Of a stretch of DNA of 64,000 nucleotides, positions 1 to 64,000 are shown piece after piece. This DNA is from Arenibacter sp. F26102 (GTDB taxonomy: Bacteria > Bacteroidota > Bacteroidia > Flavobacteriales > Flavobacteriaceae). The position numbers and the translations under genes were made by a program. Under the pieces are notes generated by a model. It saw nothing but the letters and a program-made list of their open reading frames with translations. It searched no databases and had not been told where the DNA came from. Location: positions 124,770 through 188,769 of the forward strand of contig NZ_JALKBC010000004.1 in assembly GCF_023015865.1 (NCBI RefSeq). Direction: 5' to 3'. How positions within the stretch are numbered: position 1 is the stretch's first letter; the number at the start of each line of letters is the position of its first letter.

Positions 1-48
1 GATTTGAATAGCATCCATATTTTAAACTTTATTACCATTGTGTAACTT

Positions 49-225
49 TTATATTTCTCGATCCATAAGTTCCAAAGCAATTCTTAAGGCTTCGATTCTA
101 TTGCTTAGCAAGGTATGTTGTGAACTTTTGTCCGTTAGTTTTGCGAAAACTTTTCACATTAATTCATTACCGCTTCAATTAATGGTTGAAGCTTGAATTA
201 ATTCGTCTTTAGAATAGTTTTTCAT
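49..225 (-). pseudogene. Relic of a small conserved protein downstream of DUF4180
   Basis: Reading from the ATG at 225 gives MKNYSKDELIQASTIN and then a stop. In another frame the sequence resumes as KVFAKLTDKSSQHTLLSN and continues to a stop at 49-51, with more coding-like sequence (NRIEALRIALELMDREI). At least one frameshift and two stops separate the pieces, so this is a broken gene of about 60 codons. I do not recognise its function. It follows the DUF4180 relic by three bases and is probably the last member of the ArsR-led operon. No product is expected. Confidence 0.5.
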
Positions 226-227
226 AT

Positions 228-588
228 TTATTTTAATAAAAATTTTATAGCTTCTGAAAAATTAGATGCGAAATTAACATGCGTTACCTTGTTACTTTCG
301 TAAATAAAGTCCTTTAAACTTTTGCTTTCATACGTTGAGAAGTCCCCAATAATAAATAACGGCATTCTATATTGACTAAATTTTTGAAGTATATCTCCTG
401 CTATTTTTTGTTTTTAAATCAAAGAAGGCAGGAGTTATGTTATTCTCGTGAATTATGATTTTATCAAAACCTTGATAATATAAATTTCCAAGTATATCCA
501 AAGCGGTTTCGGTATTCACAATAATTATCTCGTTAGAAATAACCTCTGCGATTTTAATATCACTTACCAAATGTTCTTTAATCTCCAT
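228..588 (-). pseudogene. DUF4180 family protein, frameshifted
   Basis: The first 60 or so codons from the ATG at 588 match the start of DUF4180 proteins (KIAEVISNEIIIVN, then YYQGFDKIIIHENNITPAFF). After FFDLKTK the reading frame is lost in an A-rich run near 400 and stops at 376. One base out of frame the family sequence continues cleanly (IAGDILQKFSQYRMPLFIIG) to a natural stop at 228-230. The full length would be about 120 codons, the normal family size. A single indel therefore inactivates the gene, unless it is a sequencing error. It is the penultimate member of the ArsR-led gene string; DUF4180 has no established function. Confidence 0.75.
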
Positions 589-593
589 TTGAT

Positions 594-950
594 TTATAAT
601 TCATTTATTTTAGCCTGATCTTTAATCAACTGTTTTAATTCAGCTACAGGAACCTTTTGGTCGAATTTTATTTGAATGGTTTTCTTCCCTGTTTTATAGC
701 CTTTATTTTCGAGTACTTTTCTCACGTCTTCTGTTAATGCGTCTATGCCAAAACTTACGTGCTTTTTAGCCAAGGAAAAACCTGCAAGAATGCCGTTATA
801 CTTATAAATAGGCACATTCCAACTTATACCGCCTTCAGCGGTGGGCTCTGTAGTTTCGATTAGGTTTTTAAGCTGTATCATTACCTCTTGCGCTTCTGCC
901 GGTGAAATGTCGATATACTCATCCACTGTCTTTGGTTTTGAATCTTCCAT
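594..950 (-). CDS. DUF1801 domain protein
   Basis: A 118-residue protein of the DUF1801 (YdhG/iron-chaperone-like) fold. Seen: an N-terminal VDEYI segment, a central WNVPIYKYNG strand-turn with the conserved aromatic and glycine pattern, HVSFGID, and a basic C-terminal GKKTIQIKF strand. These short cytoplasmic proteins are common in soil and marine bacteria; a frataxin-like iron role has been proposed for Bacillus relatives but is not general. It lies two bases from the DoxX-like gene and five from the DUF4180 relic, so it is co-transcribed with the ArsR/SRPBCC genes upstream. Function here is unknown. Confidence 0.8.
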   Translation of the reverse strand: MEDSKPKTVDEYIDISPAEAQEVMIQLKNLIETTEPTAEGGISWNVPIYKYNGILAGFSLAKKHVSFGIDALTEDVRKVLENKGYKTGKKTIQIKFDQKVPVAELKQLIKDQAKINEL

Positions 951-952
951 TT

Positions 953-1330
953 TTAATATTTTCGTGTTTTACGATCTGCAGGTCTGAAATACCAGGAGGT
1001 AATTGTTAGTGCCAAGAGTAATGCGGGCCCAAAAAGCGTTATCATTTCATCGCCAACTATTATATGTGAAGCCATTGCACCAGTCATAGTGAAGAAAAAG
1101 CCAGCATAGGCCCATTCTTTCACTAAAGGGAAGTTGGGAATTAAGATGGCTATAACACCTAGGATTTTCCATACACCAAGTATTGGTAACAAAAAGGTTG
1201 GGTAGCCCAAAGCATTTATGCTTTGTACTTCTTCCTCCATTTTTATCAATTGTACAATCCCTGTGGAAAGCATTCCTAATGACAACCAGACTGTGGCTAT
1301 CCAATAGATTATTTTTTCTCTTTTTTTCAT
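953..1330 (-). CDS. DoxX-like family membrane protein
   Basis: A 125-residue integral membrane protein with four predicted hydrophobic helices (about residues 7-27, 45-65, 72-92 and 98-116). The pattern LGYPTFLLPILGVWKILG is typical of the DoxX-like family (DoxX_2), which often sits next to ArsR and SRPBCC genes. No catalytic residues are known for these proteins. It follows the SRPBCC gene by six bases in the ArsR-led operon. The association suggests a membrane partner of unknown role. Confidence 0.85.
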   Translation of the reverse strand: MKKREKIIYWIATVWLSLGMLSTGIVQLIKMEEEVQSINALGYPTFLLPILGVWKILGVIAILIPNFPLVKEWAYAGFFFTMTGAMASHIIVGDEMITLFGPALLLALTITSWYFRPADRKTRKY

Positions 1331-1336
1331 ATTGAC

Positions 1337-1801
1337 TTATTGTTGATTTACAAGTATTTCCTCAAGTTTGTTGTGAGCCATATTTAAGCCATATGCAAAT
1401 GGTAGTTTTAATTGTTCTGCTCTGTGTTTTTCTGATTTATAAATAATATGAATAGTTAACTTACTTTTATCTTCTGTAACTTTTTCAAAATTCAAGAACT
1501 CCAATTGTACTCCTATGGGCATATTTTCTATTTCAAAAGTTCTTACTATTTCTTGGTTGGGAATAAGCTTATGTATGGTTCCATTAGCCTTAAACATAAT
1601 ATTCCCATCGTGTGAGGTTTCAAACTCATAACTTCCGTGGTTTCTGTTTTCTAACTTTAGTACGTTAGTACCCATCCATTGTGCTATAAATTCAGCTTCG
1701 GTATATGCTTTGTAAACAAGTTCTACTGGAAGGTCAAATTCTCTCGTAATGGTTAGATCTTGCTTGCCTTCTAGGGCATTGATGTTGGTTTTTTGCTCCA
1801 T
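1337..1801 (-). CDS. SRPBCC/AHSA1-type START-fold protein
   Basis: A 154-residue soluble protein of the AHSA1/SRPBCC family. Seen: the N-terminal REFDLPVELVYKAYTEAEFI segment, W42 of QWMG and a C-terminal amphipathic helix ending near LEEIL. The fold forms a hydrophobic cavity; ligands of these small ArsR-linked members are generally unknown. It starts three bases after the stop of the ArsR gene and is followed by DoxX-like and DUF1801 genes. ArsR-SRPBCC pairs are widespread, so regulation by the upstream ArsR protein is likely. Confidence 0.88.
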   Translation of the reverse strand: MEQKTNINALEGKQDLTITREFDLPVELVYKAYTEAEFIAQWMGTNVLKLENRNHGSYEFETSHDGNIMFKANGTIHKLIPNQEIVRTFEIENMPIGVQLEFLNFEKVTEDKSKLTIHIIYKSEKHRAEQLKLPFAYGLNMAHNKLEEILVNQQ

Positions 1802-1804
1802 AAT

Positions 1805-2131
1805 CTATTTCAATTTTGATTGATGTTTCTTCATTATAGTTTCCAGGTTGTTAAAGCGCTCATCCCACATTTTCCTAAAAGGTTCAATGAAATCTGCTAT
1901 TTGTTTCATCCCCTTAGGGTTTAGTTGATAATAGATTTCCCTTCCTTTTTGTTCTTGTTCCAATAATTCACATTCAGTCAGAATTTGAATGTGTTTAGAA
2001 ATGGTTTGTCTAGAATAGTCGAAATTCTCTGCAATAGCACTTGGTGTCATTGCACTTACTGCGACCATTGAGATAATGGTTCTTCTTGTAGGGTCAGCTA
2101 TGGCTTGAAAAACGTCTCTTCTTAATTTCAT
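1805..2131 (-). CDS. ArsR-family winged-helix repressor
   Basis: A small ArsR-type regulator of about 108 residues. Seen: [20 protein letters not shown] at the N terminus, the recognition helix around [19 protein letters not shown], and a C-terminal segment ([12 protein letters not shown]) found in the SRPBCC-linked subgroup. An ATG also exists at 2152, but the seven codons it would add lie inside one of two 17-bp operator-like repeats, so the ATG at 2131 is preferred. No metal-binding cysteine pair is visible, so this is unlikely to be a metal sensor. It is first in the operon and probably represses itself and the downstream SRPBCC gene. Confidence 0.88.
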
Positions 2132-2134
2132 AAC

Positions 2135-2177
2135 GCAGTTATTTGACTGCAAATATAAGTGCAGTTATTTGATTGCA
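2135..2177 (-). promoter_or_regulatory. Double ArsR operator-like repeat
   Basis: Two near-identical 17-base copies, GCAGTTATTTGACTGCA at 2135 and GCAGTTATTTGATTGCA at 2161, start 26 bases apart immediately upstream of the ArsR start codon. Each is itself an imperfect palindrome (TGCAGT facing AACTGC). The position and symmetry fit an autoregulatory operator for the dimeric ArsR protein; this is inferred, not shown. Confidence 0.65.
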
Positions 2178-2209
2178 CAAGTATTAATTAAATATAGTTA
2201 TTGGAATTG

Positions 2210-2482
2210 TTATCTTGAATACTTCCGTTGTATCAAACCTGTTTCAAATATTTTGGCACTTACAAATTCCAATAATTGCTCTGGTCTACCTTCCTTACGC
2301 AATCTTGTACCATTTCCAACAAGAATAGGCATAACGGTAATAGTAAGTTCATCTATGGGGTCTTTTCCAATTCAATGGACCGTAAGCGCGCTAAAGATCA
2401 TTCTTTGGTCAAGGGCTATTTTGAAAAACCGTTGGATAACTTTGCCGTAGACCAAATATTTATGTCGCGATAGCATGATCAT
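2210..2482 (-). pseudogene. RibD C-terminal/dihydrofolate reductase-like relic
   Basis: Minus-strand reading from the ATG at 2482 gives a 90-codon frame with one internal TGA at 2372-2374. The part after the stop (DPIDELTITVMPILVGNGTR) carries the DELTIxxxPxLLGxGxRL motif of the RibD C-terminal/DHFR-like reductases seen in Bacteroidota. The N-terminal half of the family, with the NADPH site, is absent. It is a truncated, interrupted relic. Confidence 0.65.
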
Positions 2483-2523
2483 TGCTTAGGTTATTCATTT
2501 GTCAATTGAGACAAAAGTGATAC

Positions 2524-3276
2524 CTAATCTTTCCAATTTTGAAGTCGATCAAGATATAGATAACCTTCAACAAACTTTCTATGCTCTGGACCGGACATTT
2601 TCTCCAATAGATTTAGGGCCGAAATGTAGCTTGCCAAATTACCGTTCGAGGAACTGAATTTTCCGTCTTCTACAAAGGTCACCAAACTGTCGTTCTGTAC
2701 CTTTAGATTTGGGTAATCCTTCTGCAATTGTGTGCCCCCTCCAATCCAAGTAACAATTTTATGTCCATCTGCAATACCCGATTTTCCGATCAATTGTGCT
2801 CCAGCACAATTGCTTACGGTATACAGCGTTTCTCTATTCTTTTCCTTTATAAAACTTACAATTTTCTCATTATGAACTTGTGCGTACATGTCATAGGCAC
2901 TTGGAACAAACAAGGCCGTAAGTTGTGGGCAGTTTTCAAAGGTATAATCAGGTAAGAACCGTATACCTTCCTCTGATGTAATCGGGTCCGCATTTTCAGC
3001 AATGGTTATTACATTGAAAAGTTGCTTTCCGTCTAAACTCGGTTTGGCAAAAACATCGGAGGTGGCAATGACTTCACTCTGCAGGACGCCATTGAACATC
3101 AGAAGTCCTATCGTTGGCAATTCCTTTTTGAAAGGCTTTAAGTGTTTCGTCAAAGTGTCCGTGGCAATGCTTAGGTCTGGTAAATGTCCGGTATTATCAC
3201 CATTTTTTGATTGGTCCATTTTGCAGCTTCCGAAAAAAACCAACAATGCAACTAATATTAGATTATACTTTTCCAT
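2524..3276 (-). CDS. DJ-1/PfpI family lipoprotein
   Basis: A 250-residue protein. It begins with a lipoprotein signal peptide ending LVFFGSC (Cys18 is the likely lipidation site), so it should be anchored in the envelope. The rest is a DJ-1/PfpI glutamine-amidotransferase-like domain: IGLLMFNGV strand at about residue 56, a central sheet with LTALFVPSAYD, and the nucleophile elbow TVSNCAGAQLIG with Cys157 as the likely nucleophile. A C-terminal GPEHRKFVEGYLYLDRL helix follows. Cytoplasmic relatives are stress proteins or amidases; the substrate here is unknown. Its start lies 15 bases from the remnant tail of the NADH dehydrogenase. Confidence 0.82.
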   Translation of the reverse strand: MEKYNLILVALLVFFGSCKMDQSKNGDNTGHLPDLSIATDTLTKHLKPFKKELPTIGLLMFNGVLQSEVIATSDVFAKPSLDGKQLFNVITIAENADPITSEEGIRFLPDYTFENCPQLTALFVPSAYDMYAQVHNEKIVSFIKEKNRETLYTVSNCAGAQLIGKSGIADGHKIVTWIGGGTQLQKDYPNLKVQNDSLVTFVEDGKFSSSNGNLASYISALNLLEKMSGPEHRKFVEGYLYLDRLQNWKD

Positions 3277-3290
3277 AAGTCCTTAACGTA

Positions 3291-3428
3291 TTATTTTTTA
3301 TCATTTGGTTTTATGATCATTCTAAAATATTGATCCTTATACAGGTAGTACCCGATTCAGTTGATCAATGTGCGAAACCTATTTTTAAAATTAACCAACC
3401 CTATAATATGCACGAAAATCCAAATTAA
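3291..3428 (-). pseudogene. In-frame C-terminal remnant of the NADH dehydrogenase gene
   Basis: This stretch continues the frame of the gene upstream past its TAG stop (3429-3431). It reads LIWIFVHIIGLVNFKNRF, then RTLIN, a second in-frame stop TGA at 3357-3359, then IGYYLYKDQYFRMIIKPN and a TAA at 3291. The sequence has the conserved C-terminal membrane-anchoring pattern of type II NADH dehydrogenases. Both stops fall where the family commonly has tryptophan, a one-base change from TGG. The combined frame of 423 codons matches the usual family length. Confidence 0.72.
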
Positions 3429-4562
3429 CTAGGCTATAAATCCTTTTATAAAAAACTTTTCCTTTGGCAAATCAAAAACTGCCTTATTTCTTCCAATAAT
3501 TGCCAATGACCCTTTGTCCTTGTAATTGAAAGGAGTCCATGGGCTTTTGTCCCTCTCTAAATTAAAGGCCAAATTCTTGGCCTGTTGAATTGCGGGTTGG
3601 GCCAATTGGGGATGGCCTTCAGGATAGGCAATATCTCCTTGGACCAACGCACAATCGCCCAATGCATAAATATTATCGTACCCGTTTACCAAATTAAAAG
3701 AGTTGGTTTTTAACCTTTTTCCTGTTCCAAAAATGTCCATGGAAAAACCATTGAAAGCCTTGGCAGTTACCCCGGCCGCCCAGATTAAATTTTTGGATTC
3801 TATTTTAGTTCCATCGGACAGTAAAACAATGTCTTCCTTAAAGTCTTTTACCAAACAGTTCAACTTTATTTCTACACCCAATTCATTTAGCTTGGAGTAG
3901 GTATAGCTTTGGGAGTTTTTTGACATGGTATTCAAAACTGCACTTTGACCATCTATTAAATATATTTTTCCTAAATCACTTTCACTCAATTCAGGATAAT
4001 CTTTCTTCAAAATGGAATTTTTCATTTCCGAAAGAATACCTGAAAGTTCTACTCCTGTTGGTCCTGCGCCAGCGATTACAAAGGTCAGTAACCGTTTTCG
4101 CTGTTCTTGGTCATGGTACCTCGTAGCTCTGTCCAGCCGTGTAAGAATTGTGTTTCGCGGGGTTAGGGCATCACTAATGGTTTTCATTGGTAAACTATTC
4201 TTTTCAATATTTTCGTTGCCGAATAAACTGCTTTCAGTACCTGTGGCCATCACCAATATATCGTAGGACAATTCACCATTGCTCAGTATAATTTTGTTTT
4301 CACAGGGAACAACTTTGATTAAACTTCCTAGCCGAAACCGCGTGTTTTTTAAGTTTCTCAGTATTTTTCTAAATGGGTAACTAATGGCAGAAGGTTCCAT
4401 AAACCCCGTTGAGACCTGATATATTAAAGGAGGAAAGAAATTATAATTGTTTGCATCCACTAGTATGACATCGTACTTTGAGGAATTACCAATTCTTTTA
4501 ATCAACTCTAGACCTGCAAAGCCTCCACCCACAATTACAACTGTCTTTCTCATTGTTCTCAA
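3429..4562 (-). CDS. Type II NADH dehydrogenase (NDH-2), truncated by in-frame stop
   Basis: A 377-residue FAD-dependent NADH:quinone oxidoreductase. Seen: N-terminal FAD-binding VVIVGGGFAGLELIKRI at residues 7-23, the NADH-binding FVIAGAGPTGVELSGI near residue 162, the second FAD motif IYALGDCALV near residue 298, and AQPAIQQAK before the C-terminal region. The family normally ends with a 45-50 residue amphipathic membrane anchor. Here a TAG stops translation after FIKGFIA, and the anchor is still readable in frame downstream. The product, if made, should be soluble or poorly anchored. The gene is probably a recent pseudogene. A Crp/Fnr-type regulator lies just upstream. Confidence 0.8.
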   Translation of the reverse strand: MRTMRKTVVIVGGGFAGLELIKRIGNSSKYDVILVDANNYNFFPPLIYQVSTGFMEPSAISYPFRKILRNLKNTRFRLGSLIKVVPCENKIILSNGELSYDILVMATGTESSLFGNENIEKNSLPMKTISDALTPRNTILTRLDRATRYHDQEQRKRLLTFVIAGAGPTGVELSGILSEMKNSILKKDYPELSESDLGKIYLIDGQSAVLNTMSKNSQSYTYSKLNELGVEIKLNCLVKDFKEDIVLLSDGTKIESKNLIWAAGVTAKAFNGFSMDIFGTGKRLKTNSFNLVNGYDNIYALGDCALVQGDIAYPEGHPQLAQPAIQQAKNLAFNLERDKSPWTPFNYKDKGSLAIIGRNKAVFDLPKEKFFIKGFIA

Positions 4563-4611
4563 TTAATAAGGCAAAGATCCCGCTTTTCCCTTAGATTAAT
4601 CTTGAACTGGT

Positions 4612-5184
4612 TCAAGAATTATTTTTTCTTTTCAATTTACTTATATATTCTGCCGAAAGCCCCAAAAAGCTGGCCACCAAATATTGGGGAACACTATTGA
4701 CAAAACCGGGAAAGGCTTCTTTAAATCTAAAATACATTTCCTCTTTTGAATAGCTAAACATGTAATTTATGCGGTTCAAGGAGGCACCGTAAGCTGTTTG
4801 ATAAATATTTCTGAAATAAGTTTCCATTTTAGGGAATCGCTGCAATAGTTCTTCTTCCCTTGTATGACTTATGTGAAGTAAGGTTGAGGCCCTAACTGCT
4901 TGAATATAACACTCAGAGGTACCGTTGTTGTGATATGCCAAATAATCGGTAATCCACCAATTTTCTATAGCAAATTGTAAAGTTTGTTCCGTACCATCTT
5001 CATATATAACGTACAATTGAACACAACCATTTAAAACAAAATAGTGATCAAGTTGGTTGTTTCCCGCTTTGTAAAGATGTTCTTTTTTTTTGACTGTTTT
5101 CGTTTCAAAATACTTGGCAATTTCTTGAAACTCATTTTTGTCAATTGCAGTGTATTTGTTTATGTGCTCGAAAAGTTTTTGCAT
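4612..5184 (-). CDS. Crp/Fnr family transcriptional regulator
   Basis: About 190 residues with an N-terminal cyclic-nucleotide-binding-type beta barrel (KKEHLYKAGNNQLDHYFVLN, then GTEQTLQFAIENWW) and a C-terminal helix-turn-helix (YLVASFLGLSAEYISKLKRK). It belongs to the Bacteroidota group that carries WWITD-type sensor domains and lacks cAMP-binding arginine and serine signatures. An ATG at 5268 would add 28 mostly hydrophobic residues; the ATG at 5184 (MQKLFEHINKY) gives the normal family start and is preferred. Such regulators often control one adjacent gene, here possibly the NDH-2 gene 50 bases downstream. Confidence 0.85.
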   Translation of the reverse strand: MQKLFEHINKYTAIDKNEFQEIAKYFETKTVKKKEHLYKAGNNQLDHYFVLNGCVQLYVIYEDGTEQTLQFAIENWWITDYLAYHNNGTSECYIQAVRASTLLHISHTREEELLQRFPKMETYFRNIYQTAYGASLNRINYMFSYSKEEMYFRFKEAFPGFVNSVPQYLVASFLGLSAEYISKLKRKNNS

Positions 5185-5436
5185 TTTATTTGGCACAGCT
5201 ATTGTCAAAGTTAGCATAATTAAAACTCTAAGTAGGACCACTTCAATTTTTAGGTTTTCATTTTTCATGGATTGAATTACCTTAAAGAATAAATGAACAT
5301 ATACTACTTCACCAAATTCTTAAACCACGAATATTTTATTTTACACAACATTTAATGCACCGTTTACATCATTTATTGTGGCTGGGAATGCCCATTAATT
5401 ACCTTGAACCTTAATTAAATCAATGTATCCCCCATG

Positions 5437-6129
5437 ATGAAATTGAGATGTATAATAGTGGACGATTCGTTCTTGCAGCGAACTGCCGTATCCCGATTAG
5501 TGAACAATCATCCGAACTTGGCAATGGTAGCCGAATACGGTAATGCCATTGAAGCAAAAAATGGTCTAAAAAATAATGAGATCGACCTTATTTTCCTCGA
5601 TGTGGAAATGCCCATCATCAGTGGTTTTGATCTTTTGGAATCTTTGGACAACCCACCACAGGTAATTTTGATTACCGGTAATCCGGATTATGCACTCAAG
5701 GCTTTCGATTACAACGTAACCGATTATCTTTATAAGCCCATTTCCCTAGCTCGATTTAATGCCTCCGTAAAAAGGGCCGTGGCCGAATATGAGCAGATTA
5801 ATAAATTGGATGAAGATGAGGAGTATATCTTCGTTAAAAGTAACCTTAGACAGCGAAAAGTTGTTCTGAACGACATTAACTGGGTCGAAGCTCTCGGCGA
5901 TTACATTAAATTGGTAACGACTGAAGGCAATGTCGTTATCCTTTCCACCATGAAATCTTTTGAACAAAAGTTACCGAAGGAGAAATTTCTAAGGATTCAT
6001 AAATCCTATATAGTTAATTTGGAAAAAGTTGAAAAGTTCAACAGTAAAAAAGTTGAAGTAGCTGGCACAATGGTGCCACTGAGCAGACACAAAAAAACGG
6101 AATTGGCCGAGGCGCTTTATAACGTTTAA
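5437..6129 (+). CDS. LytTR response regulator (block A copy)
   Basis: A 230-residue two-domain regulator. Residues 1-120 are a receiver: acidic pair in IIVDDS, phospho-acceptor Asp in IFLDVEMP, Thr in VILITGNP and Lys in YKPIS. Residues 135-230 are a LytTR DNA-binding domain (FVKSNLRQRKVVLNDINWVE, then FLRIHKSYIVNLEKV). ATG-ATG occurs at 5434; the second aligns with the only start of the 37.6 kb copy and is chosen. No histidine kinase is adjacent. A strong terminator follows. Its upstream region (from about 5320) is also recognisable upstream of the second copy. Confidence 0.92.
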   Translation: MKLRCIIVDDSFLQRTAVSRLVNNHPNLAMVAEYGNAIEAKNGLKNNEIDLIFLDVEMPIISGFDLLESLDNPPQVILITGNPDYALKAFDYNVTDYLYKPISLARFNASVKRAVAEYEQINKLDEDEEYIFVKSNLRQRKVVLNDINWVEALGDYIKLVTTEGNVVILSTMKSFEQKLPKEKFLRIHKSYIVNLEKVEKFNSKKVEVAGTMVPLSRHKKTELAEALYNV

Positions 6130-6154
6130 ATTGTAGGGCCTAATGTGTAGTATA

Positions 6155-6190
6155 AAATATCGGGGGGCATACCCCCGATATTTTTTTATG
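6155..6190 (+). terminator. Rho-independent terminator after LytTR A
   Basis: AAATATCGGGGG pairs with CCCCCGATATTT around a GCATA loop, followed by a run of T. It ends transcription of the regulator 25 bases after its stop codon and separates it from the convergent thiamine-type operon. The same hairpin is kept in block B at 38.3 kb. Confidence 0.9.
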
Positions 6191-6262
6191 TCATTTTAAT
6201 TATTTGTTCATTTTGTAGAAGGAAAACCTTTACATCATTGTTTGATCAGGGATAATTCTAAT

Positions 6263-6547
6263 CTAGTTTTCTATTGGTAGAGGCTCGGTAAGGCGAAAAT
6301 TTTCAAATGTCTTACCTTTCAAATGTTTTTGCCATTTTTCGACCAATGGTCGTTCTAGTTTAAACTCACGAAATTCGTCCGGGCTCATAATCGGTATTCC
6401 TTTTACTATTGGGTATAATCGATTGCAGGATGAGCAGACAAAAAAGCCTTCCAATATATTATCATTTACATCTTTTGTGATTTCTGTTAGACTAAGGTCC
6501 GCTTTGTCAAATGGACAGCAAAGTTTATGGATAGTTTCTATTTTCAT
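6263..6547 (-). CDS. Trm112-like small zinc protein (block A copy)
   Basis: A 94-residue Trm112 family protein. Seen: LCCPFDK near the N terminus (Cys11, with Asp14 where many members have Cys), FFVCSSCNRLYPIVKGIPIM (Cys38 and Cys41), a metal-site layout typical of bacterial Trm112/YcaR-like proteins. In eukaryotes and archaea Trm112 binds and activates several class I SAM methyltransferases; bacterial roles are poorly defined. It is the last gene of a TPP-riboswitch operon whose first gene is a class I methyltransferase, so an activator role is plausible. Its ATG overlaps the TGA of the ThiE-like gene (ATGA). The C-terminal third (WQKHLKGKTFENFRLTEPLP) is family-specific and unassigned. Confidence 0.82.
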   Translation of the reverse strand: MKIETIHKLCCPFDKADLSLTEITKDVNDNILEGFFVCSSCNRLYPIVKGIPIMSPDEFREFKLERPLVEKWQKHLKGKTFENFRLTEPLPIEN

Positions 6548-7191
6548 TTTTTATTTAATTTTTCTAAATATTTTCTAATGGATTCATTGGGTTTGTTTGT
6601 GCTCATAATACCTGATACCACGGCAATTCCTGTATATTTAAGTTCATCTAGTTGATGTACGTTTTCCGGTTTTATTCCACCAGCTAAATAGATGGGCAAT
6701 CCATAGTTTCTTGCGGTATCATGGATGGTACTAAAATTTACAATTTCACAACTGTTGGCCGTTTGTGAAGGAAATATGGAACAGAATGAGATATAGTCGA
6801 GCTTGTTCCTACTTGCCCATTCCACGTGGGTTAGATCATTGTTGCACGTAAGTCCGCTTATAAAAGGTTGGATAACGCTTCCTTTTATTTGTGTATAATT
6901 CTCTGGGATTACGTCAAAATGGACTCCATCCAATAAGGAACTATTGAGCAGTTCCCATCTATTGTTTACCAATACTGGAACATTTTTAGCATGGCATTGT
7001 TCGCAAATCTTATTGATCAGTTCAATTATGTTTTGGTTATCTTTAAAATTATCCCAAATCTGAACAGCAGCTAGTTTTTCTCTTAGACATAAGTTTAATT
7101 TATTCAATAGAATTGATTTGTCCATCGAAGGGTCGATAATCAAATAGATTCCGGAACCCATGGTTCTTTTTTCACTCCCAATTATTTCCAT
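6544..7191 (-). CDS. ThiE/TenI-like TIM-barrel protein (block A copy)
   Basis: A 215-residue TIM-barrel protein of the thiamine-phosphate synthase superfamily. Seen in order: AAVQIWDNF (position of the canonical VQLREK), VPVLVNNRWELLNSS (canonical NDR region), DGVHFDVIPENY (canonical DGVHLGQED), YISFCSIFPSQT (canonical GPVFPTxTK) and LAGGIKPENV (canonical GGI). The fold is clear, but the Arg and Lys of QLREK that bind diphosphate in ThiE are replaced. It may therefore use a different substrate or act like TenI, an aminotautomerase. It overlaps the AIR-synthase-like gene by 10 bases and the Trm112 gene by 4, so translation is coupled. The TPP riboswitch upstream links it to thiamine. Confidence 0.8.
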   Translation of the reverse strand: MEIIGSEKRTMGSGIYLIIDPSMDKSILLNKLNLCLREKLAAVQIWDNFKDNQNIIELINKICEQCHAKNVPVLVNNRWELLNSSLLDGVHFDVIPENYTQIKGSVIQPFISGLTCNNDLTHVEWASRNKLDYISFCSIFPSQTANSCEIVNFSTIHDTARNYGLPIYLAGGIKPENVHQLDELKYTGIAVVSGIMSTNKPNESIRKYLEKLNKK

Positions 7192-8237
7192 CCCGAATTG
7201 AATGCTTTAAAAAATGCCGCCCAGTATGGGTCGTTCTCATTGTACAATAAGTCATTTGCTATATCATTTGTAATGAGTTTTACACCTTCGTGCTTATGGA
7301 CTATTTCACCCACTTTTGAGCAGAAGATATTTTCCTTGGCCAGGCGATTGATAACTTTTTTTGGACTTCCTTTTTTACAGGTAATGATCATGGAACCAGC
7401 ACCAATACAGTAACGGGGATCTAACGAAAACAAGTTACAAACTTCATTTTGTAGATTGCCAATGGGTAGTTTGTCATTATATATAAAAGCTCCGTTGTCG
7501 GAGGCAATTGCCAATTCATATATTGCCCCCAAAACTCCTCCCTCCGTAACATCGTGCATGGCGGTTACATCGTTATGTTCGCGGTTTTGTCCTACTGCGG
7601 CCAGAGCGTCTTCAAGGGAAGATGTTTGATAAAAAGTGGCGCATGCCTGTTGTTGCATTTCAGAACCCAGTTTGTTCTTGACCGTTTCAGGAAAGCACAT
7701 GGCAAGTATTGCCGTCGAAGAAATAGCACATGGTTTGGTCACAAGGACCACATCGCCCGGCTTAGCATATTTAGAAACCAACATGTTATTTTTAGGAGCA
7801 ATACTAATAAATGTACCACCGCCTGCTATGGTCGAATTTTGTCCTTCGATAAAACCAGTATGCCCACCCGTAATGGCAATTCCGATTTTGGAACAAAAGC
7901 GGTGGATGTAGTCCCAATAGGTCTGAAAATCCGATTTTGAAAAATTACTTGGTAGATTTAGAACAAACTGCCCATACATGGGGGCATATCCCGTTGTTGC
8001 CATGTCATTTGCCATCAATTGAACAGATAGCCAAGCGGATTCTTCCAAACCCAGGCTTGGAAGTAAGGTCAGCGGGTCACTGGTCATGGCCATGGCCATT
8101 GTTCCGGGCAAATCTACAATGGAAACATCAACACCAAATTCAGGACCAATGCTTACTTCCTCCCTATTAAGACCACATTTATTACTGATAAACTGCTCAA
8201 ATACATGTGGGTCTATTTTCCCAAGTTTGTCGCTCAT
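7182..8237 (-). CDS. AIR-synthase/ThiL-like ATP-binding enzyme (block A copy)
   Basis: A 351-residue protein of the PurM/HypE/SelD/ThiL superfamily. Residues about 25-140 form the ATP-binding AIRS domain (MTSDPLTLLPSLGLEESAWL, QLMANDMATTGYAP, ITGGHTGF). Residues 160-330 form the C-terminal domain, with PGDVVLVTK and HDVTEGGVLGAIYEL. ThiL, which phosphorylates thiamine monophosphate, has this fold, but here the GDD motif near residue 30 is absent and the sequence is closer to HypE-like or unassigned AIR-synthase-related proteins. It starts one base downstream of the methyltransferase stop. The reaction is unknown; ATP use is expected from the family. Confidence 0.8.
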   Translation of the reverse strand: MSDKLGKIDPHVFEQFISNKCGLNREEVSIGPEFGVDVSIVDLPGTMAMAMTSDPLTLLPSLGLEESAWLSVQLMANDMATTGYAPMYGQFVLNLPSNFSKSDFQTYWDYIHRFCSKIGIAITGGHTGFIEGQNSTIAGGGTFISIAPKNNMLVSKYAKPGDVVLVTKPCAISSTAILAMCFPETVKNKLGSEMQQQACATFYQTSSLEDALAAVGQNREHNDVTAMHDVTEGGVLGAIYELAIASDNGAFIYNDKLPIGNLQNEVCNLFSLDPRYCIGAGSMIITCKKGSPKKVINRLAKENIFCSKVGEIVHKHEGVKLITNDIANDLLYNENDPYWAAFFKAFNSGWK

Positions 8238-8960
8238 TTATTTTACGTCGTTTAGTTTGATGTACAATCCGAAAAAATCCCCGAAAGGGAGACTCCATTG
8301 TTGAAACGGAAACCATTTAGGTAGGCCCGTACATGTCCATTCAATGGAGTAATCGCGTCCTTGAAGAGCCTCTTCTATAATTTTGGCAAGTTTTTCCGGC
8401 GTATAGAAGGTAGCGGTCAAATAGAAAGGATTCATGCCAAATACTTCTTGTATCCTTCTTCTCACCACCTTGGTCGAATTTCTGTTCATCATTCCCATTG
8501 CAATTCCATATTTCCCAACACGTGCAGCCTCACGAATTACTTGCACAGGGTCCTTGTAATATTCAAATGTGGTAATAAATGCAAGGGAATCAAAGGTGTG
8601 GTCTTTAAAAGGCATATGATGAGAGTCGGCCATAACAAGGTCGCCGTCAAATAAGTGTACCGCCTGGGAAAGCATAAGTGGTGATATATCACCACCAGTT
8701 GCCTCTATGCCTATCTCTTTCCACCAGCGGGTAAAACGCGTTGTGCCACAGCCAAACTCCAATAATGTTTTAACACGTTTGTCTTTTGACACTAATTGTT
8801 CCATCACTTTTTTCTGCCATATTTCGGCTCGCTTGTATCTGCCTTCATACCATTGTTCGTAGGTATCGGTATGTTCTCTGTTAAAAAACCATTCTGGTCT
8901 GTTTTGCCAATTTTGGTCTTCCTGAGGAATAAGTTCTGCAGTTGTTTTTTGTATTTCCAT
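8238..8960 (-). CDS. Class I SAM-dependent methyltransferase (block A copy)
   Basis: A 240-residue methyltransferase. Motif I is LLEFGCGTTRFTRWW (about residues 66-80); an acidic residue after motif I is in TGGDISP; motif II is MADSHHMPFKDHTFDSLAF; motif III is IREAARVGKYGIAMGMM. The N-terminal 60 residues (RPEWFFNREHTDTYEQWYEG) are unlike UbiE/MenG. It is the first gene after a TPP riboswitch with its own attenuator and is followed by AIR-synthase-like, ThiE-like and Trm112 genes. Substrate is unknown; the regulation argues for a thiamine-related molecule. The block B copy at 40.4 kb differs at only about ten positions by eye. Confidence 0.85.
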   Translation of the reverse strand: MEIQKTTAELIPQEDQNWQNRPEWFFNREHTDTYEQWYEGRYKRAEIWQKKVMEQLVSKDKRVKTLLEFGCGTTRFTRWWKEIGIEATGGDISPLMLSQAVHLFDGDLVMADSHHMPFKDHTFDSLAFITTFEYYKDPVQVIREAARVGKYGIAMGMMNRNSTKVVRRRIQEVFGMNPFYLTATFYTPEKLAKIIEEALQGRDYSIEWTCTGLPKWFPFQQWSLPFGDFFGLYIKLNDVK

Positions 8961-8975
8961 TTTATATGTTTTAAA

Positions 8976-9013
8976 ACAAAAACTCCATTCTCTGGAGTAC
9001 CAAGGAATGGAGC
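8976..9013 (-). terminator. Riboswitch expression platform: intrinsic attenuator
   Basis: On the minus strand, GGCTCCATTC and GAATGGAG form a stem directly followed by TTTTTG, about 15-50 bases upstream of the methyltransferase start and just downstream of the TPP aptamer. This is a Rho-independent terminator, so TPP binding is expected to stop transcription before the operon. The stem is preserved in block B with a different loop. Confidence 0.85.
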
Positions 9014-9032
9014 CTAAAATGGAATATTTTAG

Positions 9033-9118
9033 TTTGCATCCCTACGTTGGCATTATCCAAATCAGGTTTCGGGTGTTATCTCAGCTTGGCTTTAACCAGG
9101 CACCCCGTGCTTTTGTGT
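9033..9118 (-). promoter_or_regulatory. TPP riboswitch (THI element, block A)
   Basis: Minus-strand sequence carries the THI-box signatures in order: ACGGGGTGCC, GCTGAGAT, ACCCGAAACCTGATTTGGAT and AATGCCAACGTAGGGATGC. These are the pyrimidine-sensing and diphosphate-sensing arms of the TPP aptamer. It precedes the methyltransferase gene with an attenuator between. A TACATTT box about ten bases upstream fits a Bacteroidota -7 element. Effectively identical copy at 41.2 kb. Confidence 0.97.
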
Positions 9119-9582
9119 TGATAAATGTACGATAAAAATTTAAAATTCTTAGCTATACTAAATGTTTCAAGAAGGTAAGTTTAGGTACTTAAGTTTCTAT
9201 TGAGAGTACCTATAATAATTGTACTTGGAAGGCGCAGCCTTTAGGAAACGGCACTGAACATGATTCCTGGATGCAAGGGAAAAGGGTTTAGTACAAGTTG
9301 TGCTGGCTGGAAGACTCGAGTGTCAGATGTTTCAAATGTATCGGGATTTATTTCCGTTACATTGCCATTTAGTATAAAAAGGGTCATTGCAGATGCAATA
9401 ACCCTTTTTATACTAATATGTTAACGGCTAGAATTAGAGCCGCAATAAGAACTCAATACTGGCCAGTTGTCCGAATAATGTATGGTCCATCGACAATAAA
9501 GAAATTATTATGGCAGAAGATAATAGGAACTATGAAATTCACCCCTGGTGCTTTTTGAGTTGGTTTCATACAAACAATGCTC
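9119..9582 (-). other. Intergenic region between riboswitch and cysI
   Basis: About 460 bases without a convincing gene. It holds the TPP operon promoter (about 9119-9170) and the strong hairpin at 9371-9414. Between them a minus-strand frame of about 41 codons ending near 9246 looks coding-like (TDTRVFQPAQLVLNPFP) but has no start codon, so it may be a gene-end relic that I cannot assign. Confidence 0.4.
9371..9414. terminator. Strong bidirectional hairpin terminator
   Basis: AGTATAAAAAGGGTCATTGC and GCAATAACCCTTTTTATACT form a 20-base-pair stem with one mismatch and a 4-base loop. T-rich flanks occur on both strands. It lies 170 bases after the cysI stop and should insulate the sulfite reductase operon from the TPP operon. 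Confidence 0.85.
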
Positions 9583-11283
9583 TTAGTTCATAACCCGTAT
9601 TGGCCGATCTGTTTGTTCAACAATTTTCTTTCTGATTACGAAATCTCCAAAATGTTCCTCCTCTAATCTATCCTGGGCATAGGCTTCTATAATCGGCTCT
9701 AATTCCTCTAGAATATTTTCCTCGGATAACATTTCCTTGTATAGGGTATTTAATCGGTCACCGTTGTGGCTTGCACCCAAGTACATGTTATATCTACCAA
9801 TGGCCCTACCCACAAAACCTATTTCCCCTAGTGATGATCGCGCACAGTTATTTGGACAACCGGTCATCCGAATATTAATTTCAGCGTTCTCCAGGCCATT
9901 ATTTCTCATAATTACCTCCAGTTTACTTATTAAAGAAGGAAGGTAACGCTCAGCTTCGGCAAAAGCCAATCCGCATGTGTTCAATGCTACACAGGCCATG
10001 GAACTCTTGCGAAGACCCGTTAGTTTAGGATGGTTACCAACGCCATACAATTCCAAAATGGCTTCAACGCCCTGCTTTTTACCTTCCTCTATATTTCCAA
10101 TAATGAGATTTTGGTTTCCAGTTAAACGAAAATCTCCTGTGTGAATTTTGGCAATTTCCCTTAAGGCATTTTTCAGTTGATAATCATTTTCATCCCTTAC
10201 TCTGCCATGTTCCACAAACAAGGTATAAAACCATTTATTGTTGATGCCTTTTAGCCATCCGTATTCATCTCCGTTTGATTTGAATTGATAATTTTTTGGC
10301 TTTGTAAGGTTCCAACCCAGGCGGTTTTGAAGTTCCGCTACAAACCATTCCAGTCCCCTATCGTCTATGGTATGTTTTAATCTCGATAATTTACGGTCAG
10401 ATCGGTTACCGTAATCCCTTTGGATGGCTATAACGGTTTCAGCTACTTCAAACACTTTTTCTTTTGGAGAGAAACCAATAACATCGGCCAGGCGAGGATA
10501 AGTTTCCTGAACTCCGAACGTACTGCCTAATCCACCTCCTACACAAATATTAAATCCCAATACTTTGTTGTTTTGCTCAATGGCAATAAGTCCGAGGTCA
10601 TTCGCAAAAACATCAATATCATTATTGGGTGGAACGGCTATGGCTATTTTGAACTTTCTTGGAAGGTAGTTGTGCTGGTACAAAGGTTCAAAATCTGGAG
10701 TTCCCGCCACTTTTTCCTTGTCCAACCATATTTCATGATAAGCCGTAGTCTTTGGGAGAAAATAATCGCTTATTTCTCCTGCAAGTCCGTACACTTCTTC
10801 ATGAATATGGGACTGGTAAGGGTTAGGATTGCACATAACGTTCCTATTAACATCGCCACAGGTAGCTAGGGTACTCAACAACGTTTCATTGATTGCTTGA
10901 ATAGTGGGTTTCAAATTACGTTTTAATATCCCATGAAATTGAAATGATTGCCGGGTAGTTAATTTAATGGTGCCATTTCCGTGTAAGTCCGACAGTTCAT
11001 CGAGGGACAACCATTGTTGAGGGGTAGTTACCCCTCCAGCAGCTCTTACCCGAACCATAAACTGGTATAAAGGTTCCAATTTCTTCTGCTTTCGTTCGCT
11101 CTCCAGATCTCTGTTGTATTGCTGATATGAACCGTGGTATTTTATAAGTTTGACATCGTCTGGAAATAAAGCTCCTGTCAAAGGATCTTTTAGACTGTCC
11201 TCTATGCTTCCCCTTAGAAAATCACTCTTGTCCTTGATATGTTCATCTTCTGATAATTCCTTGTAATTCGATTGTTTTTCCAT
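9583..11283 (-). CDS. cysI: Assimilatory sulfite reductase hemoprotein beta subunit
   Basis: About 566 residues with the two ferredoxin-like (PIRAMVR... NIR_SIR_ferr) and two siroheme/4Fe-4S halves of CysI. Seen: the N-terminal HGSYQQYNRDLESERKQKKL, siroheme-contacting RTxx-type region LTTRQSFQFHGI, and the cluster ligands CVALNTCGLA and MTGCPNNCARSSLGEIGFVG. It reduces sulfite to sulfide with six electrons from CysJ. An upstream GTG at 11313 is possible, but the ATG at 11283 begins the family-like MEKQSNYKELSEDEH and is chosen. It lies 41 bases after cysJ in a peroxiredoxin-cysJ-cysI operon. Confidence 0.95.
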   Translation of the reverse strand: MEKQSNYKELSEDEHIKDKSDFLRGSIEDSLKDPLTGALFPDDVKLIKYHGSYQQYNRDLESERKQKKLEPLYQFMVRVRAAGGVTTPQQWLSLDELSDLHGNGTIKLTTRQSFQFHGILKRNLKPTIQAINETLLSTLATCGDVNRNVMCNPNPYQSHIHEEVYGLAGEISDYFLPKTTAYHEIWLDKEKVAGTPDFEPLYQHNYLPRKFKIAIAVPPNNDIDVFANDLGLIAIEQNNKVLGFNICVGGGLGSTFGVQETYPRLADVIGFSPKEKVFEVAETVIAIQRDYGNRSDRKLSRLKHTIDDRGLEWFVAELQNRLGWNLTKPKNYQFKSNGDEYGWLKGINNKWFYTLFVEHGRVRDENDYQLKNALREIAKIHTGDFRLTGNQNLIIGNIEEGKKQGVEAILELYGVGNHPKLTGLRKSSMACVALNTCGLAFAEAERYLPSLISKLEVIMRNNGLENAEINIRMTGCPNNCARSSLGEIGFVGRAIGRYNMYLGASHNGDRLNTLYKEMLSEENILEELEPIIEAYAQDRLEEEHFGDFVIRKKIVEQTDRPIRVMN

Positions 11284-11324
11284 AAATACATTTTCCTTCG
11301 CATTATAGCTCACTTGAAGCTATC

Positions 11325-13145
11325 TTAATAGATATCTGCTTGATAACGATTGGCAATTTGAAGATTTTTAACATACTCCTCTGCCTTTTCAATAGTTATT
11401 CCTCCCTGTTGGTGTATAATTTGTTTTAAGGCAATATCCACGTCCTTGGCCATTTTTTGTGCGTCACCGCAAACGTAAAAATGCGCTCCTTTTTCCAACC
11501 ACTCAAAAAGCTCCTTGCCGTTCTCCAACATTCTGTGCTGTACATAGTGTTTTTCTTCCTGGTCCCTCGAAAAGGCAACATCTGCCTTGGTCAATACTCC
11601 CTCCTTCATATATTGTTGCCATTCTGTTTGATATAGGAAATCTGTCGTGAAATTCCGGTCACCAAAGAAAAGCCAGGAAGGTCCCTTTCTTTCCAATACT
11701 TCCCGCTGTTGCATAAACGCTCTGAATGGTGCTACTCCAGTTCCCGGACCAACCATTATAATTGGTGCCTCCGGATTTTTTGGAAGTTTGAAACGTGTAT
11801 TTTTATCCACAAAGATCTTTACCTTATCTCCAATCTCAAGCCTATCTGCCAAGGTGGACGAACAATGGCCATCTTTATTTCTGCCAAATGCGTTATAACG
11901 GACAACGGATACCAATAGATGCACCTCATCCTCCACCACTTCTTGTGCCGAAGCAATGGAATACATTCGCGCGGTATTTTTTCGCAAAACAGAAATCAGT
12001 TCTTTAGAAGATAATTCATAAGGTACCTCGTTTATTAAATCCAAGAAGTCACGTCCAGAAAGGTATTCTTGAAGTGCTATTTTGTCCCCAAGGATTTTCT
12101 TTAGCCCGTCATGGCCAGTTAATTCTGCATATCCGGATAGCGTGGCTTTTGATAGTGGGGTAAGTTCATAGTTATACGTTAGTGCATCATATAGAGTTTT
12201 GTTACCTTCATGGGTTTCCACTTCCTCCTTACCCGATAAATTTGTGGATTCCAAAACCGACTGAACTAGTTTAGGGGAATTGGCACCATAAACCCCCAAT
12301 GCATCGCCTGGTTCATATTTTATTCCAGACCCTTCCAGATCTAATTCCAAGTGAATGGTTTCCTTTGAAGAACCTTTTCCATTTAGGTTGATTTTTTCAA
12401 GAATGGTGGCTTCAAAAAGATTTTTTCTGGAATATTGGGATCCATTGACCTGGTTATTGGGAAGATCCTGCACTTGGACCGCGGTATTTTGGCCATTGGT
12501 CTGAATTATAGCAGTTAGAAACTGCTTTTGCCAGGTCTCCGCTTCATCTGCATAATCTACATCGCAATCTTGGCGAGGAACAATTTTCTGAGCGCCCAAT
12601 TTCTCGAGTACGGCCTCAAAATCCTTACCTGTCCGGCAAAAGTCTAGATAACTACTGTCGCCTAAGGCCAAAACCGAAAATTGTAAATGGGCCAGGTTTG
12701 GTGCCTTTTTGCTGTGAAGGTAATTGTAGAAGTCCTCCGCCTGTACCGGGGGTTCGCCCAAACCATGGGTGCTCACGATTACTGCCAATTTTTTGATGCC
12801 CTTAAGTTCCCTTGTTTTGAAGGAAGCCATATCGGAAATCACTGCATCAATTCCCATATCCTTTGCACGTGTATGGAGATCCTTGGCCAAACCTTCACTG
12901 TTGCCGGTATGGCTCCCGAAAAGGATATGTACTTTTTCGGTTTTAGGCTCGACATCAACATTTGAATCCGAACCTAATGGTAGACTTCCCACATCGGTTT
13001 TATCCAAAGATGTTTGGATAAGTCCTTCAAAATACCCGCTGAGCCATTGAAGCTGTCCAGAATCAAGTCCGGACAAAGCTATCTTTAATTTGTCTGCTTG
13101 CCCATCGTTAAACGGTCCCCTGTCCAATCCCTTTTTTAGTTCCAT
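11325..13145 (-). CDS. cysJ: Sulfite reductase [NADPH] flavoprotein alpha subunit
   Basis: About 606 residues: N-terminal flavodoxin domain (FGSHTGNSEGLAKDL, VSTHGLGEPPVQAEDF), central FAD-binding domain (RMYSIASAQEV) and C-terminal NADPH domain (IMVGPGTGVAPFRAFMQQRE, FFGDRNFTTDFLY, VCGDAQKMAKDVD), ending with the conserved RYQADIY. It passes electrons from NADPH through FAD and FMN to CysI. A start at 13241 would run 77 bases into the peroxiredoxin gene, so the ATG at 13145 (MELKKGLDRG) is chosen, 19 bases after that gene. Confidence 0.95.
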   Translation of the reverse strand: MELKKGLDRGPFNDGQADKLKIALSGLDSGQLQWLSGYFEGLIQTSLDKTDVGSLPLGSDSNVDVEPKTEKVHILFGSHTGNSEGLAKDLHTRAKDMGIDAVISDMASFKTRELKGIKKLAVIVSTHGLGEPPVQAEDFYNYLHSKKAPNLAHLQFSVLALGDSSYLDFCRTGKDFEAVLEKLGAQKIVPRQDCDVDYADEAETWQKQFLTAIIQTNGQNTAVQVQDLPNNQVNGSQYSRKNLFEATILEKINLNGKGSSKETIHLELDLEGSGIKYEPGDALGVYGANSPKLVQSVLESTNLSGKEEVETHEGNKTLYDALTYNYELTPLSKATLSGYAELTGHDGLKKILGDKIALQEYLSGRDFLDLINEVPYELSSKELISVLRKNTARMYSIASAQEVVEDEVHLLVSVVRYNAFGRNKDGHCSSTLADRLEIGDKVKIFVDKNTRFKLPKNPEAPIIMVGPGTGVAPFRAFMQQREVLERKGPSWLFFGDRNFTTDFLYQTEWQQYMKEGVLTKADVAFSRDQEEKHYVQHRMLENGKELFEWLEKGAHFYVCGDAQKMAKDVDIALKQIIHQQGGITIEKAEEYVKNLQIANRYQADIY

Positions 13146-13164
13146 GCTATTCGATAATTTATAA

Positions 13165-13800
13165 TTATTTGTTGGGCTGGGGAGTATATCGCAAATAAGG
13201 TTTAACAACGCGATGACCTTTAGGATATTTGGTTTCGACATCCTCTTGCTTCACTCCTGGTGGAATAATTACATCCTGTCCAACTTCCCAATCCACCGGG
13301 GTTGCGACATTGTGTTCTGCTGTAAGTTTTAGAGAGTCTACTACTCGAAGAATTTCGGTAAAGTTTCTCCCCGTCGAGGCTGGATAGGTTATTATTGCCT
13401 GTACCTTCTTGTCTGGACTAATAAAATAAACAGATCTTACCGTGGCAGAGGTAGATGCATTTGGGTGGATCATATTATATAGGGTAGCTACATTTTTGTC
13501 GGTATCTGCTATAATAGGGAAATCAACGTTGCAGTGTTGGGTTTCGTTGATGTCCTTTACCCACCCATAATGCGAGTCCAGGTCATCAACACTCACTGCC
13601 AGCACCTTGGTTTTTCTTTTTGCAAAATCTTCTTTCAGCTGTGCGGTCCTACCAAGTTCTGTGGTGCAAACAGGCGTGTAGTCTGCCGGGTGTGAATATA
13701 GTATCCCCCAACTGTTGCCGAGCCATTGGTGAAAATCTATATCACCCTCTGTGGTCTGCGCCTTAAAATTCGGTGCATCGTCGCCAATTCTCAAACTCAT
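13165..13800 (-). CDS. 1-Cys peroxiredoxin (Prx6 type)
   Basis: A 211-residue peroxiredoxin. Seen: MSLRIGDDAPNFKAQTTEGD at the N terminus, the peroxidatic motif HPADYTPVCTTELGR (Cys46 or so), and a long C-terminal domain with PVDWEVGQDVIIPPGV and KYPKGHRVVKPYLRY, diagnostic of Prx6-type enzymes. No second catalytic cysteine is evident. It reduces hydrogen peroxide and organic peroxides. It is the first gene before cysJ-cysI, so peroxide defence and sulfide production are co-expressed. The ATG at 13800 is preferred over the upstream one at 13827 because it gives the family start. Confidence 0.93.
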   Translation of the reverse strand: MSLRIGDDAPNFKAQTTEGDIDFHQWLGNSWGILYSHPADYTPVCTTELGRTAQLKEDFAKRKTKVLAVSVDDLDSHYGWVKDINETQHCNVDFPIIADTDKNVATLYNMIHPNASTSATVRSVYFISPDKKVQAIITYPASTGRNFTEILRVVDSLKLTAEHNVATPVDWEVGQDVIIPPGVKQEDVETKYPKGHRVVKPYLRYTPQPNK

Positions 13801-14027
13801 ATTATATATTTTTAAATTATACATCAAAACAGCTTGCCAAAATTATTGCTGCCTTTCTGATACAAATCTACAAGGGTTTATGTTGAATCACCAATTGCAA
13901 ATATTAATTTACGATAACCTAAGGTTATGAAGATTGTGGAGGATAAATCGAGAAGTTAGTGTAAATAAAGAATACTGTGTTGGAAAATAGTGGGGTTTAT
14001 TAATAGCCAATTCAATAAAACAAATAA

Positions 14028-14921
14028 TTAAAAATTATGGTTGCGAATTAAAAATTGCATCAACAATGAGGATAATCCTCCTTCGGGACCTTGCGGAGTT
14101 ATAAAGTAGAATTGCCTATGGATAGGTAGCTTTTTAATCTCTATGATCTTTAGAACTCCACTTTTAAGCTCTTTAAGGATGGCGTGTAATGAAACGAATG
14201 CCATGCAATCCGAGTGTTGTAGGTAGGATTTAATTGCTTCAGTACTGCCCAATTGCATTTCCACTTTAAGGTCGGCAAGTCGGATTCCTTTTTGCTTTAG
14301 GGCATCTGTAATGACTTCCAAGGTCCCTGATCCCGGTTCTCTTAAAAGTAGAGGGATGTTTTTCAGGTTTTCCGGTCTTATTTCATCTTTCGTAGACAAT
14401 GGATTTTTACTGCCGCATACCAGGACGATCTCATCCTTTAAAAATGGGGTATAGTGGATTTCACGTCTTTTGGATTTGCCCTCAACAACGCCAAGTTCTA
14501 TGCTCTTGTTGAGAAGTGCTTGCTCTATCTGTTCCGAATTACCACTGAGCAGCTCTACTTTCACATCTTGATGAATACTGTGGAACCGTGCCAGTAGTGG
14601 CGGTAATATGTACTGCGTAATCGAAGTGCTGGAACCCACATGTAAAACACCTTTAAATGCCTCATTGAACTGGTTTAGGTCAAATTCTATTTGCCGGTAT
14701 ATCTCTTGAATGTTTTCGGTATGTTTTAGAAGCACTTCTCCAGCAGGAGAAAGAGCAACCTTGTTACCCCTTCGATCGAAAAGTGCAAGGTTAAATTGGC
14801 TTTCCAGCTCCTTTATATGCTTTGTGACTGCAGGCTGGGATATCAATAATTCTTCTGCGGCCTTAGTGAAATTAAGCCTTCTAGCAACCGTATAAAATAC
14901 TTTTAGACGAAAATCGAACAT
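14028..14921 (-). CDS. LysR-family transcriptional regulator
   Basis: A 297-residue LysR protein. The N-terminal winged helix-turn-helix is FDFRLKVFYTVARRLNFTKA with AAEELLISQPAVTKHIKELE; the rest is the substrate-binding domain (VGSSTSITQYILPPLLARF, LREPGSGTLEVITDALKQ). The closest general type is the CysB/CbbR-like group. The first ATG is at 14921. It lies about 230 bases upstream of the peroxiredoxin-cysJI operon on the same strand and may control it, though LysR proteins more often face their target divergently. The effector is unknown. Confidence 0.88.
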   Translation of the reverse strand: MFDFRLKVFYTVARRLNFTKAAEELLISQPAVTKHIKELESQFNLALFDRRGNKVALSPAGEVLLKHTENIQEIYRQIEFDLNQFNEAFKGVLHVGSSTSITQYILPPLLARFHSIHQDVKVELLSGNSEQIEQALLNKSIELGVVEGKSKRREIHYTPFLKDEIVLVCGSKNPLSTKDEIRPENLKNIPLLLREPGSGTLEVITDALKQKGIRLADLKVEMQLGSTEAIKSYLQHSDCMAFVSLHAILKELKSGVLKIIEIKKLPIHRQFYFITPQGPEGGLSSLLMQFLIRNHNF

Positions 14922-15077
14922 ATACAATATTACTCATATTTTTAGTACGGAAAACTGATGCATTAAAAAATTGGATAGAACCATTAAAATATTGACAGGA
15001 AGATGTGATTGGCTGGGCTTAAAAAAATCATTGTAAAGCTCGAAAGATTAGGGAAGTTCTGTTCCTGTTCAATCTCT

Positions 15078-15554
15078 TTAATTTTTGCAATCCATTTTCA
15101 ATAAAGGCATTTTGGAGGTGTATTGGATATTATCGATATTTTTATAATCAGTGCCTGTTTCGTTAAGTTCTCCAAACCCCTCTATCAGCTGCCCATCCTT
15201 AAGTAGGAATGCCATTTTTCTCTTGCTTACCATCCCTTCGGAACTAAAGGTGTGGGTCCCTATGAGTTTATTACCTTTTAATTTACCTGAAAATGTGCCA
15301 TGATTGGCATCTTTTTCATTGTAGGAAATATCCAGACTCGCCTTTATACTATCTTTAATTTCTGTAATATCCATTACTATTAGATTACCATTGTCGTTAT
15401 ACCCATAGCATCCAACACTTAATTCTGTCGAAGGGGCCTTCTCCAATATAGTAGAATTTACATCTTCCCTAGATCGATTGATCTCTGATTTGGATTCCAT
15501 CTTATATGAAACTGTGATCATAAATATTAAATATATAAAAGCTGTCTTTATCAT
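15078..15554 (-). CDS. Hypothetical exported protein
   Basis: About 158 residues. The ATG at 15554 (MIKTAFIYLIFMITVSY) gives a hydrophobic signal-like N terminus; an ATG at 15572 would add six polar residues. The mature part is beta-rich with ELSVGCYGYNDNGNLIVMDI, a FSGKLKGNKLIGTHTFSSEG segment and GQLIEGFGELNETG, suggesting a small lipocalin-like or immunoglobulin-like barrel. I do not recognise the family. It is followed by a META-domain lipoprotein and a Pr6Pr membrane protein on the same strand. Confidence 0.6.
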   Translation of the reverse strand: MIKTAFIYLIFMITVSYKMESKSEINRSREDVNSTILEKAPSTELSVGCYGYNDNGNLIVMDITEIKDSIKASLDISYNEKDANHGTFSGKLKGNKLIGTHTFSSEGMVSKRKMAFLLKDGQLIEGFGELNETGTDYKNIDNIQYTSKMPLLKMDCKN

Positions 15555-15629
15555 ATTCGAATTGGTACACATTTCAGAAAATATTTTTAGCTCTCAAATG
15601 CTGGAATATATAATATCATAATTAATGGT

Positions 15630-16058
15630 CTATTGTGTTATTTTTCTATATCTCATCATTGGTATTTCCCCAATCATTAAATTAAGCTTGCCCTCCTTAT
15701 CTATACCAATGGTATTTATCTTTTTCATCATTATCAAAAATTGTTGCTCACCATCACCACAGAACATCATGGTGGTAGGCCCTGGTTCACCTATGTCAAT
15801 GCTATCTCCTTTTATTGTAAAATCAGCAGTATAACCGTTACAGCTGTTATTGCCAGTAATTTTTCCTGTGGTCTTGTTAAATGAGATTACTGGTTTCCTG
15901 TTAGGATACAGACCATTAAAGGCAATCCGTGTTCCGGAAATATACTCCAATTCCCATAATGAATTGTAAAAGTCATTCTTACTGGCGTTTTTGGTACTCG
16001 TACATGAACCAATAACCATAACTAAAATGGTTGAAATTAAAATGTAATTCTTTTTCAT
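15630..16058 (-). CDS. META/HslJ-domain lipoprotein
   Basis: A 142-residue lipoprotein. The signal peptide ends MVIGSCTS, with Cys19 as lipidation site. The mature domain is META/HslJ-like: LWELEYISGTRI, the SFNKTTGKITGNNSCNGYTA motif and GPTTMMFCGDGEQQFLIMM. META domains occur in heat-inducible HslJ and in many Bacteroidota envelope proteins; no enzymatic activity is known. It is five bases upstream of... and co-directional with the Pr6Pr gene (16063) and the hypothetical gene at 15078. Confidence 0.85.
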   Translation of the reverse strand: MKKNYILISTILVMVIGSCTSTKNASKNDFYNSLWELEYISGTRIAFNGLYPNRKPVISFNKTTGKITGNNSCNGYTADFTIKGDSIDIGEPGPTTMMFCGDGEQQFLIMMKKINTIGIDKEGKLNLMIGEIPMMRYRKITQ

Positions 16059-16062
16059 CTAT

Positions 16063-16686
16063 TTATTTTTTGATCAAATTTTTTCGAAAATTACCGGTGA
16101 CAATGAGTAATATCATTATCAATATGGATACTCCCAAAATTATGCCAATATTAAATAAAGCACTTTGAATACCTATTTCAGGGATATTAAGAAAAGGATA
16201 AGGATAATATCCAGAAATATATCCCCTTGAAAAAATAAACGTAACATAAATCATTGGATAGAGTAACCAGTACAGGACTGATTTTGTTTCTAGGTCATCT
16301 TTATTGGAATAACGGAACCAATAGATTAAAAGATATATTGGGATAACCGTATGCAGTAATTCATCGACCACAAATTGTAAGCCGGTAGGATTCCATATAT
16401 GTCTCAAACTAACCTGATAAACCAAACCCACAATTAATATAAACGTGGTTAAAGCCGTTAAGGCTCCATTGGATATGAAAAGGTGAAAGGGATTTTTTTT
16501 GGAATTGCGATAGGACATTGTAAAATATAGTGCTGCCAGTATATTGGTCAAAATAGTAAAAAAACTAAAAAAACGGATAATTGTTTCTGAAATCCCCGCT
16601 TGTCTATTTATTATCAATAAAACAAATTGACCAATGATTGCGAACCAACCTAAAATTAGTCCTATAGCTTCAAATTTTCTTTTCAT
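16063..16686 (-). CDS. Pr6Pr family membrane protein
   Basis: About 207 residues with six predicted transmembrane helices, starting IGLILGWFAIIGQFVLLIIN. The motifs FFSFFTILTNILAALYFTM and HIWNPTGLQFVVDELLHTVI, with His and Asn residues in the third and fourth helices, match the Pr6Pr family (FAR-17a/AIG1-like). The family is uncharacterised in bacteria. An ATG at 16749 would add 21 hydrophobic residues; the ATG at 16686 (MKRKFEAIG) fits family lengths better. It is separated by four bases from the META lipoprotein gene. Confidence 0.82.
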   Translation of the reverse strand: MKRKFEAIGLILGWFAIIGQFVLLIINRQAGISETIIRFFSFFTILTNILAALYFTMSYRNSKKNPFHLFISNGALTALTTFILIVGLVYQVSLRHIWNPTGLQFVVDELLHTVIPIYLLIYWFRYSNKDDLETKSVLYWLLYPMIYVTFIFSRGYISGYYPYPFLNIPEIGIQSALFNIGIILGVSILIMILLIVTGNFRKNLIKK

Positions 16687-16803
16687 ATATCTTGAGTTAC
16701 TGAAAACCAGAAATGATAAAATGTTGGTTATAAACCAACATTTTATCATATAAACATATAAAATCTGGAAATTTAGACATTATGGAAAATGAAGTAATGA
16801 TAT

Positions 16804-17169
16804 TTATAGCAATTGGATTTGTAACCTTAGTAATTCCTTCCAACCCATGATTGCGGAATAACCCTGTAAATGGGCATCGTAGGAATGATAATATATTTCT
16901 CTATTTAAATCAAGGATTACGGGCCATTGGATATCATCAACACCTTGACCCAATACGTTTACAATGGCTGTTTCTACAAACTCTCTACAAATGGCTCCAA
17001 TAATCCTTATCTCCTCATTATTACCTGACCCAGCTAGGCCAATATAAAAATCCGCTGGTTTTCCGCTAAAGGAACATGGTGGGATCTCTTCTGCAACAAG
17101 TAAGGAATTTTCCACTGGCCCATCAAAGGATTCGCAAATGGCATTAAATGAATTTCTGACACCTTTCAT
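16804..17169 (-). CDS. Hypothetical protein
   Basis: A 121-residue soluble protein without a signal peptide. Seen: CESFDGPVENSLLVAEEIPP, CSFSGKPADFYIGLAGSGNN and a C-terminal YSAIMGWKELLRLQIQLL helix. I do not recognise the family. The composition is coding-like and the ATG is well placed, but no neighbour suggests a role. Confidence 0.6.
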   Translation of the reverse strand: MKGVRNSFNAICESFDGPVENSLLVAEEIPPCSFSGKPADFYIGLAGSGNNEEIRIIGAICREFVETAIVNVLGQGVDDIQWPVILDLNREIYYHSYDAHLQGYSAIMGWKELLRLQIQLL

Positions 17170-17395
17170 AAGTCCAAAGTTACTTTTTTTATTGCCGAAT
17201 GGTTAAACTGACCTAATACTTATCACCTGAATTATTAACGATTGAATCATCTTAAATTCAGAATCTTATAGAAATAATCAACAAAAGTTGCATTTAATGA
17301 AATTTGGAGCAATAGGTTGAACGGATGATAATATTTTCAAACCTGAGTATTTTAATATACGTATAGGGAATTACACAAGTAATAATAGGAATGGA

Positions 17396-17566
17396 TTAAT
17401 CCCATATGAATCCATTCATCAATCTATCTGTAAATGCATAAAGTACCATTACGAACAATAGTGTGCACACCCAAAAATATATCTTAAATCCATTCTTTAT
17501 AATATGGTTCCCCAGGTTCTTAAAGGCTTCTGAATAGACCCTTTTAATAAGTAGTGTTTTAGCCAT
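17396..17566 (-). CDS. Small single-pass membrane protein
   Basis: A 56-codon frame from the ATG at 17566 to the TAA at 17396. The product starts MAKTLLIKRVYSEAFKNLGN, has one hydrophobic segment (FWVCTLLFVMVLYAF) and a short charged tail. The organisation resembles small inner-membrane proteins seen in Flavobacteriaceae, but I cannot name it. No strong neighbours. Confidence 0.5.
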   Translation of the reverse strand: MAKTLLIKRVYSEAFKNLGNHIIKNGFKIYFWVCTLLFVMVLYAFTDRLMNGFIWD

Positions 17567-17811
17567 TTTTCTGTCTTGATTAAATCTTGGCCAAAAATAG
17601 ACCTCAGTAAACAGCCCGCCCGATGTAATGGATAAAATGACAATAATATGGTTTAGTTGTCAACGAAATTCAATAAGCCCAATATTTAAGGCCGTTTGTC
17701 GATATTGTTGATAATTCGCCACTATTTTAAGTATGGATACAAAGTTGTTATTTGGATGTTTATCCAACTCTAACAAAAGATTACCTCTGTATTGCAATTG
17801 GTCTTTTTAAA
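17567..17811. other. Intergenic region, nothing recognised
   Basis: AT-rich sequence between the small membrane protein and the gene at 17.8-18.2 kb. I see no terminator, repeat or coding frame of note. Confidence 0.3.
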
Positions 17812-18212
17812 ATGAAACATATCGAAAAAGTATTGATATCTACGGAATTAAGGCATTATTTGGATGGTGGTTATTCAATGCATCAATTGTAAATCTATTA
17901 ATTGTGGAAAAAGAGAATTCTAAATTTTGTGAATATACCAAACACTACAAGGCAATATCATTTAATGTAAGGTATTCCTATGCGACCAATGACCTTCGGG
18001 AATTGTTTTTTGCCGCCCAACCTTTGGAAACTTTGAACAACAAGGAATCAACCGGAGATTTCATGTATGGGAAGATCGATAGGGATTTTAAGTTAAAGAT
18101 AGGTATAAAGGAATTTCAAATAATAATGTCCCAGGAATTGCATGAAAGGATGGGTGTGCTATACGACGAAATTAGAAATGAATATGTCCAGTTCATCAAT
18201 ACAAACCTATAA
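17812..18212 (+). CDS. Hypothetical protein, probably frameshifted near its start
   Basis: The uninterrupted frame runs from a GTG at 17904 to 18212 (102 residues, with SFNVRYSYATNDLRELFFAA and KIGIKEFQIIMSQELHERMG). A better start may be the ATG at 17812, which reads MKHIEKVLISTELRHYLDGG then YSMHQL and a stop; shifting by one base at about 17888 joins it smoothly to VNLLIVEKENSKFCE. The joined form would be about 132 residues. The family is not recognised. The coordinates given include the putative 5' segment; a start at 17904 is the conservative alternative. Confidence 0.45.
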
Positions 18213-18387
18213 GTTGGAGGATGTAAATATAGAAGATGTATAACTAGTGGTATAAAATTTTTCATACATAAGATAACTGTCGTAACTACGAAATATATAC
18301 CGTTTCCCCTTAAACTTTTGATCTATACGTATCAGTAAGGGTAATAACCTTAATTTTGATACACGGATTACCACAGGGGAAAAAGAG

Positions 18388-18600
18388 GTGTCCAAACGTA
18401 GGGCCGATGTTTTTTTTCGTTTACAACAAGGAGAATTTATTGCTTTTGTAGATGGAAAGGTCAAAAAGGTGAAATTCAATTTACAATCTATTATAAAGGA
18501 ATTGCCACCCAGAAGGAATTATTATTCCCAAGAAGATTTGAGAATGAATTTTGAAAGGATCTACCGGGAGATTCGGTCGATTACAAAGGTAGATACTTAA
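18388..18600 (+). CDS. Hypothetical small protein of a repeated family
   Basis: The frame is open from 18322 to 18600, but the only start is a GTG at 18388, so the gene may be 5'-truncated. The product has VFFRLQQGEFIAFVDGKVKK and a C-terminal EDLRMNFERIYREIRSITK. A degraded paralogue with the same FRLxQxEFI and NFERIYRE patterns lies at 36.1 kb on the minus strand. The family is not recognised. It is small, basic and soluble. Confidence 0.45.
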   Translation: MSKRRADVFFRLQQGEFIAFVDGKVKKVKFNLQSIIKELPPRRNYYSQEDLRMNFERIYREIRSITKVDT

Positions 18601-18706
18601 CTCCCCATAATTTTCAACAATAAAGTAGTGCTAATTCAAATGCTAATTTTAACGAAACGGAGCCTTATTACAATGAGGTTTTTTTATAACTAAATGATTA
18701 TGTTAT

Positions 18707-18922
18707 TTAATTATCTTCGGAAATGTTATAAAAGTCTTCTTTGACTTTTTTTGATAACCCCTGGGTTTTGCCCGTTAAATTGTGGTCAGCAATGTCGTTG
18801 AATTCGACAATGGTGTCCATTTTAAAAACCTGTTTGTCAAAAGGAGGTACATCCCGATCGATTACATACCCAGATAAAGCCAATAAGTAAGTACCAAATA
18901 ATAGAATAGACCTTTTCATCAC
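18707..18922 (-). CDS. Small exported hypothetical protein
   Basis: A 71-residue product with an N-terminal signal-like segment (MKRSILLFGTYLLALSGYV) followed by a charged tail (DRDVPPFDKQVFKMDTIVEF). No cysteine for lipidation. Not recognised; presumed periplasmic. Confidence 0.45.
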   Translation of the reverse strand: MMKRSILLFGTYLLALSGYVIDRDVPPFDKQVFKMDTIVEFNDIADHNLTGKTQGLSKKVKEDFYNISEDN

Positions 18923-18964
18923 ATATTATTTTTGTTCGTGCGATTTAATATTGATGAATTAAAG

Positions 18965-19147
18965 TTAGCATAGGTATAATTTTCTCATTAGCTCAAATGC
19001 AAAATTTTTTATCCTCTTCAACATTTTCATTTTACTACCTTTCCAATTATTATCGTTGCTATTCGTAATATTTTCCTTTTGAAAAGGAACGCTTCGAGGA
19101 AAAATTGAGGTGAAATCTTGAATGCCTTCGTTGTCCTTCATTATCAT
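18965..19147 (-). CDS. Small hypothetical protein
   Basis: A 60-codon frame with a basic C-terminal half (KMKMLKRIKNFAFELMRKLY) that could form an amphipathic helix. No family is recognised, and the frame could be spurious. The ATG at 19147 or 19141 could serve as start. Confidence 0.3.
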   Translation of the reverse strand: MIMKDNEGIQDFTSIFPRSVPFQKENITNSNDNNWKGSKMKMLKRIKNFAFELMRKLYLC

Positions 19148-19237
19148 ATAATCGTTTCAACTAATGGTTGATTCATTTGAATTAATATTTAGGAAACCGC
19201 ATTATTATTTTCACCTAGTGAACTTTACTTTTTAGCT

Positions 19238-19549
19238 ATGATTTTTTCACTCGAAATTATTATTCCGTTCTTTTGTGGTTTCGCCACGGCATTTGCACTA
19301 TTCTACATATTCGGATTAGTTAACGAACCAAAAAATCAATTATCCAAGGACATTCAAGAATTTCAATTTAACCGAAATATAGACCGGGCTGCAAGTCTGA
19401 ACAAAGGAGGTATTGACCAAAATTTTGTTATAAGTTTAAAAGACGACCAAACTTCCAAAACCAAGAGAAGGTTTAACAAGAGCCTAAAAATGCTCAAGAT
19501 CAAAATTGAAGAGTTTAAAGCTCGAAACAATGTTTCTCAATTGCAGTAA
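19238..19549 (+). CDS. Small membrane-anchored protein with relic copy in block B
   Basis: A 103-residue protein with one N-terminal transmembrane helix (IIPFFCGFATAFALFYIFGL) and a basic cytoplasmic tail (TKRRFNKSLKMLKIKIEEF). I do not recognise the family. Its 3' end has a frameshifted relic at 41411-41505 just upstream of the second pseudo-receiver, so it belongs to the duplicated block. It lies 235 bases upstream of the block A pseudo-receiver gene, and the two may work together. Confidence 0.6.
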   Translation: MIFSLEIIIPFFCGFATAFALFYIFGLVNEPKNQLSKDIQEFQFNRNIDRAASLNKGGIDQNFVISLKDDQTSKTKRRFNKSLKMLKIKIEEFKARNNVSQLQ

Positions 19550-19699
19550 GATATTTTAGGATTAGTGAATAAGGTTATAATATTGAGCGTGTCTTTTCCC
19601 AAATAATTGGATGAAAGCTAAAGTCTTGATACATAAACTGGAGTTCAGGGTAAGCTGTAGTTGGAAAGTCCACCATTTCAACGAAAAAACACGGATTTA

Positions 19700-19783
19700 T
19701 AGTCGATTAAACAGAATAAATAACAATATTTGGAGTTAAAGTATCATACCTAAATCTAGTGATAATTTAACTATTTCCCCGAA
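19700..19783 (+). promoter_or_regulatory. Highly conserved leader of the pseudo-receiver gene (copy A)
   Basis: The 80 bases upstream of the ATG, including GGAGTTAAAGTATCATACCT, match the leader of the block B copy (41661-41744) with only about six or seven differences by eye. That is clearly more conserved than the coding sequence. It probably holds the promoter and a regulatory or RNA element; no hairpin is obvious. Confidence 0.55.
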
Positions 19784-20191
19784 ATGTATCCAAAGAATGT
19801 ATTATTAATCGAAAACAGTATGCTAGATGCCATACTGATCAAGGATTGCCTCCAGCAAAATGGGAGTCATTGCAATATAAATTTGTTCGAAGATGGATTT
19901 GAAGCCATCGTGCATATTGAAAGCATGCTTCAGAATAAAAAAAATGGAATTCCGGATTTAATTATTGCAAATGAGGATTTGATAATAGTTAACGGAGTTA
20001 ACCTCTTATCCAAAATTAGCGATTTAACTAATTTTTATATCCCCGTGATAATATTAACTTCTTCGGGGCCCGAAGTACAACCGCAATTTAATAGACATAG
20101 CTGTTGCTATATTTCCAAACCCCTTGAGATCAAAAAGTTTTTAAGGGTAATTCGGGAAATCAATTATTATTGGTTAAGTCTGGTAAATTAA
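19784..20191 (+). CDS. Degenerate single-domain response regulator (copy A)
   Basis: A 135-residue receiver-like protein of the Rcp1 group. Seen: VLLIENSMLDAILIKDCLQQ (one acidic residue where most receivers have a pair), PDLIIANEDLI where the phospho-acceptor Asp is expected but Asn is present, IILTSSG (Thr kept) and CYISKPLEIKKFL (Lys kept). It probably cannot be phosphorylated in the normal way. The paralogue at 41.7 kb shares all these replacements, so they are selected rather than decay. It is followed by a giant PAS sensor. Confidence 0.8.
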   Translation: MYPKNVLLIENSMLDAILIKDCLQQNGSHCNINLFEDGFEAIVHIESMLQNKKNGIPDLIIANEDLIIVNGVNLLSKISDLTNFYIPVIILTSSGPEVQPQFNRHSCCYISKPLEIKKFLRVIREINYYWLSLVN

Positions 20192-20379
20192 TCGTAGTTC
20201 TTAAATTCCGATTTACAATTATTTAAAGTTGGTTATATAGTTCAACTTATCGATCGGATCGGCGAAATAAGTAAAGGTATATTCCAGTATTATAATGTAA
20301 TGGTCTTTACGAAATTATTATACACGCTTGTCAATGACATGTATCAAAATGGTTTCTTTAAATTAAACAACAGTTTATA

Positions 20380-23300
20380 GTGTTTAGAAAAAGAATTGAA
20401 TTGTTCCCCACGTTTCCAAAAATGGAGGTTCCACTATGGAACTATAATGATATATGTCAATTGGCCTCTTTTGTCATCGATTCCCCTTCGATCAAGATTG
20501 AAATTTTAAAGTTGCCTATCGGATTGGAAAATGAATTTAATGGTGAACATTTCCTATCCCAAATAGAAAAACAAGTTTTGGACCATCTGGACATGTCACC
20601 TAACGAATTACTTAACTTAAAGGGAATCGAATTTGATGAATTAATTGATAGCTCCGCAAACCTGGACAAAGCTCCTCCCCTGAATTTGATCATAGCCCCT
20701 TTAGTTGATTCTGATAAAACTACCTTGGGCATTGTTTGTTTCCATACTCAGGAAACCTTAACCCTCAGCAAACAACAAACAGAACTGATCAAGGCATTGG
20801 CCAATCAAGCGGTTCCCTTTATTCCACTTCAGAAGGAAAAGATAAAAACCCTTTCTCCCAATGCTTTCTTTGACAACATTAACATTAACCTAAGTAATTA
20901 CTCCGAAGTTAATGGGACGGCTAGTTGGGAGTTCGATATTGCAACCAATAACCTGTGGTTAAGTCCCTTGTTCTTTGATATGCTTGGCTATAAACCTGAT
21001 GAGCTCAAGCTGGAGTCGATTGCTAATTGGGTCGATCTGGTCTTCTTTTTAGATCAAGATAAATTGAGAAATATTTGGCAAAAGTGGAGTAATAATGATT
21101 TTACACAAAATGAATTTGAATGCCGGGTCGTTCACGAATCCGGTGACCTTGTTTTTATTAATATTGAGGTCAATAATTCTAAGATCAATGATGATAACGA
21201 ACTTATTTTCTTTGAAGGTGACATACAAGATATAACTACCCAAAAGAAGGTTTGGCAACAAATTGAACTTATAAATCCAAAGTTTACCTCCGTAATCCAG
21301 GCCGGATATAATTGGATGGCAGTAGTTGACTTAAATGGAAATTATTCATACGCCAATTCAACCTTAAAATCGGCCGTGGGCTATACGACCGAGGAATTAA
21401 TGGACAAAAACTTTTTTAGTTTTGTCCATGATGGGGAAAGGGATAAAGTAGCCAATTATTTTTCAAAATTTTTGATAAATGAACCTTTTGTTTCCAAACC
21501 TTTTAGATATCGACACAAAAGTGGTACGTGGAAATGGATAGAAATTTTACTTATCAATTTAAAGGATGACCCCATGATTCAGGGTGTGGTAGTCAATGCC
21601 AGGGACATTACCGAAAGGGTACTGACAAATAAGAAAATAAAAGCTTCCGAGGAAAAGCACCGTTTGCTTTTTAATTCCAGTCCATACCCTAAATATATTT
21701 TGGAGACAGAGAGTTTACGAATCTTGGATGTGAATGAGGCCATGTTGAAATTTTATGGTTACTCTCGGGAGGAGTATACTACTATGACCGCCCTGGACCT
21801 AAGGCCACAGGAGGAAGTGAATAAATTATTGGAAGGTATAAGGGAGTTCCAATTGCAGGATAAAACCCTTAACTCTGGAATATATGTACACAAAAAGAAG
21901 AATGGTGAATTGGTGAAAATGGAGATTGTTGGGCAACATGTAACCATTAACGGAGTAAAATGCATCCTGGTCAATTGCACCGATGTAACCGATAAGGAAC
22001 AATATTTAGAAGAACTAAAACAATCGGAACAAAAATTAAAAAGGGCCTCGGTTATTGCCAAACTTGGCTATTGGAATTTTGATGACTTAACTTTATCGTT
22101 CTCCGAGGAAGTATATAAAATTTGGGAAAGGAAGCAGGATTCCAATGAATTTAATTATGATTCCTTTTTGGACACCATTCATCCTGATGACCGTGAAGCT
22201 TTCATTGATCAAAACAAAAGATCAATTGCACAGAATGAAAACTATGACTTCGTATACAGAATTGTATTGCCCAATAATTCTGTAAAATGGATACATCAGT
22301 TGGGACAGCCTGTTCAAGGTACCGACCTTGGTACTAAGAAGTTTGAGGGTACTTTACAAGATATTACCCAACGAAAAAAGGAAGAACAACATTTGAGATT
22401 GTTGGAATCTGTGGTAACAAACACCAAGGATGCGGTATTGATTACTGAAGCAGAACCTTTTGATCGGCCAGGACCTGGAATTTTGTACGTTAATGATGCC
22501 TTTACTGAAATGACAGGATATACTCCTGAAGATGTAATCGGCAAAACACCTAGAATTTTACAGGGACCGAGATCGGATAAGGCGGAATTAAAACGATTGA
22601 GCAGGGCAATGCGAAGATGGGAACCATGTGAAATTACTGTAGTAAATTACAAAAAGAATGGTGAGGAATTTTGGGTAAACATGTCCTTAACTCCTGTTGC
22701 AGATGAAAAAGGATGGTTCACACACTGGATATCCATTGAGCGGGACGTAAGTGAACAAAAAAATCAGGAGCTTTTAAAAAATTTAATTATTGACATAAGT
22801 GTATTGTTCAGTTACGAAAAGGACCTGAAATCATGTTTATTAAGCGTTTTGAGTTATTTAGCTGACTTTGGTGACTATGCACTTGGTGAAATATGGCTGC
22901 CTAATTCGGAAAACACCCAATTAAAACTCTTTGTCAATGATCTAAATAGGAATACTGAAAACTGGTCATCCAAGGGCGAGCAAAGTGATACCATTTTTGA
23001 ATACACAGAAGGCTTGGCCTACTCCGTATGGAAAATGGAGGTAATGGAAATATGGGATACCGAGGAATTAAAGGGGATAGAAATAAGCGGAATTCTCAAG
23101 GATTCGGGAGTTTCAAGCCTTGTTGGTATACCACTCGTTCATAATGAAAATTTTTTTGGTGTACTTAATTTGGGATTAGACGCTAAATCTAAGCACCAAA
23201 TTTTACAAGGTGAACGCTATCAGGAAATCTCAAACCATTTGGCTGCTGAAATAAAAAGAAAATTGCTTGAAAATGAACTTGATCATATATTTAGTTTTGC

Positions 23301-24567
23301 TCCTGATATTTTGTGCAAGGCTGGATATGACGGGTATTTTAAAAAAATAAATCCGGCTACTTCAAAGCTTTTGGGATATTCCGAGGAGGAATTACTTTCA
23401 AAACAAATTATTGAGTTCGTTCATCCAGAGGATCGGGAAAAAACTAGAAACCAACAAATGTTCTTATATGAGGGGAATTCCTATAAATACTTTGAGAACC
23501 GTTATATCACTAAAAAGGGAGATATAATTTGGCTTAGTTGGACGGCTAGGCCGATTCCAGAGGAAGATGCCATTTACGCGGTGGCCAAGGATATTACTGA
23601 AAACAGGGAGCTTAAAAATATTCTTAATGAAGTAACGGACTTAGCCCTTATAGGGGCATGGGAACTGAATTTAAAGAGAGGCCATATCTATTGGTCCGAA
23701 ATGACAAAAAAAATCCATGAAGTGGACGTAAGTTTTTCTCCGACCATTGAAAGTGTTCTGGGGTACTGCCAAAGTCCTGAAACTCGGGAAATAGTTCTAT
23801 TTAATATAGAAAATGCCTTAAAAAGAGGAAAATCTTGGGATATGGAACTTGAAATAATTACGGCAAAGGGGAACCAACGCTGGGTTAGAATGATTGGAAA
23901 ACCAGATTTTATCAATGACGAGTGTGTAAGAATTTTTGGAAGTTTTCAAGATATCAATGATCTAAAAACTTCTCAAATAGAAGTGGAATCGGCCAACAAT
24001 GAGAAGAACAGTATTCTGGAGAGTATTGGGGATGCCTTTATTTCAGTTGACGATGGTTGGGTGGTAACCTATTGGAATAAAATGGCGGAGGAACTATTTG
24101 GTGTTCAAAAAGCAAACATAATCGGAAATAATATTTGGAAGGTCTTTGAGAATATTGTGGACCCCAAAGTCTTCGTAAAACATTACAAGGACCTAAAAAA
24201 AGAAGAAGCGGCCAACTTTCAAGAATATTTTTCAGAATGGAATAAATGGCTGGAAATTAGTGTATATCATTCGGAAAACGCTTACTCACTATATGTAAGG
24301 GATATTACAGAAAAGCTTCAAAGCCAAATTGCCGTTGAACAGCAAAATGAAAAATTAAGGGAAATCGCATGGACACAATCCCATGTGGTACGGGCCCCAT
24401 TGGCCCGATTAATGGGAATCATAGATTTGCTCAATGAAAATACTGTAGATGAGAATGAAAAGAATCTATTACTTGACCATGTATACTCCTCTGCCGTAGA
24501 ATTGGATACCATAATCCAGGAAATTGTCCATAAATCACAGGCTGTAATTGCAAATCAAAAACCTTAA
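20380..24567 (+). CDS. Multi-PAS/GAF sensor with HisKA domain but no ATPase domain
   Basis: A 1395-residue cytoplasmic sensor. Domains in order: GAF-like (about 25-150), PAS (about 180-295), PAS (305-420), PAS (425-545), PAS (555-670), a LOV-like PAS (675-800), GAF (800-965), PAS (967-1080), PAS (1082-1205), PAS (1210-1320) and HisKA (1322-1390). The phospho-acceptor is His1335 in WTQSHVVRAPLARLMG. No HATPase_c follows, and the sequence ends 50 residues later, as in other Bacteroidota PAS-HisKA proteins. The LOV-like PAS has KTPRILQG where photoactive LOV has NCRFLQ, so it lacks the flavin-linked Cys. The start is GTG at 20380; an ATG at 20422 is an alternative. A separate kinase must phosphorylate or dock it. 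Confidence 0.9.
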   Translation: MFRKRIELFPTFPKMEVPLWNYNDICQLASFVIDSPSIKIEILKLPIGLENEFNGEHFLSQIEKQVLDHLDMSPNELLNLKGIEFDELIDSSANLDKAPPLNLIIAPLVDSDKTTLGIVCFHTQETLTLSKQQTELIKALANQAVPFIPLQKEKIKTLSPNAFFDNININLSNYSEVNGTASWEFDIATNNLWLSPLFFDMLGYKPDELKLESIANWVDLVFFLDQDKLRNIWQKWSNNDFTQNEFECRVVHESGDLVFINIEVNNSKINDDNELIFFEGDIQDITTQKKVWQQIELINPKFTSVIQAGYNWMAVVDLNGNYSYANSTLKSAVGYTTEELMDKNFFSFVHDGERDKVANYFSKFLINEPFVSKPFRYRHKSGTWKWIEILLINLKDDPMIQGVVVNARDITERVLTNKKIKASEEKHRLLFNSSPYPKYILETESLRILDVNEAMLKFYGYSREEYTTMTALDLRPQEEVNKLLEGIREFQLQDKTLNSGIYVHKKKNGELVKMEIVGQHVTINGVKCILVNCTDVTDKEQYLEELKQSEQKLKRASVIAKLGYWNFDDLTLSFSEEVYKIWERKQDSNEFNYDSFLDTIHPDDREAFIDQNKRSIAQNENYDFVYRIVLPNNSVKWIHQLGQPVQGTDLGTKKFEGTLQDITQRKKEEQHLRLLESVVTNTKDAVLITEAEPFDRPGPGILYVNDAFTEMTGYTPEDVIGKTPRILQGPRSDKAELKRLSRAMRRWEPCEITVVNYKKNGEEFWVNMSLTPVADEKGWFTHWISIERDVSEQKNQELLKNLIIDISVLFSYEKDLKSCLLSVLSYLADFGDYALGEIWLPNSENTQLKLFVNDLNRNTENWSSKGEQSDTIFEYTEGLAYSVWKMEVMEIWDTEELKGIEISGILKDSGVSSLVGIPLVHNENFFGVLNLGLDAKSKHQILQGERYQEISNHLAAEIKRKLLENELDHIFSFAPDILCKAGYDGYFKKINPATSKLLGYSEEELLSKQIIEFVHPEDREKTRNQQMFLYEGNSYKYFENRYITKKGDIIWLSWTARPIPEEDAIYAVAKDITENRELKNILNEVTDLALIGAWELNLKRGHIYWSEMTKKIHEVDVSFSPTIESVLGYCQSPETREIVLFNIENALKRGKSWDMELEIITAKGNQRWVRMIGKPDFINDECVRIFGSFQDINDLKTSQIEVESANNEKNSILESIGDAFISVDDGWVVTYWNKMAEELFGVQKANIIGNNIWKVFENIVDPKVFVKHYKDLKKEEAANFQEYFSEWNKWLEISVYHSENAYSLYVRDITEKLQSQIAVEQQNEKLREIAWTQSHVVRAPLARLMGIIDLLNENTVDENEKNLLLDHVYSSAVELDTIIQEIVHKSQAVIANQKP

Positions 24568-24813
24568 AAGTAAAAATTTTAAGGGTAATTGGTCATTGCC
24601 TGGTATAGTGGCGGACCTATTTATTGTAAATTTCTCAATGTGTTTAAGGGGTTACAAGAATTGATGCTACCTCGAATTGGAAGTCTGTACTTTGCTCCTA
24701 ATGTATTTCACTTCTAAAGATTTTACAGCAATGATTTCCAATATATTTTTAGTTTGAATACTTCCTTAATTTAAAAATAATAATGAGATAATTACCAGGC
24801 GGAATATCAATGA
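24568..24813. other. Convergent intergenic region
   Basis: About 245 AT-rich bases between the 3' ends of the PAS sensor and the HATPase-receiver gene. I see no clear terminator hairpin and no gene. Confidence 0.3.
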
Positions 24814-25680
24814 TTATTTATCCAAAACTTCCTCTATTCTATTGAGCAGGTTTTCCGGATCAAAAGGTTTAAAAATAAAGCCGTTCATGCCGCTTTGTAA
24901 TATTTTGTTTTTCACTTCAAGGAATACCGAGGCAGATAAGGCCAAGATAGGCAAGGTGGTATTGAATTTTCTAATTTCCCTGGAAGCGGTATAACCGTCC
25001 ATAACAGGCATCTGAATATCCATTAGTACAGTATCGAAGTTATTTTCTTGAACCATATTTACTGCATTTTGACCGTTATAGGCCACATCTACAACTAAAT
25101 TAGCCTTTTCCAGTATCTGCTTGGCGACCATAACGTTAATGAGATTGTCCTCAACCAACAATATCTTTTTGCCCTTTAAATCGTGTACTTTCTTATAGGT
25201 AATTTGATCAAACTCTCCGCTCGAGGCCAATTTTAATTCCAAATCGAAATAAAAGCGACTTCCTGTTCCAGGTTCACTTTCAACCTTAACCTTGGAACCC
25301 ATGGCCTCAACTAAACTCTTAACAATTGGTAGTCCGAGCCCGGTACCACCATATAAACGATTTGTACTAATGCTGGCCTGGGTAAATGCCTGCCATATTT
25401 TTTCCTGTTGCTCTTTATGGATACCAATTCCAGTATCCAATATTTCAGTACGCATAAGCACGGTACCATCGGATTCTTCTTGCTTGACAATTTTTAAGGT
25501 TACACTCCCTTTGTCGGTAAATTTAATGGCGTTGGAAATAAGATTATTGATTACCTGATTAAAGCGGACAATATCCAGCCAAACATTGGGAAGTTCTTCA
25601 TCAATTTCCAATTCCATGGTAATTCCTTTACGCAGACAACTGGGCTCGTGAATTTTTTTTATCTGCCTAACTGCGGCCAT
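24814..25680 (-). CDS. HATPase-receiver hybrid kinase fragment lacking HisKA
   Basis: A 288-residue protein: HATPase_c at residues 20-150 (N box QVINNLISNAIKF, DTGIGIHKEQQEKIWQAF, GGTGLGLPIVKSL) and receiver at 170-285 (ILLVEDNLINVMVAKQIL, phospho-acceptor in VLMDIQMPVMDG, Lys in FIFKPF). No dimerisation and phospho-acceptor His domain is present. The frame stays open for nine codons upstream of the ATG (HKYLLSNI) and resembles the usual HisKA-HATPase linker, then meets a stop. It is therefore probably the 3' part of a longer hybrid kinase gene. It faces the PAS-HisKA sensor, which lacks exactly this ATPase module. Confidence 0.82.
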   Translation of the reverse strand: MAAVRQIKKIHEPSCLRKGITMELEIDEELPNVWLDIVRFNQVINNLISNAIKFTDKGSVTLKIVKQEESDGTVLMRTEILDTGIGIHKEQQEKIWQAFTQASISTNRLYGGTGLGLPIVKSLVEAMGSKVKVESEPGTGSRFYFDLELKLASSGEFDQITYKKVHDLKGKKILLVEDNLINVMVAKQILEKANLVVDVAYNGQNAVNMVQENNFDTVLMDIQMPVMDGYTASREIRKFNTTLPILALSASVFLEVKNKILQSGMNGFIFKPFDPENLLNRIEEVLDK

Positions 25681-25860
25681 AATATTGGAGAGAAGATACT
25701 TATGTTCTTAAGGGGGTGATATATATCTTATTGCATTATTGGATTACAATGTTCCTTGCCAAAGTCAACTGCCGTGAACCCAGAGAATATTTTCTAATTG
25801 GTTATTGGATTTACTATAGGAATTCTTTGAAAATTCAGGTTCGTATAAGCTATAAAGGTA

Positions 25861-25892
25861 AATTCCCCTAAAATAAATTTAGGGGAATTACC
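25861..25892 (-). terminator. Rho-independent terminator of metE
   Basis: AATTCCCCTAAA and TTTAGGGGAATT form a perfect 12-base-pair stem with a 5-base loop, 35 bases after the metE stop. The T-run is modest, so termination is likely but not certain. Confidence 0.75.
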
Positions 25893-25923
25893 AGCTCGAT
25901 TAGCGCTAAATATCTTTTGGATG

Positions 25924-28251
25924 CTATTCTACGAAAGGAGCAGCTATTGATTTGGCCCGCATTTTTTTTGCAACTTTTACTAAATTGATCAAGGCGGATT
26001 CAGTTTCAGGCCATTCCCGAGTCTTTAAACCGCAATCCGGATTAACCCATAGATTTTCAATTGGCAAAAGTTTCGTTGCTTTTTGCAATAAAAATTCCAT
26101 TTCCTCCTCGTTGGGAACCCTTGAAGAGTGGATATCGTAAACACCTGGCCCTATTTCATTAGGATATTTGAACTGGACAAATGCATCCAATAGTTCCATT
26201 TCCGATCTTGAGGTTTCTATGGTTATTACATCGGCATCCATATCCGAAATGTTTTGTATGATATCATTGAATTCTGAATAACACATATGGGTGTGTATCT
26301 GTGTCCTATCCTCTACTCCACATGACGCCAGTCTGAAGCAGTCAACGGCCCAAACCAAATAGAAGCTCCATTGCTCGCGCCTTAGGGGCAACCCTTCCCT
26401 TATGGCTGGTTCGTCAATTTGAATGATCTTTATTCCAGCTTTCTCCAAGTCCGCAACTTCGTCCCTTATGGCCAAAGCTATTTGTTTACAGGTCGTGGAC
26501 CGAGGTTGGTCATCCCTTACAAAAGACCACTGTAAGATGGTGACAGGACCTGTAAGCATACCTTTTACGGGCTTTTTGGTCAATGATTGTGCAAATGTTG
26601 TCCATTTAACCGTCATGGGCTTATCCCTATGGATGTCTCCATATATTATCGGAGGTTTTACACATCGGCTGCCGTAACTTTGTACCCAACCATTACTTGA
26701 GAATACAAAACCCTTTAACTTTTCCCCGAAATACTCCACCATGTCATTTCTTTCAAATTCGCCATGAACTAGGACGTCCAATCCAATATTTTCTTGAAAT
26801 CGGATGGTGTTTTCAGTTTCTTTTCGAATGAATTCATCATATTCCTCTTGGGTGATAGCATTTCTTTTCAATTTTCCCCGCCAAGCTCTTACCGCTTTAG
26901 TTTGGGGAAACGATCCAATGGTGGTCGTGGGAAATAAAGGAAGATTCAATTCCTGTTTCTGTTTCTCTTGACGAATACCAAAGCTGTTTTTTCGCTTCTT
27001 ATCTATCTCTGTCAATGATTGCACCCTTTGTTTGGTCCGCGGATGATGAATTAGTGACGAGTTTTGTTTTTCTATAAACTGCCGCCTATTATTTATCAAT
27101 GCTACAGCTGCTTTTTCTGAGGGAAGATCAGAAGCCAATTGGCTTAAGCTTGCCAACTCCCTAAGTTTCTGTTTGGAGAATGCCATCCACTGTTTAATTT
27201 TTGTCGGTAGATTTTCCTCATCCTCCTCTAGGTCCAAATCGTACGGGGTATGTAAAAAGGAACAGGAACCAGCTATCCAAATCTTATCATGGGCAACATG
27301 TTTTTTGGCTTTGTCAATTAATGTCAAAGCTTTATCAAAATTGTTTTTCCAAATGTTTCTGCCGTCGACAACCCCTAAGGAAAGTATCTGTTGTCCTGTG
27401 TACAGTTCCGACTCCAAGATATCATTCAATTGTATTGGACATCTTACTAGATCCAAGTGCAGTGCATATACCGGAAGTTGCAGAACTGTTTCTAAATTGT
27501 CGCCATAACAATCAAAATAATTGGTTAATATGATATTAAGTTGGGGGAACTTCTGGGCAATATTTAAGTATAATTTTTTTATTGCAATCCTTTCTCTGTC
27601 ATCAAGATCAAGTGCTAAACAGGGTTCGTCCAATTGAATGTATTTTGCACCGGCAGAGATCAATTGTTCCAATAATTCAAAAAAGATAGGTGTCAAAGAA
27701 TCCAAAAGGTCCATTCGGTGGAACCCGTCCTCCTTTTCCTTGCCAAGATAAAGATATGTGACAGGGGAAATCAAGACTGGCTTGGTCAATACTCCCAGGG
27801 ATAGGGCTTCCTTGAATTCATCAACAGCTTTTGTGGAGTACAGTTCAAAGGATTGGTCCTTTGAAAACTCAGGGACCAGATAATGATAATTGGTATCAAA
27901 CCATTTGGTCATTTCTAATGCGGTTACATCGTAATTATCTTTTTGTAGCCCCCTTGCCATGGCAAAATAAAGGTCCAAATCCGATTTACTTCTTTTAATT
28001 TCTGAGTATCTAGTGGGAATATTACCGTAGGCCATGGTTGCATCCAATACCTGGTCGTATAAAGAAAAATCATTGGATGGAATCAAATCTATTCCCGCTT
28101 CTTTGTGCATTAACCAGTTTTCCTTACGAATTGCTTGACCCACTTGATGTAATTCTGTTGCAGTGATTTCCCCTTTCCAATATTTTTCCAAGGCTTTTTT
28201 TAACTCTCTTTTAGCGCCAATTCTAGGGTAACCTAATAGGTTTGTTTTCAT
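25924..28251 (-). CDS. metE: Cobalamin-independent methionine synthase
   Basis: A 775-residue enzyme that methylates homocysteine from 5-methyltetrahydropteroyl-triglutamate. It has two TIM-barrel domains: N-terminal from LGYPRIGAKRELKKALEKYW and C-terminal from LFPTTTIGSFPQTKAVR. Zinc ligands are seen in HTHMCYSEF (His and Cys) and NPDCGLKTREWPE (Cys), with Glu in between; the homocysteine-binding IDEPAIREGLPL is present. The length is normal. No SAM or cobalamin riboswitch is seen upstream. A divergent Lrp/AsnC regulator and an inverted repeat in the shared promoter region suggest local control. Confidence 0.97.
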   Translation of the reverse strand: MKTNLLGYPRIGAKRELKKALEKYWKGEITATELHQVGQAIRKENWLMHKEAGIDLIPSNDFSLYDQVLDATMAYGNIPTRYSEIKRSKSDLDLYFAMARGLQKDNYDVTALEMTKWFDTNYHYLVPEFSKDQSFELYSTKAVDEFKEALSLGVLTKPVLISPVTYLYLGKEKEDGFHRMDLLDSLTPIFFELLEQLISAGAKYIQLDEPCLALDLDDRERIAIKKLYLNIAQKFPQLNIILTNYFDCYGDNLETVLQLPVYALHLDLVRCPIQLNDILESELYTGQQILSLGVVDGRNIWKNNFDKALTLIDKAKKHVAHDKIWIAGSCSFLHTPYDLDLEEDEENLPTKIKQWMAFSKQKLRELASLSQLASDLPSEKAAVALINNRRQFIEKQNSSLIHHPRTKQRVQSLTEIDKKRKNSFGIRQEKQKQELNLPLFPTTTIGSFPQTKAVRAWRGKLKRNAITQEEYDEFIRKETENTIRFQENIGLDVLVHGEFERNDMVEYFGEKLKGFVFSSNGWVQSYGSRCVKPPIIYGDIHRDKPMTVKWTTFAQSLTKKPVKGMLTGPVTILQWSFVRDDQPRSTTCKQIALAIRDEVADLEKAGIKIIQIDEPAIREGLPLRREQWSFYLVWAVDCFRLASCGVEDRTQIHTHMCYSEFNDIIQNISDMDADVITIETSRSEMELLDAFVQFKYPNEIGPGVYDIHSSRVPNEEEMEFLLQKATKLLPIENLWVNPDCGLKTREWPETESALINLVKVAKKMRAKSIAAPFVE

Positions 28252-28303
28252 ATATAATGATTTTTTATAATTCCATACAAAGCTTATACTTTGGATTATA
28301 AAT

Positions 28304-28326
28304 TCTAAATTTGATTCAAAATTTAG
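28304..28326. promoter_or_regulatory. Inverted repeat in metE/Lrp divergent promoter
   Basis: TCTAAATTT and AAATTTAGA form a perfect 9-base inverted repeat separated by five bases. It lies between metE and the Lrp/AsnC gene, where Lrp dimers typically bind AT-rich symmetric sites. Binding is inferred. Confidence 0.5.
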
Positions 28327-28408
28327 ATGAAATCACTATTTTATATTAATGTTTTAGTGTTTTTATCTTTTGAAATTGATTATTAATCAATTAACAGAAA
28401 AATATTCT

Positions 28409-28870
28409 ATGAACGATTTGGATAAGATTGATTATCAGATATTGAAATTATTACAGACCAATTCCAATTTAACGACCAAAGAATTGTCGAATAAGGTAAA
28501 TTTATCCACCACTCCCGTATTTGAGAGGGTAAAGCGCTTGGAGAAAAATGGCTATATAAAAAAATTTGTCGCTGTCCTTGATGCGGAAAAACTGGATAAG
28601 GGCCTAATTGTGTTTTGTAATATTACCCTAAAACAGCACACCCGTGAAATTGGTCATAAGTTCGTAAAGGATATCTTAGCAATTAATGAAGTTACAGAAT
28701 GTTACAATGTATCCGGAGATTATGATTTTTTATTAAAAGTAATGGTAAAGGATATGAAGCATTATCAAGACTTTGTTCTAAATCACCTTGGTGAAATAGA
28801 AAATATAGGAAGTGCCCACAGTACTTTTGTTATGGGCGAAATAAAAAATACTTATTCTGTTCCTATATAA
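28409..28870 (+). CDS. Lrp/AsnC family transcriptional regulator
   Basis: A 153-residue regulator. The N-terminal helix-turn-helix is DKIDYQILKLLQTNSNLTTK with ELSNKVNLSTTPVFERVKRL; the C-terminal RAM ligand-binding domain includes NEVTECYNVSGDYDFLLKV. An ATG at 28370 exists, but the ATG at 28409 (MNDLDKIDYQIL) gives the normal family start. It is divergent from metE and is likely to regulate it in response to an amino acid, perhaps methionine. Confidence 0.88.
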   Translation: MNDLDKIDYQILKLLQTNSNLTTKELSNKVNLSTTPVFERVKRLEKNGYIKKFVAVLDAEKLDKGLIVFCNITLKQHTREIGHKFVKDILAINEVTECYNVSGDYDFLLKVMVKDMKHYQDFVLNHLGEIENIGSAHSTFVMGEIKNTYSVPI

Positions 28871-29163
28871 GAAACTACATGAATACCCCTTATTAGTTGA
28901 ATTGTAATAGTGGACTTAACAAATTACCTTTTGTCTAACTTACTATTTTTTATGTTGTAAGAGAATGAACAAGAGTAAATATGCGATTTTTTAACCTTTA
29001 TTTGAGTATAGAGGGCAAGTTTAGGTTACATGCTGAAAATAGCCAACTAAAACATTTAAATTGGGGTGAGTAATTCGGTGTGTAATTTGTAAGACTATAT
29101 TGTAACTATTTGCAAATCAATCATATACAATCCATCAGATAGTCCCTCTTTCTCCGCAAAAGG

Positions 29164-29199
29164 AAACCCACAACGAAAGTTGTGGGTTTTTTGTTTTTT
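29164..29199 (+). terminator. Rho-independent terminator
   Basis: AAACCCACAAC, a GAAA loop, and GTTGTGGGTTT followed by TTTGTTTTTTG. It lies 290 bases downstream of the Lrp gene and reads in its direction. Confidence 0.85.
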
Positions 29200-29482
29200 G
29201 TAGCCTCCGAAGTTTACTTCGAAGAGGCGAAAGAAAACAAAAAACAACCAGCGCCAGCTTGTTATGGTTTCCATGCTTGCCCGGGATTGCCTTTTGGGAT
29301 GCACTCAGTGAATCACTTTTAAGGGAGGAAAACAAAAAACAACAAGTATGGTTTTCATCACATATTATATGGGTCAAGAAGGATCATGACCAATTGTTGT
29401 GTTTATGCAAATATTGTAGTTAATCTATAAAGGAAGAATTCTACGTTTTTGAGAAGACCTAAAAAAAGGCATCATTTCTAAT

Positions 29483-29520
29483 AAAAAGAGCAACTCCCTA
29501 TAATAGGAAGTTGCTTTTTA
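29483..29520. terminator. Bidirectional hairpin terminator
   Basis: AAAAAGAGCAACTCCCTA and TAGGAAGTTGCTTTTTA form a long stem with A-rich and T-rich flanks on both sides. It sits 70 bases downstream of the hydrolase operon end and probably ends it. Confidence 0.75.
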
Positions 29521-29591
29521 AAGATTCTCTGTTTTTAAATTTTGGAAGATTTAAAATAGATGCATCTTCTTGTAAATTATTATAGGCTAGT

Positions 29592-30404
29592 TTAATCTTC
29601 GGAAATTGAGATTAAGTTGTTTGTAAATTCAGTTGACCGTGAAATAAATGGGCTATGACCAGTATTCATACTATAAGTATTGGTAATCCCGGAAGTGGCG
29701 ACCATTTCTTGTTGAAAAGGGTAGCTTATTGCATGGTCTTCTGTAGTAAATATATAGTATTTTTTACCCGCTTTATTGTAGTCAGCTGACTGATAATCCA
29801 ATGGATATAAAAAAGCAGCAAAGGGCTCAGCCCTATAATTGTCTAGTAGTAATTGCTTTTGTGCTCCAGTTCCATCTTGACAAAAGATATTTGTTAGGTC
29901 AGCTTCTGGATTTGACAGACCTAATGTACCATCCGCTGCTGGCTCATCTTGCAACGCAGGTCCTAGAAGAGAACCAGCATCCAACATAGCGTAATCCAAC
30001 ACACTTTTTCCACTTACGGGAATATATCCTGCAACATAAACCAATTTACTGATTTTATTAGGAATTTCAGAGGCAAGTTGGGTTATGACGGCACCTCCCA
30101 AACTATGACCTACTAAAATAACAGGTTGGTTGTATGAATTAACTGCTTCCTTCACTGTGTTGACATAATCAATAAATTCAATCTGTGAGGCAGGAGTAGT
30201 ATCTTCACCATGACCAGGCAAATTAACCACACTTACTTGATAACCTTCAGCGGTCAAGTTTTTTTTGGTTTGTTCCCATACAAAGTCAGCTTGCCATGAC
30301 CCGTGAACTAATACTACTGGTGATTTTGAAATGGGGTTATTGTCGTCATCAGAGCATGATGTGAAGATGATTCCGACGAATAGCATCACTATAAATTTAA
30401 ACAT
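29592..30404 (-). CDS. Alpha/beta hydrolase lipoprotein
   Basis: About 270 residues. Lipoprotein signal peptide MFKFIVMLFVGIIFTSC; the ATG at 30404 is preferred over one at 30446 because it starts this peptide directly. The hydrolase core shows VVLVHGSWQADFVW (oxyanion strand), the nucleophile elbow LVGHSLGGAVI and a C-terminal EDHAI/NTGHSPFI, so Ser, an acid and His of the triad are present. It resembles salicylate-esterase-like (EstC) hydrolases. A second, related secreted hydrolase lies 80 bases upstream. Substrate unknown. Confidence 0.85.
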   Translation of the reverse strand: MFKFIVMLFVGIIFTSCSDDDNNPISKSPVVLVHGSWQADFVWEQTKKNLTAEGYQVSVVNLPGHGEDTTPASQIEFIDYVNTVKEAVNSYNQPVILVGHSLGGAVITQLASEIPNKISKLVYVAGYIPVSGKSVLDYAMLDAGSLLGPALQDEPAADGTLGLSNPEADLTNIFCQDGTGAQKQLLLDNYRAEPFAAFLYPLDYQSADYNKAGKKYYIFTTEDHAISYPFQQEMVATSGITNTYSMNTGHSPFISRSTEFTNNLISISED

Positions 30405-30484
30405 AATTTTACTGTGTATTTGTAATACGATTTTTGAATTTATCATTGCTAAAATTTTTGATATTTTATTAATTCCCTATTTTT

Positions 30485-31258
30485 TTATTTTGAAGCGTTC
30501 TTAGCCGCTTTTATTATAACTGCTGCAACTTTTGCAGGTTGTGATATAAACACAACATGACTACCTCCTTTTATTTCGGTAATCTCCGTGTTAGATTTTT
30601 TGTAAGAGGTTCTCAAGCTGTCTGGATCGATACTTTTAACTTCTGTTCCGATAACACCATATGTTGGTTTATTTTTCCACGCTACAGTAGTAACCGGTGT
30701 ACCGAATGCCTTGGCATGGAAAGCTCCTTGAGCGGCATACATAAATTCGGCTTCTTCTTTGCTCAAGTCTGCACAGAATCCTGCGTGAAATTTCGTTTTA
30801 TCATAATATACAATACCATTTTCATCTGGATATAATACCCCATTTTCAGGTGAAGGCGCTGCCATCATTGCCATATCCAATGCTGATTGCCCTTTATCAG
30901 GCTGATACGCATCAATATATACTAAGCCGGCTACTTTTGAGTGGTTCCCAGATTCGGTAATCACAACTCCAGCCCACGAGTGTCCAACTAGAATAGTGGG
31001 TCCATCTTGTTTGTCCAATGCAAGGTTTGTAGCAGCTACATCATCTTCAAGTGAAGTAAGTGGATTTTGAACAATGGTTATGTTATAACCTTTATTTGCA
31101 AGCTCTTTGTAAAGATTTTGATAGCTTGAACCATCGGTAAATGCGCCGTGTACCAATACTACATTTTTAACTGTTTGTACTTGTGCGTCAACTGCACCAG
31201 TTACTGTTACAGCTATTAAAGCTGCCATTACACGATTCTTAATAGATTTTAATTTCAT
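30485..31258 (-). CDS. Secreted alpha/beta hydrolase
   Basis: About 257 residues with a Sec signal peptide (MAALIAVTVTGAVDAQ) and an alpha/beta hydrolase fold: NVVLVHGAFTDGSSYQNLYK, nucleophile elbow LVGHSWAGVVITESG, and a C-terminal GGSHVVFISQP carrying the His. It is the same salicylate-esterase-like group as its neighbour and may have arisen by duplication. The ATG at 31258 is preferred over 31294. Its gene follows an AraC regulator on the same strand. Confidence 0.85.
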   Translation of the reverse strand: MKLKSIKNRVMAALIAVTVTGAVDAQVQTVKNVVLVHGAFTDGSSYQNLYKELANKGYNITIVQNPLTSLEDDVAATNLALDKQDGPTILVGHSWAGVVITESGNHSKVAGLVYIDAYQPDKGQSALDMAMMAAPSPENGVLYPDENGIVYYDKTKFHAGFCADLSKEEAEFMYAAQGAFHAKAFGTPVTTVAWKNKPTYGVIGTEVKSIDPDSLRTSYKKSNTEITEIKGGSHVVFISQPAKVAAVIIKAAKNASK

Positions 31259-31365
31259 CTTGTTTGTGTCGAAGGGTTTGTTTGATTTCAACACTGCAAA
31301 GATATTATGGGTCCTAACGGAAGGTCTTAGATAGAATTCCCGATTATTTGTACATACTTCCCGAA

Positions 31366-32214
31366 TTACAATATAACCAAGTTATTTCGAAAATCTAAAG
31401 GTGATATTTGAGTACTTTTCTTAAAAAAACCGGAAAAATGGGAAACATCGTTAAACCCTAACTCATCAGAAATTTGGGACACAGATTTTTCTGTAAAAGA
31501 AAGAAGGCGTTTGGCTTCAAATACAATTCTTTCCTGAATAACTTTTGAGGGCGTTTTGTGATTATAGATTGCAAATAGATTGGAAAGTGTTTTTGGTGAT
31601 TTGCAGAGTTCACCGGCATAAAATTTTACCGAATGTTCTGAACGAAAATTCAATTCCACCAGAAAAATAAAATTTCGGATAATATGAAACTTTTCATCAG
31701 GCAATTTTTTTGAAGGCACATAATCTATTTTTGCAAGGGTTGTGGTAAAAATTATCAGCCTTTTCAACAAGACTACCAACATTTCATTTTGGATATGATC
31801 GGAGGTTTGGAGTTCTTCTATGAAAATTTGAAGTAGTAAATTTAATTTTTCTTGTGCGTCCTTTTTCAATTTTATGAATAGATTATTATTTGTCCCAAAC
31901 AAAAAGCCAGTGCAGCTTACTTCTTTGTCATTATCCACAATACAATAAAATTCTCGATTAAACTGCCATGCTACAACATCAGTCGGTCTTTCGAAACTGA
32001 ACGTTTGATTGAATAATAAAGGTAATATACATCCCGTTTCGAATTCATAAGTTACATTATCAATCGTAACTAATTGCATTGGACCGGGATTCCAAACAAT
32101 CGTAAAAAATTTGTTAGAATGGTCATGACCAAAAGAAAACTGATCCAATTGATTCTCACCTTTAAAAAGCAATAATTTCCCTTGAGTCTTTTTGTCTGTA
32201 AAGGTCAGTTTCAT
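31366..32214 (-). CDS. AraC-family transcriptional regulator
   Basis: A 282-residue regulator. The N-terminal cupin-like domain (FFTIVWNPGPMQLVTIDN) is followed by a C-terminal AraC double helix-turn-helix ([54 protein letters not shown]). Its start codon overlaps the end of an SDR gene relic by a few bases. It probably controls the adjacent hydrolase or oxidoreductase genes. Confidence 0.88.
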   Translation of the reverse strand: MKLTFTDKKTQGKLLLFKGENQLDQFSFGHDHSNKFFTIVWNPGPMQLVTIDNVTYEFETGCILPLLFNQTFSFERPTDVVAWQFNREFYCIVDNDKEVSCTGFLFGTNNNLFIKLKKDAQEKLNLLLQIFIEELQTSDHIQNEMLVVLLKRLIIFTTTLAKIDYVPSKKLPDEKFHIIRNFIFLVELNFRSEHSVKFYAGELCKSPKTLSNLFAIYNHKTPSKVIQERIVFEAKRLLSFTEKSVSQISDELGFNDVSHFSGFFKKSTQISPLDFRNNLVIL

Positions 32215-32484
32215 TTGTGGTAATTATTTGGTTCGAGCACATCTATTTTACCTAGCTCGTTAACCACCTCATTATAGATGTTACCGATACTGTCTAAATT
32301 GGTAACATCGCTAACAAGCGCCAACGTTTGATCGCCAATTGCCTTTACAGCTTCGTTTAATGTCGTAGTGTTATGACAAGTAATTGCAACTTGCACCATG
32401 CTCTGCAAATAGAATGGCAGTGGATAATCCCATACCGCTGTTTCCTCAGGTAATTGCAGCTACTTTGTTTTCTAACTTTTTCAT
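32211..32484 (-). pseudogene. Short-chain dehydrogenase/reductase relic
   Basis: From the ATG at 32484 the reading is MKKLENKVAAIT, a stop (TGA), then GNSGMGLSTAILFAEHGA, the SDR Rossmann glycine motif region. After a frameshift it continues VAITCHNTTTLNEAVKAIGD and DQTLALVSDVTNLDSIG, ending at KIDVLEPNNYHK. The last two thirds of a normal 245-residue SDR, including the YxxxK active site, are missing. A stop, a frameshift and a deletion make this a relic; the AraC gene now abuts it. Confidence 0.8.
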
Positions 32485-32586
32485 ATATTTAATTTTATTG
32501 ATATAATTGATTTTGGATTGTTTTCATCTCTTGTTAACAGGTATGGTTGCTTCCGTTGAAGCAGATATGATAATAGTTTTGGGCTA

Positions 32587-33558
32587 TTATTTAATAATGC
32601 TAGGGAATCTTGGCACAATATATTCCCTTAATTCTTCAATAACTTCACTTGCTTGTCGATGACTGTATTTTAAACTGAGAATTACGTGGTTAACTCCAAT
32701 ACTTTCAAATAATTCTAGCAATTTCAAAAGCTCATTTCTTCCCATCTTATAACCAAGATGAATAGGTTGTAGCGGAGCATCAGGTTGGATTGATAAGTCA
32801 ATATATAATGATTGGGAAAATGGTTTGAACAGTGTTCCGCAATTTCTTTGAACAGCAGCTCGATATTCTTGTATTATATTTTTCTGTTGTTCTGGTGATC
32901 TTGGATAGCTGACCCAACCATGTCCGTTTTTTGCAATCCAATCTAAGGATTGCTGACTATGTCCGGTAATAAGCAGAGGTACTTCTTGGGTTACTGGTTT
33001 TGGAACCATATCTGCCCTAGAAAGCAATCCCGTACTCCACTGAATAGTTTCAAAACTGGTTTTTTGAAATTTCCGAAGAACTTCAAAATACTCACGGAAA
33101 ATTTCACCCCTATCATTCATATCGACTCCAAATGCAGGAAACTCGACTGGTCTGTCTCCTGACGCCAATCCTAGCAATAGCCTTCCTCCGCTTAATTGGT
33201 CAATGCTGGTAGCAGCTTTTACAAGGTGTAATGGATTTCGAATAGGTAAAACGATCGCTCCAGTTGCGAGTGCAATGTTTTTTGTATTGGCAGCGAGAAA
33301 ACCCAAATAAACAAACGGATCAAAAATTTGTCCCAAATCACCAAAATTGGGATCCCTAAGCGGCACATCCCTTATCCATAATGCTGCAAAACCAGCTTCT
33401 TCAGCTTGCTTTGCTATTTCAATGTGGTTTTCCATTGTTGGGGCTTCTCCATGATAAGCCTCAATAGGATAAAATAATCCCAGAGTTAATTTATTCGGTT
33501 GATAGGCCCTTTTAAATCCAGGTTGATCAATAGAAGGCAGCTTTGATAGTGTCAACAT
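32587..33558 (-). CDS. LLM-class flavin-dependent oxidoreductase
   Basis: A 323-residue TIM-barrel enzyme of the bacterial luciferase superfamily. Seen: LTLGLFYPIEAYHGEAPTME, AGFAALWIRDVPLRDP, GAIVLPIRNPLHLVKAATSI, DQLSGGRLLLGLASGDRPVE and GHSQQSLDWIAKNGHGW. It likely uses reduced FMN or F420 with an unknown substrate. It is co-directional with a sugar-phosphate-isomerase-like gene and a flavodoxin-fold oxidoreductase, in a MarR-led cluster. Confidence 0.88.
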   Translation of the reverse strand: MLTLSKLPSIDQPGFKRAYQPNKLTLGLFYPIEAYHGEAPTMENHIEIAKQAEEAGFAALWIRDVPLRDPNFGDLGQIFDPFVYLGFLAANTKNIALATGAIVLPIRNPLHLVKAATSIDQLSGGRLLLGLASGDRPVEFPAFGVDMNDRGEIFREYFEVLRKFQKTSFETIQWSTGLLSRADMVPKPVTQEVPLLITGHSQQSLDWIAKNGHGWVSYPRSPEQQKNIIQEYRAAVQRNCGTLFKPFSQSLYIDLSIQPDAPLQPIHLGYKMGRNELLKLLELFESIGVNHVILSLKYSHRQASEVIEELREYIVPRFPSIIK

Positions 33559-33584
33559 ATATAAATTGGTTTATTAAGCGTTAA

Positions 33585-34451
33585 TTAAAAATTGAGGTAA
33601 CTGCCCCAATGTGGATGTGCATTTATACGACGGTCAATATCTTTTAACATTTTAAGCGAACGTTCCAATTTATTGTAAACATCACCACCTTCATCCCAAC
33701 CAGTATAGCCTATATATCCAGTATATCCCATCCGCTTCAATAGCGCGACTACGGCAAAATTATCTAACTCTCCCATGTCCAAAGGTTCAATTGTAGCTAC
33801 TTTAAAAAAACCAAGAGGACTACGTCTTGCTCCTGCTAGGTTAACTTGTTTGATATAAGGCATCCCTTTTTTTAGTAATTGTGATAAGTTATTTCCTTCT
33901 CCCATATACCAATTACCACTACTAAAAATCATTCCTAAATTCGGATGATTCATTTTCTCGCAAACACGAAGTGCATCACTATGTTTATCAATCCAGTGTT
34001 GAATATGGGTGTACAACAAAATTCTAATTCCACGGCGTTCTGCAATCAGAAGTGCCTTTTTTAGCCAAGCCATTACAGGAACATCTCCAGTTTCCTCAGA
34101 AGGTCTAATTCCATGACCCGCTGACTTTATTGCCAACTCAACAGTAGAACCTTCTGGCATAATTTCTAACATCTTCACAATACCGCTATTTCGAATGTCA
34201 TGTTCTCCGAGGGACAAGTCTAAAACAATATAAACCCCTGCCACTTCAAGGTCGAATTTTTCTTTTACAGTTACTAAACGCCAAGCTTCCTCCCAATTTC
34301 TACCGTCCCAAGCTACCCAATGCATAGCATCATAGCCAACTTCTTTAATAATTTCACAACGGTCTTCAAAGCTATACAGGCCCATACTATTGTAAAAAGC
34401 AAAATCCATTGCATAAAATTTTTGGGGAATGATTTTCATTTTTGTTTCCAT
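33585..34451 (-). CDS. Sugar phosphate isomerase/epimerase (xylose-isomerase-like)
   Basis: A 288-residue TIM-barrel protein of the AP_endonuc_2 family. Seen: YSFEDRCEIIKEVGYDAMHW near the N terminus, ILLYTHIQHWIDKHSDAL (metal-binding His region), HPNLGMIFSSGNWYMGEG and IGYTGWDEGGDVYNKLERSL. It probably isomerises or epimerises a sugar or cyclitol; substrate unknown. It lies 8 bases from the oxidoreductase-SnoaL gene and 26 from the LLM gene, so these are an operon. Confidence 0.8.
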   Translation of the reverse strand: METKMKIIPQKFYAMDFAFYNSMGLYSFEDRCEIIKEVGYDAMHWVAWDGRNWEEAWRLVTVKEKFDLEVAGVYIVLDLSLGEHDIRNSGIVKMLEIMPEGSTVELAIKSAGHGIRPSEETGDVPVMAWLKKALLIAERRGIRILLYTHIQHWIDKHSDALRVCEKMNHPNLGMIFSSGNWYMGEGNNLSQLLKKGMPYIKQVNLAGARRSPLGFFKVATIEPLDMGELDNFAVVALLKRMGYTGYIGYTGWDEGGDVYNKLERSLKMLKDIDRRINAHPHWGSYLNF

Positions 34452-34459
34452 ATTTTTAA

Positions 34460-35404
34460 TTATTTTATTTTGGTTACTAAATATTCTGTAATTAATGGTC
34501 GGTCGCTAGTGGTATTCCAGACCAATTGCCAATTTTCTTTCAAGAAAATATCGATACTATTGTCTTTAGTTTGAGTAACATATCTTACGTTGAAAGTGAT
34601 TTCAAAATAGTTATTTGAAGTTTCTGTAATATCAATATTAGAAAGATGGTGAGCTGTCAATCCGATAAAATTGTTTTTAGCTTCAGTATACCATTTATTA
34701 AATCCATCGTGTCCAATAAATTCATTATGGTCAGGAATTTGCATTTTCACATCACTCGATAAGTATTGTAAGAAAAAACCATTTTCATCTAATTGATCAA
34801 AATGCTCAAACCATTTTTTTATAAATGGTTTAATTTTGTGAGTATTCCCTTTTCGTAATGTCTCAATAAAATAAGATATTTGATTTGCATGATTTTTTGC
34901 ATTTACTTTAATCTCACTTTTAGAATTGAGCATCCCTTCTACATATGCATTTCGGTTGGAATGAATAAATCCATGATAAATCATTTCCGTCATATAAACT
35001 GTTTGTTGAATCGGCTTTATAAATTCATCAAGAGTAAATCTATTATATCCTAAAGGGGTATAAGATTTTGTTGGACCACCTAAAGTAACTGACAGAAGGA
35101 AGTGTTTTCCTTTGAGTTTGTCGCCTCCAACTCCAAAAGCAAAACCAAAGGTCAATACCTTGTCAAGCCATTGTTTTAGGGTGGCTGGGGAACTATACCA
35201 ATAAAATGGATATTGAAAAATAACAATATCCGCAGACAACAATGCATTTTGCTCTGCTATGACATTAACATTAAAGTCTGGATACAATTTGTCTAAATGC
35301 CTTATTTCAATATTTTTAACATCTTCTTGAAGATGTTTTAGAATATTTTTATTAGCGATGGATTGCTCTAAATCAGGGTGTGCCAATATAATAAGTGTTT
35401 TCAT
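34460..35404 (-). CDS. NAD(P)H oxidoreductase fused to SnoaL/NTF2-like domain
   Basis: A 314-residue fusion. Residues 1-185 are a flavodoxin-fold NAD(P)H:quinone oxidoreductase of the MdaB/KefF type (TLIILAHPDLEQSIANKNIL, VIFQYPFYWYSSPATLKQWL, LKGKHFLLSVTLGG). Residues 195-314 are a SnoaL/NTF2-like domain (WFEHFDQLDENGFFLQYLSS, KWYTEAKNNFIGLTAHHLSN). The oxidoreductase normally stands alone at about 190 residues. An operator-like site lies 22 bases upstream, shared with the MarR gene. Confidence 0.85.
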   Translation of the reverse strand: MKTLIILAHPDLEQSIANKNILKHLQEDVKNIEIRHLDKLYPDFNVNVIAEQNALLSADIVIFQYPFYWYSSPATLKQWLDKVLTFGFAFGVGGDKLKGKHFLLSVTLGGPTKSYTPLGYNRFTLDEFIKPIQQTVYMTEMIYHGFIHSNRNAYVEGMLNSKSEIKVNAKNHANQISYFIETLRKGNTHKIKPFIKKWFEHFDQLDENGFFLQYLSSDVKMQIPDHNEFIGHDGFNKWYTEAKNNFIGLTAHHLSNIDITETSNNYFEITFNVRYVTQTKDNSIDIFLKENWQLVWNTTSDRPLITEYLVTKIK

Positions 35405-35424
35405 TTTTTAATTTTAATTAATTG

Positions 35425-35446
35425 TTTGTACATACAAGTAATATGG
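35425..35446 (-). promoter_or_regulatory. MarR operator-like site upstream of the fusion oxidoreductase
   Basis: GTACATACAAGTAATATGG at 35428-35446 closely matches GTACATGCAAGTTATTTTG upstream of the marR gene. The core TTGTATGTACAA is palindromic. Both sites sit where they would block initiation. Confidence 0.6.
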
Positions 35447-35457
35447 TTTAAAAAAAA

Positions 35458-35880
35458 CTAAAATTTTTTATTAGCTAAATTTATTTTTAATTTAAGTTCA
35501 TTTACAGAAGTTTCGCCTAAAACATTAGTGTAATCAACACCGAGTTGTTCCCAGCAGGCATATACTTTTGGAATAAAATCCGTTAATTCATCTGTAGTGG
35601 TCAAATATATGTTTCTACCTTCTTGCCTTCTACTAATGAGTTTTCTGCTAATTAATTTATCTGCTAAACGTGTTATTGTTGAGGCATTAAGACCAATTAT
35701 TTTAGCGGCATCTCCTGTTGCAACTTCCTTTTTATCGTGGATAATCATCAACAAAAATGCATAAGATGGTGTCAGACCTAAAGGCGCAAAATTGATTTCT
35801 GCAAGCGTACTGATTTCCCTAAACAACTGCCCTGAGGAGAAATATAAGCAGTTTTCTAAAAGTTCCTTAATATCTTTCAT
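35458..35880 (-). CDS. MarR-family transcriptional regulator
   Basis: A 140-residue MarR protein. The winged helix-turn-helix is DKKEVATGDAAKIIGLNAST with ITRLADKLISRKLISRRQEG. The start at 35880 (MKDIKELLENC) is chosen; an ATG at 35910 falls inside a palindromic operator-like site. It lies upstream of the oxidoreductase operon, and its probable operator is repeated in front of that operon. A quinone- or phenol-like ligand would fit, but is not shown. Confidence 0.87.
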   Translation of the reverse strand: MKDIKELLENCLYFSSGQLFREISTLAEINFAPLGLTPSYAFLLMIIHDKKEVATGDAAKIIGLNASTITRLADKLISRKLISRRQEGRNIYLTTTDELTDFIPKVYACWEQLGVDYTNVLGETSVNELKLKINLANKKF

Positions 35881-35902
35881 GATGCGAAGATAATAAAAAT
35901 GC

Positions 35903-35923
35903 GTGTACATGCAAGTTATTTTG
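35903..35923 (-). promoter_or_regulatory. MarR autoregulatory operator-like site
   Basis: GTACATGCAAGTTATTTTG lies 25 bases upstream of the chosen marR start and is repeated with three changes upstream of the next gene. This is consistent with autoregulation. Confidence 0.6.
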
Positions 35924-36084
35924 TTTTTTTATTCCTTTTTATACGGAATTATTTACATGGAAAGAAATGGTGATATAAAGAAAAGGCGCTAATACCGATT
36001 AAAGATTAAGATTTCTGCCGTAAAATTAGCAAATAGTATATATGAAAATAGACTCTGCTTAGACTAAATTTAATTGTCAAATAT

Positions 36085-36240
36085 CTACCTAGCCTCCCTA
36101 TAAATCCTCTCAAAGTTCTCCTCTAAATCAACTTCAGAAAACTGCTTCGACCCTTCTAGAAGCCCACAATGGATGTTTTGCCGTTTAAACTGTAAGATCT
36201 ATCCGCATAAGTAATAAATTCCACTTGTTTCAGCCGAAAT
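36085..36240 (-). pseudogene. Relic of the 18.4 kb small-protein family
   Basis: The minus strand reads FRLKQVEFITYADRSYSLNG then KTSIVGF in one frame, and in the next frame LLEGSKQFSEVDLEENFERI then YREAR and a stop at 36085. It matches the protein at 18388-18600 (FRLQQGEFIAFVD, NFERIYREIR). A frameshift and the lack of a start show that it is broken. The function is unknown. Confidence 0.5.
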
Positions 36241-36241
36241 A

Positions 36242-36400
36242 AAACATAGGGAGCTATTTAAAAAAGACCGCTACCTGACATGAACAAAAAATAGACAGTA
36301 TCAGGCGAAGAGCTGTGTAGGTTGCCTACTTAGGAGCTGTAACAAGACAAAATTAAGAACATATATAACCATTCAGTGTCCTAAACTGGTTTAATGGTGT
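36242..36400 (+). mobile_element. IS1182-like transposase C-terminal relic
   Basis: The plus-strand frame reads HRELFKKDRYLT, a TGA, then TKNRQYQAKSCVGCLLRSCN and KTKLRTYITIQ. The YQAxxCxGCxLxxxCxKxK cysteine pattern is typical of the C-terminal region of IS1182-family transposases. Only about 50 codons survive, with a stop. No terminal inverted repeats can be identified. Confidence 0.5.
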
Positions 36401-36573
36401 TTTATATCTCCTTAGAAACTATACTTTTGCCCATAGATACATTGGTCTAAGGCCATAATACAAATAAGCACCCTACAGTTATTAATCCCATAATTGATAA
36501 GTCCCTATAATCAAGCATATAAAAATTATCCCTGTATTGATAGTCAATAGTTTGGGTTATGTATTTATGAATT

Positions 36574-37131
36574 TCACTTTTCCTTTAGCAGTGCATCCAC
36601 ACTTAAGTCATGTTCGTCATTAACTTGTATAAATGCTATACTTGGACGCTCTAAACCATAGTCGGTTATTAAGAGCGACCAGGAGGCTTTTAATTGAATT
36701 GTGCCTTCAGAAACCAGCTCCAAATCTAAGGGAATGGTTATTTGCCTAGTAGTTCCCGCTAGGGTAAAACCGCCCTTTACCGGGACTGACTGATTACCCT
36801 TTTTATCAAAGTCAAAATCATCGATAAGTTTCCCAGTAAAAACAACATCGGGATTTTTCTTAGCTTCAAGCAGCTCGTACATGTGTTCATCACGTTTATC
36901 TTTATCTGTCTTAATGGATGTTACAGGAACTTTAAAAGCTACTTTTCCAGTTTCAAAATTAATAGTCCCTTGTAAGCGGTCCGTCTTACCCATATAGGAA
37001 TTAAATGGCATTTTGGCCTTGAAATTGGCATTGCCCTCCGTAGTGCTATATATCTGTGCAAAGGAGGTAATGCTACTCAGGAATAGGAACAAAATTAATA
37101 AGTAAAAAATAGAGGTTTTGGATAGCCTCAT
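36574..37131 (-). CDS. YceI family periplasmic protein
   Basis: A 185-residue protein with a Sec signal peptide (LILFLFLSSITSFAQ) and a YceI lipocalin-like barrel: TTEGNANFKAKMPFNSYMG, LQGTINFETGKVAFKVPVTS, NPDVVFTGKLIDDFDFD and a C-terminal DYGLERPSIAFIQVNDEHDL. The ATG at 37131 is preferred over 37188. YceI proteins bind isoprenoids or other lipids. It sits just upstream of block B. Confidence 0.88.
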   Translation of the reverse strand: MRLSKTSIFYLLILFLFLSSITSFAQIYSTTEGNANFKAKMPFNSYMGKTDRLQGTINFETGKVAFKVPVTSIKTDKDKRDEHMYELLEAKKNPDVVFTGKLIDDFDFDKKGNQSVPVKGGFTLAGTTRQITIPLDLELVSEGTIQLKASWSLLITDYGLERPSIAFIQVNDEHDLSVDALLKEK

Positions 37132-37570
37132 AATCCTTTTATTTTCAATTGTCATAAATTTATTCATAAGATTAATTTTTTGTTTCACCTTTTTTTGATG
37201 CTTATCTAAGCCAAAAAGATGGCCGAGACTTATTAATTAGCCTTGTTGTACGCCTTCGTTCACATAAGTAATACCGCCCTGGCCCCTTCTACCCTTCTAC
37301 CCTTCTGCGACTGTTTAAGAGGTGACAATAATCTGCGTGCCAGAATACATAGATTATTAATAAACAAATATTGTAATTAAACTTAAATATTTATTCGCCA
37401 ATAATCCCCGAAATCTGATCTGGCCGCTTATTTGAAGAATCTTAAACCAAATGCCTTGACCACAAATATCATCATTTACACAACATTTAATACGGGGTTC
37501 ACATCATTTTTAATGGCTAGGGATGCCAATTAAGTACCTTCAACTTGATTTAAACGAGGAATCAACTATT
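37132..37570 (+). other. Upstream region of LytTR B with small tandem repeat
   Basis: About 440 bases. From roughly 37445 it resembles the region upstream of LytTR A (ACACAACATTTAAT, then CACATCATTT and GGGATGCCAATTAA), so the duplication includes the promoter. At about 37283-37308 the octamer CCCTTCTA/G occurs three times in a row, with no known role. Confidence 0.5.
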
Positions 37571-38263
37571 ATGAAATTAAGAAGTATAATCGTAGACGAT
37601 TCGTCTATGCAGCGGATTGCCGTAGCCAAATTAGTGAACAAGCATCCTAACCTTATAATGGTAGCCGAATACAGCAATGCCATTGAAGCAAAAAACGGTA
37701 TTAAAAATAACGAGATCGATCTAATTTTCCTCGATGTGGAGATGCCGATCATCAATGGATTTGACCTTTTAGAATCCTTGGAAAACCCACCACAGGTAAT
37801 TTTGATCACCGGTAATCCAGAATATGCCCTTAAGGCTTTTGATTACGATGTTACGGACTACCTTCACAAACCCATTACTCTAACACGTTTTGAGGCCTCC
37901 ATAAAAAGAGCCATTACCAAATATGAGCGGATGCAAAATGTGACGGAGGAAGAGGAATATATCTTTGTAAAAAGCAACCTAAAGAAGCGTAAAGTTGTTT
38001 TAAACGATATAAAATGGATAGAAGCTCTTGGCGATTATATTAAATTGGTAACGAATGAAGGCAATGTCGTTATTCTTTCTACTATGAAATCTTTTGAACA
38101 AAAGTTACCTAAGGATAAATTTTTAAGGATACATAAATCCTATATCGTGAATTTGGAAAAAGTGGTAAAGTTCAATAGTAAAAATGTTGAACTCGAAGGT
38201 AGACAGGTACCTTTGAGCAGAAATAAAAAAGACGAATTGGCGGAAGCGCTTTATAACGTATAA
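37571..38263 (+). CDS. LytTR response regulator (block B copy)
   Basis: A 230-residue receiver-LytTR regulator collinear with the one at 5437, with most residues identical by eye. Receiver landmarks IIVDDSSMQR, IFLDVEMPIINGF, VILITGNPEY and LHKPI are kept, and the LytTR domain ends with RQVPLSRNKKDELAEALYNV. A longer frame starts at 37523, but only the ATG at 37571 aligns with the other copy. The terminator after it is also conserved. Both copies are intact, so two regulators may respond to different signals. Confidence 0.92.
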   Translation: MKLRSIIVDDSSMQRIAVAKLVNKHPNLIMVAEYSNAIEAKNGIKNNEIDLIFLDVEMPIINGFDLLESLENPPQVILITGNPEYALKAFDYDVTDYLHKPITLTRFEASIKRAITKYERMQNVTEEEEYIFVKSNLKKRKVVLNDIKWIEALGDYIKLVTNEGNVVILSTMKSFEQKLPKDKFLRIHKSYIVNLEKVVKFNSKNVELEGRQVPLSRNKKDELAEALYNV

Positions 38264-38288
38264 ATTTAGTGGCCTAAAGTATAGATTA

Positions 38289-38325
38289 AAACATCGGGGG
38301 GCATACCCCCGATGTTTTTTTATGC
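38289..38325 (+). terminator. Rho-independent terminator after LytTR B
   Basis: ACATCGGGGG, GCATA loop, CCCCCGATGTTTTTTT. It is the counterpart of the terminator at 6155-6190; the stem is preserved by a compensatory pair of changes (T-A versus C-G) at its base. Confidence 0.9.
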
Positions 38326-38396
38326 AATTTTAAATATTCGCCCATTTTGTATGAGGTTGAGTTATACAAGATTGTATGACCAGAAATAATTCCAAT

Positions 38397-38681
38397 CTAA
38401 TGCTCGTTTAGTTTAGGCTCCGTTAAACGGAAATTTTCAAACGTCTGACCTTTTAAATGTTTTTGCCATCTTTCCACTAATGGTTGTTCTAATTTATACT
38501 CACGGTATTCGTCCGGACTCATAATTGGTATTCCTTTTACTATTGGGTATAATCGGTTACAGGATGAGCAAACAAAAAAGCCTTCCAATATATTATCATT
38601 TACATCTTTTGTGATTTCTGTTAAACTAAGGTCCCCTTTGTCAAATGGACAGCAAAGTTTATTGATCGTTTCTAGTTTCAT
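38397..38681 (-). CDS. Trm112-like small zinc protein (block B copy)
   Basis: A 94-residue protein nearly identical to the block A copy. Cys11, Cys38 and Cys41 are conserved (LCCPFDKGDLS, VCSSCNRLYPIVKG), and Asp14 again takes the place of a fourth ligand. Differences are conservative, mainly in the last 30 residues. The 4-base overlap with the ThiE-like gene is kept. Confidence 0.82.
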   Translation of the reverse strand: MKLETINKLCCPFDKGDLSLTEITKDVNDNILEGFFVCSSCNRLYPIVKGIPIMSPDEYREYKLEQPLVERWQKHLKGQTFENFRLTEPKLNEH

Positions 38682-39325
38682 TTTTTATTTATTTTTTCTA
38701 AATATTTTTTAATGGATTCATTGGGGTTGTCTTTGCTCATAATTCCTGATACTACAGCAATTCCGGTATATTTAAGCTCATCTAGTCGATGCATGTTTTC
38801 AGGTTTGATTCCACCTGCCAAATAAATAGGTAAACCATAATTTCTTGACGCATCATGAATGGTATTAAAATTTACAATTTCACAACTGTTGGCTGTTTGC
38901 GAAGGGAAAATGGAACAGAATGAGATATAATCTAGCTTGTTCTTACTTGCCCATTCTACATGGGTTAAATCATTATTGCACGTAAGTCCGCTAATAAAAG
39001 GATGGATAACGCTTCCTTTTAATTGTGTGTAATTCTCTGGAATTACGTCAAAATGTACACCATCCAGCAAGGAATTATTAAGCAGTTTCCATCTATTGTT
39101 TATCAATACTGGAACATTTTTGGCATGGCATTGTCCGCAAATCTTATTGATCAGTTCAATTATGTTTTGGTTGTCATTAAAATTGTCCCAAATTTGAACA
39201 GCGGCTAGCTTTTCCCTTAAGCACATGTTTAATTTGTTCATTAATATCAATTCGTCCATTGATGGGTCGACAATTAAATAGATTCCAGAACCCATGTTTC
39301 TTTTCACCCTACTACTTATTTCCAT
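38678..39325 (-). CDS. ThiE/TenI-like TIM-barrel protein (block B copy)
   Basis: A 215-residue protein collinear with the block A copy. The non-canonical AAVQIWDNF, DGVHFDVIPENY, FCSIFPSQT and LAGGIKPENM segments are all unchanged or nearly so. The retention of the same atypical active-site residues in both copies argues that they are functional and not decay. It overlaps its neighbours exactly as in block A. Confidence 0.8.
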   Translation of the reverse strand: MEISSRVKRNMGSGIYLIVDPSMDELILMNKLNMCLREKLAAVQIWDNFNDNQNIIELINKICGQCHAKNVPVLINNRWKLLNNSLLDGVHFDVIPENYTQLKGSVIHPFISGLTCNNDLTHVEWASKNKLDYISFCSIFPSQTANSCEIVNFNTIHDASRNYGLPIYLAGGIKPENMHRLDELKYTGIAVVSGIMSKDNPNESIKKYLEKINKK

Positions 39326-40371
39326 CCCGAACTAAATGCTTTAAAAAAGGCCGCCCAGTAAGGGTCGTTCTCATTGTACAATAGATCATTTGCTATATCA
39401 TTTGTTACGAGTTTGATACCTTGGTGCTTATGGGTTATTTCCCCCGCTTCTGAGCAGAAGATATTTTCCTTGGCCAAACGATTGATAACTTTTTTTGCAC
39501 TTCCCTCCTTACAGGTAATAATCATTGAACCTGCACCGATGCAGTAACGTGGATCCAAGGAAAACAATCTACATACTTCATTTTGTAGAATGCCTACAGG
39601 TAGTTTGTCATTAAATATAAATGCACCATTGTTGGAGGCAGTTGCCAATTCAAATATCGCTCCCAAAACACCGCCTTCCGTAACATCGTGCATAGCGGTT
39701 ACATCGGTATGTTCGCGATTATGTCCTACCGCGGCCAGAGCGTCCTTTAGGGAAGAAGTTTGATAAAAAGTGGCGCATGCTTGTTGTTGCATTTCAGGAC
39801 CCAGTTTGTTCTTAACCGTTTCAGGGAAACACATAGCAAGTATGGCAGTCGAAGAAATGGCGCATGATTTGGTAACTAATATCACATCCCCAGGTTTCGC
39901 ATATTTTGAAACCAGAATGTTATTTTTAGGTGCAATGCTGATAAATGTCCCACCGCCTGCTATGGTCGAATTTTGTCCTTCTATAAAACCTGTATGCCCA
40001 CCCGTTATGGCAATTCCGATTTTTGAACAAAAGCGGTGGATGTAATCCCAATAAATCTGAAAATCCGATTTAGAAAAATTGCTTGGAAGATTTAGAACAA
40101 ACTGCCCATACATAGGGGCATATCCCGTGGTAGCCATATCATTTGCCATCAATTGCACAGATAGCCAAGCGGACTCCTCCAAACCCAGACTTGGAAGTAG
40201 GGTCAGCGGGTCACTGGTCATGGCCATGGCCATAGTTCCGGGCAAATCCACAACGGAGACATCAACACCAAAATCAGGACCAATACTTACTTCCTCTCTA
40301 TTAGAACCACATTTATTACGGATAAACTGCTCAAACACATGTGGATCTATTTTGCCTAGTTTATAGCTCAT
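39316..40371 (-). CDS. AIR-synthase/ThiL-like ATP-binding enzyme (block B copy)
   Basis: A 351-residue protein of the same length as the block A copy. The motifs MTSDPLTLLPSLGLEESAWL, QLMANDMATTGYAP, ITGGHTGFIEGQNSTIAGGG and HDVTEGGVLGAIFEL are identical or nearly so. Differences cluster in the C-terminal third. Expected ATP-dependent enzyme, substrate unknown. Confidence 0.8.
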   Translation of the reverse strand: MSYKLGKIDPHVFEQFIRNKCGSNREEVSIGPDFGVDVSVVDLPGTMAMAMTSDPLTLLPSLGLEESAWLSVQLMANDMATTGYAPMYGQFVLNLPSNFSKSDFQIYWDYIHRFCSKIGIAITGGHTGFIEGQNSTIAGGGTFISIAPKNNILVSKYAKPGDVILVTKSCAISSTAILAMCFPETVKNKLGPEMQQQACATFYQTSSLKDALAAVGHNREHTDVTAMHDVTEGGVLGAIFELATASNNGAFIFNDKLPVGILQNEVCRLFSLDPRYCIGAGSMIITCKEGSAKKVINRLAKENIFCSEAGEITHKHQGIKLVTNDIANDLLYNENDPYWAAFFKAFSSGWK

Positions 40372-41094
40372 TTATTCTACGTCATTTAGTTTAATGTACA
40401 ATCCAAAAAAATCTCCAAAAGGCAAACTCCATTGTTGAAACGGAAACCATTTAGGTAGGCCTGTACAGGTCCATTCAATAGAGTAATCGCGTCCTTGAAG
40501 CGCCTCTTCTATAATTTTGGAAAGTTTGTCCGGTGTATAGAAGGTTGCTGTTAAATAGAAAGGATTCATGCCAAATACTTCTTGTATTCTTCTTCTTACT
40601 ACCTTGGTCGAATTTCTGTTCATCATTCCCATTGCAATTCCATATTTTCCAACACGCGCAGCCTCACGAATTACTCGTACGGGGTCGTTGTAATATTCAA
40701 ATGTGGTAATGAATGCAAGCGAATCAAAGGTATGGTCTTTAAAAGGCATATGGTGAGAGTCGGCCATAACAAGGTCGCCATCAAATAAATGTACTGCTTG
40801 GGAAAGCATTAATGGGGATATATCACCACCAGTAGCCTCTATACCAATCTCTTTCCACCATCGTGTAAAACGGGTTGTACCACAGCCAAACTCCAATAGT
40901 GTTTTAACACGTTTGTCCTTTGAGATCAATTGTTCCATTACTTTTTTTTGCCATATTTCGGCACGCTTGTATCTCCCTTCATACCATTGTTCGTAGGTGT
41001 CGGTATGTTGTCTGTTAAAAAACCATTCTGGTCTGTTTTGCCAATTTTGGTCTTCCTGAGGAATCAGTTCTGAAGTTGTTTTTTCTATTTCCAT
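40372..41094 (-). CDS. Class I SAM-dependent methyltransferase (block B copy)
   Basis: A 240-residue methyltransferase. Motif I (LLEFGCGTTRFTRWW) and MADSHHMPFKDHTFDSLAF are identical to those of block A; roughly ten substitutions are visible over the whole protein (for example YKDPVQ to YNDPVR). It is the most conserved gene of the duplicated operon. It follows its own TPP riboswitch and attenuator. Confidence 0.85.
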   Translation of the reverse strand: MEIEKTTSELIPQEDQNWQNRPEWFFNRQHTDTYEQWYEGRYKRAEIWQKKVMEQLISKDKRVKTLLEFGCGTTRFTRWWKEIGIEATGGDISPLMLSQAVHLFDGDLVMADSHHMPFKDHTFDSLAFITTFEYYNDPVRVIREAARVGKYGIAMGMMNRNSTKVVRRRIQEVFGMNPFYLTATFYTPDKLSKIIEEALQGRDYSIEWTCTGLPKWFPFQQWSLPFGDFFGLYIKLNDVE

Positions 41095-41110
41095 TTTATA
41101 TTATTTAAAA

Positions 41111-41149
41111 CAAAAACTCCATTCTTTGGGGTAACCAATGAATGGAGCC
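41111..41149 (-). terminator. Riboswitch attenuator (block B)
   Basis: On the minus strand GGCTCCATTC pairs with GAATGGAG, followed by TTTTTG, just downstream of the aptamer. It is the counterpart of 8976-9013 with a diverged loop, indicating selection on the stem. Confidence 0.85.
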
Positions 41150-41168
41150 TAAAATGAAATATCTTAGC

Positions 41169-41253
41169 TTGCATCCCTACGTTGGCATTATCCAAATCAG
41201 GTTTCGGGTATTATCTCAGCTTGGTTTTAACCAGGCACCCCGTGCTTTTGTGT
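41169..41253 (-). promoter_or_regulatory. TPP riboswitch (THI element, block B)
   Basis: Minus-strand signatures ACGGGGTGCC, GCTGAGAT, ACCCGAAACCTGATTTGGAT and AATGCCAACGTAGGGATGC are all present, as in block A, with the only changes in variable loops. The TACATTT box upstream is also conserved. Confidence 0.97.
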
Positions 41254-41410
41254 TGATAAATGTACGATTAAAATTTAAAATTCTATACTGTCCTTAATAT
41301 TTCACATAGGTATATTCCAGAACTTGAATGTCTATTGAAGGTCCTTATAAAAATTGTACTTGTTAGGTGCTGCTGCTGTGAAAGGTAGCCGCAATTAATC
41401 TTTGGGGAAG
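41254..41410. other. Junction between riboswitch B and the membrane-protein relic
   Basis: About 155 bases with no feature recognised. In block A the corresponding interval spans more than 10 kb and includes cysI, cysJ, prx, lysR and many small genes. Confidence 0.4.
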
Positions 41411-41505
41411 CTTACAAAACCAAAAGAAGTTTGAACAAGAGCTTAAAAATGCTCCAAATAATATTTAAGAGTTTAAAGCGCGAAACAATGTTTCATAATT
41501 GCGAT
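41411..41505 (+). pseudogene. 3' relic of the 19.2 kb membrane-anchored protein
   Basis: The frame reads YKTKRSLNKSLKMLQIIFK, then after a one-base shift EFKARNNVS and a stop. This aligns with the last 33 residues of the protein at 19238-19549 (TKRRFNKSLKMLKIKIEEF). The rest of the gene, including the transmembrane helix, is missing. Confidence 0.65.
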
Positions 41506-41660
41506 AATTTTTTTTAGGATATTAAGGAATAATCAAGATTGAATTATCAAGGGTATCATCTTCTAAGAAATTGGTTATTGCTAATGGCTTGTTAAACCAA
41601 TATAGTTTAGAATAGGCCTCGTTTGCAATTCTGCCATTTCAACGAAAAAATGCCGATTTA

Positions 41661-41744
41661 CTGTTAATTAAACAGAATAAATAAGAATATTTGGAGTTAA
41701 AGTATCATACCTAAATCTAATGACAATTTAACCTTTCCCCCGAA
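41661..41744 (+). promoter_or_regulatory. Highly conserved leader of the pseudo-receiver gene (copy B)
   Basis: The sequence upstream of the ATG (containing GGAGTTAAAGTATCATACCT) is almost the same as that at 19700-19783. The preceding 150 bases are diverged, so conservation begins sharply around 41661. Confidence 0.55.
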
Positions 41745-42152
41745 ATGAACCCAAAGAATGTATTATTAATCGAAAACAGTCTTCTTGATGCTATATTAAT
41801 TAAGGAGTCCCTTCAACAAAATGAAAATTTTTGCCATGTTAATTTATTCGAAGATGGATTTGAAGCCATCGTGCATATTGAAAGTTTACTAAAGAATAAA
41901 AAAAATGAAATTCCAGATTTAATTATTGCCAATGAGGATTTGATTTTGATCAACGGAGTCAATATTTTATCTAAAATAAGTAAACTTAATAATTTTTATA
42001 TCCCAGTAATAATAATGACTTCGTCAGGATCCGAAATACAACCTCATTTTAACAGGCATACTTGTTGCTATATTTCCAAACCCCTTGAGATCAAGGAGTT
42101 TTTGAAAGTATTTCGGGAAATCAAGTATTATTGGTTGAGCCTCGTCAATTAG
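41745..42152 (+). CDS. Degenerate single-domain response regulator (copy B)
   Basis: A 135-residue receiver-like protein, about four fifths identical by eye to the one at 19784. PDLIIANEDLI again has Asn at the phospho-acceptor position; IIMTSSG and CCYISKPLEIKEFL keep Thr and Lys. It is intact, with a conserved leader and a following terminator. No sensor follows it here; instead a copper island begins after the terminator. Confidence 0.8.
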   Translation: MNPKNVLLIENSLLDAILIKESLQQNENFCHVNLFEDGFEAIVHIESLLKNKKNEIPDLIIANEDLILINGVNILSKISKLNNFYIPVIIMTSSGSEIQPHFNRHTCCYISKPLEIKEFLKVFREIKYYWLSLVN

Positions 42153-42176
42153 ACTGCAGTTCGACAATCTCATCTA

Positions 42177-42213
42177 AAAGGCCCTGTAGACCAAGGTTTA
42201 CGGGGCTTTTTGT
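42177..42213 (+). terminator. Rho-independent terminator after pseudo-receiver B
   Basis: AAAAGGCCCTGTAGACC and GGTTTACGGGGCTTTTTG form a long stem with G-U pairs and a two-base loop followed by a T-run, 25 bases after the stop codon. Confidence 0.75.
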
Positions 42214-42570
42214 TGTGGGATACAGTAAGTTGCAAGGACTAGGCCTTCCCTTATGTAGTCTCCTCCAGGCTTACAAATCCTTTTTGCTCACCTGGTATAG
42301 CCTTATACGCAAGTACATTTTTCTCCAAAGTGCTCGGAAATTTTAAACGCAAAAATCCCCTTATTGTATTATTTACTCTCTAAGTGAGATTTGAATGCTC
42401 CAACGCTTGCTGGCCCGTCCGTTCCTTCAGGTGGGCCTGCCCGTTCCGTTGCGTCAAGGCGGGCCTGCCCGTTCTGTTCCTTCAGGCGGGACTGCCCGTC
42501 CGTTCAGGCGGGCGGTGAAATGTTAACAGTATTTTCCTACCAATGCCTCATGGAATTGCCCTGGGGTCAT
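42214..42570. other. Intergenic region between block B and the copper island
   Basis: About 360 bases holding the GC-rich repeat cluster at 42379-42514. Plus-strand frames over it (63-73 codons) look like translations of repeats and are not credible genes. Confidence 0.5.
42379..42514. repeat. REP-like GC-rich repeat cluster
   Basis: Begins with TAAGTGAGATTTGAAT, then contains three to four copies of a GGCGGGCCTGCCCGTTCCGT-type unit and ends CCGTTCAGGCGGGCGG. Its GCCTGCCCG and CGGGCAGGC-like parts are complementary, so hairpins can form. The same framing sequences occur at 59897-59955 with a single short core. The composition is strikingly richer in G+C than its surroundings. It is an intergenic palindromic repeat family. 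Confidence 0.7.
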
Positions 42571-44307
42571 TTACTGAATTGAGTCTATTATACTTCCACA
42601 GGTCATCATTTGCTCACCATAGTACGGGTTGCGAATTTCTTTTTGGTTGCTCAGCCAAAATGCTCCCTTATTGTTATTGGCCATTGGACATTTTTTTATG
42701 TATAATCTTTCGTTTAATCCATCAATATTCTTTGCCAAGGGGACGAAATTTTCATTTAGCATAACGAAGTAGGCACGCTGGTTTTCTAAGTTTGGGTTAT
42801 CCCCAATGGCATTCAGCATTTCAATGCACTTGGTTAGGTGAGCTTTTTCAATTTTGCCCAATCCATCCAAGTTTATTGTTTTTAGCTTTTGGGAAGTAGA
42901 TTTAGCATATGCGGAAACTTGTTTTGAATTACTTTCTACAAAGGCATCCTTCATATCAATATAATGATCAATGGCAGCTCTAAAACTTACTTGAAATGCT
43001 TGGGGCAATACTATTATCATCATAGGCGCTTCTGCCACCGTGTTCATTCTGTCCTTATTCATCATGGATTTTTTACCTTGTAATTGTGCAGCTGCATCAA
43101 CGGTAAATGTTCCATTGCTTACAATTTCATCGCCAATCTCCAAACCGGAAACAACGGTAAAATCATCTCCGTTTCTATTGCCAAGGGTAATTTCCCTCAT
43201 TTCAAATACAGGTTCGTTGGGATTGGTCTTAATGTAAACCAATGAACGTTCCCCTGTCCACATAACGGCAGTAGCTGGAATGCTTAATTGCCCAGACGGA
43301 CTGGTTGCTGGACTTTTAATTTTCCCGGATACAAACATTCCGGGTTTGAACAATCGTTCATTATTCTGCAATACGGCGCGAATGGCTACCGTTCTGGTTC
43401 TTGTATTTAGAACGGGGTCTATAAACGAAACACTTGCATCAAACACTTTGTTGGGATAAGCATTGGAAATTATTTTTATACTTTGGCCTATCTTGAATTG
43501 TGATATTTGATTCTCGTAAACGTCGAATTCAGCCCAAACAGAATTCAAGTTACTTACCTTTAAAATAGGCTGCCCTTGTTTAACATAGTCCCCTTCCGAA
43601 GCCAGTTTCTCAGCAACAGTACCCGAAACGGTTGCATAAATTGGGAAGTTTTCAAGTACTTTTCCTGTGTCCTCAATGCTATTGATTTGTCTTTCAGTAA
43701 GCTTCCAAAGTTGCAACTTATTGCGCACCGCTTTATATAATTCCGGTTGTGTTTCCTTTAAGGATGCCGCAGTAATCAATTCTTGCTGTGCTGCCACAAG
43801 ATTGGGGGCATAAATGGTAGCCAACAGCTGCCCTTTTTTCACCTCTTGTCCAACATAGTCTATATTGAGACGTTCTATCCTACCATCAAAATAACTGGCC
43901 TGAATTGCATTGGCTTCCTCGTTCATTTTTATTTTTCCTGATAAGGAAACATCATTTTCCCTATCGGAAGAAGTATAACCGACTTTTACCGTTTGAACGT
44001 TGGCCAAGGCCATAGCATTCTTGGTCATTTTTATTTCGTTCATGGCAAGTCCGTCCGCACTTGTTTCCGCAGGGACCAGTTCCATACCACAAATAGGACA
44101 TTCCCCAGGTTCCGGTTGCATAATCTGTGGGTGCATGGAACAGGTCCACATTTGGGACATGGATTCTCCTTCATGCTCGTGTTCATTAGAAATATTGGAA
44201 ATATCTGTACTTGTTTTGGATGGTTCTGTTGCTCCTCCAAAAATTAGGTAACCGGCAAGTAAACCTGCAATCACGGCTATTCCAATGTATAAAACGTTTT
44301 TATTCAT
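42571..44307 (-). CDS. cusB: CusB-type efflux adaptor with N-terminal metal-binding and C-terminal DUF3347 domains
   Basis: A 578-residue periplasmic adaptor. An N-terminal membrane anchor (LYIGIAVIAGLLAGYLIFGG) is followed by a heavy-metal-binding motif MWTCSMHPQIMQPEPGECPI and CGMELVP, then the barrel-sandwich/beta-barrel adaptor core (IERLNIDYVGQEVKKGQLLA, YVKQGQPILKVSNLNSVWAE). Residues about 440-578 are a DUF3347 domain ending KEIRNPYYGEQMMTCG. It links the inner-membrane pump CusA to the outer-membrane channel CusC for copper or silver export. It lies after copA, separated by a DUF305 relic. Confidence 0.92.
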   Translation of the reverse strand: MNKNVLYIGIAVIAGLLAGYLIFGGATEPSKTSTDISNISNEHEHEGESMSQMWTCSMHPQIMQPEPGECPICGMELVPAETSADGLAMNEIKMTKNAMALANVQTVKVGYTSSDRENDVSLSGKIKMNEEANAIQASYFDGRIERLNIDYVGQEVKKGQLLATIYAPNLVAAQQELITAASLKETQPELYKAVRNKLQLWKLTERQINSIEDTGKVLENFPIYATVSGTVAEKLASEGDYVKQGQPILKVSNLNSVWAEFDVYENQISQFKIGQSIKIISNAYPNKVFDASVSFIDPVLNTRTRTVAIRAVLQNNERLFKPGMFVSGKIKSPATSPSGQLSIPATAVMWTGERSLVYIKTNPNEPVFEMREITLGNRNGDDFTVVSGLEIGDEIVSNGTFTVDAAAQLQGKKSMMNKDRMNTVAEAPMMIIVLPQAFQVSFRAAIDHYIDMKDAFVESNSKQVSAYAKSTSQKLKTINLDGLGKIEKAHLTKCIEMLNAIGDNPNLENQRAYFVMLNENFVPLAKNIDGLNERLYIKKCPMANNNKGAFWLSNQKEIRNPYYGEQMMTCGSIIDSIQ

Positions 44308-44317
44308 GATGTTTATT

Positions 44318-44490
44318 TCAGGTATTATTTTTTCTTTCCAATCTATTTATCATAGCTTTCATTTCCTCAATCTCTTTTTTTTTTGGGCTTTAATGATATC
44401 TTCTGCTAATTTTTTGACCTACAGATCTTTAATATTTGCAAATTCACTGGTCAAAATGGCTATTGAATGATGCAGCCAACATTAAAGCAA
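44318..44490 (-). pseudogene. DUF305-like relic
   Basis: Minus-strand sequence reads HHSIAILTSEFANIKDL, a TAG, VKKLAEDIIKAQKKK and, after a one-base slip in a run of ten A, EIEEMKAMIDRLERKN to a TGA at 44318. This is the C-terminal half of a DUF305 protein, a family often found in copper-resistance clusters. A stop and a homopolymer frameshift show that it is dead. It lies between copA and cusB. Confidence 0.65.
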
Positions 44491-44556
44491 ATTTTGTCTA
44501 ATGATTCTTTTTTTTCTTGTCTTTCTTTTCCATTTTTTTCTAATAATTAATATTAT

Positions 44557-47061
44557 CTATGAAATAGATTTAGTCCTTAACCGCAGTGCATTCGCGATTA
44601 CGGAAACTGAGCTAAAGCTCATGGCCAATGCCGCTATCATGGGGGAAAGCAGAATTCCAAAGAATGGAAATAGAACCCCTGCCGCAATAGGGATTCCCAA
44701 AGTGTTATATATAAGAGCAAAGAATAAGTTTTGTTTAATGTTCTTCATTACGGCATCACTTAGGTTACGGGCCTTTACAATTCCGTGTAGATCCCCTTGT
44801 ACCAAGGTTATGGCTGCACTTTCAATGGCCACGTCCGTGCCTGTTCCCATAGCAATACCCACATCACTTTTAGCCAGTGCAGGTGCATCGTTGATACCAT
44901 CGCCCGCCATGGCAACTACCTTGCCCTGTTTTTGTAATTTCTCTACTTCATGTAATTTATTTTCAGGAAGCATCCCAGCCTTAAAATCGGCCAAATTAAG
45001 TTCACCAGCTACCGCTTGTGCTGTATCGTAGTTATCCCCTGTTAGCATTATAACCGCAATGCCCCTATTCTGTAAATCCTTTATGGCTTTGGCACTTGTT
45101 GCTTTAATTTTATCGCTTATTACTACAAAACCTACAGTTTCGCCTTTTATGGATAGATAAGACACTGTTTTGCCATGCTTTTGATAGGTCTGCACTTTAT
45201 TCACCATTTCTGGCGACAGTTTGGCATTGGCTTTTTCCATCATTTTGGCATTGCCCAGAGCTGTATATTTGCCGTTTACATTTCCTTCCACACCCATACC
45301 GGTTATGGCATTGAAACTATCTGCTTTTAAAAATTCAGTTTTCTGCTCCTTACCGTATTTTACTGTGGCTTCGGCCAGGGGGTGTTCGCTTAGACTATTG
45401 AGAGAAACGATGTATTGAAGCACTTCCTTCTCGGAATGCGAATCTCCAAAGGCACCCACTTTTTCAACGGTAGGCTTTCCTTCTGTGATAGTTCCTGTTT
45501 TGTCTACAATAAGGACATCTACCTTATCCATCTTTTCTAGGGCCTCGGCATTCTTTATGAGCACTCCGTTCTGGGCACCTTTACCAACACCTACCATAAC
45601 GGACATTGGCGTGGCCAAGCCCAAGGCACAGGGACATGCTATGATCAATACGGCTATTGCATTTACTAAAGCATAAACATAGGCGGGTTCAGGACCCCAT
45701 AATGCCCAAACTCCAAAAGTGATAACGGCTATAATTACCACAATAGGCACAAAATACCCAGAAACGGTATCGGCCAATTTTTGTATAGGTGCACGACTTC
45801 GACTGGCATTGTTCACCATTTGTATTATTTGGGCCAATAAAGTGTCCGAACCCACTTTTTCAGCTTTCATTAAAAAGGATTGATTACCGTTAATGGTTCC
45901 ACTACTAACTTTATCACCTACTTCTTTATTGACAGGAATTGGCTCTCCTGTAATCATAGATTCATCAATGGAGGTGTGTCCCTCTGCAATTACTCCGTCT
46001 ACAGGAATTTTATCCCCTGGTTTTACTCTGAGGATGTCACCTATTTGGATTTTATCTATGGATACTTCCTGTTCTTCCCCATCAACTACTTTAATGGCCT
46101 TGTTCGGCGCAAGTTTTAGGAGCTCCTTTACAGCCGAATTGGTCTTACTATGGGCACGTGCTTCCAACATTTGTCCCATTAACACTAGGGTAAGGATAAC
46201 TGTAGCAGCTTCAAAATAAACATGCACCGTACCCGCCCCTGTCTTAAATTGTTCAGGAAAAAAATCGGGAACCAGCATTCCGAATACACTGAACAACCAC
46301 GCTACTCCGGCACCTATGCCAATAAGGGTAAACATATTTAGATTCCAAGTCTTGATACTTCTATATGCCCTTTTAAAGAACATCCAGGTGGCATAAAAAA
46401 CAACGGGTATGGATAGTGCGAACTGTACCCAGTTCCAATATTTCAATTCCAGAACATCGTATAATGGATTATTGTGCCACATCTCCCCCATGGCAATTAT
46501 GAAAATGGGGAGCGTAAATGCAGTTGCGATCCAGAATTTCTTAAGTAATTTTTTATAGGACTTTTCCTCTGCGGAAAGATCAGCTTCCATAGGTACCAAA
46601 TCCATTCCACAAATAGGGCAACTTCCAGGTTCGTCACTAATAATTTCAGGATGCATTGGACAAGTAAATTGAGTTGAAGAACTTGTTGTTAGTTTCCGCT
46701 CCTCTACTAGGTCCATGCCACAAACTGGGCAGTCGCCTGGTTGGTCATAGGTCTTATCACCCTCGCAGTGCATTGGACAGTAAAAAGTCCCGGTTCCTTC
46801 GCCCTTGGCTTTTGGCTTCTCATCAGCCATATCTTTGGCATGATGGTCTCCAGGCATGTGAAGGGAATAAGTACCGCCATCCTTTTTTAAAGCTTCTTGA
46901 AACTTCTTGATAGGAATGTGATTTTCCATTTCAATGGTAGCTTCCGCTTTTTCTAAATTGACCGATACTTGTGAAACCCCTTCAATTTTAGAAAGCGTTT
47001 CTTCTACGTGACTTCTACATCCGTTACAGGTCATTCCATGTATGTGATAGGTGTGTTCCAT
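44557..47061 (-). CDS. copA: Copper-exporting P-type ATPase
   Basis: An 834-residue P1B-type ATPase. Seen: N-terminal HMA domain ([20 protein letters not shown]), two CxxH-type metal-binding segments ([11 protein letters not shown]...[28 protein letters not shown]), TGE region ([16 protein letters not shown]), the transmembrane CPC motif [16 protein letters not shown], phosphorylation motif [12 protein letters not shown] locus [10 protein letters not shown] and hinge [10 protein letters not shown]. It exports Cu(I) from the cytoplasm. Its partner regulator, an HMA-AraC protein, lies 70 bases upstream. Confidence 0.96.
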
Positions 47062-47131
47062 AATTATTTAATTTTATAGATCAAAATTAAACATCTGTCG
47101 TATGTTTCTTTTTCATAATTCTGATTCTTAT

Positions 47132-47689
47132 TTATACAATTTGGTCCAACGATTTTCTATCCCAATCTTGTAAGCTTTTATATTCAGACATAGACATGCC
47201 GGTACTACTTTTAAATTGTTTGGCTAAATGACTGCTGTTTTTATAATTGAGAGAATACGCTATTTCAGAAAAATTTAATTGTCCTAGTTGAATAAGCTCC
47301 TTCACTTTTTCCAATTTTAGATTGATGGTGTATTTTTCCAATGTTATTCCTTCATGTCTACTGAACAGTTTACTTAATGCCGTTTCTGTTTTACCAAATT
47401 CTTCTGCTAAAGTTTTAAACAAATCCTCTGTTTCTCCCAATTCAATTTTATTAATAAGCTTAACTTTTATTAGTTCTACCAAAGTTTCCGCTTCATTTTT
47501 AATAATTTCAAAACCTACCTCTGCAAGTGCACTGTTTAGACTTTCAAACTTACTTTTTTGTCCTTTGGTTGCAACTACCTTTCCTAATTCCACGGACTCC
47601 ACGATGTAATTTTCGGCATTAAAAATGGTTAAAACCGAAGCAATACAACGGTTACAAACCATATTTTTTATATGTATAGCTTCCTTCAT
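47132..47689 (-). CDS. AraC-type regulator with N-terminal HMA-like domain
   Basis: A 185-residue protein. Residues 1-65 resemble an HMA metal-chaperone domain (IHIKNMVCNRCIASVLTIF, with Cys12 and Cys15), and residues 100-180 are an AraC helix-turn-helix (LEKVKELIQLGQLNFSEIAY, SLNYKNSSHLAKQFKSSTGM). The second AraC helix-turn-helix signature SLNYKNSSHLAKQFK is clear. The layout suggests copper binding by the HMA-like part and DNA binding by the AraC part. It is placed directly upstream of copA, the expected target. Confidence 0.88.
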   Translation of the reverse strand: MKEAIHIKNMVCNRCIASVLTIFNAENYIVESVELGKVVATKGQKSKFESLNSALAEVGFEIIKNEAETLVELIKVKLINKIELGETEDLFKTLAEEFGKTETALSKLFSRHEGITLEKYTINLKLEKVKELIQLGQLNFSEIAYSLNYKNSSHLAKQFKSSTGMSMSEYKSLQDWDRKSLDQIV

Positions 47690-47718
47690 ATTAAAGTCTG
47701 TTCATTTATTGTCTTAAC

Positions 47719-48297
47719 TTAATTTAGCTCTTTCTGTACTTTTCCACAAGCCAACATTTTACTGCCATAATACGGATTCTTGATTTCCTTACTGGCACTT
47801 AGCCAAGCTGTACCTTTATCGTACATTGGACAGAACTGCTCGTACAATTTTGTGTGGGCTCCAGTGATGGCAATCATATCCGTAACGTCCTTGCTCAAAA
47901 CTTTGAAATGCTCGCGTTGTAGTTCTATAGGGCTTTCTGCAATTTGTTCTGCATGATCCATGGCCTCTTCTATGATGTCTTGTAATTTTGCTTGCTCCGT
48001 ATCGGAATAGGTAGAGGTATCAAAATTGTCCAATGTGGCAACCAACTTTTTGCTTGTCTTGACTGCTGCGTCCGAATCATCTGCTACTAGTGCCTCTTTA
48101 AGGGATAAATATCCATTTATTACAGCAATTGCTTTTTCATCCTGATCTTTTGTAAAACTGTTGGTGTTGACAGCCTCTTGCTTTATTTCGTTGCTCATGG
48201 GTTCGGCCGATCCTTTTTTGTTTTCATCCTTGCAGGAAGAAAGTGATATTATTGAAATCGCTGCAATTGTTAGGGTAATATTTACATTTCTTTTCAT
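47719..48297 (-). CDS. DUF3347 lipoprotein
   Basis: A 192-residue lipoprotein with signal peptide ending SLSSCKDEN (Cys22) and a DUF3347 domain (AVINGYLSLKEALVADDSDA, ATLDNFDTSTYSDTEQ). The C-terminal FCPMYDKGTAWLSASKEIKN and YYGSKMLACG closely match the end of the CusB protein. CPM...M..CG suggests metal binding. It probably carries copper in the periplasm to or from the Cus efflux pump. Confidence 0.85.
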   Translation of the reverse strand: MKRNVNITLTIAAISIISLSSCKDENKKGSAEPMSNEIKQEAVNTNSFTKDQDEKAIAVINGYLSLKEALVADDSDAAVKTSKKLVATLDNFDTSTYSDTEQAKLQDIIEEAMDHAEQIAESPIELQREHFKVLSKDVTDMIAITGAHTKLYEQFCPMYDKGTAWLSASKEIKNPYYGSKMLACGKVQKELN

Positions 48298-48370
48298 AGT
48301 TTTTGATTTTAAAAGTTTCAGTATTAAAATTAATTTAGTAATTGATAATCAATTGATTGATACAGTATTA

Positions 48371-49591
48371 TTATTGATTCGTTAGATAGTTTATTACGGC
48401 CATTTGCCCGTAATAGGCTTTAACGGCCTCTATTTCGTTTATCTGGAATTTTAGTTGTAATTCCTGAATGTCCAACACATCATTAAAATCAATGGTACCC
48501 GTCTCATAATTTTTCATTAGAATTTCTTCAGCATTCTTGGCCTGTTTTAGATTGATCTGTTGGGTATTATATATAATACGCGCCTCATTTCGACCAGACT
48601 CTGCCTTTGCCAATGCTGATTGAAGCAGATTAAATCGTTCGTTTTTTTGTAATTCCGTTTCCTTTAGGCGCATTTCGTTTTGTTTGGATACGGATCTAAT
48701 ACGATTGTTGAAAATAGGAATTGAGAAAGTGACCATGGGCATCACAATATCTTTTCCATTATCGTCAAAACTCATGTCCGGTCTTTCTTGGATTGGAATG
48801 TAATCCAGTCCAAAACCAATATTGGGAGCGCCATCCTTTTTATTGACCAATTCTGATTGAACTATGGCTTCAAACATTTCATCATACTTTAAGATTTCAG
48901 GGTTAAGTTCCAATCCATTCCCTAAGTTAATAGGGTCCTCCAATGGAAGGGTCAATTCAGTAACAACATCAATGGATATGCTCTCCTTTCTATTCAAAAG
49001 ATTATTGAAATTAGTTTTTTCGGCCAAATAATCCTGATGCAAAATGGCCCTTTGCTGTTGCATTTCATTTTGCCGTATTTGTAATTTCAATACGTCAACG
49101 GCCGAGGCCTTACCCACTTCCACCGAAGTCAATGCCAATCGTTCATAGGTCCTCAGTAATCGTATGTTCTGATCCAGTACCATTTGCCTAGCCTCAATGG
49201 CATACAATTGGTAATAGGATTGGGCTACGGCAAGGGCCAATTTACGTTTGGCGATAGCTATTTCAATATAATCTACATTGGACATGGACACAGCATAATT
49301 TTGCCGAGCCGTTATGGTTCCAAACCAGGGCAACATCTGTGAAACCGAAAACCTTGCGCGTTGGGCACCTGTGCGTGTTTCAGGTTCGCTAACAAAATAG
49401 CCTGCGCTCACCGTGGTGTTGGGGAGCGTATTAACTTCGTTTGCCTTCTCTTGGGCAATGCTGTATTTTAAATCGAAGGCTTGTATCTGTGGATTATTTT
49501 TCTGGGCCTCTTGAATATAGGATTGCAGGTCCTGGGCTTTCGCCCAAGTGGAAACCATTAAAAGACATGTGATGAATGTTATATTTTTCAT
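48371..49591 (-). CDS. cusC: Outer-membrane efflux protein, TolC family
   Basis: A 406-residue outer-membrane channel with a signal peptide (MKNITFITCLLMVSTWAKAQ) and the coiled-coil repeats of the TolC/OEP family (LYAIEARQMVLDQNIRLLRT, VDVLKLQIRQNEMQQQRAIL, ETGTIDFNDVLDIQELQLKF). It overlaps cusA by four bases, so the two are translationally coupled. It forms the outer exit of the Cus copper efflux system. Confidence 0.9.
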   Translation of the reverse strand: MKNITFITCLLMVSTWAKAQDLQSYIQEAQKNNPQIQAFDLKYSIAQEKANEVNTLPNTTVSAGYFVSEPETRTGAQRARFSVSQMLPWFGTITARQNYAVSMSNVDYIEIAIAKRKLALAVAQSYYQLYAIEARQMVLDQNIRLLRTYERLALTSVEVGKASAVDVLKLQIRQNEMQQQRAILHQDYLAEKTNFNNLLNRKESISIDVVTELTLPLEDPINLGNGLELNPEILKYDEMFEAIVQSELVNKKDGAPNIGFGLDYIPIQERPDMSFDDNGKDIVMPMVTFSIPIFNNRIRSVSKQNEMRLKETELQKNERFNLLQSALAKAESGRNEARIIYNTQQINLKQAKNAEEILMKNYETGTIDFNDVLDIQELQLKFQINEIEAVKAYYGQMAVINYLTNQ

Positions 49592-52500
49592 TTGCTTGCT
49601 CGTTTTAATTGAAATTCCTTTTTCCAGCTGTACAATACCGGAACAATAAAATAGGAGGTGATATCTATGACCATCCCACCGAAAATGGGGATTGCCATGG
49701 GAATCATAATATCACTGCCTTTTCCTGTAGAGGTCATTACAGGCAAGAGGGCAAGGATTGTAGTGACTGTTGTCATTAAACAGGGTCTAATGCGTTTTCC
49801 GGCCGCCTCCAATGCCGCCAATCGGATCCCTTTTTTATCTGTTGGATTTTCACGGTCAAAAGTTTGGGTTAGGTAGGTGGCCATTACTACCCCATCATCT
49901 GTAGCTATACCAAAGAGCGCAATAAATCCTACCCAAACAGCGACACTTAAATTGATGGTTTTCATATTGAATAGATCTCTTAGGTTTTCTCCAAGAAAAC
50001 TAAAGTTTAAGAACCAATCTTGGCCGTAGAGCCATATCATGATGAAACCGCCTGCAAAAGCCACCGCAATTCCCGTAAATACCATGAGGGAGGTTGCTAC
50101 TGATCTAAACTGAAAATACAGTATCAAAAAGATAATTATTAATGCCAACGGAACTACTATGGAAAGAGTCTTTTCCGCACGTAATTGGTTTTCGTAGGTT
50201 CCTGTAAATTGATAATTAATTCCCTTGGGCACCACCAGTTCACCGCTATCTATTTTTCCCTTGATTATGGCCTGTGCATTTTCCACAACGTTTACTTCTG
50301 CGAAGCCATCTAGTTTATCGAACAAAACATAGCCAATTAGGAAGGTGTCTTCACTTTTAATGACTTGTGGCCCCTGTTCGTATCTAATATTTACCAATTG
50401 GCCCAATGGCACAGGACTCCCTTTTTCAACCGGAACATAGATGTTTTCTAGATCTGATGGATTTTCCCGTAATTCCCGTGGATAACGAACCCTTATAGAG
50501 TACCGTTCCCGTCCTTCCACCGTCTGTGTCAAGGGCATGCCGCCCACTGCTACCTGCAGAATTTCCTGTACATCCATTATAGATATACCATAGCGGGCAA
50601 GTTGATTGCGATCGATATCAATTAATAAATAGGGCTTACCAACAATACGGTCTGCAAATACGGCTTGTTCTTTTACGCCATCTACCTGTTTAAGAATCTT
50701 TTCCAACTCCAGTCCAAAGGCTTCTATTTCCCGTAAATCCTGACCCTTCACTTTGATTCCCATTGGTGCACGCATGCCCGTTTGCAACATCACCAAACGT
50801 GTTTCTATGGGTTGCAATTTAGGAGCAGAAGTAACACCTGGCAATTTTGTTACGCTAACTATTTCATTCCAGATATCGTCCGGCGAATTTATTTTTGGTC
50901 GCCAGTTTCTATAATATTCGCCTTTGTTGTCAGCAACAAGCTCATCTCTTGTCGCCGTTGTTTGCAATTGGGACTCTTCATAATGTATGTCATCGTCCAA
51001 TTCATTATTGGGATTAATAATAAAATTGCCATTTTTCAGTACAAACAGGCCATCCTCGTTTATTTGATAACGCTGTCGCTCCCCAGCCGAATTTCGCATG
51101 TACTCCGATTTGGACTGAATTACATTTTCGTACATGGAAAGCGGTGCGGGGTCCAAGGCCGACTCTGTTCGTCCGGATTTACCTACAACGGTTTCAATTT
51201 CCGGAATGCTCGCCACCGCCATATCAAGCTGCTGCAGCACGCGTTTATTCTCTTCTACTCCTGCATGAGGCATAGAAGTTGGCATTAATAGAAATGAACC
51301 TTCGTTCAGGGAGGGCATGAATTCCTTGCCCGTATTTTTCATAATAATAAATCCCAAGGTCAAAACCGTTGTTGGAATAATCAAGAAGAGGAGTTTGTTC
51401 TCCAAGGCCCATTGTAGAATTCTGGAATAGTAGTTTCTGAAAATAGAGAAAGTTCCCAACAGTCCAAAGCAGATAATACTAACAAAGATCAAGTTCATGA
51501 CTATGCTTCGATCAAAGCCAAGGGGTCTCCAATAAACGGCAAGAAGTAATACAATGGCAACAGCCGATATAATAATATTGAACAAATTTGCTCTTTTAGG
51601 CGAAACTTTCCCTTTTATGCCCAAAAACGCAGTGGCTGCAAAAGCTATAAGAATAAGTCCCAGCCAATAACCGTAAAAAATTGCTGTGAAACCAAGTGCA
51701 ACCAGAACAACATTAAGAACATATTTGGAATTTAATTTGAGGTTATTTTTCTTAAAGAATACTGCTGCAAAAGGGGGAATTAAAAACAGTGCTATGATCA
51801 GTGAGGCCGTAAGTGCCATGGTTTTGGTGAAAGCCAGGGGACGGAAAAGTTTCCCTTCCGCACCTATCATGGTAAAGACGGGCAAAAAACTAATAATAGT
51901 GGTAAGTACAGCGGTTAAAATGGCACCGGAAACTTCTGAAGTGGCGTTATAGATAATTTCGTTGATCGTGTATTCGGTTCCATCTTCGCTATGTCGCAAT
52001 TTCTCATCTTCCAAATGTCTTATCATATTTTCGGCGAGAATTACCCCAACATCCACCATAGTCCCGATTGCTATGGCAATTCCGGATAGGGCAACAATAT
52101 TGGCATCCACATTAAAAAGCTTCATGGTAACAAAAACCATTAATACGGCTACTGGCAATAAACCGGAAATAAGAATGGAAGCTCGTAAATTGAATATCAT
52201 TACAATAATGACGAGGATAGTAATCAGTATTTCCAAGGTCAATGCTTCATTAAGTGTCCCCAAGGTTTCTTGTATCAATTCCGTTCTGTCATAGAAGGGT
52301 ACAATGGTCACTTGCGAAGTCCTACCGTCCTCCAACTGCTTTGATGGTAGTCCAGTAGCCAACTCCTCGATTTGTTTTTTTACATTGTTAATGACCTCTA
52401 AAGGGTTTGAGCCATACCTTGCTACTACTACCCCACCAACTACTTCGGCACCTTCCTTGTCCAATATTCCACGACGCGGGGCCGGCCCCATATGTACCTT

Positions 52501-53340
52501 CCCCAAATCCTTAATACGAAGGGAAGTGAAATTTTCAGAACTTACTACTGCATTCTCAATATCCTCAATAGACTCAACATAGCCAAGGCCACGTACCAAG
52601 TATTCGGCTCGATTAATTTCCAAGGTTTGAGCGCCTATATCCTGATTGGATTTTTTAACGGCTTTTACAATATCGCTCAGGCTTATATTGTACTGCCGCA
52701 TTATTTCAGGATTTACGTCCACCTGATATTCCTTTACATACCCGCCAATGGAGGCTACTTCTGAAACTCCTGCAGCAGAAGAAAGCGCATACTTTACATA
52801 ATAGTCCTGAATACTTCGCAATTCTTGAAGATCCCACCCCCCGGTAACATTACCCTCTTTATCGCGACCTTCCAGCGTATACCAAAAGATCTGGCCCAGG
52901 CCAGTAGCATCCGGACCTAGAGCTGGATTTACATTGTCTGGCAAGAGTCCGTTGGGTAAGGAATTCAGTTTTTCCAGGATCCTACTTCGCGACCAATAGA
53001 ATTCAATATCCTCTTCAAAAATTATGTAGATACTGGAAAAACCGAACATAGAGGAGCTACGGATAGTCTTTACACCCGGGATTCCCAATAACGAGGAGGT
53101 AAGTGGATAGGTAATTTGATCCTCTATATCCTGAGGGGAACGTCCTTCCCATTTGGTAAAAACTATTTGCTGATTTTCACCTATATCGGGAATGGCATCC
53201 ACGGCAACTGGATCTGTGGGCAAAAACCCTGTGTCCCAATTAAAAGGTGCGTTCACAATGCCCCAGCCTACAAAAAGAGTAAGCATTAGAACTGCAACGA
53301 GTTTGTTTTCTATTAGAAATTTTATGCCTTTGTTCAGCAT
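49588..53340 (-). CDS. cusA: CusA-type heavy-metal RND efflux pump
   Basis: A 1250-residue inner-membrane RND transporter of the HME group. Seen: INAPFNWDTGFLPTDPVAVD near the N terminus, the porter-domain TKWEGRSPQDIEDQITYPLT, the transmembrane charged motif GIAIAIGTMVDVGVILAENM in helix 4, and the C-terminal helix cluster (GIATDDGVVMATYLTQTFD). Cu(I) binding by a methionine triad is expected. It is about 200 residues longer than E. coli CusA; the extra sequence lies mostly around residues 720-830, with NGNFIINPNNELDDD, as in other Bacteroidota members. It leads the cus operon. Confidence 0.93.
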   Translation of the reverse strand: MLNKGIKFLIENKLVAVLMLTLFVGWGIVNAPFNWDTGFLPTDPVAVDAIPDIGENQQIVFTKWEGRSPQDIEDQITYPLTSSLLGIPGVKTIRSSSMFGFSSIYIIFEEDIEFYWSRSRILEKLNSLPNGLLPDNVNPALGPDATGLGQIFWYTLEGRDKEGNVTGGWDLQELRSIQDYYVKYALSSAAGVSEVASIGGYVKEYQVDVNPEIMRQYNISLSDIVKAVKKSNQDIGAQTLEINRAEYLVRGLGYVESIEDIENAVVSSENFTSLRIKDLGKVHMGPAPRRGILDKEGAEVVGGVVVARYGSNPLEVINNVKKQIEELATGLPSKQLEDGRTSQVTIVPFYDRTELIQETLGTLNEALTLEILITILVIIVMIFNLRASILISGLLPVAVLMVFVTMKLFNVDANIVALSGIAIAIGTMVDVGVILAENMIRHLEDEKLRHSEDGTEYTINEIIYNATSEVSGAILTAVLTTIISFLPVFTMIGAEGKLFRPLAFTKTMALTASLIIALFLIPPFAAVFFKKNNLKLNSKYVLNVVLVALGFTAIFYGYWLGLILIAFAATAFLGIKGKVSPKRANLFNIIISAVAIVLLLAVYWRPLGFDRSIVMNLIFVSIICFGLLGTFSIFRNYYSRILQWALENKLLFLIIPTTVLTLGFIIMKNTGKEFMPSLNEGSFLLMPTSMPHAGVEENKRVLQQLDMAVASIPEIETVVGKSGRTESALDPAPLSMYENVIQSKSEYMRNSAGERQRYQINEDGLFVLKNGNFIINPNNELDDDIHYEESQLQTTATRDELVADNKGEYYRNWRPKINSPDDIWNEIVSVTKLPGVTSAPKLQPIETRLVMLQTGMRAPMGIKVKGQDLREIEAFGLELEKILKQVDGVKEQAVFADRIVGKPYLLIDIDRNQLARYGISIMDVQEILQVAVGGMPLTQTVEGRERYSIRVRYPRELRENPSDLENIYVPVEKGSPVPLGQLVNIRYEQGPQVIKSEDTFLIGYVLFDKLDGFAEVNVVENAQAIIKGKIDSGELVVPKGINYQFTGTYENQLRAEKTLSIVVPLALIIIFLILYFQFRSVATSLMVFTGIAVAFAGGFIMIWLYGQDWFLNFSFLGENLRDLFNMKTINLSVAVWVGFIALFGIATDDGVVMATYLTQTFDRENPTDKKGIRLAALEAAGKRIRPCLMTTVTTILALLPVMTSTGKGSDIMIPMAIPIFGGMVIDITSYFIVPVLYSWKKEFQLKRASK

Positions 53341-53415
53341 GGATTCTGGTTATTAGACAGTTATACATTTTTGTATTGATGGGCGTACAGCATATTGAAC
53401 GCAACAAAAGTTGCC

Positions 53416-53460
53416 CATTACGGTAATACCGTTGGGCTATATCCCGATGGTTATCGGGAA
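53416..53460. repeat. Two short hairpins upstream of cusA
   Basis: ACGGTAATACCGT at 53420-53432 and TCCCGATGGTTATCGGGA at 53442-53459 are both inverted repeats, without T-runs. The TCCCGAT...ATCGGGA type is common between flavobacterial genes. A terminator or mRNA-stabilising role is possible. Confidence 0.5.
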
Positions 53461-53471
53461 CTGTCTAAAAA

Positions 53472-53888
53472 TCAAATTAAATATAACTCGTATAGAACCT
53501 GCACGTCCCGTTTGAGAAAGGGCGGCGAATAATCCTTGAAAGATTGGATGTTTTCATCAAAGCCATCAAAAAGATTTATATACGAGTAAAGAAATGCAGC
53601 AACAAATGTCTGTTGCTCAAAAGTAAGTTTATCAAATGAAATTTTAAGGTCTTGATTTGCTTCTTTGACCAATTGGTGTTCGGTACAGCAAGATTTTGAG
53701 GTAATTTTGGTTTCGCAATCTTGTAAGGGCTGTTCTTTTTCCATGCCACAGCTATCGGCACTGCTATAGAAGGAAAGATCAACCAAAGACGTTCCACAAT
53801 AATGCATATCCATGGTAAACGACATTGTAGTAAACATAACCACAAATGCCATGGAAACCGCCAATACCTTATGGAAGACTTTTTTCAT
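53472..53888 (-). CDS. HYC_CC_PP family copper-associated protein
   Basis: A 138-residue secreted protein with a signal peptide (VLAVSMAFVVMFTTMSF). The mature part carries MDMHYCGTSLVDLSFYSSAD, SCGME, KITSKSCCTEHQLV and a C-terminal SPPFLKRDVQVLYELYLI, which gives the HYC...CC...PP pattern of this Bacteroidota family. It typically precedes copper efflux genes. A copper-binding periplasmic role is likely from the Cys and His residues. It lies 130 bases upstream of cusA and is first in the island. Confidence 0.88.
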   Translation of the reverse strand: MKKVFHKVLAVSMAFVVMFTTMSFTMDMHYCGTSLVDLSFYSSADSCGMEKEQPLQDCETKITSKSCCTEHQLVKEANQDLKISFDKLTFEQQTFVAAFLYSYINLFDGFDENIQSFKDYSPPFLKRDVQVLYELYLI

Positions 53889-54223
53889 CTATTGCAAAAT
53901 TACCAAAAAATAATAAGATTAGGTTTTATTAACAAAAGATTAATCCAAAGGATATTAAGCTTCCACGGTCTGGACCATTCAATATTACAGAGAAAATCTC
54001 CACACTTTACATGCCCGTTTGGGAATCATGGAGATTCCTCCAACCTCGCTAAATCAATTATTTAAACTGTATAATGTGGCGTTCATAATTGTATGCTTAC
54101 CAATAGAATTTGGCTCTCTGTATATGAGGGGATATTTTGAAATATAGCCATGTCCAACTAACCTATATAAGCAGTTTACATGAATAATTAATAACTATTC
54201 GTTAAAACACTTAGGTAGTGGCA
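53889..54223. other. Intergenic region between copper and stress islands
   Basis: About 335 AT-rich bases. An 8-base inverted repeat (AATCTCCA...TGGAGATT, 53995-54036) is the only visible structure; no gene is seen. Confidence 0.35.
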
Positions 54224-55729
54224 TCAAGAATTCAGTCCAAAGGCATAATATTGTTTTCCGGGTACATCTTCATAAAGGCCTTCCAACATAACGCCTCCTT
54301 TTTTGTTTTCCAGGGATGCAACAAATTCCTTTATATTGGTCACTTTTTTACCATCTACATGGGTAATAATGAAGCCAGAACGCATTTGGGTATATTGCCT
54401 TAAAAGACCGGGATATAAGTTAGTGATTCTGACGCCACCATCAATCTGCAACTTATTGGCCGTTTTTTTATCGAGGGTTTCAAAATCGGCACCCAGAAAA
54501 TTAAGCATTTCTACATTTTCACTTTTGGTTATTTCCGTTGTACCTTTTACGTTTGCGAGGGTAACCTGAAATTCCTTCTCTTTCCCTTTTCGATCAACAA
54601 CAATGGATAACTTATCTCCAGGTCTGTGACGGGCAATAATTTCCTGTAATTTGGGAGAAGTGATAACGTTTGTTCCATTAACCTTGACAATAACATCTCC
54701 CGGCTTTATGCCAGCCTTTTCTGCGGCACTATCCTCACCCACGTTTTCAACCCATACTCCTTTAATAAAATCAATATCTTTTTCCTTCGCCAGATTACCA
54801 TTCATAGTAACTATGGTAACGCCCAACATGCCACGCTGAACGCTGCCATATTTCAAAAGGTCCGACACCACTTTTGTGACAATGTTGCTGGGTATTGCAA
54901 ACCCATATCCGGTGTAACTTCCCGTACTGGTGGCTATTGCGGTATTGATGCCCACAATTTTCCCCTCTAAGTCTACTAGAGCTCCTCCACTATTCCCAGG
55001 GTTAATAGCCGCATCTGTCTGTATAAAACTCTCGATGGCAAATTTCTCCTGGTTGATATTGATGTTACGTCCTTTGGCACTTACAATACCTGCTGTTACG
55101 GTTGAATATAGACTATATGGGTTTCCTACAGCTAATACCCACTCCCCTATTTCCACATCATCCGAATCAACAAAGGACAAGGCTTTTAGGTTTTCGGCTT
55201 GTATCTGTAACAAGGCCAGATCCGTAGTTGGGTCGGCACCTATTACTACAGCTTTGAAGGTTTCGTTGTTATGTAAGGTAACCTCCAATTCCGTGGCATT
55301 ATTAATTACATGGTTATTGGTTACGATATGGCCCTTAACATCAATAACTACGCCAGACCCAGAACCGTGTAGGGGTTGTTGGGGCAAATTGTCCGGAGAT
55401 TGAAAACGGTCTCCAAAAAAATCCTTGAAAATATCCGGTAGATCGCGTGGCGCAATATTGGTACTGTTGTTGGAGCGGGTTTGGGTAGATCTAATATGGA
55501 CCACCCCGTCCAGTACCTTCTTTGCGGTCTCAGTAAAATCTACGGGACCGCCTTTGAATGCCTTGATATTTTCTATGGCCGATTCTTTATTTTCCCTATT
55601 CTCAACGTAAAATTGTCCTTCTTCCTTTTCAACAATTGCCTCTAAGCTATTGCCTTCCTTACAAGAGGATAAAACGCTTAATAAAGTCGTAAATATTAGT
55701 ATTACAATACTGAAATTAACCTTTTTCAT
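54224..55729 (-). CDS. Do/DegP-family serine protease lipoprotein (HtrA)
   Basis: A 501-residue protein. Lipoprotein signal with Cys23 (LLSVLSSCKEG). A trypsin-like domain carries the catalytic triad His140 (TNNHVI), Asp170 (TTDLALLQI) and Ser247 (NPGNSGGALV). Two PDZ domains follow (GVWVENVGEDSAAEKAGIKP, and a second near RITNLYPGLLRQYTQMRSGF). It degrades or refolds misfolded envelope proteins. Ordinarily HtrA is periplasmic; the lipobox suggests membrane anchoring. It sits in a stress-type island with FtsH and BON proteins. Confidence 0.93.
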   Translation of the reverse strand: MKKVNFSIVILIFTTLLSVLSSCKEGNSLEAIVEKEEGQFYVENRENKESAIENIKAFKGGPVDFTETAKKVLDGVVHIRSTQTRSNNSTNIAPRDLPDIFKDFFGDRFQSPDNLPQQPLHGSGSGVVIDVKGHIVTNNHVINNATELEVTLHNNETFKAVVIGADPTTDLALLQIQAENLKALSFVDSDDVEIGEWVLAVGNPYSLYSTVTAGIVSAKGRNININQEKFAIESFIQTDAAINPGNSGGALVDLEGKIVGINTAIATSTGSYTGYGFAIPSNIVTKVVSDLLKYGSVQRGMLGVTIVTMNGNLAKEKDIDFIKGVWVENVGEDSAAEKAGIKPGDVIVKVNGTNVITSPKLQEIIARHRPGDKLSIVVDRKGKEKEFQVTLANVKGTTEITKSENVEMLNFLGADFETLDKKTANKLQIDGGVRITNLYPGLLRQYTQMRSGFIITHVDGKKVTNIKEFVASLENKKGGVMLEGLYEDVPGKQYYAFGLNS

Positions 55730-55872
55730 AACTATTATTTTTTCTTTAACACTCTGATCTCATTTAACTGTTCATTTGAATTACATGTTGTAAGCAACAG
55801 TTTCTATATAAAGATTTTGACTGTAACACCCTGACACGAAGTAGGATGTTGGTGATTTTTCTTCACTTTTCT

Positions 55873-56286
55873 CTAGTTACTTCGGTCTGTACCCCTGCTG
55901 ATTCCTGAACTATTTCGATTGCTCCTGCCCCTACTGGCATTATGTTCCTCGTGGTATCTACGGATATCATCCTTTCGATATCCTTTAATCCTCTCGTACT
56001 TGGTTCGTCTTAGGTCCAAATGGCTATATCTTGGCGGTAAAACCTTGCGCCGTACCCAAACATTCCCTTCCAAATAGATATAAGTGCGGGCCGATAGGTC
56101 ATAGTAAAAACGATAGTTCGGAAAATATACGTAGCGAACCACCTCTAACCGGTTTGGGTAGAACCAAGGCGGGGGCGGTGGGTTTACCCCTGTGGTAAGG
56201 ACCATTGGGCCACAGCTGGTTAAGGCCATAAAAATTAATAATATGGGAATTAGTAATCTTGATTTAAGCAGCATTCTAGTCTTCAT
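55873..56286 (-). CDS. Hypothetical lipoprotein
   Basis: A 137-residue protein with lipoprotein signal (IPILLIFMALTSCGPMVL, Cys25), a proline run (VNPPPPPWFYPN), an aromatic mid-part (VYFPNYRFYYDLSARTYIYL) and a basic tail rich in Arg and Ser (KDDIRRYHEEHNASRGRSNR). Not recognised. An ACATCAT-type motif lies 55 bases upstream. Confidence 0.7.
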   Translation of the reverse strand: MKTRMLLKSRLLIPILLIFMALTSCGPMVLTTGVNPPPPPWFYPNRLEVVRYVYFPNYRFYYDLSARTYIYLEGNVWVRRKVLPPRYSHLDLRRTKYERIKGYRKDDIRRYHEEHNASRGRSNRNSSGISRGTDRSN

Positions 56287-56336
56287 TACAACAAGAACTT
56301 TGAAAACAAAATAAAGGCTTATATACAGGTCAAGAA

Positions 56337-56356
56337 ATGACTTACATCATTCTGAT
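56337..56356. promoter_or_regulatory. ACATCAT-type motif between lipoprotein and ftsH
   Basis: ATGACTTACATCATTCTGAT lies between the divergent lipoprotein and ftsH genes. It resembles GCTGACCTACATCATTTTC at 58706 and ACTGATATAGATCATTTGG at 59833. Confidence 0.45.
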
Positions 56357-56553
56357 AATAATTCTACCAATAAAATTGGATAGCCTATAAAGGCCAAGCT
56401 CTCAATATGTTGGAAAACCGTCATATATCAATAGTGAAGTTAATTGGGATCGGTTCCCTATGACCGAAATCATTTTGAGAGCGAATAACAAGATATATAT
56501 TTGGAATAGGGTATTGGCTATGGGCTTAAATTTATTTAGAATTTTACTTGAAA

Positions 56554-58518
56554 ATGGAGAAGCCGTTAAAAAAAGGATCGGATTCGGATCCGTCGGGAAA
56601 TAATAATCCAAAATCCCCTCCGGGGGGTTATGGATATGGTTTGTTCTATATTATTATGTTGGGCTTACTGTTGTTATTTTCCCTTTTAACCAATCCAATG
56701 ACCAGTAGCAGGGAGATAACCTGGTCGTTCCTCCAAGATTCCCTTTTGGTAAAGAAGCAGGTTAACAAAATAGTTGTCGTTAATAAGGAAGTCGCTGAAA
56801 TATACCTTAAACCTGAACTTTCCGGGGAAGATACCCAACAGCCTATTTCCAATAAGCTATATAGGGCTGTTGAGACACCGCAATACTATATGAATATTGG
56901 TACGGTAGACATTTTTGAACAAAAATTACAAAATGCCCAACAGAATTTCCCTTCATCAGATAAAATTGAAATACGATATCAGACACGTACAAGTTGGGTC
57001 GGCATTCTTTCCTGGTTGCTGCCTTTTGGATTCATCATTTTGTTTTGGTTGTACATACTTAGAAGAACCGGCGGAGGTACTAGTGGAAGTGGTACCGGCA
57101 GTTCACTCTTTAATTTCGGCAAATCCAATGCCAGACTTATGGAAAAGGGAAGCACAAGTTCGGCGACATTTAAGGACATAGCGGGTCTTAAAGAGGCCAA
57201 GACCGAGATTATGGAGGTGGTAGATTTTTTAAAAAACCCTGAAACCTATACAAAATTGGGAGCAAAAATTCCCAAAGGAGTCATGCTTGTAGGGCCTCCA
57301 GGAACGGGAAAAACATTGATGGCCAAGGCGGTAGCCGGTGAAGCCGGGGTTCCCTTTTTCTCTATGTCGGGGTCGGAATTCGTGGAAATGTTCGTAGGGG
57401 TCGGTGCTTCAAGGGTCCGAGATCTGTTTAAGCGAGCCAAGGAAAAGGCCCCAAGTATTATTTTTATTGATGAAATAGATGCCGTGGGTCGTTCCAGGGG
57501 TAAACTAAATGCCTTTCAGGCCAACGATGAGCGCGAAAGTACCTTAAACCAATTGTTAACGGAACTGGATGGTTTCGGGCCCAATACCGGGGTAATTGTA
57601 CTGGCCGCTACCAACCGCCCCGACGTACTTGACAAGGCATTGTTGCGCCCAGGAAGGTTTGATCGTCATATTTATTTGGAACTACCTACCAAGGTAGAAC
57701 GCATAGAGATTTTTGGAGTACACTTACGCCCCTTGAAACTTTCAAAAAATGTTGATGTTGAGCTACTGGCCAAATTAAGTCCTGGATTTTCTGGTGCCGA
57801 TATAGCCAATATTTGCAATGAAGCCGCATTGATCGCTGCCCGTAAAAAAAAGAAGACTGTGGAACAATCAGATTTTATGGAGGCCAGGGATCGGATCATT
57901 GGGGGGATGGAGCGGAAGAGCAAGATAATCTCTCCTCAGGAAAAGCAGATTGTTGCCCATCATGAAGCTGGCCATGCCGTGGTAAGCTGGTATTTAAAAA
58001 ATGTGGATTCTTTGGTCAAGGTCTCTATAATACCTCGTGGAAAATCATTGGGTGCCGCATGGTACCTACCACAAGAACGACAAATTGTGACCAAAGGACA
58101 ATTTCTGGACCAGATTTGTGCTTCCCTTGGAGGCCGTGCCGCCGAGGAAATTATTTTTAACGAAATCTCATCCGGTGCATTGGACGACTTGGAAAAAGTA
58201 ACCAAGCAGGCCTATACCATGGTTGCCTATTACGGATTGGATGAAGAAATAGGCCCGATCAGCTTCTATGATTCCACGGGTCAAAATGAACGAATGTTCG
58301 GCAAGCCATACAGTGAAAATATGGCTCAAAAAATAGATGTTGAGGTACAGGATTTGGTAAATACCTCCTATGAAAGAACAAAAGCAATACTACGGGAACA
58401 CAGAACCGAATTGGAAAAACTTGCACAGCTTTTATTGGAACAAGAGGTCGTAGAAAAAGAAGAGCTCGAAAACATTCTTGGCAAACGGGAAATGGAACCA
58501 TTATTGGAAGATAAATAG
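56554..58518 (+). CDS. ftsH: ATP-dependent zinc metalloprotease FtsH
   Basis: A 654-residue membrane protease from the ATG at 56554; a TTG at 56548 is an alternative. N-terminal transmembrane segment [15 protein letters not shown], a second segment near [20 protein letters not shown], then the AAA+ domain with Walker [14 protein letters not shown], Walker [19 protein letters not shown] and the second region of homology [20 protein letters not shown]. The zinc site is [11 protein letters not shown]. It degrades membrane and misfolded proteins. In this island it is probably an accessory FtsH linked to stress. Confidence 0.94.
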
Positions 58519-58786
58519 GCACAGCGCCTTCAAATTTGCTGATATACTACAATGAATAATTGCAATCTTCTAGGAAGTTTGGTCATGAAACCCTTTTATT
58601 CCATCTAATGATACAGACCATAAAGAGCAGCTATGGACAGTAGTTCCAATGACCTTTCAGAAGTTACCCTCTATTAAAGATTTATGTTAAAATTGTACGG
58701 CGCTGACCTACATCATTTTCAAATGTAATGGTAGGGTATATATTGGCAGCATCAGTATTAATAATTTAACAAAAATATATAACATC
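58519..58786 (+). other. Promoter region of BON protein 1
   Basis: About 265 bases with the motif GCTGACCTACATCATTTTC at 58706-58724, 60 bases upstream of the BON gene. No other feature recognised. Confidence 0.4.
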
Positions 58787-59479
58787 ATGAAAACAGATGC
58801 AAAGATTAAGGAAGATGTCTTGGAAGAATTGGCGTGGCAACCAGATATTGATGAGACCGATATAGGGGTTATAGTTCAAAATGGAGTGGTTACCCTAAGT
58901 GGAGTTGTTGACAGTTACTCAAAAAAAATGGCAGCTGAAAAGGCGGTAAAGGGAGTTTTTGGAGTAAAGGCACTTGCCGGGGATATTGAAGTGAAATTTG
59001 GTGATGATTATAAAAAAACGGATAAGGAAATTGCCAAGGCGGTTGTTAATGCCTTTGAATGGAATAATTCCATACCCGAAAAGGATATTGAGGTAAAGGT
59101 GGAGAATGGTTGGGTCTATCTTTCAGGGGAAGTTAAATGGGAGCACGAGAAAACAGCTGCAAAAAAGGCAATTCAGGATTTGATCGGGGTAGTCAAGGTT
59201 ATTAACAGTATTGTTATCAAGCAGGATACAAAGCCTAAGGAGGTAAAAGATGTTAAGCCTTCTGAAGTAAGTGAACAAATAAAAAAAGCGTTCGAGCGTT
59301 CTGCTGAAATTGATGCCAAAAAAATCACTGTTTTAACAGACGGTCATACCGTTACACTTCAGGGCAAGGTGCATTCCATAAAGGAAAGAGAGGATGCAGA
59401 ATCTGCCGCTTACAAGGCACCAGGAGTGTTTGAGGTGAAAAATGAACTCAAGGTTCAGTACTATACCGAGTATGCCTAA
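58787..59479 (+). CDS. Triple-BON-domain protein 1
   Basis: A 230-residue soluble protein of three BON domains: residues about 1-68 (TDIGVIVQNGVVTLSGVVDS), 78-145 (EVKVENGWVYLSGEVKWEHE) and 160-228 (ITVLTDGHTVTLQGKVHSIK). BON domains bind phospholipid or protein partners and occur in osmotic-stress proteins such as OsmY. No signal peptide is present, so it is probably cytoplasmic. A terminator follows. A second, very similar gene is 560 bases downstream. Confidence 0.9.
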   Translation: MKTDAKIKEDVLEELAWQPDIDETDIGVIVQNGVVTLSGVVDSYSKKMAAEKAVKGVFGVKALAGDIEVKFGDDYKKTDKEIAKAVVNAFEWNNSIPEKDIEVKVENGWVYLSGEVKWEHEKTAAKKAIQDLIGVVKVINSIVIKQDTKPKEVKDVKPSEVSEQIKKAFERSAEIDAKKITVLTDGHTVTLQGKVHSIKEREDAESAAYKAPGVFEVKNELKVQYYTEYA

Positions 59480-59532
59480 GGCTTAAATTTCAATTTCCGG
59501 TGGTTGCTGCCCAAACCTTACTGGAATTGAAA

Positions 59533-59572
59533 CGGCCCTGGTCCAATTTGTTGGTCAGGGCTTTTTTTGTTC
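59533..59572 (+). terminator. Rho-independent terminator after BON protein 1
   Basis: GGCCCTGGTCCA and TTGGTCAGGGC around an ATTTG loop, followed by a run of seven T, 55 bases after the stop. Confidence 0.85.
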
Positions 59573-60038
59573 CATTATTTAAAGGTCAATCTTGCTTTTT
59601 TTGTGTGTGAGATTTTTTGACAGTCCAACCTTTATACTCCGCTCTGGTGAGGTCAGGAAGTAGAAATTCTTATTTCGTCTTTAATTGCATAGTTATTTAG
59701 GCCCGTAGGTTTAATTCTGGTCATAAGTTCCATTCACAGCAAATTATTGGGATGGATTAATATTAGGATGTCTCTGCCAAGATAAAATTTATGTCATATG
59801 GAATAAGGTGATGGATATAATTTTTTTTTAATACTGATATAGATCATTTGGAAAAAATAACTGGCAACCTAATTTTATGGAAGCTTATTGATTTACTTAC
59901 TAAGTGAGATTTGAATATACGGACACTTGCATGTCCGGTCCGTTCAGGCGGGCGACTAAATATTATTAGAGGTAAGTGTCCCGTACCCTATAGGCTAACC
60001 CCTAGGTTGTTGTTTAATCAAAATAAAAATATAAGAAG
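59573..60038 (+). other. Intergenic region between BON genes
   Basis: About 465 bases. It contains the ACTGATATAGATCATTTGG motif at 59833 and the short REP-like element at 59897-59955. The rest shows no gene. Confidence 0.45.
59897..59955. repeat. REP-like element (short form)
   Basis: TAAGTGAGATTTGAATATAC at 59897 and CCGTTCAGGCGGGCGACTAA at 59939 frame a short core (ACACTTGCATGTCCGG). The same flanks frame the longer cluster at 42379-42514. Confidence 0.7.
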
Positions 60039-60710
60039 ATGAAAACAGATGCTCAAATTAAAGAGGATGTATTGGATGAACTGGCTTGGCAGCCGAATAT
60101 AGATGAGACTGAGATAGGGGTCATTGTTAAAGATGGAGTTGTAACCTTGACCGGTTATGTTGATGAATACCCAAAAAAAATAGCGGCCGAGAAAGCAGTA
60201 AAAAAAGTGGCAGGAGTAAAAGCGGTAGCCATTGATATAGATGTCGCTTACGGCGAGGAATACAAAAAAAGCGACAAGGAAATTGCCAAGGCTGCCGCAA
60301 ATGCCTTAGAATGGAATACCACCATACCCAAAGAAAAAATAATGGTAAAAGTAGATGATGGCTTTGTTTTTCTGACCGGGGAAGTTACCTGGGAATACCA
60401 GAAGAATGCCGCCAAGAAAACCGTAGAAAACCTTCTTGGAGTTAAGGGGGTATTCAATGATATTGAGATCGTACAGAAATTGGAACCCGAGAAGGTTACA
60501 GAAAAAATTCTCAAGGCCTTTGAGCGATCGGCAGACATAGACGCCGATCATGTTACTGTAACTGTCAACGGTTCTGAGGTTACACTTACGGGTACTGTAA
60601 GCTCTATCAAACAAAAAGAGGATGCCACCAATGCCGCGTTTCATGCGCCCGGAGTAACTAAGGTAAAAAACAAAATTAAGGTACAGTACAATCCTACCCA
60701 TGCTTATTGA
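60039..60710 (+). CDS. Triple-BON-domain protein 2
   Basis: A 223-residue paralogue of the protein at 58787, with three BON domains at about residues 1-68, 78-145 and 152-222 (EIGVIVKDGVVTLTGYVDEY, MVKVDDGFVFLTGEVTWEYQ, VTVTVNGSEVTLTGTVSSIK). The start MKTDAQIKEDVLDELAWQP is nearly the same as in copy 1. Tandem duplication of BON genes is common in this group. No signal peptide. Confidence 0.9.
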   Translation: MKTDAQIKEDVLDELAWQPNIDETEIGVIVKDGVVTLTGYVDEYPKKIAAEKAVKKVAGVKAVAIDIDVAYGEEYKKSDKEIAKAAANALEWNTTIPKEKIMVKVDDGFVFLTGEVTWEYQKNAAKKTVENLLGVKGVFNDIEIVQKLEPEKVTEKILKAFERSADIDADHVTVTVNGSEVTLTGTVSSIKQKEDATNAAFHAPGVTKVKNKIKVQYNPTHAY

Positions 60711-60883
60711 GCGTAATAACTTTTATAGTCAATGGCCTTAGTGACGGTGAATGTATTTAGGATTGTACTTATGGTTTTTTGGGGTAAAGTTCCATATTCC
60801 TTTTAATGGACATTTAACCCCTGCATGTCAATGTTCCTTTTTGTATTGCCCAGGTAGACATCCAAAGTAAATAAAAACCGACA

Positions 60884-61033
60884 ATGAAAACCATGGAAAT
60901 AAGTCATGCGGAGAAGATCATGTTCCCAGAAACGGGGATTACCAAAGGCGACCAAGTGCATTATTATTTGGAAATAACGGATTATATATTGCCTTATATT
61001 ATTGTTCCAATCAATGTCGGAATAATTACATGA
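60884..61033 (+). pseudogene. LigD polymerase-domain N-terminal relic
   Basis: A 49-codon frame reads ISHAEKIMFPETGITKGDQV then HYYLEITDYILPYI and a stop. This matches the start of the polymerase/primase domain of LigD-type DNA ligases (xxPDKxLFPdxGITKGDLVxYY). The rest of the gene is missing; it could be translated as a short peptide, but is more likely a scar of a former ligD. Confidence 0.6.
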
Positions 61034-61127
61034 CCGTATTTATAAAAAAAGACCGTGGACTGATCAGTATCATTTTATCTGTGTCAATACTCTTATACTT
61101 TTAAATGAATCAAATCATTGGACTGTT

Positions 61128-62303
61128 ATGAAAAAGGTACTATTTCTAACCACAATTCTTTTTTCCATTTTAACCATGGGTCAATATACAGCCGATAAAA
61201 ATATTGATGTACAAATGCCTAAAGAGGACGATTTATACCTTGCTGGTGAGACGGTTACGGTTGATGCCATTGTAAATGGCGATGTTGTGGCGGCAGGGGG
61301 CAAAATAATAATTCAGGATTCGATTCGTCAGGATTTGATCGTGGCCGGAGGTGAGATTGTAGTAAAGGGATATGTTGCAGATGACATTCGCGCCGCTGGC
61401 GGTAGGTTGACGATTGACGGTGAAGTGGGAGATGATGTTATTATTGCAGGTGGGGAAGTAGTTATTACGGAAAATGCAGTTATTCACGGGAATCTGGTCA
61501 ATTTTTCCGGGAATATTGAGATGAAGGGTGAAGTTCTGGGCACACTTAAATCCCATTCTGGCAATTTTGTTCTCAAAGGCAGGGTTGGTCAGGAAGCAAA
61601 TATATTTGGAGAGGACATTCTGATAGACGGTGAGATTTTGGGCATTTCCAAAATAGCTGCTGAATCTGTTAACATAGGCAGCAACGCAAAATTCTTCAAC
61701 AATGTGGAGTATTGGAGTCGTGACGGTATAGTAGAATTTAATAATTCCCTTATACAGGCCAAAGCCGTCTATAATGATGAATTGATGGAGGGGCTAGATA
61801 ATTTTTCATGGAAGGGAACAGGCTTTTTGGTCGCTATTTTCTTCATCATTTATGTCCTCTCAGCTTTTGTTATACTACTATTGCTGAACTGGGCCTTTGG
61901 CAAGTTGTTCTTAAAAGCTTCACAACATTTTCGCAAAGACCTGTTGAAAGGTACGGGGTATGGACTTATTTATCTTTTTGGGATGCCACTAATCATTTTA
62001 TTTACCTTTTTGCTAATTATCGGTATTCCCATAAGTTTGTTTTTGTTATCGGTTTATGGGTTCAGTATTCTATTCGGACATTTGGTGGCATCACTGTTAA
62101 TAACCCATTACCTAGATAAAAATAGGCAATGGAAATTCTGGCAGATCGTTTTTATTTCCTTGGGTATAGGCATTCTCCTGCGCCTAATAACTCTGATACC
62201 TTTCCTGGGAACTTTGGTCTCCATCTTGGTCATTGCACTAAGTTATGGAGTACTACTATTGGTATTTATACAACAAAGAAAAAATAAACTTAAAGCAGTT
62301 TAG
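61128..62303 (+). CDS. Polymer-forming (bactofilin-like) exported membrane protein
   Basis: A 391-residue protein with signal peptide (MKKVLFLTTILFSILTMGQ), a repeated beta-helix domain at about residues 35-190 (NGDVVAAGGKIIIQDSIRQD, GEVGDDVIIAGGEVVITENA), and a C-terminal part with several transmembrane helices (FLVAIFFIIYVLSAFVILLL, LLLVFIQ). The repeats resemble bactofilin/polymer-forming cytoskeletal proteins but face the periplasm. Its function is probably structural. It ends one codon from the alpha/beta hydrolase start. Confidence 0.8.
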   Translation: MKKVLFLTTILFSILTMGQYTADKNIDVQMPKEDDLYLAGETVTVDAIVNGDVVAAGGKIIIQDSIRQDLIVAGGEIVVKGYVADDIRAAGGRLTIDGEVGDDVIIAGGEVVITENAVIHGNLVNFSGNIEMKGEVLGTLKSHSGNFVLKGRVGQEANIFGEDILIDGEILGISKIAAESVNIGSNAKFFNNVEYWSRDGIVEFNNSLIQAKAVYNDELMEGLDNFSWKGTGFLVAIFFIIYVLSAFVILLLLNWAFGKLFLKASQHFRKDLLKGTGYGLIYLFGMPLIILFTFLLIIGIPISLFLLSVYGFSILFGHLVASLLITHYLDKNRQWKFWQIVFISLGIGILLRLITLIPFLGTLVSILVIALSYGVLLLVFIQQRKNKLKAV

Positions 62304-62305
62304 TG

Positions 62306-62971
62306 ATGTATGTAAAAGAAATTGAAAAAGCGATGGACATCCCACTAAAAAATATGATTTTAAAAGGGAATTTATTTATACCGGCTAATGCACAGGGTTT
62401 GGTATTGTTCTCGCACGGAAGTGGCAGTAGCCGTTTTAGCCCAAGAAACAGGTATGTTGCGAAAATGCTTCAGGATGAAGGTCTGGGCACCCTATTGTTC
62501 GACCTCCTGACGGTACAGGAAGATCAGGTTTATGAAACGCGCTTTAACATAGATCTCCTGACTCAAAGATTGGTTGATGTAACCCAATGGGTAAAGAAAC
62601 AACAGCACACCAAAGATATGGTACTGGGCTATTTTGGGGCAAGTACGGGTGCCGCCTCAGCCCTAAGGGCGGCCGCATATTTTGGGGATGAAATTAAAGC
62701 GCTGGTTTCAAGGGGAGGAAGACCGGATTTGGCTTTTTCAGCCTTGGATCAGGTATCAACCCCTACCCTCTTGATCGTGGGAGGATGGGATCAGGAGGTC
62801 TTGGAACTGAACCAAAAAGCCTATGAAAAATTACAGTGTAAAAAGAAATTGGAAATTATTCCCCAAGCCTCCCATCTTTTTGGGGAAAAGGGTAAGCTGG
62901 AAGAAGTTGCTCTCTCATCTGCAAACTGGTTCCTTAGGTGGTTGGTCAATAAAAAGGAAAAAAACACATAG
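62306..62971 (+). CDS. Dienelactone-hydrolase-like alpha/beta hydrolase
   Basis: About 221 residues, cytoplasmic. Seen: GLVLFSHGSGSSRFSPRNRY, nucleophile elbow LGYFGASTGAASALRAA (Ser in GASTG), acid in IVGGWDQEVLELNQKAY, and His in IIPQASHLFGE. It belongs to the hydrolase type often fused or adjacent to phosphoribosyltransferase in stress islands. The start is ATG at 62306; a GTG lies just before. It overlaps the bactofilin-like gene's end by no bases but is immediately adjacent, so they form one transcript. Confidence 0.82.
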   Translation: MYVKEIEKAMDIPLKNMILKGNLFIPANAQGLVLFSHGSGSSRFSPRNRYVAKMLQDEGLGTLLFDLLTVQEDQVYETRFNIDLLTQRLVDVTQWVKKQQHTKDMVLGYFGASTGAASALRAAAYFGDEIKALVSRGGRPDLAFSALDQVSTPTLLIVGGWDQEVLELNQKAYEKLQCKKKLEIIPQASHLFGEKGKLEEVALSSANWFLRWLVNKKEKNT

Positions 62972-62996
62972 GAATAGGTCCGTATCTTAATAGGAA

Positions 62997-64000
62997 CTAT
63001 CCCTTTACAACTGCCATCGGCCTTAATTTTGCCACTTTTTTGGCAATTCCGGAATTTTGAATGGTCTCCACCACTTCATCAACATCCTTATAGGCAACAG
63101 GAGCCTCTTCTGCTATACCTTTGAAGGAACCCGCCTGTACGTATATGCCCATTTCCCTAAGTTCTTCTTTGAGTACCGGAGCATTCACCTGTTTTTTTGC
63201 GGCAGTTCTGGACAATTTTCTTCCAGCTCCATGACAACAAGATCCAAAGGAAATTTCTTCGCTTCTATTGGTTCCTGCCAATATATAGGAGCAGGTACCC
63301 ATGCTACCGGGGATTATAACAGGTTGCCCTACGGATATATACTCTTTGGGCAAGTCTTCAAACCCTGGTCCAAAGGCGCGGGTGGCCCCCTTTCGGTGAA
63401 CCAAAACCTTCAATTTTTCCCCATCGACCTGATGTGTTTCAATTTTAGCAATATTGTGGGCCACGTCATACATTAGTTTTAAAGGGGCTATATCAGTACC
63501 AAAAACATTTTTCCATGCGTTTCTCACCTCCCATGAGATAATCTCCCTATTGCACCAGGCAAAATTGGCTGCTGAACACATGGCTTTATAATAGTTCTCC
63601 CCTTCTTGGGAATTGAATGGCACACAGGCCAGCTCCCTGTCGGGCACCTTGATTCCGTAATTGGGCATTGCAGCCATTATTTTGCGAATATAATCCGTGG
63701 CTACTTGGTGCCCCAGCCCTCTGGAACCGGTATGGATCAATACCACAACCTGTCCTTTTGAGAGTCCATAAGCCTCGGCTGCTATGGGGTCGTAAATTTC
63801 TTCTACATAGTCTACCTCTACAAAGTGGTTTCCGGAACCAATGGCTCCCAATTGATCGGAGCCTCTTTTTTTTGCCATTTCCGAAACAAATGCTGGATCT
63901 GCATTTTCCAACCTTCCATTACTTTCCATATAAGCTAAATCCTGATTGTCAGCATATCCATGGTCCACTGCCCATTCCGCGCCCTTTGTCAACACTTCAT
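62997..64000 (-). CDS. rtcB: RtcB RNA ligase (5' end outside the window)
   Basis: The C-terminal 334 residues of RtcB are visible; the gene continues beyond the window. Seen: GAIGSGNHFVEVDYVEEIYD, LIHTGSRGLGHQVATDYI (metal-binding His), CVPFNSQEGENYYKAMCSAA, HNIAKIETHQ, the TRAFGPG loop, PGSMGTCSYILAGT and SCCHGAGRKLSR, whose His is the GMP attachment site. RtcB joins 2',3'-cyclic phosphate and 5'-OH RNA ends with GTP and Mn. The usual length is about 480 residues, so about 145 are missing. Confidence 0.95.
   Translation of the reverse strand, partial: EVLTKGAEWAVDHGYADNQDLAYMESNGRLENADPAFVSEMAKKRGSDQLGAIGSGNHFVEVDYVEEIYDPIAAEAYGLSKGQVVVLIHTGSRGLGHQVATDYIRKIMAAMPNYGIKVPDRELACVPFNSQEGENYYKAMCSAANFAWCNREIISWEVRNAWKNVFGTDIAPLKLMYDVAHNIAKIETHQVDGEKLKVLVHRKGATRAFGPGFEDLPKEYISVGQPVIIPGSMGTCSYILAGTNRSEEISFGSCCHGAGRKLSRTAAKKQVNAPVLKEELREMGIYVQAGSFKGIAEEAPVAYKDVDEVVETIQNSGIAKKVAKLRPMAVVKG

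What the first reader, a model, noticed from the sequence alone, without database searches (positions are those of the whole stretch)
5320..9120. Thiamine-riboswitch operon pairing a methyltransferase with Trm112 and thiamine folds
The operon encodes a class I SAM methyltransferase, an AIR-synthase/ThiL-like ATP enzyme, a ThiE-like TIM barrel and a Trm112-like zinc protein, behind a clear TPP riboswitch with an intrinsic attenuator. Established: TPP riboswitches control thiamine genes, and Trm112 activates several class I methyltransferases in eukaryotes and archaea. Inference: Trm112 activates the methyltransferase here, and the set acts on a thiamine-related molecule, perhaps in salvage or modification. 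None of the usual thiC/thiG/thiD genes is present, so it may be a new branch of thiamine metabolism.
Basis: partly seen in the sequence, partly recalled or inferred. Interest (0 to 1): 0.9.

Follow-up and report, generated by a model that had tools for sequence, protein, structure and literature searches.

The report
Four-gene operon under vitamin-B1 riboswitch
A marine bacterium carries, twice, a conserved four-gene operon switched by a vitamin-B1 sensor RNA; the carriers tested lack key B1-making genes, so it is probably an undescribed way of recovering or finishing vitamin B1.

Summary
Window 6263-9117 (minus) has a TPP riboswitch, a terminator and four abutting genes: a class I methyltransferase (MT), a PurM/HypE-like ATP enzyme, a ThiE-fold barrel and a Trm112-like zinc protein. 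The LytTR gene at 5434-6129 is separate.

All 24 Bacteroidota loci mapped keep the gene order behind a TPP riboswitch (23 above Rfam's cut-off). In 395 sampled genomes, the own one included, the MT and PurM-like genes hit the same 13. ThiC: 0 of 20 carriers tested; full-length ThiG: 0 of 20. In 12 of 12 distant carriers another TPP riboswitch (one below cut-off) precedes a TonB receptor.

It is no plain ThiE-ThiL operon. The barrel folds like ThiE but lacks Arg59, Lys61 (Arg in one) and Lys159 in 22 of 22, and has invariant Cys137, Cys148, Glu149. The ATP enzyme fails ThiL and HypE cut-offs.

Best reading: a TPP-repressed module of thiamine auxotrophs that converts a scavenged B1-related compound into thiamine (phosphate). 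Substrate, chemistry and MT-Trm112 pairing are inferred. Two full-text searches for the combination returned no paper.

The parts
9022..9117 (-). TPP riboswitch aptamer (copy A)
   Evidence: Rfam RF00059, 62.0 bits, E 9.1e-10, full model 1-105
8980..9015 (-). intrinsic terminator hairpin followed by a T tract, between aptamer and first gene
   Evidence: -18.7 kcal/mol, z -4.26, 0 of 200 shuffles as stable; also in the terminator scan at 8998-8982
8238..8960 (-). class I SAM methyltransferase (MT), 240 aa, most conserved member (73.5% mean pairwise identity over 22 loci, minimum 57.8%)
   Evidence: Pfam Methyltransf_11 1.5e-16; 105 invariant columns in 22 sequences; means
7182..8237 (-). PurM/HypE-superfamily ATP enzyme (AIR-synthase family), 351 aa
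   Evidence: Pfam AIRS and AIRS_C; below the cut-offs for ThiL, HypE and SelD
6544..7191 (-). ThiE/TenI-fold barrel, 215 aa, with invariant Cys137, Cys148 and Glu149 and without ThiE's basic residues
   Evidence: Pfam TMP-TENI 1.1e-27; model pLDDT 88.9; best PDB match B. subtilis ThiE, TM 0.81; residue counts
6263..6547 (-). Trm112-like zinc protein, 94 aa
   Evidence: Pfam Trm112p 32 bits over cut-off 22; NCBIfam NF038101 57.8 bits, below cut-off 77
41157..41252 (-). TPP riboswitch aptamer (copy B)
   Evidence: Rfam RF00059, 63.1 bits
41114..41150 (-). intrinsic terminator hairpin (copy B)
   Evidence: -18.3 kcal/mol, z -4.56
40372..41094 (-). methyltransferase, copy B
   Evidence: 96% identical to copy A; dN/dS 0.047
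39316..40371 (-). PurM-like enzyme, copy B
   Evidence: 92% identical to copy A; dN/dS 0.079
38678..39325 (-). ThiE-fold barrel, copy B
   Evidence: 87% identical to copy A; dN/dS 0.098
38397..38681 (-). Trm112-like protein, copy B
   Evidence: 87% identical to copy A; dN/dS 0.143

Best explanation
The four genes form one TPP-repressed module of thiamine-auxotrophic Bacteroidota that turns a scavenged thiamine-related compound (a vitamer, a precursor half or a damaged form) into thiamine or thiamine phosphate. Shown: the operon, the riboswitch with terminator, the conserved four-gene unit, purifying selection on every gene, absence of ThiC and of full-length ThiG in the 20 carriers tested, and a TPP riboswitch before a TonB receptor gene in the 12 distant carriers. 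Inferred: that TPP represses it (from the riboswitch and terminator; expression was not measured). When TPP is low the terminator is relieved and the TonB receptor and the four proteins are made. The methyltransferase, held and activated by Trm112, methylates a small molecule so that a group becomes a good leaving group or is restored. The PurM-like enzyme uses ATP to phosphorylate or activate a second group. The ThiE-fold barrel makes or breaks the pyrimidine-thiazole bond with a Cys/Glu pair instead of a pyrophosphate leaving group. TPK or ThiL then finishes TPP. Confidence by layer: dedicated four-protein unit serving thiamine supply, about 0.85; salvage or conversion of a scavenged compound rather than full synthesis, about 0.45 (the figure given below); MT-Trm112 complex, about 0.7 from family knowledge; the individual chemical steps, about 0.2.
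For: Riboswitch and terminator in both copies. Riboswitch upstream of the set in 24 of 24 loci: 2 in the window, 8 in Arenibacter, 14 more distant (one of the 14, L050, is below the gathering score at 47.8). Same gene order in 24 of 24. MT and PurM-like genes found in the same 13 of 395 genomes, the own one included, by two separate scans. dN/dS 0.05-0.14 between the two window copies. Correlated divergence of the four proteins, r 0.85-0.95, over 22 loci. ThiC in 0 of 20 carriers but 2 of 10 non-carrier Arenibacter; strong ThiG matches only in those same two genomes. Another TPP riboswitch directly precedes a TonB receptor gene in 12 of 12 distant carriers (11 above the gathering score; G333's is 41.1 bits and its receptor shows only the Plug domain) and in G000 (44.8 bits, below it) (receptor domains). 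Barrel closest to ThiE, with Arg59 and Lys159 gone in 22 of 22 and invariant Cys137, Cys148, Glu149. Three of three Haloarcula plasmid homologues of the PurM-like protein lie, divergently, beside a thiamine-binding protein and a thiamine ABC substrate-binding protein. One Arenibacter isolate is listed among measured B1 auxotrophs (PMC12448291, passages read; its operon status is unknown).
Against: A scavenger of intact thiamine does not need the module: 8 of 10 operon-free Arenibacter also lack ThiC, as do 77 of 77 members of family f38 without the PurM-like gene, so it is an accessory. What the TonB receptors carry is unknown. No known B1 salvage route uses a SAM methyltransferase (my recall). 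Other plasmid homologues of the PurM-like protein lie beside cobalamin genes (2 of the 4 Haloferax records were looked at), near hydrogenase genes (Acaryochloris) and by an alkaline phosphatase (1 of 13 Halobacterium records looked at), so its superfamily is not thiamine-specific. The Cys/Glu idea rests on conservation only, and the loss of Lys159 rests on an alignment: 3 of 22 sequences have a Lys one column earlier, and one has Arg at the Lys61 column.
Confidence: 0.45

Rival explanations
1. A ThiC-independent route that makes thiamine (or one of its halves) de novo from central metabolites, with the methyltransferase supplying a carbon.
For: The 20 carriers tested have no ThiC and no full-length ThiG, yet keep a whole TPP-riboswitch-led enzyme set. 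In the 12 distant carriers its barrel is the only TMP-TENI protein matched over most of the family.
Against: Distant carriers also have a TPP riboswitch before a TonB receptor gene, and one Arenibacter isolate needs B1 (operon status unknown). Four proteins seem few for de novo synthesis of either ring. Close relatives without the set also lack ThiC.
Confidence: 0.17
2. The module makes a modified (for example methylated) thiamine derivative with its own role, as a coenzyme variant, store or antivitamin, and TPP only signals the supply state.
For: A methyltransferase is the best conserved member and the first gene. The kinase-type and ThiE-type proteins could act on thiamine or TMP itself.
Against: Induction at low TPP is odd for an enzyme set that consumes thiamine. 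By eye, no export or toxin gene recurs beside it in the 14 loci outside Arenibacter; a LytTR regulator recurs in 5 of 8 mapped Arenibacter loci besides both window copies.
Confidence: 0.13
3. A TPP-sparing substitute: enzymes that replace a TPP-dependent step when TPP is short, as B12 riboswitches control B12-independent MetE.
For: Riboswitch logic allows it; the set is accessory and patchy.
Against: Two of the four proteins have folds used in the thiamine pathway. No TPP-dependent step is known to me that such enzymes would replace.
Confidence: 0.1
4. Ordinary but diverged ThiE and ThiL (TMP synthase and kinase) with two passenger genes.
For: Pfam and fold matches to ThiE; partial sequence matches to ThiL.
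Against: ThiE site residues Arg59, Lys61 and Lys159 are replaced in 22 of 22 (Arg at the Lys61 column in one). ThiL 68.9 bits against cut-off 184.15, while a real Arenibacter ThiL scores 311. The MT is kept in 24 of 24 loci and has the lowest dN/dS of the four genes in 8 of 9 pairs compared (two pairs had one value that could not be computed).
Confidence: 0.07

Closest known systems
TPP-riboswitch thiamine operons of Bacteroidetes (thiSEGCHF-tenI, OMthi, pnuT-tnr3; PMC5613172, passages read)
   Same: TPP riboswitch leader; TonB receptor and PnuT-type transporter in the same regulon; a ThiE/TenI-fold protein
   Different: No thiC, thiG, thiH, thiF or thiS at the locus; a methyltransferase, a Trm112 protein and a PurM-like enzyme instead
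ThiE, thiamine phosphate synthase (B. subtilis 1g69)
   Same: Fold (TM 0.81, 22% identity); Gln57 and the Gly of the Gly-Gly-Ile loop kept in 22 of 22
   Different: Arg59, Lys61 and Lys159 replaced in 22 of 22 (Arg at the Lys61 column in one); new invariant Cys137, Cys148, Glu149; Trp46 and Trp79 in 21 of 22
TenI, thiazole tautomerase (B. subtilis 1yad, 3qh2)
   Same: Same fold family (TM 0.74-0.77), no HMP-PP site needed
   Different: 53.6 bits against a family cut-off of 251; the invariant cysteines are not in the two TenI-type proteins aligned here
ThiL / HypE / SelD / archaeal 'AIR synthase family protein'
   Same: PurM superfamily, with AMHDVTEGG and NDMATTG-type motifs; highest-scoring plasmid kin are Haloarcula proteins, 29-31% identity
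   Different: Below the ThiL, HypE and SelD cut-offs; no C-terminal cysteine such as in L015-L017, which look like HypE by eye
Trm112-methyltransferase holoenzymes (Bud23, Trm9, archaeal Trm112; roles recalled)
   Same: Small zinc protein encoded with a class I methyltransferase. The MT profile matches an 18S rRNA guanine-N7 methyltransferase (the Bud23 orthologue, name recalled) at 4e-7 to 8e-7, behind three other methyltransferases; the Trm112 profile best matches 6zxw_H and 6f5z_C (archaeal Trm112 by recall, deposited as uncharacterised and UPF0434) and TRM112-like chains at 0.017
   Different: Known partners methylate RNA or proteins (recall); here the setting is a vitamin regulon, and the Bud23 match covers only part of the SAM core

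Membership tests
TPP riboswitch (RF00059) | covariance-model score above gathering, full-length aptamer, upstream of genes | tested here: met
   62.0 and 63.1 bits, positions 1-105 of 105; terminator downstream
TPP riboswitch (RF00059) | TPP-dependent change of expression | not testable with these tools
   needs an experiment
ThiE thiamine phosphate synthase | TIM-barrel fold of the TMP-TENI family | tested here: met
   PF02581 97 bits; TM 0.81 to 1g69
ThiE thiamine phosphate synthase | NCBIfam equivalog score TIGR00693 of at least 145.1 | tested here: not met
   90.6 bits
ThiE thiamine phosphate synthase | HMP-PP site Arg59, Lys61, Lys159 (B. subtilis numbering and role recalled; columns fixed by the aligned ThiE of G009) | tested here: not met
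   22 sequences: W 21, Y 1; N 14, H 6, T 1, R 1; S 15, T 7; 3 of 22 have a Lys one column before the Lys159 column
ThiE thiamine phosphate synthase | forms TMP from HMP-PP and thiazole phosphate | not testable with these tools
   needs an assay
TenI thiazole tautomerase | NCBIfam NF005819 score of at least 251 | tested here: not met
   53.6 bits
ThiL thiamine-phosphate kinase | TIGR01379 score of at least 184.15 | tested here: not met
   68.9 bits; a genuine ThiL of the genus scores 311
HypE | TIGR02124 score of at least 251.6 and C-terminal Cys (the latter recalled) | tested here: not met
   71.6 bits; C-terminus GWK in both window copies
PurM/AIRS superfamily | both AIRS domains over Pfam cut-off | tested here: met
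   37.5 over 24 and 67.9 over 23.1 bits
Trm112 family | Pfam PF03966 over cut-off and cysteines for zinc | tested here: met
   32 over 22 bits; CCP and C..C invariant in the 22-sequence alignment; zinc itself not tested
Trm112 family | NCBIfam archaeal equivalog NF038101 score of at least 77 | tested here: not met
   57.8 bits
Trm112-dependent methyltransferase | physical complex and activation by Trm112 | not testable with these tools
   no complex prediction available; the MT model alone is poor
Canonical TPP-regulated thiamine biosynthesis operon | presence of thiC and thiG in locus or genome | tested here: not met
   ThiC 0 of 20 and full-length ThiG 0 of 20 carriers tested

The most novel reading that the evidence does not exclude
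A new way of joining or rebuilding vitamin B1 without HMP pyrophosphate: a Trm112-activated methyltransferase turns a pyrimidine (or thiazole) donor into a cationic leaving group, a PurM-like kinase phosphorylates the partner, and a ThiE-fold enzyme that has swapped its pyrophosphate site for a Cys/Glu pair transfers the pyrimidine through a cysteine-bound intermediate. That would be thiaminase-type chemistry (recall) run for synthesis on a ThiE barrel, and the first Trm112 holoenzyme known to me to act on a vitamin.
Probability: 0.2. Interest if true: 0.92.

Novelty: new variant of a known kind. Interest (0 to 1): 0.75.

Why it matters
Thiamine pathways look complete in textbooks, and auxotrophy is routinely called from missing thiC. 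A conserved, TPP-riboswitch-led four-gene unit in genomes that such a rule would call auxotrophs would mean that part of B1 metabolism, and with it cross-feeding in the sea, is misread. It could also be a first case of a Trm112 methyltransferase linked to a vitamin, and a ThiE barrel with a different kind of active site. The system is small, duplicated in a cultured genus and directly testable.

Tried and rejected
Ordinary thiE-thiL operon: rejected because both proteins fail the family cut-offs and the ThiE site residues are gone.

Chance neighbourhood: rejected by 24 of 24 conservation and by the identical sets of 13 of 395 genomes.

A general replacement for ThiC: weakened, because most thiC-free relatives examined also lack the set (8 of 10 operon-free Arenibacter are thiC-free; 77 of 92 in f38 lack both).

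Pseudogene or decaying duplicate: rejected by dN/dS of 0.05-0.14 between copies (own Nei-Gojobori script; dS is near saturation in the more distant pairs).

Led nowhere: the structure of the methyltransferase (pLDDT 51.6), not interpreted. The genome-contig scan used weak peptide patterns and found 9 loci, all Bacteroidota, so other phyla were reached only through plasmid records; one of these, Acetoanaerobium, had no annotation at the match. Plasmid matches of the MT (two looked at) showed no thiamine neighbour.

Papers: (the combination) and one search returned no paper. Searches returned listings in which I saw no title or abstract start describing this operon; I opened only two papers, for passages. 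Absence from print is claimed for these searches of open-licence papers only.

Not settled: ThiD was judged from PF08543, which also matches other kinases; one carrier, G306, has a strong match. ThiL was not surveyed in carriers, and TPK was not found by PF04263 in any of 18 Arenibacter, so how Arenibacter makes TPP from thiamine is open. The genomes of L055 and L059 were not searched for thi genes.
Full report
What is there. The minus strand of window 6263-9117 reads, from its 5' end: a full TPP aptamer (9022-9117; 62.0 bits, cut-off 54.3), a strong terminator hairpin with a T tract (about 8980-9015), then four genes that abut or overlap by 4-10 bases. They encode a class I SAM methyltransferase (MT, 240 aa), a PurM-superfamily ATP enzyme (351 aa), a ThiE/TenI-fold barrel (215 aa) and a Trm112-like zinc protein (94 aa). 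The two copies, with the LytTR gene, form one block at 86.9% identity over 3924 alignment columns (window 5311-9227 and 37446-41362). Every gene is under purifying selection between the copies: dN/dS 0.047 (MT), 0.079, 0.098 and 0.143.

Where it occurs. Seven of the nine named loci found are from Arenibacter, at up to 97% identity, so the host is an Arenibacter or near kin. In the genus, 8 of 18 genomes (own genome included) have the set; two of the 8, the own genome and G003, have two copies. In an even sample of 395 Bacteroidota genomes, the own one included, 13 have the PurM-like gene (E <= 1e-30). A separate scan with the MT profile (E <= 1e-20) hits the same 13 and no other. In family f38 of the phylum, 15 of 92 genomes have the PurM-like gene, one of them as a fragment at a contig end; six of these 15 were not examined for neighbours. 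I mapped 24 loci: 2 in the window, 8 in seven other Arenibacter genomes, 14 elsewhere. All 24 have the order MT, PurM-like, barrel, Trm112 (in L055 and L060 the Trm112 gene was found), and all 24 have a TPP riboswitch upstream. One of these (L050, 47.8 bits) is below the gathering score. By eye, no fifth gene recurs in the 14 loci outside Arenibacter. In Arenibacter the LytTR gene lies beside it in L031-L035 and a CRP-type gene in L031-L034; L070 also has weak LytTR-like and CRP-like genes some 2 kb upstream. Divergence of the four proteins is correlated over 22 loci (L033 and L034, near-copies, left out; r 0.85 to 0.95). A tree of the four joined proteins groups the Algoriphagus copy with L035 and the window copies (100/99; order inside unresolved); a transposase fragment lies about 1 kb from it. 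This suggests transfer between lineages.

What carriers lack. Across 20 carriers tested, ThiC was found in 0 and a full-length ThiG in 0. Among 10 operon-free Arenibacter, 2 have both, and in the one read, G009, they lie in an ordinary thi cluster. ThiG matches in the other genomes are partial, 19-32 bits. A strong PF08543 match (ThiD type, 171 bits or more) was found in one carrier, G306, and in the two thiC-positive genomes. In the 12 distant carriers the operon's own barrel is the only TMP-TENI protein matched over most of the family; nine of them have a further partial match of 22-28 bits, two of these over Pfam's cut-off. Some Arenibacter carriers have another TMP-TENI protein. Thiamine pyrophosphokinase (PF04263) was found in 11 of 12 distant carriers and in 0 of 18 Arenibacter; at least one operon-free Arenibacter has a true ThiL (311 bits). 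In family f38, ThiC was found in 0 of 92 genomes, some of them incomplete, so the module is an accessory of lineages without ThiC rather than a universal replacement. In 12 of 12 distant carriers another TPP riboswitch lies directly before a TonB receptor gene (domains). Eleven of these riboswitches are above the gathering score; that of G333 is not (41.1 bits). In the own genome the other two precede a TonB receptor (44.8 bits, below cut-off) and a PnuC/PnuT-type transporter (54.8 bits). Four further riboswitch matches (39-53 bits) had no gene of 150 aa or more close behind on their strand (L126, L129, L130, L131); others, such as one at 54.3 bits in G420, were not followed.

What the proteins are. 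The barrel's model is good (pLDDT 88.9) and its best PDB matches are B. subtilis ThiE (TM 0.81-0.83, 22% identity), with TenI further down. In 22 of 22 sequences the columns of ThiE residues Arg59, Lys61 and Lys159 hold other residues: Trp 21 and Tyr 1; Asn 14, His 6, Thr 1, Arg 1; Ser 15 and Thr 7 (residue numbers and roles recalled, columns fixed by an aligned Arenibacter ThiE). Against this, three of 22 have a Lys one column before the Lys159 column, and one keeps a basic residue at Lys61. New invariant residues are Cys137, Cys148 and Glu149; Cys116 is kept in 20 of 22, Trp46 and Trp79 in 21 of 22. The PurM-like enzyme has both AIRS domains but scores 68.9 for ThiL (cut-off 184.15) and 71.6 for HypE (cut-off 251.6). 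Of 72 plasmid records with a match, the highest-scoring are 'AIR synthase family' proteins. Three of three Haloarcula copies lie, divergently, beside a thiamine-binding protein and a thiamine ABC substrate-binding protein. Two of four Haloferax records were looked at, and both lie beside cobalamin genes; the Acaryochloris copy and one of 13 Halobacterium records looked at lie elsewhere. The MT is the most conserved protein (73.5% mean identity, 105 invariant columns in 22 sequences). Its profile matches part of the SAM core of an 18S rRNA guanine-N7 methyltransferase (Bud23, a Trm112 partner, by recall), but three other methyltransferases score better; that is weak support for a Trm112 complex. 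Its lone model is poor and says nothing either way.

How it most likely works. Shown: a riboswitch-led unit, inherited whole, in genomes without ThiC and full-length ThiG; the 12 distant carriers also have a TPP riboswitch before a TonB receptor gene. Inferred: at low TPP the receptor and the four proteins are made, and together they convert a scavenged B1-related compound to thiamine or its phosphate. In the model I prefer, MT-Trm112 methylates a group to make it a leaving group or to restore it, the PurM-like enzyme spends ATP on the other half, and the barrel forms or breaks the bridge bond with cysteine and glutamate. Thiaminases use such a pair, which I recall and did not test. An Arenibacter isolate (E3M18) is listed among B1 auxotrophs, with a half-saturation near 0.17 nM (PMC12448291, passages read). 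Its operon status is unknown, so it neither proves nor refutes the model.

Compared with the known. The TPP regulon of Bacteroides thetaiotaomicron has thiSEGCHF-tenI, OMthi and pnuT-tnr3 operons (PMC5613172, passages read; the word methyltransferase was not found in its main text). Full-text searches for the combination returned no paper; other searches gave only listings without a matching title or abstract start. The parts are known folds; the set, its regulation and the altered ThiE site are not described in what I could search. I therefore rate it a new variant of a known kind (a TPP-regulated thiamine-supply operon), with a real chance of being new chemistry.

Limits. Phyla other than Bacteroidota were reached only through plasmid records. 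The carriers' ThiL status, the receptors' cargo, the TPP response, the complex and all chemistry are untested.

Noticed in passing
window 5311-9227 and 37446-41362: The riboswitch operon and the convergent LytTR regulator are duplicated as one 3.9-kb block, 86.9% identical; a related species (G003) also has two copies.
   Followed up: yes
window 5434-6129 (+) and 37523-38263 (+): A LytTR response regulator lies convergent to the operon in L031-L035 but not in L036-L038; a strong hairpin (6154-6184) separates the two in the window.
   Followed up: partly
L006:5775-7362 (-) and L125:1447-3037 (+): TPP riboswitch followed by a PnuC/PnuT-type transporter and an overlapping flavin monooxygenase / acyl-CoA-dehydrogenase-like gene, in the own genome and in a distant carrier (G376): possibly another uncharacterised thiamine-related gene.
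   Followed up: partly
L128:5797-8536 (-) and L132:3431-6131 (+): A further TMP-TENI protein encoded next to a FadH/old-yellow-enzyme-type flavoprotein in two Arenibacter genomes.
   Followed up: partly
L124:4603-6249 (-): In G376 a 215-aa protein without Pfam or NCBIfam match lies beside a ROK kinase in the stretch downstream of a TPP-riboswitch TonB receptor gene; by eye it recalls a diverged thiamine pyrophosphokinase.
   Followed up: partly
G000 and 17 other Arenibacter genomes: No thiamine pyrophosphokinase (PF04263) was found in any of 18 Arenibacter genomes, so how they turn imported thiamine into TPP is unclear.
   Followed up: partly
L055:3988-4209: The Algoriphagus alkaliphilus copy, which groups with Arenibacter copies, has a transposase fragment about 1 kb away, suggesting recent transfer.
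   Followed up: partly
L134, L137, L138: Haloarcula plasmids carry a homologue of the PurM-like enzyme beside thiamine-binding and thiamine-transport genes (3 of 3).
   Followed up: partly
family f38 (92 genomes): No ThiC found in any of 92 genomes of one Bacteroidota family.
   Followed up: no
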